Shown here piece by piece: positions 1 to 37,391 of a DNA stretch of 37,391 nucleotides. The position numbers and the translations under genes were made by a program. The notes under the pieces were generated by a model, which was given only the letters and a program-made list of their open reading frames with translations, was not told where the DNA came from and searched no databases. The stretch lies in the NCBI GenBank assembly GCA_005879985.1, contig VBIA01000126.1, forward strand, positions 1 to 37,391, written 5' to 3'. Source of the DNA: Chloroflexota bacterium. GTDB taxonomy: Bacteria; Chloroflexota; Dormibacteria; Dormibacterales; Dormibacteraceae. Every line of letters starts with the position of its first letter. Position 1 is the stretch's first letter.

Positions 1-2
1 GG

Positions 3-494
3 ACTGCGAGGACAGCTATTTGCGGGAGTGGCTTACTCGTTGGTATAGCTGCCTCTTCAGCACTCTTCCTTCCGGTACTTCGGCTACGTAACCCGACGCG
101 GCGATTCATGGAGGTCTCGATAACGGGTTACACGGTCGCCTCAGTATCGGCGGCAATTTTGGTCGCCGCGGCATTCGCCATCATCGCGGTCACCGTGCCA
201 CCGGTATGGCAACCTTTCTACCTGAAGGACTCAGCCCTCCGCGCCAAGGCTGGCACACGCCAGCGCCAAATACTCGCGGCCGATTTTCGCGGAGCCAGCT
301 TGAGTACTGGGTTTCCAATTAGAGCTCCTCCCGCATCTGTGCTTCGCCAGGCCCATAGCATCATTGTGCCCCGGCGGCTTGATTGCGATAAGAAGCCGGT
401 ATCGCGACCGGGATGTGGCGTTCGCGCCACGCCCGCGGTCCTATTACTGGCTCGACTTCCGGACCCGCCTCACGCGCGAGCCGCCGTCTGCTAA
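3..494 (+). CDS. C-terminal part of a possible membrane protein, truncated by left edge; distal part of frame does not look coding
   Basis: Frame open from base 3 (TARTAICGSGLLVGIAASSALFLPVLRLRNPTRRFMEVSITGYTVASVSAAILVAAAFAIIAVTV...), hydrophobic segments; the last ~70 residues are low quality and overlap the 3' end of the ABC ATPase. Confidence 0.35.
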   Translation, partial: TARTAICGSGLLVGIAASSALFLPVLRLRNPTRRFMEVSITGYTVASVSAAILVAAAFAIIAVTVPPVWQPFYLKDSALRAKAGTRQRQILAADFRGASLSTGFPIRAPPASVLRQAHSIIVPRRLDCDKKPVSRPGCGVRATPAVLLLARLPDPPHARAAVC

Positions 495-1241
495 GCCCAG
501 GATCTCGCGCGTACGAGGCAAATTCGGCGACTCGAACATCTTCGCAGTCGGCCCCTCCTCGATGATTCGTCCCTTTTCCATCACGACGACGCGGTCAGCG
601 CAGTTCCGCGCGAATTCCAGTTCGTGGGTGACGACCACCATGGTCATACCCTGCACCGCGAGGTCCGCCATTATGTCGAGGACCTCGCCCACCATCTCCC
701 AGTCGAGGGCAGATGTCGGCTCGTCAAACAGGATGACGTCCGGCTTCATTGCCAAGGCGCGGGCTATGGCAACCCGCTGTTGCTGACCGCCCGACAGCGT
801 TCTAGGTCGCGCTTCGGCAAACGCGTTCAAGCCCACACGATCCAACAGAGAGAGCGCGCGTTCCTTGGCGGCCTCCTTCGACAGGTGGAGCACTCGCCGC
901 GGTCCAAGACTCACGTTCTCGCACGCCGTGAGGTGCGGAAAGAGCTCGAACTGCTGGAACACCATAGCCACATGCGTCCGGTACTTGGTTAGGTTGATCC
1001 GGTTTCGATTGCCGCGGCCGAGAGGCCACTCTCCAAAGAGCGTGCCGCGGAAGTAGAGCTGACCGCTCGTTGGTTCAACGAGCAGATTTAGACAACGCAG
1101 CAAGGTCGTCTTGCCGGAACCGCTCGGCCCCAGGATGCACACCGTCTCGCCTTTGCCAATCGAGAAGTCGACATCAGCCAGGACGGAGCTCTGACCGAAG
1201 TCTTTGCAAAGGGCCTTGGTCGCCAGGACCTGGTCAGCCAT
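444..1241 (-). CDS. Amino-acid-type ABC transporter ATP-binding protein (GlnQ-like)
   Basis: Walker A GPSGSGKTT, Q-loop QQFELFPHLT, LSGGQQQRVAIARAL signature, Walker B VILFDEPTSALD. Confidence 0.95.
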   Translation of the reverse strand: MADQVLATKALCKDFGQSSVLADVDFSIGKGETVCILGPSGSGKTTLLRCLNLLVEPTSGQLYFRGTLFGEWPLGRGNRNRINLTKYRTHVAMVFQQFELFPHLTACENVSLGPRRVLHLSKEAAKERALSLLDRVGLNAFAEARPRTLSGGQQQRVAIARALAMKPDVILFDEPTSALDWEMVGEVLDIMADLAVQGMTMVVVTHELEFARNCADRVVVMEKGRIIEEGPTAKMFESPNLPRTREILGLADGGSRVRRVRKSSQ

Positions 1242-1247
1242 CAGCAG

Positions 1248-2057
1248 TCAGGCAGGTTTGACCATCCGGTTCACGAGCCGGCCGAGCGGCCCAACCTCGA
1301 CCACCACCTCGTCGCCTGGCTTCAGCCACGGATGATCGGGCCGACCGTCGGCGACGCCCTCCGGCGTGCCGGTAAAGATGACATCGCCGGGGTCGAGGGT
1401 GAAATGCCGGCTGATGAAGCTGACCAACTCGGCCACGCTGAATATCATGTCGCCCGCGCTGGACGACTGGCGGACCTCGCCGTTGACCATGCAGCGAACC
1501 GACATCTGTGCAGGGTCGCCCGCCTCGTCGCTGCTGACGATCCACGGCCCAATCGGTCCGAAGTGATCCAGCGACTTGCCCAGGAGCCACTGGCTGCTCT
1601 GGGTCTGGAGGTCGCGCGCGCTGAGGTCGTTTCCATTGCAAAAGCCGAACACATGATCCATCGCGTTCGCCACAGCCAGATTTCGAGCTGTCCTTCCGAT
1701 GACCACGACCAGCTCGGCTTCGTAGTCGTACTCAACCGCAATGTCGGATAGAGGAATGTCCTCATTGCATGCAGCCACCGCGTTTTGAAGCTTCGAGAAA
1801 ATGATCGGCCGCTCTGGCGGCGTCGCGCCAGACTCGGCGGCATGGCGGCGGTAGTTCAAACCGATGCACACGACCTTGCCCGGCCGCGGTACGCACGGAG
1901 CAAATCGCACGGATGAAAGGTCAACGGGGCTTCCAGAGGCGTGAGGTCTGCGGCCGGCGAAGACATCTTCCAGGCTGATACCGGCATCGATGAACGAGTC
2001 GCCATGGCGGACGGCCAGCCGCGGGCCATCTGGTGTCACGTGGTGCATGAGAATCAA
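1248..2057 (-). CDS. Fumarylacetoacetate hydrolase (FAH) family protein
   Basis: CIGLNYRRHAAESG, YDYEAELVVVIG, FGFCNGNDLSARDLQ, GDVIFTGTPEGV motifs. Confidence 0.93.
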   Translation of the reverse strand: MILMHHVTPDGPRLAVRHGDSFIDAGISLEDVFAGRRPHASGSPVDLSSVRFAPCVPRPGKVVCIGLNYRRHAAESGATPPERPIIFSKLQNAVAACNEDIPLSDIAVEYDYEAELVVVIGRTARNLAVANAMDHVFGFCNGNDLSARDLQTQSSQWLLGKSLDHFGPIGPWIVSSDEAGDPAQMSVRCMVNGEVRQSSSAGDMIFSVAELVSFISRHFTLDPGDVIFTGTPEGVADGRPDHPWLKPGDEVVVEVGPLGRLVNRMVKPA

Positions 2058-2073
2058 ATGGTCGAACTCCCTT

Positions 2074-3132
2074 TCACCGTACTTGAGCCATCACACCCTG
2101 CGCGAACTCGCGCATCTGAGTGCTGAGGTGATCGATGTCGTGGTAGATGAACTTGAGTTCGAAGGCGCCGCAGCCCGCCTCGACGTAGCGCCGCACCTCG
2201 GCGTTGATGTCCTCCGGCGTGCCCACGAGCGATGTCGACCACGCCTGCGCGAGAAAGTCAGGATTCGCCTTGGCTAGGTCAGCGTGGGCCGGCACGCCTG
2301 AATAGTGCTCGTAGAGAGTTAGGAGTGTGCGCGCAGCCTGCTGGCGTGCCTTATCTCTCGTCTCGGCCACCGAGACTTCAATTTCCGTGGCCACCGTCAG
2401 CTCGGAAGGCTGCCGGCCCCGACGGCGCAAGCGCTCGTGCATGTCCGCGATCGACGCCGGTAATCTGTCGGGGGGAATTGATGACGTGATCCAACCCCCC
2501 GCATAGTCGGCCACCATTTCCAGGGACTTGTCGGTCGACCCTGCAATCCAGACCCGCGGGTGCGGTTTCTGCGAGGGCTTCGGATAGATCGTGGCTGGTG
2601 GAAACTTGATCAACTCCCCATCGAAAGCTGGCGCGTCCTCAGTCCAGATCGCCCGCATTGCCTCAAATGTCTCGCGCGTACGCCGGATCTTCTCCCCACG
2701 CGCAATCCCAAGCACCTCGAAGTCCTCGTTCAGCGTGCTCTTAGCGGAACCTTGGCCGATGCCCAGCTCAAGGCGTCCCCCGCTGAGCACGTCGATGCAC
2801 GCCAGCTGCTTGGCGGTCACGACCGCATTCCGATACGGGAGCACAAGGACCGCGATTCCCAGCCGGATCCTCTCCGTCGCGCCCGCGAGGAATGCCAGGT
2901 TGGTGATGGACTCGTAGAAAAGCGGAGGATAGTCGTCGCCTGCTGTCTCCACGGCCTCGCGCGAACCGCAGGACAAGTGCTCTCGATCGAGCGTCTTGTT
3001 CCAGATGATGTAGTCGTTAACCCAGACGGAGTCGTATCCGAGCGCTTCGGCCTCCCGCGCGATACGGAGCATGGCGTCCGGACTTGCCAGCACCCCGCAA
3101 CACGGCAGACGGATCCCAAACAGCAGTTTCAA
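2074..3132 (-). CDS. LLM-class flavin-dependent oxidoreductase (luciferase-like)
   Basis: AEALGYDSVWVNDYI, RIRLGIAVLVLPYRN, LSGGRLELGIGQG; likely TTG start at 3132 preceded by GGAGGG rather than the longer ORF start. Confidence 0.9.
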   Translation of the reverse strand: MKLLFGIRLPCCGVLASPDAMLRIAREAEALGYDSVWVNDYIIWNKTLDREHLSCGSREAVETAGDDYPPLFYESITNLAFLAGATERIRLGIAVLVLPYRNAVVTAKQLACIDVLSGGRLELGIGQGSAKSTLNEDFEVLGIARGEKIRRTRETFEAMRAIWTEDAPAFDGELIKFPPATIYPKPSQKPHPRVWIAGSTDKSLEMVADYAGGWITSSIPPDRLPASIADMHERLRRRGRQPSELTVATEIEVSVAETRDKARQQAARTLLTLYEHYSGVPAHADLAKANPDFLAQAWSTSLVGTPEDINAEVRRYVEAGCGAFELKFIYHDIDHLSTQMREFAQGVMAQVR

Positions 3133-3151
3133 GAGCGCATCCCTCCAGCAA

Positions 3152-4318
3152 TCATTGGTTGAGTACCGCCACGCCGATGCCCGGATGAGCCGGGGCGCCC
3201 CACACAACGCCGGCCCGGATCGTCGCTCGAGCCATCAGCTGACGGTCGGCCGTTCGTGTGTTGCCGAAAGTGTCGGTCAGTTGTACCTCGCCGTTCCTCT
3301 TCTCCAGCACCGCTATGTCAGCGACGCGCCCGACAACGAGGCTTCCGATGCTGCTTTCTCGGTTGATCGCCTTGGCCGCTCGGCTGGTGGTTGCCTCTAT
3401 CACCTCCTTCAAGGGCATTCCCACAGCCAGCATCTTGGACATCACAGACGGCAAGCTCTTGGCCGTGGGTGCGCTGATGCTGTGCAGGTCAGTGCTGATC
3501 GTGTCCGGCCAGAAGCCCATCCTCGCTGCCGCTTCAGCAACGCCAAAGTCGAAACTGCCGGCGCCGTGTCCAACGTCGAATAGCACCCCTCGCTTCCGAG
3601 CTGCCAGCGCCGCGTTGCTGATGCCGTTCCGCTCTCGCAGGCCGTGGTCCGAACCGGTGAAGCAGTGGGTGACGATGTCGCCCTGATTGAGGAAGCCGAG
3701 TAAGTCCTCGATTGGCGCGTCGGAGTCGGTGATGTGGACCATCACCGGCAGTCCCGTTAAATCTTTGACTTGTGCCGCCCGCCGCAGCGGCTCCAGGCCA
3801 TTGCTGCCCGTAACCCCGGCGCCGCCCTGCCTCACCTTGATGCCCACGATGAATTCCGGAAAGCGTGCGATCGCCGCCTCGGCGGCCCCGACGTCGAGCA
3901 AGCCCTCGACCAGGCTCTCACCCACCGGGAACGATGCGAGTCCAATCGACGAGATGTGAAGGAAGCAAAGGACCCGGGTCCGCGACTGATTGACGATCAG
4001 CTGACGAAAGCCCTCGATCGTGTGCGCGCCTGCGTCGCCCGCGCTGACGATCGTTGTGACTCCGGCTGGGGAACACACCTCGTCCGCCGGTACTGTGAGC
4101 GGACTGACCCCGGTGTACACGTGAGCATGGATGTCGATCAGCCCTGGAACGACCAGTGCACCTGATGCGTCGACAATTCGCGGTGGCGGACCTTCTGACA
4201 CCAGTTCGTGCTGGAGTGCCGCGATTCGTCCATTGCGAACCCCGATCTCGAGGTCACCGTCGAGACCTTGGCCGGGATCGAGAACGTGGCCGCCCCTGAC
4301 TATCAGATCGAAGTTCAA
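3152..4318 (-). CDS. Amidohydrolase/deacetylase family metallohydrolase (dihydroorotase-like)
   Basis: VVPGLIDIHAHVY metal motif, GIKVRQ candidate carbamylated Lys, VMVHITD, TDLHSIS. Confidence 0.88.
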   Translation of the reverse strand: MNFDLIVRGGHVLDPGQGLDGDLEIGVRNGRIAALQHELVSEGPPPRIVDASGALVVPGLIDIHAHVYTGVSPLTVPADEVCSPAGVTTIVSAGDAGAHTIEGFRQLIVNQSRTRVLCFLHISSIGLASFPVGESLVEGLLDVGAAEAAIARFPEFIVGIKVRQGGAGVTGSNGLEPLRRAAQVKDLTGLPVMVHITDSDAPIEDLLGFLNQGDIVTHCFTGSDHGLRERNGISNAALAARKRGVLFDVGHGAGSFDFGVAEAAARMGFWPDTISTDLHSISAPTAKSLPSVMSKMLAVGMPLKEVIEATTSRAAKAINRESSIGSLVVGRVADIAVLEKRNGEVQLTDTFGNTRTADRQLMARATIRAGVVWGAPAHPGIGVAVLNQ

Positions 4319-5286
4319 GCGCGAGCCGCGACACGAATCTTGGTCAACGGGTTCAGCAGCGGTTCGCCACGCAACGCACGTGCTACTTCCTCAGCCACGC
4401 GACGTATGAGGTCGGGCTCCGACTCGTTCGAGTAGTAGGACATATGAGGGGTCAGGATTGCCGAGGGATCGGAGCGAAGAGGATGGTCCTCGGGCAAGGG
4501 CTCGTTCTCGAAGACGTCCAGTGCGACCCCTGCCAGTTGTCCAGAACCGAGAGCTTCGGTAACCGCGTCGAGATCAATGAGGCCACCGCGCGCCGTGTTG
4601 ATCAGCAAGGGCCGGCGACGCATTGACTTCAGAGCGGTCTTGTCGATCATGTGCCTGGTCTGAGCGTTCATCGGCACGTGGACCGAGATGTAGTCGGCAG
4701 TCTCGTAGATCTGGTCCGGCCTCTTCACGGCCGAAACGCCGGGCATTTCAATCGAGGCGATCGGATCGTAAGCGTCCACCTGTAGGCCAAAGGTCAGCGC
4801 GCGGGCAGCAACCCGACGGCCGATCCGTCCGAATCCCAGTAGCCCTAGCCGCCGCCCTGCCAGACGAGGAACTCGATCCTTTGGGATGTCCCATTTCCCC
4901 GCTCGCACAGTGTCGTTCGCCTCGACGATGCGTCGTGCATGGGCGAGGAGAAGAGCCATGGTGTGATCCGCCACCTCATCCGTGCAGTAGTCCGGCACAT
5001 TGGCCACGGGGACGCCCAATCGCTCGGCGGCGGCTATGTCGACATTGTCGTAGCCGATCCCGTAGCGGACGATCGCTCGGCACCCGCCTCGCGCAGCAGC
5101 CGCTACTACAGGCTCCCGCACAGGCGCATAGCCGGCCATGATGGCCGCTGCGTCACTCGCTTCGGCCGCCAGTGTCGTCTCGTCAGATGACGGCGCTAGA
5201 CGGACTTCGGCCCCGAGAGGGCGGAGGATGCCTTCTTCAATCTCGAACGACGGCATGTCGGTATCGGTGACCAGGACTTTCAACAT
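4315..5286 (-). CDS. D-2-hydroxyacid dehydrogenase family protein
   Basis: LGLLGFGRIGRRVA Rossmann motif, LINTARGGLIDLDAV, NEPLPEDHPL, LTPHMSYYS; 4-bp overlap with the amidohydrolase gene. Confidence 0.92.
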   Translation of the reverse strand: MLKVLVTDTDMPSFEIEEGILRPLGAEVRLAPSSDETTLAAEASDAAAIMAGYAPVREPVVAAAARGGCRAIVRYGIGYDNVDIAAAERLGVPVANVPDYCTDEVADHTMALLLAHARRIVEANDTVRAGKWDIPKDRVPRLAGRRLGLLGFGRIGRRVAARALTFGLQVDAYDPIASIEMPGVSAVKRPDQIYETADYISVHVPMNAQTRHMIDKTALKSMRRRPLLINTARGGLIDLDAVTEALGSGQLAGVALDVFENEPLPEDHPLRSDPSAILTPHMSYYSNESEPDLIRRVAEEVARALRGEPLLNPLTKIRVAARA

Positions 5287-5310
5287 CTGCCTGCTCCCTT
5301 TGTCCCGCTC

Positions 5311-6129
5311 TCAGTGATCGAGTTTGGGAATGAACGCGGTGGCTTCGATGGCCACCAGCCAGTCCGGCTCTTCAAGCCCGCTCACCTGAACGAAAGTGCT
5401 CACCGCCCGAGGCTCCTTGAAAGCCTTCATCCGCTCGGCGTTGATCGCGGCCCGGTTCTTCATATCGGTCGCGAATACGCGCACGCGGACAACGTCATCG
5501 AGCGATCCGCCGGCCTCGCGCAGGATCGCGCTCATCGAACTGATGATCTGGCGTGTCTGCGCGCCGGGGTCGCCGACGCCGACGGTGTTGCCGTCACCGT
5601 CGGTGGGGCCGAGCCCGGACAGAAAGATCAGATCGCCCTCGCCGAGTTGAAACGCCGCCGCGTGCAGATCCCAGTCGCGGCCCGCGAGGGACTTCGGCAC
5701 CACCGGAACCGCACCTTGTGTCACTGCTCGTACCTCCTGCCGTTCACTTCTATTGCCATTGGTGGAAGCGGTGATCTCGAGCTCGACCATGGCGATCTTG
5801 CCAACCAGGCTAGGTATCTCAACCACCGTCACCGCGGGCGGCGTGCCGATGATTGGCTGAACCTCCGCCCACACCGTGGGCCACTGACGAATGTTGGTCG
5901 TGAAGACAGACAGCCGGCACACGGTGTCCAGACCGCCGCCCGCCTCCTCGAGTATCGGTTGCATCAGCTCCGTGAGCACATAGCGCGTCTGGTCCATGAG
6001 ATCTCCGGGAAACACCTCGTGTCCGTGCTCGTCGTAGGCTGCCAGTCCCGATATCTCGAGCAACCCCGCCCGCTTTGCTCGAACGGCGGCCGCGTACTTC
6101 CCGCTGCCCTTTATCAGGCTTCTCGTCAT
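5311..6129 (-). CDS. Tandem RidA-like (YjgF/YER057c/UK114) two-domain protein
   Basis: ATG at 6129 overlaps the stop of the GntR gene; two repeats with RidA layout (LLEISGLAAYD...VELEITAS and LIFLSGLGPTDGDG...LVAIEATAFIP). Confidence 0.85.
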   Translation of the reverse strand: MTRSLIKGSGKYAAAVRAKRAGLLEISGLAAYDEHGHEVFPGDLMDQTRYVLTELMQPILEEAGGGLDTVCRLSVFTTNIRQWPTVWAEVQPIIGTPPAVTVVEIPSLVGKIAMVELEITASTNGNRSERQEVRAVTQGAVPVVPKSLAGRDWDLHAAAFQLGEGDLIFLSGLGPTDGDGNTVGVGDPGAQTRQIISSMSAILREAGGSLDDVVRVRVFATDMKNRAAINAERMKAFKEPRAVSTFVQVSGLEEPDWLVAIEATAFIPKLDH

Positions 6130-6827
6130 TGGGCGTTCCTTGGCGGCTGCGCCGGTTGCTTCCCAATGTCGTCGGCGCGAGCCCTCCCCTCGAAAAGTGC
6201 TGTGGTCTGTTGCATGTGTGCTCGAATGGCTCGTTCGAGCGCCTCCTCGTCGCCTTTGACGAGCGCTCGCATGATCGATTGATGGTTGTGCTGAGTGTTC
6301 TCCACCGAGCCCAGGCGGCGGGCCATCGACAGGATCTTGCGGGTCAGGACCTCGATCTGCGGCCACATGTTCTGCAATGGCGGGAAGCCCGTCAATTCGT
6401 AGAGCCGTCGGTGGAAGGCCATGTCAGCATCCACGCGTTCCGAAGTCACGCGAGATGCCAGCCGGCCGATTTGATGCTCCAGGTAATCGACGTCATCCTT
6501 TTTCAGATTCTTCATAGCCAGACGGACGGCGAGCGGCTCGACGAGCTCCCGAAGCTCATAGAGTTGATTGACGGTGTCGACTGGCAGCGCCGCCACGTAG
6601 GTCCCGCGTCGCGGGATGGAGATGACCAGCCCTTCATGCTCCAGTCTTGCGAGTGCTTCGCGAAAGGTGCCTTGGCTGATTCCAAGATGTTTCGCGTAGG
6701 TGGCCTCAACTAGGCGAGTGCCTGGAGGCAGCTCCTCGCTGAGGATCTTGCTGCGAAGCAACTGGACCGCTTCTTCCCAGGCGCGGGGCCGGCTTAAGGA
6801 CGACAGAACGGCTGGCTCGGCTCTCAA
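6126..6827 (-). CDS. GntR family transcriptional regulator (FCD type)
   Basis: N-terminal wHTH (LRSKILSEELPPGTRLVEATYAKHLGISQGTFREALARLEHEGLV) plus helical FCD-like domain; TTG start. Confidence 0.93.
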   Translation of the reverse strand: MRAEPAVLSSLSRPRAWEEAVQLLRSKILSEELPPGTRLVEATYAKHLGISQGTFREALARLEHEGLVISIPRRGTYVAALPVDTVNQLYELRELVEPLAVRLAMKNLKKDDVDYLEHQIGRLASRVTSERVDADMAFHRRLYELTGFPPLQNMWPQIEVLTRKILSMARRLGSVENTQHNHQSIMRALVKGDEEALERAIRAHMQQTTALFEGRARADDIGKQPAQPPRNAQ

Positions 6828-6850
6828 CTCGGAACGATGTTATAGTCTAG

Positions 6851-6870
6851 CGATAATCGATAATCGATAG
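6851..6870. promoter_or_regulatory. Candidate GntR operator: overlapping CGATAATCG / ATCGAT repeats in divergent promoter
   Basis: CGATAATCGATAATCGATAG between divergent genes, next to TATAGT (6841-6846). Confidence 0.5.
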
Positions 6871-6916
6871 CCGGAGCCCATATGGAATGCGGCCGCGCCA
6901 ACGGGAGGTCTGACGA

Positions 6917-7783
6917 ATGTATCGATCAAGGTTGCGACTGGCCCTGGGCGTTGTACTGGTCTTGGTCACAACGGCCTGCGGTAGCTCGACCAATGGCAAC
7001 ACTTCGTCCTCAACGATTCAAGGGATGATCAAAACGATCACGCCCGGTGTCTTGACCATCGCAACCTATGGGTCCGCCCTTCCATTGATGAAAGTCGGTC
7101 CCGGTGCCAATGAGATCGGGGGGCTATCTGGAGGATGGGCGAATGCGTTTGCCCAGGACTTCGGCTTACAGGTGAAGTTGTTTCAGACGACATTCTCCTC
7201 GACGCTGTTAGCCGTTCAGCAAGGAAAGGCGGACCTTGGTGAGCCGGTCTACTACAACCCGACACGTGCCAAAACCTACTACTACACCTATCCGGTCGAC
7301 CTCGAGAGCCTGGTCGTGTTCACAAAGAAGTCATTCTCGTACAGCGGTCCTTCCAGCTTGCAAGGTCACAAGGTGGCGACCGTGACTGGTTACGTCTGGA
7401 CCCCCTACTTCCAGAAGTTCTTCGGCTCTAATCTGCAGCTCTACACCACGCAGGCAGACGCGGCGACAGCGTTCAAGAATGGCCAGGCCGAGGCGTACCT
7501 GGACGCCGACCTCAACTACTTCAATGCGCCCCTCAGCCTGTCGACTGACATCTCCCTGCACCCAGTCGCTAGCGGGGATTTCGGCATCCCGGCCGACATC
7601 ATCGCGAACGAGTCCTATTGGATCGTGAACTGCAACGAGAAGGCTCTGGCCAACGCCATGAACCTCGAGAGGGACAACCTGGAAGCCAGCGGCAAGTGGA
7701 AGACGATCCTCGCGCAGGATGGAGCGCCGGCAGGCACGCCCCAGAGCTCACCGCCGCTCATGACTCCAGCAGAAGGCTGCTGA
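6917..7783 (+). CDS. ABC transporter substrate-binding lipoprotein (family 3, amino-acid type)
   Basis: Signal peptide plus lipobox (VLVLVTTACGSS); SBP-like fold motifs; GGGAGG SD upstream; followed by two permease genes. Confidence 0.9.
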   Translation: MYRSRLRLALGVVLVLVTTACGSSTNGNTSSSTIQGMIKTITPGVLTIATYGSALPLMKVGPGANEIGGLSGGWANAFAQDFGLQVKLFQTTFSSTLLAVQQGKADLGEPVYYNPTRAKTYYYTYPVDLESLVVFTKKSFSYSGPSSLQGHKVATVTGYVWTPYFQKFFGSNLQLYTTQADAATAFKNGQAEAYLDADLNYFNAPLSLSTDISLHPVASGDFGIPADIIANESYWIVNCNEKALANAMNLERDNLEASGKWKTILAQDGAPAGTPQSSPPLMTPAEGC

Positions 7784-7806
7784 AACCAACCGAACCCAGG
7801 AGGGAA

Positions 7807-7836
7807 GCCGGCTGCCCAACAACGCGGGCAGCCGGC
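7807..7836 (+). terminator. Intercistronic 11-bp perfect hairpin (attenuator / mRNA-stabilising element)
   Basis: GCCGGCTGCCC-AACAACGC-GGGCAGCCGGC followed by ATTTCCTT, between SBP and permease genes. Confidence 0.7.
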
Positions 7837-7856
7837 ATTTCCTTATATAGGAGGCG

Positions 7857-8579
7857 ATGAGCGAGCTGGCCGGCTGGCTGGCGATATTGGTGGCCGGCCT
7901 TGTGGTCACCATTGAGCTGGCTGCTTGGACATTAGTCCTATCCATAGCGCTGTCGAGTCTCATCGCGATGATGAGCATCAGCCCGCTGGCTCCACTACGC
8001 GGCTTCGCAAGGCTCTACGTCGACGTGTTCAGAAGCATCCCGATCCTCGCCCTAGCCATCTCTGTCTATTACGGCCTGGGGGAAACGCTGACCAGCCTTG
8101 GCATCACCCCCTTCGGAACGGCTGTTGGCGTCCTCACAGTAATCGAGTCCGCGTATCTCGCCGAGCTCTACCGGGGTTCACTCGAGTCAATTCGCCGGGC
8201 CCAATGGGACGCCGCCTCGAGTGTTGGGCTGGGGTGGTTGGCAACGGTGCGTCACGTGATCCTGCCCCAATCGCTGCCACCAGCCATACCGGTCACGCTC
8301 AACATGGCCATCGCGATTATCAAGGACAGCTCACTGGTTTCGCTGATCGCGGTGAGCGAGATCACTCTGGTCGCAAACCAGCTCATCGCCGAGACATTCA
8401 AGCCGATTCAGGTCTACGGGCTAGTCGCGATCCTCTACCTGCTGTTGATTCTGCCGCTGTCTCAAGCCTCGCGGCTTATCGAGATTGCTGTCGCGCGCCG
8501 GCTCGGAATCCGTCCCCGCACTGATGAGGAAAGGGCGATGCGGCGGCTGAGTGCTGTGGGAGACGTGAAGGCAGGTTGA
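7857..8579 (+). CDS. Amino acid ABC transporter permease
   Basis: EAA-type loop (AQWDAASSVGLGWLATVRHVILPQSLPPAIP), FRSIPILAL; AGGAGG SD. Confidence 0.93.
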   Translation: MSELAGWLAILVAGLVVTIELAAWTLVLSIALSSLIAMMSISPLAPLRGFARLYVDVFRSIPILALAISVYYGLGETLTSLGITPFGTAVGVLTVIESAYLAELYRGSLESIRRAQWDAASSVGLGWLATVRHVILPQSLPPAIPVTLNMAIAIIKDSSLVSLIAVSEITLVANQLIAETFKPIQVYGLVAILYLLLILPLSQASRLIEIAVARRLGIRPRTDEERAMRRLSAVGDVKAG

Positions 8580-8598
8580 GTACAGGGGCCGGCGTCCA

Positions 8599-9249
8599 AT
8601 GAATGTGATCCAGGACATCATGCCCTACCTCCTTCCCGGGGCCCTGGTCACAATAGAGATCAGCGTCGGGGCCTGGGTGGTGTCCGCCGTTCTTGGGCTG
8701 ATCCTCGCCCTAGCTCGTGACTCCCGAACTCCGCTGCTGTCGCTTCCGACCGTAGGTTCGATAGAAATCATTCGCGCTGTCCCGCAATTGGTTGTCCTGT
8801 ACATCGTCTTCTTCGGCTTGAGTACCGTGGGGATCAACATCGACTCACTCACAGCTGCGATCGTAGGTCTGGGGGTCTCGGATGCCGTCTTCAGCGCCGA
8901 GTACTATCGGGCTGGCTTCCTCACGGTCGCCCATACCCAGCGCGATGCCGGCCTGAGCCTCGGGCTAACCCCCCTGCAGGTTTCGCGCTTCGTGATCATT
9001 CCGCAGACCATCCCGTTCGTCGTGCCGCCGCTTCTGAACTCATTTATTGGCCTGATGAAGTCCGCCACACTGGCCTCGGCAGTCGGGGCGCCTGAGCTGC
9101 TCTACGACGGCAGAAACTTCATGGAAACTACGGGACAGGTCGCTCCCGCCGCCGTGGTGATCCTGGGTCTTTACATCATCGCTACGGTTCCCCTCACTCG
9201 TATGGTGAAGGTCCTCGAGCAGCGCATCAGGGCTCAAACGAGGGCGTAG
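8599..9249 (+). CDS. Amino acid ABC transporter permease
   Basis: IIRAVPQLVVLYIVFFG, TQRDAGLSLGLTPLQVSRFVIIPQTIPFVVPP. Confidence 0.93.
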   Translation: MNVIQDIMPYLLPGALVTIEISVGAWVVSAVLGLILALARDSRTPLLSLPTVGSIEIIRAVPQLVVLYIVFFGLSTVGINIDSLTAAIVGLGVSDAVFSAEYYRAGFLTVAHTQRDAGLSLGLTPLQVSRFVIIPQTIPFVVPPLLNSFIGLMKSATLASAVGAPELLYDGRNFMETTGQVAPAAVVILGLYIIATVPLTRMVKVLEQRIRAQTRA

Positions 9250-9252
9250 GTA

Positions 9253-9729
9253 TTGCTGACGGAAGACGGTTGCCTCGTGGTGGCTCGCGGTGCTGGATTA
9301 GAGGTTCGCGGTGCCTCCAACGCGCCTACCCTCCTCAAGGCAGGTGGCGACCAGACCTATGACATCGCCGCCGTCTTCGAACAATCGACCCCTCCGCAGT
9401 CAGGTCCGCCGCTTCATGTTCATCACGAGTCGGCGGAGATGTTCTATGTCTTGGAAGGTACCTTCATCTTCAGGGCCGGCAATCGGGACGTCGAAGCTCC
9501 AGCCGGCACGTTCATATTTGTTCCGAAAGGGGTGCAGCACACGTACTTCAATATCGGAAGCGCGCCCGCGCGGATTCTCTATTGGTTCTCGCCAGCTGCT
9601 GGAATGACAAGTTACTTCAAAGAACTTTCAGAGCTCCCGCCTGGTCCGGTCGACCGTTCGCTCCTTGATACGATCGCACGCCGTCACGGCGTAGAGATTG
9701 TCGGAGGGCCGCTCAAGCCAAGCGAATAA
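9253..9729 (+). CDS. Cupin domain protein
   Basis: GPPLHVHHESAEMFYVLEGTF and PAGTFIFVPKGVQHTYFNIG motifs; TTG start 3 bp after the permease. Confidence 0.88.
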   Translation: MLTEDGCLVVARGAGLEVRGASNAPTLLKAGGDQTYDIAAVFEQSTPPQSGPPLHVHHESAEMFYVLEGTFIFRAGNRDVEAPAGTFIFVPKGVQHTYFNIGSAPARILYWFSPAAGMTSYFKELSELPPGPVDRSLLDTIARRHGVEIVGGPLKPSE

Positions 9730-9800
9730 CGCTACCCTTCAGGGCCATCCGGCGATAGCTTGCGATAACCGAAAGATATCGATCGCTCATTTAGAGGTGC

Positions 9801-9845
9801 GGTTGGCTATGGAATAGCCCGACCAGTCGTACTTCAAAGTGCGAC
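9801..9845. terminator. Two adjacent hairpins in convergent intergenic region
   Basis: GGTTGGCTAT-GGA-ATAGCCCGACC (9801-9824) and GTCGTACTT-CA-AAGTGCGAC (9826-9845) between cupin(+) and MBL(-). Confidence 0.45.
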
Positions 9846-9866
9846 ATCAATTCCTGGATGGCGTCA

Positions 9867-10451
9867 TCAGCGCGGTGTGTCGCCATCCGGCCCGAACGGG
9901 GCTCCATGTCCAGGCACTATGCGATCAGCCAGGGCCAGGATCCGAGCTCGGCTCTTGTGCAGCTGCTCCATGTCGGCGTATGGATCGTCGGCCGGCCCCG
10001 ATGACATCCACCAGGCATGCGTGAACGCAACGACCCCCTCCGCCGTCCCGACGAGCGTTGTGATGTCCTGAGGGCTGTGCCCGGGGGTGGCGATCAGTCG
10101 CACGGATGGAGTGATCAGAACCCTATCTGCCTCCCGGTCAGTCCATGTGTCGCGGAAATATATGGCCCAGTGGTCGTGGACACGGGCGTTGGGAAATAGA
10201 GCGGCGTTGAGTGTGTGGTCCGGGTGGTGGTGCGACAGGACGATGTCGGTGACACCATCCGGCTCCACTCCGAGTGAAGCCAGCGGCGCCAGGATCTGGC
10301 TGCGATCGCGCACCATACCGGGATCGATGACTATGATCGCGTTCGCATCGCGCACCAGCGACACCGTGGACATGACCGACTCGTCATCTGCTCTGCCTTC
10401 GACGAGCAGGTCGACAGTCGCTGTCATCGCCTCAGGGGCGTCCGTGTTCAT
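9867..10451 (-). CDS. MBL-fold metallo-hydrolase
   Basis: HHHPDHT metal motif, ATPGHSPQD, VPGHGAPF; likely ATG at 10451, upstream in-frame extension not protein-like. Confidence 0.88.
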   Translation of the reverse strand: MNTDAPEAMTATVDLLVEGRADDESVMSTVSLVRDANAIIVIDPGMVRDRSQILAPLASLGVEPDGVTDIVLSHHHPDHTLNAALFPNARVHDHWAIYFRDTWTDREADRVLITPSVRLIATPGHSPQDITTLVGTAEGVVAFTHAWWMSSGPADDPYADMEQLHKSRARILALADRIVPGHGAPFGPDGDTPR

Positions 10452-10560
10452 CGCCGGAAAATCCCCATCACATACCGCGCGAGTTTGACGACAATCGAGA
10501 AAATGTCGACTTCTCGGCTGGCCAATGAAGTAACTTGACTGTGGCAGCCGGCGCACATGC

Positions 10561-11367
10561 TCAGGCGTCTCCAGGAATCGAACGCAGGGCCATGTAGGAG
10601 GCTGAATCCGCCAGCAGGCCACCGTCTACCGGCAGGCAAACGCCCGTGACATACGACGCCGCGTCAGAGCACAGCCAGACCACCGCCTCGGCGCACTCTT
10701 CAGGGCGACCCAAGCGTCCGAGGGGGATCGCCGGACGGCGGTAGCGCTCGACCCACGCCAGGTCGTGGCCGTACCCGCGCGCCAGCATCTCGGTCGCGAA
10801 GCCACCACCGCAGACCGCGTTGATCCGAATGCCCTCCGGGCCATATTCGATCGCCGCCGACCTGGTCAGGCCGTCGACCCCATGCTTGGTGGCGGAGTAG
10901 ATGGCGCCGTTCGGCGATCCGGTGAGTCCATCCACGGACGACATGTTGACGATGGCGCCGCCGCCGCCCTGGCGCAGCATCTGCTTGAGCTCGTTCTTCA
11001 TGCACAGCCACACGCCGCGCAGATTCACCGCGATTGTCTCCTCGAATTCTTTCTCATCGATGTCGGCCGTAAGCGCGCCCGAACCCCCGTAGGCGGCGTT
11101 GTTGAACGCACAGTCGAGCCGGCCGAAGCGGTCCACGCAGGCGGCCACGAGCGCCTCGACCTGATTCGGCTTGCCTGAGTCGGTTGCTCGAAACTCAGCT
11201 TCGGCGCCATGCGCGCGCACCTTGCGGACCGCCGCCTCTCCGCGGGCCGGATCGCGGCTGCCGATCATTACTTTCGCGCCTTCCCGAGCAAACGCGCCCG
11301 CGGTGGCCAGACCGATGCCGGCGCTGCCGCCCGTCACGAGACACACCCGGCCCTGAAGCAGACCCAC
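10561..11367 (-). CDS. SDR family oxidoreductase
   Basis: VTGGSAGIGLA, FNNAAYGG, YSATKHGV, DGGLLADS. Confidence 0.93.
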   Translation of the reverse strand: MGLLQGRVCLVTGGSAGIGLATAGAFAREGAKVMIGSRDPARGEAAVRKVRAHGAEAEFRATDSGKPNQVEALVAACVDRFGRLDCAFNNAAYGGSGALTADIDEKEFEETIAVNLRGVWLCMKNELKQMLRQGGGGAIVNMSSVDGLTGSPNGAIYSATKHGVDGLTRSAAIEYGPEGIRINAVCGGGFATEMLARGYGHDLAWVERYRRPAIPLGRLGRPEECAEAVVWLCSDAASYVTGVCLPVDGGLLADSASYMALRSIPGDA

Positions 11368-11378
11368 CTCTAGTTCTC

Positions 11379-12551
11379 TCAGTCAGGCAGGCAGTCGAGA
11401 AGACGTTCGAGGTCGGAACGGTCGTTGTAGAAGTGCATCGAGATCCTCATCCGGCCCTCGCGGACGGCGCACGCAACGTACCTCTCCTGGAGCCGGTGGT
11501 TCAGCTGATCCATGTCGACGCCCTCGCGCTGCACCGAGATGATCCCCGACCTCTCGGCATTGCGGTGTGAGCTGACCACGGACCACTTCATGTCTTCCAG
11601 CGCCTCGGTGACCTCAGCCCCGTACTCCATCACTCGGTCCTCGATCTGACGAGTTCCCAGCGAGGTCATGAGGTCGATGACCGCCTCGGTGCCGAATATG
11701 GACATCATGTCCGGGATCCCGGGCTCGAAGCGCCTGGCCTCGGCCGCCCAGTCGAGCTTGTAGTCGACCAGGCTCGGCGGCGGGATCTTCTGCACGCTCT
11801 TCCATCCCGGCTCCGGCACACCGAGTCTGGACCGCACATGTGGAGCGAAGTAGCAGATGGCCGTGCCCCAGCCCGACATCATGAACTTGTAACCGTGGGC
11901 AACTAGCACGTCGCAGCCGGACTCCTGGACATCGACGCGCATAGCGCCCGCAGCCTGGGTGGCGTCCACCACCAGCCATGCCCCGCGCTCGTGGCACAGC
12001 CGCGCAACCTCAGCGAGAGGCGCGCGGAAGCCGTTGCCGAAGTTCACCATCTCCAGGCAGACGACCCGCGTGCGCGGCGTCATCAGCGCCTCGACGTCCT
12101 CGACGTCGAAGCGCTGCCGCCCGCGATCGGCGATCAATCTGAGCTCGACGCCTCGCGACGCGAGGTTCATCCACGGATAAACGTCCGCGGGAAACGCCTG
12201 GTCGTAGGCGATGACCTGGTCGCCCGAGCGCCAGTCCAGTCCCAGGGCGACGACGCCGATGCCCTCGGCCGTGCTCTTCAAGAACGCGACGTCGTCGACG
12301 TTGCAGTTGAAAAACTGTGCGGCCTTGGCGCGCACGCGATCAAGGGCGTCGCCCCACAAGCCGGCGCCCTCGGGCAGCTCGGCGCCCGCCATCTTGTGCG
12401 CGAAGTCCTCGATCGTCTCCACATAGGTGCGCGGCGGCGGCCCGAATGTGGCGTGGTTGAACCACGTCCACTTCTCGGTGACACGGAACTGCTCCTTGCG
12501 GAGCGAGGCAACGTCGAACCCGACTGCCTTAGACAGCGGTGAAGCCTCCAT
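11379..12551 (-). CDS. Class V aminotransferase-fold PLP enzyme (isopenicillin-N-epimerase-like)
   Basis: WFNHATFGPPP N-terminus, VVDATQAAGAMRVD, VAHGYKFMMSGWG Schiff-base Lys. Confidence 0.88.
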   Translation of the reverse strand: MEASPLSKAVGFDVASLRKEQFRVTEKWTWFNHATFGPPPRTYVETIEDFAHKMAGAELPEGAGLWGDALDRVRAKAAQFFNCNVDDVAFLKSTAEGIGVVALGLDWRSGDQVIAYDQAFPADVYPWMNLASRGVELRLIADRGRQRFDVEDVEALMTPRTRVVCLEMVNFGNGFRAPLAEVARLCHERGAWLVVDATQAAGAMRVDVQESGCDVLVAHGYKFMMSGWGTAICYFAPHVRSRLGVPEPGWKSVQKIPPPSLVDYKLDWAAEARRFEPGIPDMMSIFGTEAVIDLMTSLGTRQIEDRVMEYGAEVTEALEDMKWSVVSSHRNAERSGIISVQREGVDMDQLNHRLQERYVACAVREGRMRISMHFYNDRSDLERLLDCLPD

Positions 12552-13305
12552 CGATCACGAACATCCCTCCTGTCACCCATGAGGATTCGTCCGAAGCAAG
12601 GAACAGCGCCAGCCTGGCGAGGTCCTCGGGCTCTCCCCACCGTCCCATCGGCACAGTCTGCCGGACCGCCTCCTCGTACTCGGGGGTCATCTCGCCCACC
12701 AGCGGAGTGCGCACGGCGCCGGGAATGATGCAGTTGCACCGGATGCCGTACTTCGCGTGCTCGACCGCGAGCGTTCGCGTGATTGCGATCACCCCTCCCT
12801 TGGCGGCCGTGTATGCATCCGACGCACCGCGCCCTACGCGCAGCGCCGCAACGCTGGACGTGTTGATGATCGAGCCTCCGCCCGCCTTCTGCATCGCCGG
12901 GATGCCGTACTTGCAGCCGAGGTAGATCCCCTTCAGGTTCACCGCGATGGTGCGGTCCCAGATGTGCTCCTCGAGCAGTGGGCTTGGAGCGTCAAACCCA
13001 GGACGGTAGTTGCCCCGGGCCGCGTACCACAGGCCCGCGTTGTTGTAGAGCACGTCGAGCTTGCCGAACTCCGCCACGGTCGCGTCCACTGCCGCCTTGA
13101 CCTGCTCCGCGCTGGCCACGTCACACGTGACGGCGATCGCCCGGCCGCCGGCGTCGCGCACCTCGCGGGCGGTGGCCTCGCCGTTCTTCGCGTTGATCTC
13201 GGCTACGCACACGGCCGCGCCCCGCTCGGCGAAAAGCTTTGCCGCGGCCTTGCCCTGGCCGCTGCCCGCACCGGTGATCATCGCGACCCTGCCGTCGAGC
13301 CTCAA
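12529..13305 (-). CDS. SDR family oxidoreductase
   Basis: MITGAGSGQGKA, YNNAGLWYA, YTAAKGGV, DGGFTAV; TTG start inferred at 13305 in a TTGA overlap with the upstream stop. Confidence 0.88.
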   Translation of the reverse strand: MRLDGRVAMITGAGSGQGKAAAKLFAERGAAVCVAEINAKNGEATAREVRDAGGRAIAVTCDVASAEQVKAAVDATVAEFGKLDVLYNNAGLWYAARGNYRPGFDAPSPLLEEHIWDRTIAVNLKGIYLGCKYGIPAMQKAGGGSIINTSSVAALRVGRGASDAYTAAKGGVIAITRTLAVEHAKYGIRCNCIIPGAVRTPLVGEMTPEYEEAVRQTVPMGRWGEPEDLARLALFLASDESSWVTGGMFVIDGGFTAV

Positions 13306-14456
13306 GTGCTCCTCCAGGTCTCTGACTGGTATTTGCGCACCCGCCTCTCGTCCACGTTGAAACCGCAGCCGGGCAGCTCCGGGACGGCGATGGTCCCGTC
13401 CTTGCGGATGTCGAACGTCGGCTCCACCAGGTCCTCCGCGTAGAAGAGCCGGGCTGGCGACATGTCGGCCGGCAGGGTGAACCCGGGCAGCGACGAGATC
13501 GCCAGGTTGAACCCGCGTCCGATCCCCGTCTCGAGCAGCCCGCCGCACCAGACCGGTACTTCGTGCTCGAGGCACCAGTCGTGGACGGCGAGGCTGGGGG
13601 TCACCCCACCCAGCCGCGCCGGCTTGATGTTCACGATCCGGCCCGCCCCCAGCTTGAGCGCCGCGCGCGTGAGGCCAAACGTGAGCGCGCTCTCGTCGAG
13701 GCAGATCGGCGTCCGCAGCCGCGACTGGAGCTCCGCAAGCTCCACGAGCGCATCGCCGGGAAACGGCTGCTCGATCATGAGCAGGCCGAGCGCGTCCAGC
13801 GCGTCCCATGGACCAGAATCGTGCGGGTCGTATCCGGTGTTGCCGTCGGCCATCACCGGCAGCGTGGGGAAAGCTGCCTTGACCTGCGGCAGCACATCCA
13901 GGTCCCAGCCCGGCTCGATCTTCACCTTTATCCGGCAGAAGCCCTGGGCCACCCGCTGGTCGATCTCGGCCAGCAGGTCTTTGACCGTGGGCTTGATGCC
14001 GAAGCTCTCGCCGGTCGGGATCCCGGTCTTCACCCCGCCGACCAGGTCCTTCATCGGCACGCCGAGCTTGGACGACGCGATCGCCCACATGGCGCATTCC
14101 AGGCCGTGCTTGGCCATGTTGTAGCCCTGATATCCCGCATACGCGGCGGCCACCTCGGCCGGCCCGGCGAACGTCTTGCCCGCCACCAGCGGCACCAGCA
14201 GGCGGGTGAGCGCGTACCAGTTGCCGTCGTACGTGTCCGCCGAATAGATGGGCAGGTCCATTCCCGGCGACTCGCCCCAGCCCACGGTCCCGTCAGCGTC
14301 CTCGGCCCGGATGATGACCGTCCGCTTCTTGGTGGTCGTCCCGTGCGCTGTCTTGAAGCTCGTGATCATCGGCAGGTCGAGCGCCAGAACCTCGACCGAG
14401 GCGAGCCTGATCTGCACCTTCGGCGTGGTCCGGGCTCGCGCCGTGGTGCGGCTCAT
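13302..14456 (-). CDS. Enolase-superfamily enzyme, o-succinylbenzoate synthase / N-succinylamino acid racemase-like
   Basis: KVKIEPGWD, VMADGNTGY, MIEQPF, CLDES, NIKPARLGG, WCGGLLETGIGRGFNLAISSLPGF. Confidence 0.88.
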   Translation of the reverse strand: MSRTTARARTTPKVQIRLASVEVLALDLPMITSFKTAHGTTTKKRTVIIRAEDADGTVGWGESPGMDLPIYSADTYDGNWYALTRLLVPLVAGKTFAGPAEVAAAYAGYQGYNMAKHGLECAMWAIASSKLGVPMKDLVGGVKTGIPTGESFGIKPTVKDLLAEIDQRVAQGFCRIKVKIEPGWDLDVLPQVKAAFPTLPVMADGNTGYDPHDSGPWDALDALGLLMIEQPFPGDALVELAELQSRLRTPICLDESALTFGLTRAALKLGAGRIVNIKPARLGGVTPSLAVHDWCLEHEVPVWCGGLLETGIGRGFNLAISSLPGFTLPADMSPARLFYAEDLVEPTFDIRKDGTIAVPELPGCGFNVDERRVRKYQSETWRST

Positions 14457-15148
14457 CTGGCCGCCTCCGGTTGCGCCAGCGATTCAGCGCCGCTGATCAC
14501 ATGCCGTTCGGTCGCGCCAGGAAACACCAAGCGGAACAAAGAGTCGTCGGCCGAATGCAGCTCGGTCGCGGCCACCAGAGCGCCGTCGACGCGAAAGCGG
14601 TGGAACCGGTTGTTCGGATAGGCGTTGAACACGACGATCTCGCCATCCGCACCGAGGTAGCCGAGATTGGCGTTGCCCGCCAACTGGTCGTGCGTCTTGA
14701 CCAGCGCCTGCTCGGGGCTCGCGCCCTGGTCGAGGATCTCCTCGAACACTCGGAAGCCCACCTCCGAATCCGCCTTGCCCTGCAGGCGGCCCACGTATCG
14801 ATCGCGGAACTCACGCTCGCGTGTGAACGAGCCGTTGTGGCAGAAGGCGAAACGGCCCTTCTCCGCCAGGAACGGCTGCGTGTCCGCCATCTGGATAGTG
14901 CTGAGCCGGTTCGGGCGCCGGAAGTGGACGAGGAAATGGGTCGAGACGACGTTGGCGAGCTGCTTCACACCGGAAGGGTCCTCGGACAGACGGCCCTCGT
15001 AGCGGTGCCGCTTCACCTGACCATGCTCCAGCCACGCCACGCCCCAGCCGAAGCTGGCGATGCCGTAGTACTCGACCTTCTCGGCCCACGGAACCAGCTC
15101 CTGGAAACGCGTTGGCGTCGCCCAGCGGACGGCGAGGATCTCACACAC
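14453..15148 (-). CDS. Class II glutamine amidotransferase-like (Ntn-hydrolase) protein
   Basis: N-terminal MCEILAVRW (Cys2), HFRRPN, DTQPFLAEKGRFAFCHNGSF, ADSEVGFRVFEEIL. Confidence 0.87.
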   Translation of the reverse strand: MCEILAVRWATPTRFQELVPWAEKVEYYGIASFGWGVAWLEHGQVKRHRYEGRLSEDPSGVKQLANVVSTHFLVHFRRPNRLSTIQMADTQPFLAEKGRFAFCHNGSFTREREFRDRYVGRLQGKADSEVGFRVFEEILDQGASPEQALVKTHDQLAGNANLGYLGADGEIVVFNAYPNNRFHRFRVDGALVAATELHSADDSLFRLVFPGATERHVISGAESLAQPEAAR

Positions 15149-15157
15149 CCCTGCGGC

Positions 15158-16615
15158 TCACTCGTGGCTGATGAAGATGTTCTTGATCTGGGTGTAGTGG
15201 TCCAGCATCTCCATGCCCAGCTGGCGACCGATGCCGCTCATCTTGTAGCCGCCAAACGGCGCCTCCAGGTGCACGCTCCAGTTGGTGTTGATGCTGAACT
15301 GGCCGGTGCGGACGCCGCGCGCCACGCGGAGTGCGCGACCGATGTCCCGCGTCCACAGCGAGCCCGCCAGGCCGTACGGAGTTGCGTTGGCCAGGCGGAT
15401 CACCTCCTCCTCGTCGTCGAAAGGAATGGCGACGAGGACCGGGCCGAAGATCTCCTCCTGCGCGATGCGGTAAGTGTTGTCTACGTGATCGAGCACCGCC
15501 GGCTCGATCAGGTTGCCCTCGGGCGGCCCGAGGCGCTTGCCCCCGCACACGAGGTGGGCTCCCTCCTCCTGCCCGATCTGCAGGTAGTTCTCGACCCTTT
15601 CGAGCTGGGCGCGGCTGACTACCGGGCCGATCTCGGTCTTCGGGTCGAGCGGATCACCGACCCGCAGCTTCCTGGTCCGCGCGGCGAACTTCTCCAGGAA
15701 CTGGTCGTAGACCTTGCGGTGCACGAGGGCACGGCTGCGCGCGCAGCAGTCCTGGCCCGCCATGTTGAACACGGCGATGACCGACGAAGGCACCATCTTG
15801 TCGAGGTCCGCGTCCTCGAACACGATGTTCGGCGACTTGCCGCCCAGCTCAAGGAGCAGGCGCTTGAGCGTGTCGGCGCTCTTGCGCACGATCTGCTGGC
15901 CGGTCGTCGTTTCGCCCGTGAAGCCGATGAACGCGACCTTGGGGTGCTCGACGAGCGCGTTGCCAGCCGTGCCGCCGCCCCCGGTGACGACGTTGAGGAC
16001 GCCGTTCGGCAGGCCGACTTCTATGCCGATGCGCCCGAGCTCGAGCGCCGACAGGGGAGCCAGGCTCGGCGGCTTGAGCACGACAGTGTTACCCGTGGCC
16101 AGCGCCGGCGCGACCTTGTATGCGGAGATGGCAAACGGCCCGTTCCACGGAATGATCGCGGCCGTCACGCCCAGCGGCTCGCGAAGGGTGAAGTCGAGAC
16201 CGTCGGCGGCGACAGGGATCGTCTTGCCGAAGATCTTGTTGGCAGCTCCGCCGTAGTACTCGAAGACGTCAGCCGCGTACGAGACCTCGCCCCTGCTCTC
16301 GGTGATGGTCTTGCCGTTGTCGCGAGTCTGTATCTCGGCTATCTCGTCGACGCGCGATCGGATCGCCGCGGCGATCTTGAAAAGAATCTTGCCCCGCTCC
16401 CGCGCGTGCAGCTTCTTCCACGCGCCGCCTTCGAACGCCCGGTCGGCCGCGTTGACCGCGCGGTCGACGTCCTCGGCGCCGCCGCTCGGGAGCCGTGCGA
16501 GCACGGCTCCCGTCGCCGGGTTGGACGTGGTGAACGTCTCGCCCGAGGCGGCGTCCACCTCCTTCCCGTCGATGATCATGTGGCGCTGCGCGACGGCAGT
16601 CGGGGCCTGGCTCAT
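15158..16615 (-). CDS. Aldehyde dehydrogenase family protein
   Basis: IIPWNGPFAIS, FTGETTTGQQI, LELGGKSPNIVF, NMAGQDCCARSR catalytic Cys, QEEIFGPVL. Confidence 0.95.
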   Translation of the reverse strand: MSQAPTAVAQRHMIIDGKEVDAASGETFTTSNPATGAVLARLPSGGAEDVDRAVNAADRAFEGGAWKKLHARERGKILFKIAAAIRSRVDEIAEIQTRDNGKTITESRGEVSYAADVFEYYGGAANKIFGKTIPVAADGLDFTLREPLGVTAAIIPWNGPFAISAYKVAPALATGNTVVLKPPSLAPLSALELGRIGIEVGLPNGVLNVVTGGGGTAGNALVEHPKVAFIGFTGETTTGQQIVRKSADTLKRLLLELGGKSPNIVFEDADLDKMVPSSVIAVFNMAGQDCCARSRALVHRKVYDQFLEKFAARTRKLRVGDPLDPKTEIGPVVSRAQLERVENYLQIGQEEGAHLVCGGKRLGPPEGNLIEPAVLDHVDNTYRIAQEEIFGPVLVAIPFDDEEEVIRLANATPYGLAGSLWTRDIGRALRVARGVRTGQFSINTNWSVHLEAPFGGYKMSGIGRQLGMEMLDHYTQIKNIFISHE

Positions 16616-18081
16616 CGCGGCAGGTCGCTGGCCGCGCCGGTGTCGGCGAAGATTGCCTGGGCTCCCGCCGCCAGCTGCTGGGGCCGCGTGCGGCCCAGCC
16701 AGATCACGGTGCCGATGCCGATCAGGATCCAGACGATGTCGATGTAAGGCGCCAGGTTCAGCGGGAAGGGCGGCGGCGGGTAAACGCTCGCGTAGAGGAC
16801 AGGGAGCAGCATGAGCGTGCCGACGATCGGGAAGACGTAGGTCAGGAAGATGTTGATCTCGTCCGGGTGCTCGCGGCGGTAGAAGATCGGGACCGCGATC
16901 ATGCCCAGCGCGTAGACCAGGATTGTGCCGATGCTGATCATCGTGGCCAGCAGGCCGAAGCCGCTGATCGGGCCGAGCCAGAGCCCGAGGCCGATCGTGA
17001 CCACGAAGCTGAGCGCCGTCATGGAAATGATCGCGACGTGCGGCGACCGGTATTTCGGGTGCACGGTCGCGAATGCCTTGGGCAGCACCCCGACCTGGCC
17101 CATCTTGTAGAGCACTCGCACGACCGCGTTCTGGCCGGCCAGCGAGCAGCCCCAGCTGCTGTTCATCAGGGCGATGGTCAGCAGCCCGATGCCGAGTTTG
17201 CCCCAGTAGAAGTTGCCCATCGTGTTGTATGGCGCTGGGTCAGCGGTGAGCGCTGGCATGCGGCCCGTACCCCAGCCGACCGTTGTCGCGAAGGTGAAGA
17301 TGACGTAATAGACCAGGATCATCACGACCGAGATCACGGCGGATCTGGCCACCGTCAAACGAGGATTCTTCGTCTCTTCGGCGAGCGGGATGGTGGACTC
17401 GAAGCCCGTATAGCTGAGCACCGCGAAGATCATTCCGAAGGCCAGGCCGGAGAAGCCTGTGGGCACGCCTGACAGAGTGAAGTTGGCCTGCAGGTCGCTG
17501 CCCGAGATTCCATGCACGCTGATCAGGACGACCGAGAAGGCCATGGTGATGGCGACCTCGATCACAGTGAAGGTAATCGCCGTGCGGATCGACGGCTGGA
17601 TGCCGAGGAAGGTGATCACACCCAGGCCGATGTAGACCACGCTTGCGTACAGCCACCACGGCACGTTTATGCCGAACAGGAGGGAGAGGGTCGACGAGAC
17701 GTAGGTCGCGACGACCAGCGTGCAGAGGTTGGGGATCAGCGGGTCGTACAGGAAGTAGATCCAGCCGGTCATGAAGCCGAACGTCGGGTTGATGCCTCGG
17801 GCCACGTACGTGTAGTAGCCGCCTGCCGAGGGCAGGTGCTTCGCGAGCTGGTTGATCGAATAGGCAATCAAAATAGAGATGACGCCGGCGAGGATGAACG
17901 CCAACGGGATGGCCGAGCCGGCCGAGGCAGCGATGAACCCGATGCCGGTCATCACGCCTGCAGCCGGAGCCATATGGGTCAGACCCTGGAAGATCGAGCC
18001 CCAGAGCCCGACAGCGTCGCGTCGGAGCGCGGGCTCTGGACCGGAAGTGCTTCCCTCGACTGTCGTCAAACCGCTTGACAT
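16612..18081 (-). CDS. APC family amino acid/amine permease
   Basis: ~12 hydrophobic segments; GYYTYVARGINPTFGFMTGW; FAVLSYTGFESTIPLAEETKNPRLTVARS. Confidence 0.92.
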   Translation of the reverse strand: MSSGLTTVEGSTSGPEPALRRDAVGLWGSIFQGLTHMAPAAGVMTGIGFIAASAGSAIPLAFILAGVISILIAYSINQLAKHLPSAGGYYTYVARGINPTFGFMTGWIYFLYDPLIPNLCTLVVATYVSSTLSLLFGINVPWWLYASVVYIGLGVITFLGIQPSIRTAITFTVIEVAITMAFSVVLISVHGISGSDLQANFTLSGVPTGFSGLAFGMIFAVLSYTGFESTIPLAEETKNPRLTVARSAVISVVMILVYYVIFTFATTVGWGTGRMPALTADPAPYNTMGNFYWGKLGIGLLTIALMNSSWGCSLAGQNAVVRVLYKMGQVGVLPKAFATVHPKYRSPHVAIISMTALSFVVTIGLGLWLGPISGFGLLATMISIGTILVYALGMIAVPIFYRREHPDEINIFLTYVFPIVGTLMLLPVLYASVYPPPPFPLNLAPYIDIVWILIGIGTVIWLGRTRPQQLAAGAQAIFADTGAASDLPR

Positions 18082-18111
18082 CGCATCCTCCTCCTTGCTT
18101 GCCTTCCGCGC

Positions 18112-19497
18112 CTAGAGCAGGTCGCGGTACTCCTGGATCTCCCAGTCGGTCACGTAGCTCAGGAACCTCTTCCACACGTATCTGAGCAGCGCTGCGTAGA
18201 TGTGCACGAACTCCTTGCCCAGCGCCGCTGTGAGCATCTCGTCCTTTGCGAAGGCTTCGACAGCGTCGATCATCGTCGTGGGCAGCAACGGGTACTTCGC
18301 GTCTTCGAGCAGGTTGCCGCTTCCAGGCTCGCCGGGCTCCACCTTGCGTTCGATCCCGTCTAGACCCGCGGCTGTCATGGCGGCTGCGAGGAGATACGGG
18401 TTGGCCTCCGCGCTCGCGAGCCTGTTCTCGATGTGCAGGCCTTCCGTGCCCGGCACGACGCGAAGCATTGCCGTGCGGTTGTCGAAACCCCAGGACACAC
18501 GAGTCGGCGCCCAGGTGCCGGGGGTGAAGCGCTTGTATGCCGTCACAGTGGGCGCCGCGATGGCTGTCATCCCGGCAGCGTGCTCGAGCACACCCGCCAC
18601 GTAGTGGCGCCCGATGTCGGAGAGTCCTAGTGACCCTGACGGATCGGTCATGACGTCGTTTCCTCGTCGATCGCGAAGTGACTGGTGGAGGTGATAGCCG
18701 CTGACGGGAAACTCGGGATCGTTGGTGATCTTGCCCAGGAAAGTTGCGCGCAGGCCGTTGCGGTAGCAGATCTCCTTGACCGCGATCTTCATCAGGCACA
18801 CGGCATCGATGGCCGCCAGCCCCGTCGCGGGCGACAGGTTGAGCTCGTACTGGCCGCCGCCGTGTTCGTTGAAGATCTCGTAAACGGGAACTTCGAGCGC
18901 GACCAGGTGCCGGCGTATCTGGTCGAGGAGTGGATGCATCTGCCCCAGCCCCTGGTCCGTGAACCAGACCTGCATCCCTTGCAGAGGAGCGAATCCAGGG
19001 TTCGACGGCTTCGACTCGTCGACGGGCCGGAAGATGTAGAACTCGCACTCGGAGCCAAAGACCGGCTCATATCCCAGTGCCGTCGCGCGCTCGAGCACGC
19101 GCGCCAGGACCTGGCGCGGCGTGGGCACCGGCTTGTGGTCCCGGTCGACGAGGTCGCAGAAGACGTGCGCCGTCTCCGGCTCCCAGGGAAGTTGGCGAAA
19201 AGAGCTGAGGTCAGGGATGAGGAGGCCGTTTCCGAAGCCGATCTCCTCGCCGAAGCCGGTGCGGTCTGGGAGGTTCTGCCAGATGTCCACCGCGACGAGC
19301 GGCAGCGCCCAAGCATGGCCGTGGTCGACGGTGTGGCCGAGGAAACGATCCGCAGTGAGCATCTTGGCCCGCGGAACGCCGTTCATATCGACGGTGACGA
19401 TGCGCACCTGCTTGATCCCGGCCGACTCGATCTTTTGCGTCACCTGACGGCGCAGGTCTTGCTTGTCGGTCTTGGATCGCTGTGTCACTGATGCCAT
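18112..19497 (-). CDS. Glutamine synthetase-like ligase (gamma-glutamylamide synthetase type, PuuA/IpuC-like)
   Basis: GSECEFYIFRPVD, NEHGGGQYELNLSPATGLAAID, SGYHLHQSL, NRTAMLRVVPG, ENRLASAEANPYLL; ATG at 19497. Confidence 0.92.
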   Translation of the reverse strand: MASVTQRSKTDKQDLRRQVTQKIESAGIKQVRIVTVDMNGVPRAKMLTADRFLGHTVDHGHAWALPLVAVDIWQNLPDRTGFGEEIGFGNGLLIPDLSSFRQLPWEPETAHVFCDLVDRDHKPVPTPRQVLARVLERATALGYEPVFGSECEFYIFRPVDESKPSNPGFAPLQGMQVWFTDQGLGQMHPLLDQIRRHLVALEVPVYEIFNEHGGGQYELNLSPATGLAAIDAVCLMKIAVKEICYRNGLRATFLGKITNDPEFPVSGYHLHQSLRDRRGNDVMTDPSGSLGLSDIGRHYVAGVLEHAAGMTAIAAPTVTAYKRFTPGTWAPTRVSWGFDNRTAMLRVVPGTEGLHIENRLASAEANPYLLAAAMTAAGLDGIERKVEPGEPGSGNLLEDAKYPLLPTTMIDAVEAFAKDEMLTAALGKEFVHIYAALLRYVWKRFLSYVTDWEIQEYRDLL

Positions 19498-19498
19498 G

Positions 19499-20279
19499 TC
19501 AGATCGCTGTGAAACCTCCATCGACCACGAACATCGCCGCAGTGATGAACGAAGCGTCATCCGACGCGAGGAACAGCGCCATCCTGGCAACGTCCTCGGG
19601 CTGGCCCCAGCGGCCGAGCGGGACATTCTCCCGCGACCACTGCTTGCGCTCATCCGTCATCTGCCCCACCATCGGGGTTTCGATCGGACCTGGGAAAAGG
19701 CAGTTGCAGCGGATCTTCGGCGCGTGCTCGATGGCGAGATTCCGCGTGACCGCCATCACACCGCCCTTGGATGAGATATACGCGTCCGAGGCGCCACGCC
19801 CAACACGGATCGCACCCACCGACGAGACGTTGATGATGGCCCCGATGCCGTCGGACTTCTGCATCGCGGGGATCGCGTACTTGCAGCAAAGGTACGTGCC
19901 TTTCAGGTTCACGTCGACGGTCCGGTCCCAGATGTTCTGCGTCAGCAACGGCGACGGGGCATCGGTCTCGCCGACGACGTATCCGTGATGGGCGACGTAC
20001 CAGACGCCCGCGTTGTTGTACAGGATGTTCAGCTGGCCGTAAGTGCCGACAGCGTGGTCGACGAGCGCCTTGCACTGCCCCTCGTCTGACACGTCTGCAC
20101 GCTTGAAGGTGGCCTTGCCAGCGGCCGACTCGATCTCCGCAACTGTTTCGTGGCCACCTTTCTCGTTGACGTCGGCGACCACGACGTTCGCGCCTTCGCG
20201 GGCGAACAGCAGCGCCGCCGCGCGTCCCTGGCCGCTGCCCGCGCCGGTGATGATCGCGGTCTTGCCCTCGAGCCTCACC
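19499..20279 (-). CDS. SDR family oxidoreductase (close paralogue of the 12529-13305 SDR)
   Basis: IITGAGSGQGRA, YNNAGVWYV, DAPSPLL...IWDRT insert, DGGFTAI; GTG at 20279 inferred, alternative ATG at 20323. Confidence 0.88.
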
Positions 20280-20284
20280 AGGGG

Positions 20285-20313
20285 ACCCCGAAAAATCGAA
20301 GATTTTTTGGGGT
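20285..20313. repeat. Intercistronic hairpin between GntR and SDR genes
   Basis: ACCCCGAAAAATC-GAA-GATTTTTTGGGGT on + strand. Confidence 0.6.
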
Positions 20314-20315
20314 GG

Positions 20316-21062
20316 TCACCCAACCCCCTCGTCTTCCGTGACGTCCAACTCGGCCCGGACGCCGAGCTCGACCAGGGAGGCGCGAATCACCTTCTCGGTG
20401 GCAACCACATGCCGCTGCATCGCGACGCGTGCGGCCGAAGCGTTCGCCGTCGCGAGGGCTTTGACGAGGGCCACGTGCTCGCGGTGTGACTCATCGCGGC
20501 GAGGCACCGACCAAGGAATCAGGTCGAGTCCGAGCGCCAGCTGCACCCGAATCTCACGTACAGCGTTAGACATCAGGTCATTGCGCGACGCGTCGGCGAT
20601 GGCCTGATGGAACTCGACATCCAGGGCGCGTCGCTGGAACCGCCTCGGTTCATCGGCTTCGGCCGTGAGGAGTCCGCGCAGCCGGTCGACCTCCCCGCCC
20701 GTGATGCGGTCAGCGGCCAGCGCCGCCGCCGAAGGCTCGATCGCGGCGCGGTACTCGAACAGCGACCGCAGCTGCTCGGCCCGACCGCGCACCCTCTCCA
20801 GCGCCAGCTCGCGCACCGGGTGGCAGACAAATGCTCCGCCGAACTTGCCTCGCCGTATCTCCACGTAGCGCTCGTGCTCGAGCCAGCGCAAGCCCTCCCG
20901 GACGGCCATGCGGTTTACCCCGAGCCGAAAGCAGAGCTCACGCTCGGAGGGGAGGCGCTGCCCGGGAAGGTATTCGTGGAGCCGGATGGCGGCAAGCAGC
21001 AACTCGGCTACCTGGTCCCCGAGCCTGTAGCGCTTCGGGCTCTGGGCTAAACGTTGAACCAT
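20316..21062 (-). CDS. GntR/FadR family transcriptional regulator
   Basis: LPGQRLPSERELCFRLGVNRMAVREGLRWLEHERYVEIRRG wHTH plus FCD domain. Confidence 0.94.
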   Translation of the reverse strand: MVQRLAQSPKRYRLGDQVAELLLAAIRLHEYLPGQRLPSERELCFRLGVNRMAVREGLRWLEHERYVEIRRGKFGGAFVCHPVRELALERVRGRAEQLRSLFEYRAAIEPSAAALAADRITGGEVDRLRGLLTAEADEPRRFQRRALDVEFHQAIADASRNDLMSNAVREIRVQLALGLDLIPWSVPRRDESHREHVALVKALATANASAARVAMQRHVVATEKVIRASLVELGVRAELDVTEDEGVG

Positions 21063-21132
21063 TAGCCCCCCTTTCGCAGCAGGCTAAATCCAGCCCTGAA
21101 AGTTGTCAAGGCCCGGCTCGCGCGCTACGAAT

Positions 21133-21936
21133 TCAGGTGCGGACGAGCTGCCAGTCGGCGTACACGTCCGGCCGGCGCATGGCGAGCGATGGATTGATGA
21201 GCCGGACCTCTTCAAGTCGCTCGCGCGTCACCTCACCGACCGCCACCCCTTCACTGTCACCGGCGTTGACGATCGCCACGCCCATGGGGTCGTAGATCGC
21301 GCTCAGGCCGGCATAGATGGCGCTCACCTGGCCCGCCGCCGCGACGTAGATCGTGTTCTCGATGGCGCGCGCTCGCGTCAGCGTCTCCCAATGGAGCTCC
21401 TTGAGCGGACCGCGCACCCACGCCGCGGGCAGCAGCAGCACCTCGGCGCCCAGCTCGGCGAGCCTGCGCGCCACCTCGGGAAACCTGACCTCGTAGCACG
21501 TCATGATGCCGAGTCGCATGCCGCCGAGCTCGAAGACCAGCGTCTTTCCATCGCCCGGCGCGATGCGGTCGGACTCGCGGTGGCCGAACGCGTCGTAGAG
21601 GTGGATCTTCCGGTAGGAGCCGATCAGCCGCCCATCCTGCGCGACCGCCACCACAGTGTTGTAGACGCGCGCGGAATCGGCCGGCTCGAACATGCCGGCG
21701 ACGATCGCAATGCCGTGCTTGGCTGCGAGGCGCTGAAGCTCGCCGACGAACTGCCCGCCCAGCGGCTCCGCGAAAGGCACAAGGCTCTGGTCGGGCGCAC
21801 CGCCGACCATCGCCGCCTCGGGAAACAGCACCATTTCGGCACCTACTGCAACCGCGCCCTCGGCGAGCTTGCTTATCCGAGCTAGGTTCTGCCGCTTCTC
21901 GGGCCCGGATCCGAACTGCCCGAGCGCGATTTTCAC
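21133..21936 (-). CDS. Carbon-nitrogen hydrolase (nitrilase superfamily)
   Basis: FPEAAMVGG, YRKIHLYDAFG, GIMTCYEVRFPE (Glu-Lys-Cys triad); GTG start. Confidence 0.93.
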   Translation of the reverse strand: MKIALGQFGSGPEKRQNLARISKLAEGAVAVGAEMVLFPEAAMVGGAPDQSLVPFAEPLGGQFVGELQRLAAKHGIAIVAGMFEPADSARVYNTVVAVAQDGRLIGSYRKIHLYDAFGHRESDRIAPGDGKTLVFELGGMRLGIMTCYEVRFPEVARRLAELGAEVLLLPAAWVRGPLKELHWETLTRARAIENTIYVAAAGQVSAIYAGLSAIYDPMGVAIVNAGDSEGVAVGEVTRERLEEVRLINPSLAMRRPDVYADWQLVRT

Positions 21937-21941
21937 GATGC

Positions 21942-22061
21942 CTACCTCGACAGCAGGACGGGCCTAAGGAGGTAGAGCGCTCCGCCGACGGTCAGCGCAA
22001 AGGCCAGCATGATGGCGACGGTCAGGCCGAGCTCTGGCGTGAAGTGCCTGGTCACTTCCAT
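21942..22061 (-). CDS. 39-aa single-TM small protein (absent from supplied ORF track)
   Basis: MEVTRHFTPELGLTVAIMLAFALTVGGALYLLRPVLLSR*; ends 5 bp before the nitrilase start. Confidence 0.6.
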   Translation of the reverse strand: MEVTRHFTPELGLTVAIMLAFALTVGGALYLLRPVLLSR

Positions 22062-22142
22062 ACCTCTGACGCAACAGGCCAGAAACATGGCGTCCATCGG
22101 CAAGAACTACCGTAGCACCGCCAAGGGTATGGTGGTCGTGCC

Positions 22143-23060
22143 ATGAGCTCGCTGCGGAAGCCAGTCCCGGCGATCGCCTCGGCCGCCGCGTTAGGGGACC
22201 TGCTCAGGCAGATCTTCGTCGGCGAGAACATCCGGCTTCCCCCTCATACCGAGCCCCTGCTTCACCTGCATGCAGCGCTGCCCGACCAGCGGCCGGCAAC
22301 CTGCGGCGCTTACGTCCTTACTTATGTGCTGCCCGCGCGGGGCTTTACCGAGCTAGAGGGCCAGCCGCTAGGCGCCGAGGATTACATGGCGCACCTGGCC
22401 CGCGTGACGATCACCGCACGCGAAGACCCGGCGACATATCGATTTCCAGTCGATGTCTCCGCGGACCCGTCACAGCAGGGCACCAGCCCAGAAGGCGTGG
22501 CGCGTGCTGTCGCCATCGCGTCAGGCGGGCGATTGGCCACCATACCGGTGCCGGGCAGGGACGCCTCCGGCCGTCCTCAGCTAGACACCCACCGCTGGGA
22601 TGGGCTGCTCGAAGTCTTAGCTCCGCGATTCTTAGAGGGCGCCATAGACGTGGTTTTCAACTACGACACCGACCAGCTTCTCGCCGCCCGGGACGAGGCG
22701 TACAACGCGCAGACACTCGGGCGCGCGGATGCATCCGCCGTCATACCTCGAGACCGGTGGGGCGTGGGCCACTTCGCGGCGATGGCGACCCTGTGGCGTC
22801 GGCCGTCGGGCGAACGGTGGATGGTGCTGCTCAACAGCTTCAAGGAGCGAGCGTTTGCGGGTGTCGAACCGCAGCCTGCTGAGCTGATGCGCCGTGCGGT
22901 GGTGCGCGATGACGGCCGTGGTGGTGGCGTGTTGCTGCTGCTCCCAACCGACGATGCGAGGCGGCTCATCCAAGAGCTAGAGGCCATCGGCCTCGTCGTG
23001 CGCATGTGGACCAACGACAGCCCGGCGCCTCGAGACTGGCGGTGGAGTCCGGGCCGCTGA
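22143..23060 (+). CDS. Uncharacterised protein with papain-like Cys/His/Asn motif order
   Basis: DQRPATCGAYVLTYV (C54), GVGHFAAMATLWRRPSGERWMVLLNSF (H210, N231). Confidence 0.75.
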   Translation: MSSLRKPVPAIASAAALGDLLRQIFVGENIRLPPHTEPLLHLHAALPDQRPATCGAYVLTYVLPARGFTELEGQPLGAEDYMAHLARVTITAREDPATYRFPVDVSADPSQQGTSPEGVARAVAIASGGRLATIPVPGRDASGRPQLDTHRWDGLLEVLAPRFLEGAIDVVFNYDTDQLLAARDEAYNAQTLGRADASAVIPRDRWGVGHFAAMATLWRRPSGERWMVLLNSFKERAFAGVEPQPAELMRRAVVRDDGRGGGVLLLLPTDDARRLIQELEAIGLVVRMWTNDSPAPRDWRWSPGR

Positions 23061-23063
23061 GGT

Positions 23064-24254
23064 GTGAATAACCCCGAAGGCGCATGGCTGCTCGATCCCG
23101 ACGTCACTTTCCTGAATCACGGCTCTCTGGGCTCATGTCCAGGACCTGTCCTGGAGGCGCAGGCCAGGTGGCGCCAGGAGATGGAGAGACGGCCGATTCA
23201 ATTCTTGCTCCGGGATCTTTCGGCTCGAATGGCCGAGGTGCGTTCGTGCCTCGGCGACCTGTTCGGGAGCAATCCCGATGACCTGGCGCTCATGCCGAAC
23301 GCTGAGTCGTGCATCAACGCGGTGCTGCGGTCGCTGGAGTTCGCTCCGGGCGACGAACTGCTCGCCACCACTCACGATTACAACGCCTGTCTGAACTCAC
23401 TGGATTTCGTCGCGGGGCGGTCGGGCGCCAGGGTTGTCCGCGTAGGAATTCCGTTCCCGATCACCAACGCGTCGGAGGTGACCGCGGCGATCCTTGCCCA
23501 CGTCACTCCACGCACACGGCTCGCGATGATCAGCCACATCACAAGCGCGACGGGCCTGGTCTTCCCGATGCAGGAGATCGTGGGCGAGCTCGAGAGTCGT
23601 GGCGTTCAGGTCATCGTCGACGGCGCGCATGCGCCCGGCCAGGTCGACCTAGACCTGGATAGACTGGGCGCGTCGTACTACGCCGGCAACTGCCACAAGT
23701 GGCTGTGTTGTCCGAAAGGGACTGGCTTTCTTCACGTCCGCCGCGACCGCCAGCTGCTGATCCACCCGCTGATCATCTCCCACGGCATGAACGATCCACG
23801 AACGGATCTATCGGTTTTTCGGAAGGAGTTCGACTGGCAGGGAGTCGCCGACCCCACCGGATTCCTCGCCATACCGACGGCAATTTCGTTTCTGGCGAGC
23901 CGCGTCCATGGTGGCATTCCGGGCCTTGCGGCGCGAAACCATGAGCTGGCCCTGTCATTTCGCAAGGCGTTGTGCCCCATTCTCCGGGTCGAGCCACCGG
24001 CGCCAGATTCGATGATCGGATCGATGGTTGCGTTTCCAGTCGACGATCTCGTCCCCGACCCTGAGATGCGGCAGAGGCTCGAGCTGATTCTCCGTGAGAA
24101 ATATCACATCGAGATTCCGATGATTCGTTGGCGGCCGGCGCCGGACACAGATAGATGGACAATTCGCGTGTCCTGTCAGATTTATAACGACGACTCTGAC
24201 ATGGAGCGACTGGCAACCGCTCTTGCCGCGTCGCTCGAGGAGCTCGGGGCCTGA
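23064..24254 (+). CDS. Class V aminotransferase-fold PLP enzyme (isopenicillin-N-epimerase-like)
   Basis: FLNHGSLGSCP, VDGAHAPGQVDLDLD, YYAGNCHKWLCCPKGTGFL; GTG start 3 bp after the upstream stop. Confidence 0.9.
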   Translation: MNNPEGAWLLDPDVTFLNHGSLGSCPGPVLEAQARWRQEMERRPIQFLLRDLSARMAEVRSCLGDLFGSNPDDLALMPNAESCINAVLRSLEFAPGDELLATTHDYNACLNSLDFVAGRSGARVVRVGIPFPITNASEVTAAILAHVTPRTRLAMISHITSATGLVFPMQEIVGELESRGVQVIVDGAHAPGQVDLDLDRLGASYYAGNCHKWLCCPKGTGFLHVRRDRQLLIHPLIISHGMNDPRTDLSVFRKEFDWQGVADPTGFLAIPTAISFLASRVHGGIPGLAARNHELALSFRKALCPILRVEPPAPDSMIGSMVAFPVDDLVPDPEMRQRLELILREKYHIEIPMIRWRPAPDTDRWTIRVSCQIYNDDSDMERLATALAASLEELGA

Positions 24255-24270
24255 GACTGCGCCGAGATCC

Positions 24271-24307
24271 TTAACAGCCGCCCGCTCTACCGTTGATCTA
24301 CTCCGGA
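24271..24307 (-). pseudogene. tRNA-Asn(GTT)-like 5' half
   Basis: TCCGGAG-TA-GATC-AACGGTA-GAGC-G-GGCGG-CTGTTAA matches acceptor 5' strand, D-arm and anticodon loop; following bases do not pair as a 3' stem. Confidence 0.5.
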
Positions 24308-24453
24308 ACGAGTCTCTCGAATTCTAGGTTGTGAACTGGTTTGACCGCCCTGAGCAGCCCTATGCCGGGTGTTACACGGTCGCTGTCGTCAACTGTCGTC
24401 AGCGTTTGTCTTCAGAACTGTGTCAAGAAGACGGCCACCGACGTCAATGCTGA

Positions 24454-24489
24454 CAGCAAAGCGCTCCCAGCATCGGTGAGCGTTTGCTG
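24454..24489. terminator. Hairpin between convergent genes
   Basis: CAGCAAAGCGCTC-N11-GAGCGTTTGCTG (one bulged base). Confidence 0.5.
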
Positions 24490-24503
24490 GCCTTCGTGCT
24501 CGC

Positions 24504-25133
24504 TCAGACGGCCGTGAAGAGGGTGACGGCCCCGCTTGCGATCAGAACCAGGCTCCACCCGAGGTCGAGGTTGAACCAGCTGCGCCGCAGTATGCCGACA
24601 CCAACTCTTTCGTAGACAACCACCGAAACCACGCCCATCACAAAAAGCATGGCCGCGACATGCAGCGAGGCAGCGGCGACAGCCTGCAGCGATATCTCAC
24701 GAAGACTGTGATAGGCGGCATACACCGGCAAGCCTAAAAGTACTGGAGCCAGCATCAGCCCGGCGCCATGGGCTGACGACATCAGGAACGACCAGCCGGC
24801 GAGACCGGTGAAGCCGACACGCATGCCGAAGCCGCTTGGATGCGAGCGAAGCCGCAGCAGCTTGTACAAACCGAAGGTCACCAGGACCAGCGCCGCGAGC
24901 AGGCGCACGAAAAATGGCGGCACGAACGCCTCGGTTAGGGAGACCGCAACCACTACCATCACGATCGAGGCTTCGTGTCCGATCGCGATCGGCAGGAGCG
25001 AGCTCAACACCGCCCGGCGACTTTTCTCTTGCATGCCGCGGGCGACTGCGAACAGCCAGCCCATTCCTGGATTGATGCCGTGATAGGCCCCGAGCAGCGC
25101 GAGCGCTGCCCAGGGCCACAATGCGTTGATCAC
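24504..25133 (-). CDS. Polytopic membrane protein of unknown function, coupled to SBP56-like gene
   Basis: GAYHGINPGMGWLFAVARG, multiple TM segments; 4-bp overlap with upstream gene. Confidence 0.85.
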   Translation of the reverse strand: MINALWPWAALALLGAYHGINPGMGWLFAVARGMQEKSRRAVLSSLLPIAIGHEASIVMVVVAVSLTEAFVPPFFVRLLAALVLVTFGLYKLLRLRSHPSGFGMRVGFTGLAGWSFLMSSAHGAGLMLAPVLLGLPVYAAYHSLREISLQAVAAASLHVAAMLFVMGVVSVVVYERVGVGILRRSWFNLDLGWSLVLIASGAVTLFTAV

Positions 25134-26518
25134 GAGTAGCAGTAAGAGTCGGACGAAGCGTCGCCGCCTTGGAGGTGAACCTGATGCGTACGCTGCTCGA
25201 ACGTCGAGAAGAACCCATCGTCCAAGCTCAAGCCACCCTCCGGCCTGGCGTGAATCGAAGTCGCCCAGCTCTTGATCCCTTCGGGATAGAACTGCTCATC
25301 CCAACTTGCGTACAGCGAGTTGGTTAAATAGGCGCGATTTCCGTCGCGGCTGAGCTCGACCATCTGCGGGCCGCCGTTCAGAGGTCCGCTCTTCGGATGC
25401 GCGGCCTTGCGCACGATGCCACCGAGGTGAACGCTACCTGTCTTCTTGGGCTTGAACGGATCGCTGACGTCGAACTGGAGGAATTCGCCGGTCCCCCATG
25501 CTGAGACGTACAGCCAACGATCGTCCAGCGAAAGGTTGATGTCAGTGACCAGGGGCGGCACGGCCTTGAAGCCCTTGAGTAGTGGCGGCAGGTCGTTGGG
25601 ATCGGCAGGCTCGGCAGGGATCTCGATGACTTTCTCGACTTTGTAAGTTGACCCGTCCAGATACCACGTCCAGATCGATGAGCTGAGGTCCTTCAAGCTG
25701 ACGACCACACCGACGAATCCGTGCGCCTTGCTAGGATCGTGGGCGGGACGAAGCTCGAGCACCATCTGCTGCTCCTTGCCGAGGTCGATCTCCTGACGAT
25801 GGCGTCGCTTCGGCAGGTCCCAGATGTGGAGCTTGTGGCCGTATTGGCCGGCAAGTAGGAGCTCAGGATTGACACCGGCCTCGACCATGTTGGGAGTGCC
25901 CCATTCACTGGTGATGGCGGTGTCGTAGCCGAGATGCCACCAGAAGTCATAGGCCAGCTGCTGCGGCCCGCGGTCGAGCTCCCAGCGACCTTTGACCGCA
26001 AAGGTGTCGTGGTCGATGACGAAGATCCCGCCAGGAGCATTGCCATCCGGAGCGCCGAGCGCGCTCACGTAGATACCGTCGGGCCCACAGTGAATGGTGT
26101 GCGGGCGGCTGTAGCCCGCCCGCTCGGCGATCTCTTTCGCCTCGATCGTGTGCACGAGTTTAGGTTGTTTGGGATCTGGCTTGATGTCGAAAATGTAGAT
26201 GCGGGATGAGCGCAATCCGGGAACCAGCAAGTAGCGTCGCTCGAGATGAGGATGGGCGGCGTACGGGCACAGGGCCGAGCTGCACACATTCCATCCGAAG
26301 TGGTGGAACTCGTCACCCACGTTCGGAACTTCGGCGCGGCCGACCTGCGTGCCAAAACCAGCCGACTTTGGGTCGACGTCCAGCGTCAATAGCCCGTCCG
26401 GCTTTTTTCGGTTCGGATCGAATGTGACCATGTAGGCCAGCGTTTCGACTGGCGCTTTTGCCGCGAGGCGGGGCGAGGGGTAGAAGGTTTGATCGGGTTT
26501 GAGAAGGGTGGTTGCCAT
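25130..26518 (-). CDS. Selenium-binding protein SBP56 / methanethiol oxidase family
   Basis: HHFGWNVCSSALCPYAAHPHLERRYLLVPGLRSSRIYIFD; QVHLQGGDASSDSYCYS C-terminus; AAAGGAG SD. Confidence 0.93.
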   Translation of the reverse strand: MATTLLKPDQTFYPSPRLAAKAPVETLAYMVTFDPNRKKPDGLLTLDVDPKSAGFGTQVGRAEVPNVGDEFHHFGWNVCSSALCPYAAHPHLERRYLLVPGLRSSRIYIFDIKPDPKQPKLVHTIEAKEIAERAGYSRPHTIHCGPDGIYVSALGAPDGNAPGGIFVIDHDTFAVKGRWELDRGPQQLAYDFWWHLGYDTAITSEWGTPNMVEAGVNPELLLAGQYGHKLHIWDLPKRRHRQEIDLGKEQQMVLELRPAHDPSKAHGFVGVVVSLKDLSSSIWTWYLDGSTYKVEKVIEIPAEPADPNDLPPLLKGFKAVPPLVTDINLSLDDRWLYVSAWGTGEFLQFDVSDPFKPKKTGSVHLGGIVRKAAHPKSGPLNGGPQMVELSRDGNRAYLTNSLYASWDEQFYPEGIKSWATSIHARPEGGLSLDDGFFSTFEQRTHQVHLQGGDASSDSYCYS

Positions 26519-26620
26519 GAGCTTCTCCTTTCAAGCGCCCAGGGGGGCAGGGGTTCACTCGGTTGAAAGGACAGGTCCCCATCGACCGGGCCGGGGGCCC
26601 GGCGCTAGCGACCTAACAGG
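26519..26620 (-). promoter_or_regulatory. Structured 5' leader with Shine-Dalgarno sequestering inverted repeat
   Basis: TTGAAAGGA/TCCTTTCAA perfect 9-bp repeat (26526-26534 and 26563-26571), alternative GCGCC/GGCGC and GGGCC/GGCCC stems. Confidence 0.55.
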
Positions 26621-27317
26621 TACAGAAGCAGTGCGGCGCCTCTATGAGCCGGTGGGCCGGGAACCGGAGGTCGAGCTCCATCCATTTGGAGTTTATACCC
26701 GAGCCAATGAATTCGCTGTCGACCGTCGCCGACTGCTCTCCGGAGAGTGATGGGGCGCCGTTGGGATCGAGCTCAACGCGCATCCGTTGGTCTTCGCGAA
26801 CCGCGGCCCCCACAGCTGGCTCGTGAATAGCTTCGCCACTAAGTCCTAGCTTGCCTGAGTCGGAGCCGAAGCTCTTTTGTCGTGCTTCGGGCCGAATCAG
26901 CACACCCTGTTGGTGCTCGCGCAGCGGTGCGGCCGCCGCAGCCAGCGCGGCGGCCGATCTTGCGGCTCAGGGCAGCGGTTTCAATCGCGCGGCTGACGCT
27001 GCCCGCGCCGCCTGGGTTGGGCGCGAGATACAGGGGGTTAAGAACCTCCACGCTGAGCGGCGAAGCCCGCACCCCTGGCTGTCGGGCCCCGCACTCGCAA
27101 CCGGCGTGTTCTTGTTGGATTCTGTCGCGATGTTCGGCGCCACATTTTGCAACGGACCGACGTTTTGAGATGCCGGTGTGACTCTCGCCGGAGAACGGCG
27201 TAGCGCTTGAGTTTGTCGCCCTAGATCGGAGCCGTTCGGCTGCCAAGTTTCGATAACAATTCGCCATCGATGACTGCGGATCACGCGACCTAGCCCGAGG
27301 CGCGGCCGTTCGACAAG

Positions 27318-27821
27318 TCAGGTCTTCCGCTCACGAATTTGCTCGAGCGTGCGCCGCAGAAGCGGCAGCTGAGCTAGATCCTTATCCCGACCGGCCGCTT
27401 CTTTGGAGCGGATGACATCGCGTAACGAGGCGACTGATACAGAGATCCCGGGACCTATTCGCGTGCGCAACGCCTCTCGGCGAAGATCGCGGTAGCCCCG
27501 CGTGCCTGACGGCGTGAAGCAAATATCAAGCTCGCCGGCGGATGTGGTCAGCGTCCACAAGTCGGCGGTTCGCAGCATATGCGCGTCGAGCGGAAACGGG
27601 ACGCCCCCCCTGTCGCTCGGACTCCGCAAGCGGGCGCGAAGCTCTTTGAGCGCCGCCACGAGACGTTCGAGGTTCGCCTTGTCGGTCGCAGGCGTGATGT
27701 CGATGTCCTCAGTCACAACCGGAGCGCCTGCAATGCGGGCGGCGGCGGCGCCGATCAGAACGAATCGGACCCGATGGCGCTCCAGGGCTCCCAGGATCTT
27801 TAGCGGATCAGGCTCGGACAC
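27318..27821 (-). CDS. Nucleotidyltransferase-like protein (AbiEii/MNT-type fold)
   Basis: RVRFVLIGAAAARIAGAPVVTEDIDITP (G-x-DxD layout). Confidence 0.78.
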   Translation of the reverse strand: MSEPDPLKILGALERHRVRFVLIGAAAARIAGAPVVTEDIDITPATDKANLERLVAALKELRARLRSPSDRGGVPFPLDAHMLRTADLWTLTTSAGELDICFTPSGTRGYRDLRREALRTRIGPGISVSVASLRDVIRSKEAAGRDKDLAQLPLLRRTLEQIRERKT

Positions 27822-28137
27822 TACGAGGCCTGGCTGTCAGCGCGCCGAATTGCCGGCCGGCCATCAGGCCACGCCGCAGCCGTTCGGCTGGGGTGCGGCG
27901 TAGTTCGCGCTCGATCAGGACCTGGTCGTGATTGCTAGGGTCGACCCTGGCTAGCCTCATGCTCAACTCGAAACCGGCGGCTCTGATCAGGGAGCGCAAC
28001 CGCTCCAGGCTCGGAGTCACCTCGTAGCGTTCGTAGCGGCCGATCAGAGATGGCGGCACCCCGCTCCGCCGGCTGAGTTCCGCCTGCGAGATGCCCGCTC
28101 GGCGTCTGGCCTCGACCAGCAAATCCCCGCCTACCAT
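27808..28137 (-). CDS. XRE-family HTH protein
   Basis: ARRRAGISQAELSRRSGVPPSLIGRYERYEVTPSLERLRSLIRAAG; 14-bp overlap with the NTase gene. Confidence 0.9.
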   Translation of the reverse strand: MVGGDLLVEARRRAGISQAELSRRSGVPPSLIGRYERYEVTPSLERLRSLIRAAGFELSMRLARVDPSNHDQVLIERELRRTPAERLRRGLMAGRQFGALTARPRSVRA

Positions 28138-28274
28138 CGAATATCAGTTTAACGCCAAATATGTGCTCATTTGGACGGCCGCCAGATCGAGAACGCGCAG
28201 AACCGCCTGCCTTCGAATGGGGCGAACCAATGTCCGCCGGGAGCTAACTCGCAATCTCGAATGGCAGATTGGGC

Positions 28275-28319
28275 TACCAGGTGGAAGGCATCATTACCAT
28301 GTGGTAATATAAACTACCA
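28275..28319. promoter_or_regulatory. Three TACCA operator elements at exact 20-bp spacing over a TAATAT -10-like box
   Basis: TACCA at 28275, 28295, 28315; ATTACCA-TG-TGGTAAT palindrome 28293-28308. Confidence 0.65.
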
Positions 28320-28943
28320 ATGCGCCTTGATGAGCCTTTGGACGACATCTTTGCCACCGCCAGCCATGTAAGGCTGCTCCGCGCTTTGTTCGCGCTTCCG
28401 CATGACGTTGGCAGGAGCGGCCGCGACTTGGCACGGCGCGCCGGGGTCTCCCATCCACGCGCAAACCAGGTACTGGCCGACCTTGCCGCGCAGGGGCTGG
28501 TCGCGGTGCAACGGATACCGCGGACGGGCCTCTATCGCATTAACCGGCGCCATGCCCTGGCTGAGCCACTTCGCGAGCTCTTCGAGTTGGAACCAAAGTT
28601 GAAATTTGAACTCCTCTCGCTCGTGGCAATGGAACTGAAGGCGCGGCATCTCCCTATTAAGGAGGCCCGGATTTTTGGCAGTGCGGCTCGAGGCGCGATG
28701 GCGGCGACGAGTGACGTCGACCTTGCCTTGGTTACAGCGCGTGAGAGCGTAGCCGCGGTAGAGGCCGCGGCGCAGGAAATAGCCGAGACGGCCCGTGAAC
28801 GGTTCGGGACGCGATTGAATGTGCTGGTGGGTTCACCATCGCTCGAGAAATTGAGCAAGGGCCGTCAAGCGGGACAAGGTATCTGGCAGGCGATAGAGCG
28901 TGATGGCATCGATGTACTTGCGCCTCTTAAGGCCGCCAACTGA
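28320..28943 (+). CDS. wHTH-fused MNT-type nucleotidyltransferase (TA antitoxin-like)
   Basis: N-terminal wHTH (GRSGRDLARRAGVSHPRANQVLADLAAQGLV) and IFGSAARGAMAATSDVDLALV. Confidence 0.88.
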   Translation: MRLDEPLDDIFATASHVRLLRALFALPHDVGRSGRDLARRAGVSHPRANQVLADLAAQGLVAVQRIPRTGLYRINRRHALAEPLRELFELEPKLKFELLSLVAMELKARHLPIKEARIFGSAARGAMAATSDVDLALVTARESVAAVEAAAQEIAETARERFGTRLNVLVGSPSLEKLSKGRQAGQGIWQAIERDGIDVLAPLKAAN

Positions 28944-29356
28944 TGGCAAGGGGCAAGACGGTGCAAGTCCGGGGCAACGAGGCCCGGCTCTATTTGGACA
29001 AGGCTGTTCAATTCATTGAACAGGCCCGGGCCGGACTCGATGCCGGCCGCAACGACGCGGCGCTCTTAGAAGCAATTCATGCTGCAATCAGCGGTACCGA
29101 CGCAGTGACCACGGCGCTAGCCGGCGTTCGTTCGACCGACCCGGACCACCAGCGGGCGGCAGACTTGCTAGAGGACATCGTGGCTGTGTCCGACGACCGC
29201 CAACGGGCGCGTCAGCTGAGATCCCTGCTTGCGCGCAAGAATGCAGTGGAATACGAATCCCGGAAGACCAGCCCAAAAGAGGCGCGCGATGGTGTCGAAC
29301 GGGCTGGCCGTATCGTGGATTGGGCTAAGGAAGTACTGGCAGCGGCCCGACTCTAG
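28943..29356 (+). CDS. HEPN-domain-like protein (divergent motif)
   Basis: Helical, small, starts in TGATG overlap with MNT gene; LRSLLARKNAVEYES at motif position. Confidence 0.75.
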   Translation: MARGKTVQVRGNEARLYLDKAVQFIEQARAGLDAGRNDAALLEAIHAAISGTDAVTTALAGVRSTDPDHQRAADLLEDIVAVSDDRQRARQLRSLLARKNAVEYESRKTSPKEARDGVERAGRIVDWAKEVLAAARL

Positions 29357-29511
29357 AGCCAACGTTGCTGACGACAAGACACCCATATTCGATAGCACCG
29401 ACTCAGCGGCCTCGAACTCCAGAAGCCAGTCTTTGTGAAGAGACCGGCAGCTGCGGCTCAGGCGCGGTTGACGGCGGTCGCAGAGTGGGCATCACGCATC
29501 CTCAAGGGGAA

Positions 29512-30106
29512 AGTGAATCGTGTTGACCGCGTGGGCGCTGTTCTGGTGAGTGTGCTGCTGGCCGCTGGGCTCACCACGTGTGGCAACGGATCGACCGCTG
29601 CTGGGCCGCCCTCATCGCCCTCATCAGCACCTACCTCCCCCACATCAACGCCAATGGCATGGTGGAGCACTTACTCGAGCAAGATGTGGGGGTATTCGTT
29701 CAAATTCCCGCCGGAATGGACTGACCTGGGTGATCTGGGCGCCGGCAAGACCGAGGAGTATCTATCTAACGTGCCTGTTGGCTCTCCTGAAGGCCTCGAT
29801 TCAAACGGCATTTTTCTAGCTATTTCGATTCATCAGTTCTCCGGCCGGGCTTGCGCCCAACACGGACTTGCAAATGCGACGGTCGATCGGCAAGACGCGA
29901 TCGATGTCGACGGGCTGTCGGCAACGCTCTACATACTGTCGGGCCAATTGCCCTATATGGAGCTAAATCTCGAGAAGGACACGTATTGCTACATGTTCTC
30001 GTTCGTGTTCGGGAGCCGATCGGCACGAGATGCGAATGAGAGCACCGCGCAGATGATTCTCGGCCAGACGTTTAAGTTCGGCCAACCAACAGCGCCCGCT
30101 CCGTGA
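29512..30106 (+). CDS. Putative lipoprotein of unknown function
   Basis: GTG start after AAGGGGA; VGAVLVSVLLAAGLTTCGNGS lipobox; Ser/Thr/Pro linker then WGYSFKFPPEWTDLG domain. Confidence 0.75.
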
Positions 30107-30171
30107 GTCGGCGGGCTCTACTGGCCGGGGTGCTTATCTTCGCCCTCGCCTCAGTACAGATTGAGGCGTGA
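30103..30171 (+). CDS. 22-aa hydrophobic peptide ORF in GTGA overlap
   Basis: VSRRALLAGVLIFALASVQIEA*. Confidence 0.25.
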   Translation: MSRRALLAGVLIFALASVQIEA

Positions 30172-30685
30172 GTCGCACAATCTACGCGGCACTTCCCAAC
30201 ACTGCAGGTCGAGTCGCCCGTTATGCAAGCTAGCTCCACGGCTGTGCTCCAACTACCGTGGCCGGCGCGTATTACCTCGCTTCATGCAGCAAGAATTCAA
30301 GGCACGCGGAGTTTGCAAAGTGGGACGGTCGGCTGATATTTCCGTCGGGGAGGATTTACCTTGCGGGCCGTCCCACTCCGAAAGTCCAACGCGTCATTCG
30401 GATGGACTGATCGTTATTGGGCAAGTTATGTTTTCGCACAGTGGAAAACCCAAGCTGTACCTGGCGGGCCGCTGAAGGCCTCGTGCACGCCGCACTTGCG
30501 GCGCAGGCTGCGCCCGGGAAGGATCACGCCAAAGGGGACCGCTACGGACGCGGTAAGCATCCCGCCGACCGCAAAGTTGTGCTCGCACGACTGTGCGTCA
30601 GGACAGTCAATGCTTCCCGGCGTCGGATCCCACTGGAGCCAGCGCGCTGAGGCTGGGAGAACGGCTCACGGTAGGAGCTCCTCGC

Positions 30686-31579
30686 TCAGGTTCGATTCGC
30701 GTGCCCGGCTTGCGGCGCAGCTCGCTGTATCTCTTGTACCGGGGTGATGTGGTAGTGCAGGTGGAGCACTGACAGGCCCAACCAACGCACGAAGTGGTCG
30801 GTGCGAACTGAGCCGTCGACGTCGGGATACACGTGAAAGACTTCCTTGAGCGGGCGCACGTACCACACTCGGATACGCCCCGGTCCTGCTTCCGTGATCC
30901 GATAGAATCCCGGGTCCCCGAATCGATGACCAGACGAGATGAGCTTCAGTGATCCATCCGTCTGCGCCTCTGGTCTGAGCAGCACCGTCGCGTTGCCGCG
31001 CACAACAGGAAACACGGTCTTCACGCAAGGTCCGGACCCGGGCGGTGTGGCAGTCGAGTAGAAGCCTGAATAGATAACGAGGCCGCTTGCGAGGTTGCGG
31101 CGCAGCCAGCTCGTGAACGCCACGTGTCCCGATTGATCCACCAGCTGCTCGACCTCGCTCGTCATGCCGCGCGCGGTCTCGAGCGGGTACATCGGAAAGT
31201 TCAGCTGCTCCATGCGGCGGCTGACGAAATTGATCAGCATCCATCCGAAGGGCCAGAACAGCGGCGACCACTGCGACCACACGTCGAGGTGGTAGCGGCC
31301 GGTGTGCTCGTAGAAGTCGCGCACCGATGGGTGCAGGCGACCTGAATCGAACCCATCGCCGTCCAGGTATGCGCAGTCCGGCAGCAGCCCGAGGTCAGAG
31401 CCGGTGTTCACTTCGAGTCCGGCCCGGGCGGCGACGGAGCGATGGAAGCCCGCGCCGATCCGTGGCGGACCCGTCGGACCGTCCAGCCAGGGGACGGTGC
31501 TCCTATCGACCCGGCGGCCGAAGAGGAAGCAGAGGAACAGGATCACGGCCCCGACAAGGCTGCCCATCAGGCTCCGCAC
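30686..31579 (-). CDS. Conserved hypothetical protein, N-terminal TM
   Basis: Inferred GTG at 31579 (VRSLMGSLVGAVILFLCFLFGRR); LDVWSQWSPLFWPFGWMLINFVSRRMEQLNFPM; RIRVWYVRPLKEVFHVY. Confidence 0.75.
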   Translation of the reverse strand: MRSLMGSLVGAVILFLCFLFGRRVDRSTVPWLDGPTGPPRIGAGFHRSVAARAGLEVNTGSDLGLLPDCAYLDGDGFDSGRLHPSVRDFYEHTGRYHLDVWSQWSPLFWPFGWMLINFVSRRMEQLNFPMYPLETARGMTSEVEQLVDQSGHVAFTSWLRRNLASGLVIYSGFYSTATPPGSGPCVKTVFPVVRGNATVLLRPEAQTDGSLKLISSGHRFGDPGFYRITEAGPGRIRVWYVRPLKEVFHVYPDVDGSVRTDHFVRWLGLSVLHLHYHITPVQEIQRAAPQAGHANRT

Positions 31580-31703
31580 GGATCCACTGTAACCATCCGA
31601 CTTCGCGTCTTGACCGCGTGATGAAAGACCCAGCGGACCTGTGTCGGGTGTCACACCCGCAACCCACGCCGAGATAGCCTGGCCCGGGCTTGACCGCGCA
31701 CAA

Positions 31704-32096
31704 TCAATCGTCGCTTTCGACGCTGGGATATCCGCCCTTCGCGTCATGGCTCTCGTTGCCGACGAGCGCGGGCCAGAAAACGCAGAGCAAGGTCATGGGG
31801 CTTGTCACGCGCAGGATGTGTCGATCGTGCTGGTCCAACGTATACATGGTGCCGGGATCAAGCTGGTGGGCCTTTCCGCTCGCCACCTCGATTACCTCGC
31901 CATTGCCTGCGATGCAGTAGTTGGCCTCGAAATGATTTGCATACTCGAGGTCGAGCTCGGTGCCGGCGTCGATCTCGGTGAGATGAAGCGAGAATTTCAC
32001 GCCGTCGTCCCGACGCAGGAGCCGACGGCTTCGCCAGCCCTCTCCCCGAACATCTCGCTCAGTTCCCGCCAACTCGACCAAGTTGCGAACGATCAT
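31704..32096 (-). CDS. ectC: L-ectoine synthase
   Basis: MIVRNLVELAGTERDVRGEGWRSRRLL...NHFEANYCIAGNGEVIE...LDPGTMYTLDQHDRHIL...CVFWPALVGNESHD. Confidence 0.92.
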   Translation of the reverse strand: MIVRNLVELAGTERDVRGEGWRSRRLLRRDDGVKFSLHLTEIDAGTELDLEYANHFEANYCIAGNGEVIEVASGKAHQLDPGTMYTLDQHDRHILRVTSPMTLLCVFWPALVGNESHDAKGGYPSVESDD

Positions 32097-32142
32097 TGCA
32101 GCGCCCCTTAATTGACTACCAGGCGGCTTCTATTCGCTCAAG

Positions 32143-33006
32143 ATGATGCGGCACATGCCCGCCGCCCTTACTGCCCGCGAGACGTCTGAGGTCGCCCGCG
32201 CCAACCAATCCGGCAAGCAGCCGGTCGTGTTCATCCATGGGCTCTGGCTGCTCGCGAGCAGCTGGGACCGCTGGGCCGATCTGTTCGAGCAAGCCGGCTA
32301 CTCGGCGGTGAAGCCGGGCTGGCCCGACGACCCGGAGACCGTCGCCGACGCGAAGGCCCGGCCGGAGGCGTTTGCGCGCAAGGGAGTCGGCCAGGTCGCC
32401 GGCCACATGGAGACCGTGATCCGCGGACTCACGCGCAAGCCCGCGGTAATCGGTCATTCATTTGGCGGGCTGCTCGCGCAGATCGTCGCGGGCCATGGAC
32501 TTGCCGCCGCCTCGGTCGCGGTCGACCCCGCTCCGTTTCGCGGCGTCTTGCCGCTGCCGTTCTCCGCGCTGCGAGCCGCGAGCGCGGCACTGAGCAACCC
32601 GGCCAATGTCAACAGGGCGGTGTCGCTGAGCAGTGCGCAGTTCCGATTCGCGTTTGCTAACGCCGTCGGCGAGGACGAGGCGAAGCAGCTGTATGAGAGC
32701 TACGCGGTGCCCGCACCCGGGAAGCCGCTGTTTCAGGCGGCGTTTGCGAACGTCAATCCGCGCACAGAGGTCAAGGTCGACACCATGAATCCAGACCGCG
32801 GACCGATGCTGCTGATCTCCGGCGACAAGGACAACACCGTGCCGTGGGCGATCGTCAACGCTTCGTACAAGCTGCAGAAACGGAACCCAGGCACGACCGA
32901 GGTCGTCAGGATTCCCAACCGCGGCCATTCGCTGACCATCGACAGCGGCTGGCGCGAGGTCGCGCAAACCGCGCTCGACTTCATCAAGCGTTTCGCGGCG
33001 CCCTGA
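32143..33006 (+). CDS. Alpha/beta hydrolase
   Basis: VVFIHGLWLLASSW, VIGHSFGGLLAQ nucleophile elbow, RGHSLTIDSGW. Confidence 0.93.
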   Translation: MMRHMPAALTARETSEVARANQSGKQPVVFIHGLWLLASSWDRWADLFEQAGYSAVKPGWPDDPETVADAKARPEAFARKGVGQVAGHMETVIRGLTRKPAVIGHSFGGLLAQIVAGHGLAAASVAVDPAPFRGVLPLPFSALRAASAALSNPANVNRAVSLSSAQFRFAFANAVGEDEAKQLYESYAVPAPGKPLFQAAFANVNPRTEVKVDTMNPDRGPMLLISGDKDNTVPWAIVNASYKLQKRNPGTTEVVRIPNRGHSLTIDSGWREVAQTALDFIKRFAAP

Positions 33007-33021
33007 CCGCCCGGGGGACTC

Positions 33022-33204
33022 TTAACGCGGCGCGCCGCGTGGCAGCAGCACGATGATCAGCGTCGCCAGCGGACCGATGAACAGCGAGATGACCCACCAC
33101 CAGAAGCCCGATCGGTTCTTGCCCTGCGCGATCCCGGAGTTGATCAACGACAGAGTGAACCATCCGACAGCGAATCCGCCGTTCGTGGGGTTGATCTGTT
33201 CCAC
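33022..33204 (-). CDS. 60-aa membrane protein
   Basis: MEQINPTNGGFAVGWFTLSLINSGIAQGKNRSGFWWWVISLFIGPLATLIIVLLPRGAPR. Confidence 0.7.
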   Translation of the reverse strand: MEQINPTNGGFAVGWFTLSLINSGIAQGKNRSGFWWWVISLFIGPLATLIIVLLPRGAPR

Positions 33205-33233
33205 GAACGTAAGTTACACCGCGGTTCCGATTG

Positions 33234-34568
33234 CTACAGCAAGCTCCTGATCAGGCGGCCCTGCTCCATCAGGTGACGCGGTCCAAGAAACTGTTCGCGG
33301 ATGCGCTCGCGCGCCGCGGCACCCATTCGGGCCGCGCGCTCGCGATCGTTCACCAAAGCCGTGACTGCACGACCGAGCGCCTCGAGGTCCTTCGGATCCA
33401 CGAGCACCCCGTTCTTTCCATCCTCGATCTGATCGGAGATGCCTCCGACGCGGCTCGCAACCACCGGACGCGACTTCCACATAGCTTCGGCGACGGTGAG
33501 GCCAAAACCCTCGGCCAGGCTCTTCTGCACGACCACGTCGGCTCGGCGCTGCAGCGCGTTGACCATGGCGGCGTTCTCGTCCTGGTCATCCATCGGCAGC
33601 TGCACGATGAGCACGCGCGATGCGATCGAAGCGTCGAGCGCTTGATGCTGCGCCAGAAGCTGCTGCAAGACCTCGGGCTGCTCGGGGTCGTCACGCACCG
33701 ACGTTGACGCGGGTCCCGCAAGCACGAGGCACGTGTCAGTAGTGAGCGGTGCGACGTGATCGGCGAATGCGTGCATCACTCCGATCGGATCCTTGAGACG
33801 GTCCCAGCGCGAAACCTGAAGCACGATTCGCCCACCGGCCGGAACACCCGCCTCCGCGAGAAGGCGACCCATCTCCGCATCGGTTAGCTCTCGGTTCTTG
33901 GTCGCGAACGCGTCGATGCATGGGGCGATGGTCCGCACCTTCGACGCATCGAGTCCGTCCCAGACGTAGTTGGGCCGTGAGAACACGAACGCTGAAGCCC
34001 TGTCCAGGTACGGCCGCAGCAGCTCCCAGGCAGCGCGAGCGAAATCGTTCGGCTCGTCAACTCCGACGTGCGAGCGCCAGATGACGATCGCGCCCAGCGC
34101 GCTCAGCTGCGGCACCAGGCCCGCGGCCTGAGGATCGTGAACGATGACGACGTCGCCCGTGTTGACCACATCGGCGAGGGCGGCTGCGTTGCGCTTCATC
34201 GCGCTCTCGTAGGTCGCTCGCTCATCCGGCGAGAAGCCCGCGCCATCCGAGCTCACTCCGTGCAAGAGGTTGTGGACCCGCTTGGTCAACTCGAAGAACT
34301 CGGGCGAGCCTTCGATCACGACCCAGCGCTCGTCTATGCCGGCGCCCCGATCGTAGGGAATCAGCGAGGCCAGGAGCTCGGCCACACCACCACCGCGCGC
34401 GGTGGAGTTGACGTCCCATACCGTGTGCCCCTGAAGAGCGCCGGCGAGCTCCGCCATCGATCGGCTGAACTCGCCCCAGAGGGGCTCATCCAGTAGCGGC
34501 CGGTACCGCTCGATCTCGGCGGGCTCGACCGGAACGTGAATCAGCTTCGCCTTGCGACTGGCGCTCAC
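33234..34568 (-). CDS. GT4-type glycosyltransferase, trehalose synthase (TreT)-like
   Basis: VWDVNSTARGGGVAELL, IWRSHVGVD, VLQVSRWDRLKDPIGVM, EGFGLTVAEAMWKSRPVVASRVGG. Confidence 0.88.
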   Translation of the reverse strand: MSASRKAKLIHVPVEPAEIERYRPLLDEPLWGEFSRSMAELAGALQGHTVWDVNSTARGGGVAELLASLIPYDRGAGIDERWVVIEGSPEFFELTKRVHNLLHGVSSDGAGFSPDERATYESAMKRNAAALADVVNTGDVVIVHDPQAAGLVPQLSALGAIVIWRSHVGVDEPNDFARAAWELLRPYLDRASAFVFSRPNYVWDGLDASKVRTIAPCIDAFATKNRELTDAEMGRLLAEAGVPAGGRIVLQVSRWDRLKDPIGVMHAFADHVAPLTTDTCLVLAGPASTSVRDDPEQPEVLQQLLAQHQALDASIASRVLIVQLPMDDQDENAAMVNALQRRADVVVQKSLAEGFGLTVAEAMWKSRPVVASRVGGISDQIEDGKNGVLVDPKDLEALGRAVTALVNDRERAARMGAAARERIREQFLGPRHLMEQGRLIRSLL

Positions 34569-34602
34569 GCAAGTAGGAACGCGCGACGCGGGAATTTCGG
34601 GA

Positions 34603-34896
34603 CTACGGAGCGGGCTCCACCTTCACGCCGTGCCAGAAGGCGACCCTGTCCTTGATGTTCGCCGCGGCTTCGTATGGCTCGGGGTAGTACCACGCGGCGT
34701 CGGAATTCACCTTGCCGTCCACCACCACGTCGTAGTAGCTCGCGACGCCCTTCCAGTGGCAGGTCGTGTGACTTTCGCTGGGCTGGAGGCTCGACGCCAC
34801 CACCGACTCGACCGGGAAATACTGGTTGCCTTCGACGACGACTGTCTCATCGCTGTCGGCGATGACCGCCCCGTTCCATTTGGCCTGGTATCGCAT
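34603..34896 (-). CDS. DUF427 family protein
   Basis: YFPVESV, SHTTCHWKGVASYYDVVVDGK, AAWYYPEPYEAA. Confidence 0.92.
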   Translation of the reverse strand: MRYQAKWNGAVIADSDETVVVEGNQYFPVESVVASSLQPSESHTTCHWKGVASYYDVVVDGKVNSDAAWYYPEPYEAAANIKDRVAFWHGVKVEPAP

Positions 34897-34929
34897 ACCA
34901 ATCCACTACCGGCGGCAGCGCCCGATTAT

Positions 34930-37391
34930 TCAGGCGCTGGCGTGCACCGCTGGATCGGAGCTCAGCGCGTAGGCGACCGCCTGCTCCACCGACATGGCCT
35001 GACCCTCCATCCAGGCGCGCCGCTGCTCGGGCGTGGAAATCGACTCCTGCCAGACCCGCTCTTCGGTGATGTTGATGACAGCGGCCAGGGCCGCGCCTGC
35101 CCGTTGCTGGTGCGCGGCGGCGGCACCCCCCAGGCGCAGCGCGCGAGCAACGTCGCCCTTGAGCTCTGCCACCGACGCTGAATCGTCCAGGAAGATCACG
35201 ATCCCAGTCACGTCGACCGCCTGAGCGAAGATCTCGAGGCCCTCACGCGTGAGCGCCTCCGCAAGCGCGACCTCGCCCTGGCCGATCGCGATGATGGCGC
35301 GTGTGTGGAGCGCCCAGCCCAGGTTGAACTTATCGCTGCCGAGGCGCCTGAAGACCTCGATCGTCTCGTCCAGGGGCGGGATCGCCAGGTCTTCGCGCCG
35401 CAGCTGGTGCCAGTGGTTCCCGATCGTCCAGAGGCAGCGAGTTACGCCAAGGTCGTCCCCAAGATCGCGGTAGAGCGCCAGCGACTCCTCCACCAGCACC
35501 AGGCCTCCATCCAGGTCGCTCTTGTCGACCATGCGCGGAAAGCTGGCGTTGTACAGCGCGTTGGCCAGAATCTTTTTGTCGCCGGCCGCTCGAGCCAGTT
35601 CCAGGCATTCGTCGTAGAACGCCTGGGCGTCGCGCAGCTCGCCCTGCCAGTAGGCAACTCCGCCGGCCGCCTCGAGCGCGCGGGCGCGCTCGGCTGGATG
35701 GTTCTGGGCCGCCGGCGACGCGAGGATTGCTTCGATGCGCGCACGTCCCTCTCGCAGGTGACCGCGCATCTGCCAGAACCGCCAGAACGCAGCGCCGAGA
35801 AGCAGCGCCCTCACGTCGTTGCCTCGCGACTGCGCCCAGTCAAACGCCGCCCGGAAGTTGTCGTGGTCCATCTCCAGGCGGTCGAGCCACTTTTTCCGGT
35901 CGGTTCCGAACACGTGTGGCTCGGCGACCTCGGCCAGTGCCTGGTAGGCCGCCGCATGGCGGTCCCGGATAGCGGGGGCTTCCCCCGACGCCTCGAGGCG
36001 CTCGGCCGCGAACTCGCGCATCACCTGCAGCATCAGCAGCCTGGGCTCGTCGAAGTCGGGCATACGCCTCAAAAGGCTCTGATCCGCAAGCTCGTCAAGA
36101 CCCGAAAGCACGTCCACGCCAAGCTCGGAAGCAGGCCCGCACACCTCTTCGGCCTGCTCCAGGTTGGCGCCGCGCGCAAAAACGGAGAATCGTGCAAACA
36201 GCCGCTTCTGCGGCTCGTCCAGCAGGTCGTAGCTCCACGCGATCGCCCCTTGCAGCGTCTGCTGCCGGCCGGGCAGGTCGCGTGAGCCGCCCGCGAGAAG
36301 GCTCAGGCTCGTCTCCAGGCGCGCGAGCAGCGCCTGCGGGCTGAAAAGCTTGATCCGCGCAGCGGCCAGCTCGAGTGCCAGCGGCAGGCCGTCGACACGC
36401 TCGCAGATGCCGGCGAGCGCGGGTGCGTTCTCGTTGGTGACCTGAAAGTCGGACTTGGCGGCGAGGGCGCGCTCGATGAAGAGCTTGACCGCCTCGTACT
36501 GCGACAGCGCCTCGAGCGACGGCAGCGCCTTCACGTCCGGCACGCGCAGCGGCTGGACGGCGAACTCCTGCTCTCCGTACACGCGCAGCACCGCACGGCT
36601 GCTCACGATCGCTTTCACGTCCGCGCTCTGGCGAAGGATGCCGGACACGACCGGCGCCCCATCGGGCATTAGCTGCTCGAAGTTGTCGAGTACCAGCAGC
36701 ACGCGCTTGCCTCGCAGGTGCCCCAGCACCGTGTCGAGCGGCCGGTCGTTGCCCGCGATGGCAAGCCCGATCGACTGGGCCATGGCCGACGCGATCAGGT
36801 TCGGGTCGGTCACCGCCGAGAGAGGCACGAAAAAGACGCCATCGGGAAACGACTGCACGAGGTCCGCAGCCACCTGCAGGCTGAGCCGTGTCTTGCCGAT
36901 GCCGCCCGGCCCGGTCAGCGTCAACAGCCGAGTGCCGGCCAGGAGGCGCTTCGCCTCGACGACATCCCCTTCGCGCCCGACAAAGCTCGTGAGCTGCGTG
37001 GGCAGGTTGTTCGGCGTGGTGTCTAGCGTGCGCAGCGCCGGGAACGTGTCCGGGAGCCCATCTACGACGAGCTGGTACAGGTGCTCCGACTTCGCGAGGT
37101 CCTTGAGGCGGTGGACGCCAAGGTCCTTCAGCTTCAGCTCACCTGATGGCAGGCTCTCCTCGACCAGACCGCGGGTGCTCTCCGACAGCACCACCTGCCC
37201 GCCATGCGCGGAAGCGGCGACTCGCGCCGCGTGGTGCACGTCTAGACCGATGTATTCATTGCCGACCAGCGGCGCCTCGCCTGTGTGCAGGCCGATGCGC
37301 ACGCGGATCGCGCCGCCTTCAGGCCACTTGTGTGTCGCGAAGCCGCGCTGGGCGTCGGCAGCGGCGCCGCATGCGTCGAGCGCGCTCTGGA
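34930..37391 (-). CDS. Class III cyclase-like domain + NB-ARC ATPase + TPR-like regulator, N-terminus beyond right edge
   Basis: Frame open to the edge (QSALDACGAAADAQRGFATHKWPEGGAIRVRIGLHTGEAPLVGNEYIGLDVHHAARVA), GPGGIGKTRL P-loop, RVLLVLDNFEQL, GLPLALELAAARI. Confidence 0.92.
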   Translation of the reverse strand, partial: QSALDACGAAADAQRGFATHKWPEGGAIRVRIGLHTGEAPLVGNEYIGLDVHHAARVAASAHGGQVVLSESTRGLVEESLPSGELKLKDLGVHRLKDLAKSEHLYQLVVDGLPDTFPALRTLDTTPNNLPTQLTSFVGREGDVVEAKRLLAGTRLLTLTGPGGIGKTRLSLQVAADLVQSFPDGVFFVPLSAVTDPNLIASAMAQSIGLAIAGNDRPLDTVLGHLRGKRVLLVLDNFEQLMPDGAPVVSGILRQSADVKAIVSSRAVLRVYGEQEFAVQPLRVPDVKALPSLEALSQYEAVKLFIERALAAKSDFQVTNENAPALAGICERVDGLPLALELAAARIKLFSPQALLARLETSLSLLAGGSRDLPGRQQTLQGAIAWSYDLLDEPQKRLFARFSVFARGANLEQAEEVCGPASELGVDVLSGLDELADQSLLRRMPDFDEPRLLMLQVMREFAAERLEASGEAPAIRDRHAAAYQALAEVAEPHVFGTDRKKWLDRLEMDHDNFRAAFDWAQSRGNDVRALLLGAAFWRFWQMRGHLREGRARIEAILASPAAQNHPAERARALEAAGGVAYWQGELRDAQAFYDECLELARAAGDKKILANALYNASFPRMVDKSDLDGGLVLVEESLALYRDLGDDLGVTRCLWTIGNHWHQLRREDLAIPPLDETIEVFRRLGSDKFNLGWALHTRAIIAIGQGEVALAEALTREGLEIFAQAVDVTGIVIFLDDSASVAELKGDVARALRLGGAAAAHQQRAGAALAAVINITEERVWQESISTPEQRRAWMEGQAMSVEQAVAYALSSDPAVHASA

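Follow-up and report, generated by a model that had tools for sequence, protein, structure and literature searches.

A conserved leader-peptide ORF with a stem-loop at its stop codon precedes SBP56 and sulfurtransferase genes in Dormibacteria and probably acts as an attenuator

Introduction

Which kind of control, if any, is exerted by the DNA immediately upstream of an SBP56 / methanethiol oxidase-like gene in a member of the Dormibacteria is the question raised by the locus presented here. The window, i.e. the whole stretch of 37,391 nt that was analysed, contains this gene on the minus strand, preceded by an interval (26519-26697) that the initial annotation proposed as a candidate leader of the translational riboswitch type. 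In that reading a transcript leader of ~165 nt starts from a possible promoter, the Shine-Dalgarno (SD) sequence of the SBP56 gene is hidden in a perfect inverted repeat, and part of the same bases can instead join a competing fold, giving two mutually exclusive ON/OFF states.

Comparison of the upstream DNA of SBP56 orthologues returned a conserved block of another nature: a 22-codon reading frame (26681-26613, minus) that is absent from the earlier reading and is more strongly conserved than anything else in the interval. Here we describe this frame, the structure at its stop codon and the genes found behind it, and weigh the regulatory mechanisms that could account for them. L and f numbers denote individual loci and families, respectively.

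Results

The locus and its initial interpretation

Pfam bears out the SBP56 identity of the downstream gene (Table 1); the NCBIfam MtoX model scores it at 94.8 bits, well below the 650-bit cut-off, as a related protein. A 209-aa probable membrane protein (24504-25133, minus), which has no match in Pfam or NCBIfam, overlaps the SBP56 end by 4 nt and is probably co-transcribed. Two further places in the window resemble toxin-antitoxin systems on inspection: on the minus strand, 27318-28137 holds an XRE-type regulator and a nucleotidyltransferase-like ORF, and on the plus strand, 28320-29356 holds an MNT/HEPN-like pair.

Table 1. Features of the SBP56 locus in the window, with the evidence for each.
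Feature	Position	Strand	Evidence
Leader-peptide ORF, 22 aa, MELDLRFPAHRLIEAPHCFCTC followed by stop	26613..26681	minus	49 distinct conserved copies; synonymous/non-synonymous test; core pattern match
TGC-TTC-TGT (Cys-Phe-Cys) codons	26622..26630	minus	nearly frozen, third positions included
Stem-loop UAGGUC...GACCUG with inner GC stem, from the leader stop codon	26572..26615	minus	local fold z
-10 box TAAACT, overlapping TATAAA (26697-26692)	26690..26695	minus	box placement across copies
Anti-SD arm TCCTTTCAA	26563..26571	minus	sequence; core kept in 7/10 close loci
SD arm TTGAAAGGA	26526..26534	minus	sequence; SD opening energies
SBP56 / methanethiol oxidase-like gene, 462 aa	25130..26518	minus	PF05694, E 2.2e-181

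Several elements of the initial reading were recovered. The two arms of the repeat pair perfectly over 9 bp across a 28-nt loop and the second of them overlaps the SD of the SBP56 ATG (26518), as claimed. The putative promoter TCGACA-N19-TATAAA is present at 26722-26692, where a simple sigma-70 scan scores it under its threshold, and the proposed ~165-nt regulatory 5′ leader agrees with the transcript length from the leaderless-type start described below. What can be retained is a regulatory leader, the place of its promoter and an SD/anti-SD helix in close relatives, but not a ligand riboswitch with exclusive folds. Neither the window nor the related loci gave any Rfam 15 family at gathering, and accepting E-values up to 10 returned two chance-level matches on the opposite strand (E>1). 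On inspection, the aligned leaders of the relatives do not preserve the AGCGCC/GGCGCT stem supposed to close the alternative fold, and over its full 199 nt the leader is no more stably folded than shuffled sequences (z -0.76).

A short ORF conserved as protein

The frame is unannotated and ends in Cys-Phe-Cys-Thr-Cys. Orthologous leader peptides are MGLDLRFPAHRLIEAPHCFCTC, MSLDLCFPAHRLIEAPHCFCTC and MNPDLEFPAHRLIEAPDCFCTC, and at SBP56 loci further removed the sequence is ..WPAQRLVHAPAVFCS or ..WPAQRVVHAPAVFCF. Across copies the peptide spans 17-27 residues, and its core, [WFY]PA[HQ]R[LV]xxxPx[CV]FC, carries conservation beyond the codons that would do the sensing. The end takes the forms CFCTC, CFCS or VFC, with Phe between the cysteines and no contiguous Cys run, and four SBP56 leaders have a single Cys codon (PAVFC). 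Inspection of the peptides revealed no hydrophobic signal segment.

Substitution in the ORF frame is biased towards synonymous change, with pS/pN of 0.56/0.22 in SBP56 leaders (pN/pS 0.39) and 0.40/0.085 in the leaders of a second gene, a sulfurtransferase (pN/pS 0.22); the other two frames show pN > pS. Because pS exceeds pN in the ORF frame only, we conclude that the leader ORF evolves as protein. Searches of Pfam and NCBIfam with the window peptide gave no match, none of the NCBIfam leader-peptide models fits it, and in the literature we found neither a link between SBP56 or rhodanese and a leader peptide nor any leader peptide from Dormibacteria. The peptide with its post-stop stem-loop is conserved and apparently undescribed so far.

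The leader precedes two sulfur genes

A degenerate DNA pattern for the leader core matches the window once (26622-26660, against 0.00 matches expected by chance). Among 85,462 species the exact pattern occurs 38 times. Of these matches, 27 read as short leaders of the two genes and come almost entirely from Dormibacterota/Chloroflexi MAGs; the remaining 11, spread over unrelated taxa, appear fortuitous. When one mismatch was tolerated, the pattern matched 35 of the 42 genomes in the window's Dormibacteria family; as a control, the reversed pattern gave three matches in 110 genomes of the window's class. Removal of copies left 49 distinct leaders, and every one of them precedes either an SBP56 gene (14) or the second target, a double-rhodanese sulfurtransferase adjoining a DUF4395 gene (35). 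The window's own genome has one leader per gene class (the window for SBP56, L089 for the sulfurtransferase).

PAPS reductase and PALP-family (cysteine-synthase-like) loci from nine genomes (125.8 kb) contained no Cys-ended leaderless ORF, apart from one stray match (L121), and for that reason the leader set bears little resemblance to a regulon for cysteine biosynthesis in general. Judged by what lies behind the leaders, SBP56 and the sulfurtransferase would most likely form a small ribosome-controlled sulfur regulon.

Some SBP56 loci lack the leader. L002 and L003 retain promoter, anti-SD and SD but have neither the ORF nor the stem-loop's 5′ arm; their SBP56 is 97% identical to that of the window and the source genomes belong to other genera, suggesting transfer of the locus. 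Three other orthologues, 89-90% identical (L006, L010, L011), have entirely different upstream DNA and no leader.

Promoter placement and frozen codons

Of 47 measurable copies, 45 have a TA[A/G]ACT or TANAAT-like box at a distance of 7-12 nt upstream of the leader ORF; the commonest distance is 9 nt, and in the window the ORF starts 8 nt past the -10 box. A gap of this size leaves no space for an SD, and leader translation is therefore probably leaderless, with the ORF standing first on the transcript. In sulfurtransferase promoters (e.g. L059, L076, L082) a GGGAATT-like element is also conserved, ~17-19 nt upstream of the TTGnnTAGAATTG box; as a -35 it is non-standard, and it could be the signature of a specific sigma factor.

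The codons at the leader end are constrained as well. TGC is used in 38 of the 38 leaders having Cys at that position, TTC in 42/42, and TGT encodes the last core Cys in 39/42, all being counts over copies that share descent and hence non-independent events. Cys codons of the 49 downstream genes are TGC in 86 cases vs TGT in 4 (4/90, 4%). Since TTC is invariant and TGT is frozen though rare downstream, selection at the nucleotide level appears to act on top of coding.

A stem-loop at the leader stop codon

Either at the stop codon or within about 9 nt of it a stem-loop begins. The window's copy is unusually stable against shuffles (z -3.2), and mean z is -2.95 in eight close SBP56 leaders (upstream control 0.14) and -2.10 in the 35 sulfurtransferase leaders (upstream control -0.64); distant SBP56 leaders have a weaker one (z -0.89). 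Because indels left RNAalifold uninformative on the whole 35-sequence sulfurtransferase alignment, the hairpin was excised and its pairs counted alone. Over 20 distinct sulfurtransferase leaders, 97.5% of the cells of its 14 pairs are paired; both sides have changed in 4 of the 14, which 1 of 500 shuffles reached, and the covariation score is 0.148, with 0/500 shuffles reaching that score and 0/500 that pairing. Loops and inner stems vary freely among relatives, and divergent genera carry unrelated hairpins at the equal place, such as GUCGGCU-UUC-AGCCGAC at the L107 stop codon. No intrinsic terminator is found in 26450-26780.

These features bear on another possibility, namely that the ORF codes for an independently acting small protein and stands ahead of the two genes merely as a member of the operon. 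Protein-level conservation would be expected of such a gene, but so close a tie to just two sulfur genes points to action in cis, and neither the nucleotide-level freezing of the last codons nor a stem-loop constantly placed at the stop codon suits it; we regard this explanation as highly improbable. On the sequence comparisons made here, the ORF is very probably a real, translated regulatory leader.

SD accessibility differs between the two gene classes

Within the 9-bp repeat, a 7-bp core (TCCTTTC/GAAAGGA) is kept in six of the ten close SBP56 loci, window included. L008 makes a seventh, with a compensated 8-bp version in which CCTTTCAA/TTGAAAGG has become CCTTTCAT/ATGAAAGG, and in L004, L009 and L012 the repeat is lost. 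It is no feature of sulfurtransferase leaders.

Hence the helix is real in the window and in six of nine close relatives, and a stable GC hairpin adjoins it, as one might expect if a metabolite stabilised one of two folds and thereby hid or freed the SD. Yet the hairpin and the anti-SD helix are non-overlapping neighbours rather than competitors; the helix is absent from the three orthologues just named, the SD is open in sulfurtransferase leaders (see below), the hairpin varies freely in its loops and inner stems, and the conserved block is a coding frame favouring synonymous change, with no aptamer and no Rfam match. The ligand riboswitch reading of this interval does not stand, and we give it hardly any probability.

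In the window the SD opens at a cost of 6.7 kcal/mol, compared with 5.6 +/- 2.1 for shuffled sequences; taken by itself, the window therefore shows no exceptional sequestration. The mean for eight close SBP56 loci is 6.8 vs 5.8 kcal/mol, six of the eight being costlier than their shuffles, while the 35 sulfurtransferase leaders are more open than shuffles (4.2 vs 5.9 kcal/mol). SD sequestration as a principle common to all leaders was rejected, given the opposite behaviour of the sulfurtransferase leaders. The anti-SD helix is, as far as these sequences indicate, an added layer in most close SBP56 loci and not the shared mechanism.

To model a stall, the leader was masked as far as a ribosome halted at its stop codon would reach. 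SD opening changed from 6.7 to 6.3 kcal/mol in the window and little in most other copies; the barrier was clearly lower in L004, L008 and L015. L015 has an 8-bp stem, UAGCUCCU/AGGAGCUA, that joins the stop-codon region with the SD, and masking the leader brought its cost from 7.2 down to 4.8. Purely translational attenuation, in which a stall on the Cys codons unmasks the SD (the mechanism reported from mycobacteria), draws on these three loci and on the costlier SD of most close SBP56 loci; against it are the small effect of the stall elsewhere, window included, and the open SD of the sulfurtransferase leaders. We consider it a rather doubtful account when taken by itself, although it could serve as a second step of an attenuator.

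Another possible second step is transcription attenuation, probably Rho-dependent: once the leader is released, C-rich, G-poor RNA behind the stem-loop would be exposed and lead to termination, which a stalled ribosome would prevent. Between stem-loop and SD, C outnumbers G by 110:49 in close SBP56 loci and by 388:233 in sulfurtransferase loci, the SD of the latter is open, and a single mechanism would cover both gene classes. C-richness is weak evidence, however, and the C-rich stretch lies at least 40 nt past the stop codon. This variant, too, is a tentative proposal, to which we attach the same modest weight as to SD unmasking.

Apparently different control of the same genes in other families

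Family f3 loci have no leader peptide of the PAxRLxxxPxCFC type. There, an inverted repeat (TTGTTGAGTTTGTGAATyCrGTTAGTCAAC or similar) stands before SBP56 and sulfurtransferase alike, located just before the gene in sulfurtransferase loci L148-L153 and SBP56 loci L017, L019, L020, L021 and L025. A DNA-binding regulator probably controls the pair in this family and, because the two genes share the operator-like repeat, f3 lends independent support to SBP56 and sulfurtransferase as one regulon.

Sulfurtransferase genes of family f2 (L165, L166, L176-L180, L182) follow a different Cys-containing leader ORF, LTRRxWLDWGRCR.., which we take to be reminiscent of actinobacterial leader peptides. In family f4 (L154-L156, L158, L160, L161, L192-L195, L197-L200) a conserved CGATGTA-like element precedes the sulfurtransferase; it apparently represents the Arg-Cys codons (CGA TGT) of a third leader ORF, ..RC[RM].., with a GC-rich hairpin directly after. 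At the level of sequence, these cases support the idea that Cys-containing leader ORFs are a recurring solution in the class.

Discussion

A coding leader, leaderless-type spacing, a post-stop stem-loop, linkage to two genes and a frozen rare Cys codon together lead us to read the interval as a leader-peptide attenuator that governs a sulfur regulon of two genes, an interpretation we hold to be likely. Transcription would start at the AUG of the 22-codon ORF or a few bases off, and translation would proceed without an SD. At the last residues (..PxCFC..) the speed or arrest of the ribosome would depend on the sulfur state of the cell, the ribosome's position would determine the formation of the stop-codon stem-loop and, through it, the amount of SBP56 made. 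The subsequent step could be either SD unmasking, partly supported in the SBP56 branch, or Rho-type transcription attenuation. What is sensed would most likely be cysteine supply, at the rare UGU codon and/or via the nascent PAxRLxxxPxCFC peptide; a response of the leader to cysteine, or to a sulfur signal akin to it, seems likely in itself. That the leader is translated, that the ribosome stalls on it, that cysteine is what is sensed and which way expression then moves are all inferred.

Some observations speak against the attenuator. There is neither an intrinsic terminator nor a fold switch common to all copies, and the modelled stall fails to open the SD in most; single-Cys PAVFC leaders are weak support for a pure Cys-tRNA sensor; PAPS reductase and PALP-family loci showed no similar ORF; and L002 and L003 have no leader ORF.

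Thiosulfate sulfurtransferase is one target of the mycobacterial polycysteine leaderless ORFs, which by analogy are the nearest known systems to the Dormibacteria leader. Such short ORFs were reportedly described by Canestrari et al. in 2020. PMC9031893 presents them as attenuators in which cysteine availability sets ribosome speed, PMC13236596 describes translation attenuation of cysteine genes, and the ORFs are also cited in PMC9094748. Both systems combine a short ORF of leaderless type, Cys codons at its end, sulfur genes (by position, only SBP56 and the double-rhodanese sulfurtransferase lie behind the leader described here) and RNA structure between ORF and gene. They differ in that the mycobacterial Cys tract is contiguous, whereas the Dormibacteria leader has C-F-C and in some copies a single Cys; furthermore, in Dormibacteria the whole PAxRLxxxPxxFC core is conserved, SBP56 is a target, the SD is hidden in a subset only, and the phylum is another.

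TnaC-type arrest peptides have their conserved residues within ~15 positions of the stop, near the peptidyl-transferase centre. The Dormibacteria leader resembles them in being short and conserved near its end, its arrest being hypothetical; to our knowledge the sequences are unrelated. We may speculate that nascent PAxRLxxxPxCFC represents a new class of sulfur-sensing arrest peptide, detecting cysteine, persulfide or thiol within the ribosome, perhaps via its terminal cysteines, and controlling methanethiol oxidase and rhodanese as a sulfane-sulfur regulon of two genes, although we think this unlikely. With translational riboswitches the locus shares an SD/anti-SD helix in a long leader, but here the reading frame is conserved and an aptamer is not.

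Copper offers a further alternative, as bacterial SBP56 is copper-dependent (PMC5739008) and the peptide may end in CxCxC. CutF of the Rhodobacter capsulatus cutF-cutO system is an exported copper uORF product that carries a signal peptide as well as a proline-rich motif for stalling (PMC9973294), and it resembles our locus in having an upstream Cys-containing ORF and a stem-loop before (in CutF, over) the ribosome-binding site of an oxidase gene. Unlike CutF or CruR, the Dormibacteria peptide has 17-27 residues, no signal peptide and, for the window copy, no Pfam/NCBIfam match; some copies have one Cys, and the second target is a sulfurtransferase and not a copper protein. A copper-sensing uORF consequently appears very unlikely.

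If the attenuator reading is true, ribosome-based sulfur control extends to Dormibacteria, which are uncultured soil bacteria, and the SBP56/methanethiol oxidase gene shares one regulon with a sulfurtransferase. The conserved core, the frozen rare Cys codon and the stop-codon stem-loop are such that simple mutants could separate codon-supply sensing from nascent-peptide sensing. Finally, with the same genes apparently placed under an operator-like repeat or other Cys-containing leaders in sister families, the locus points to regulatory turnover within one bacterial class.
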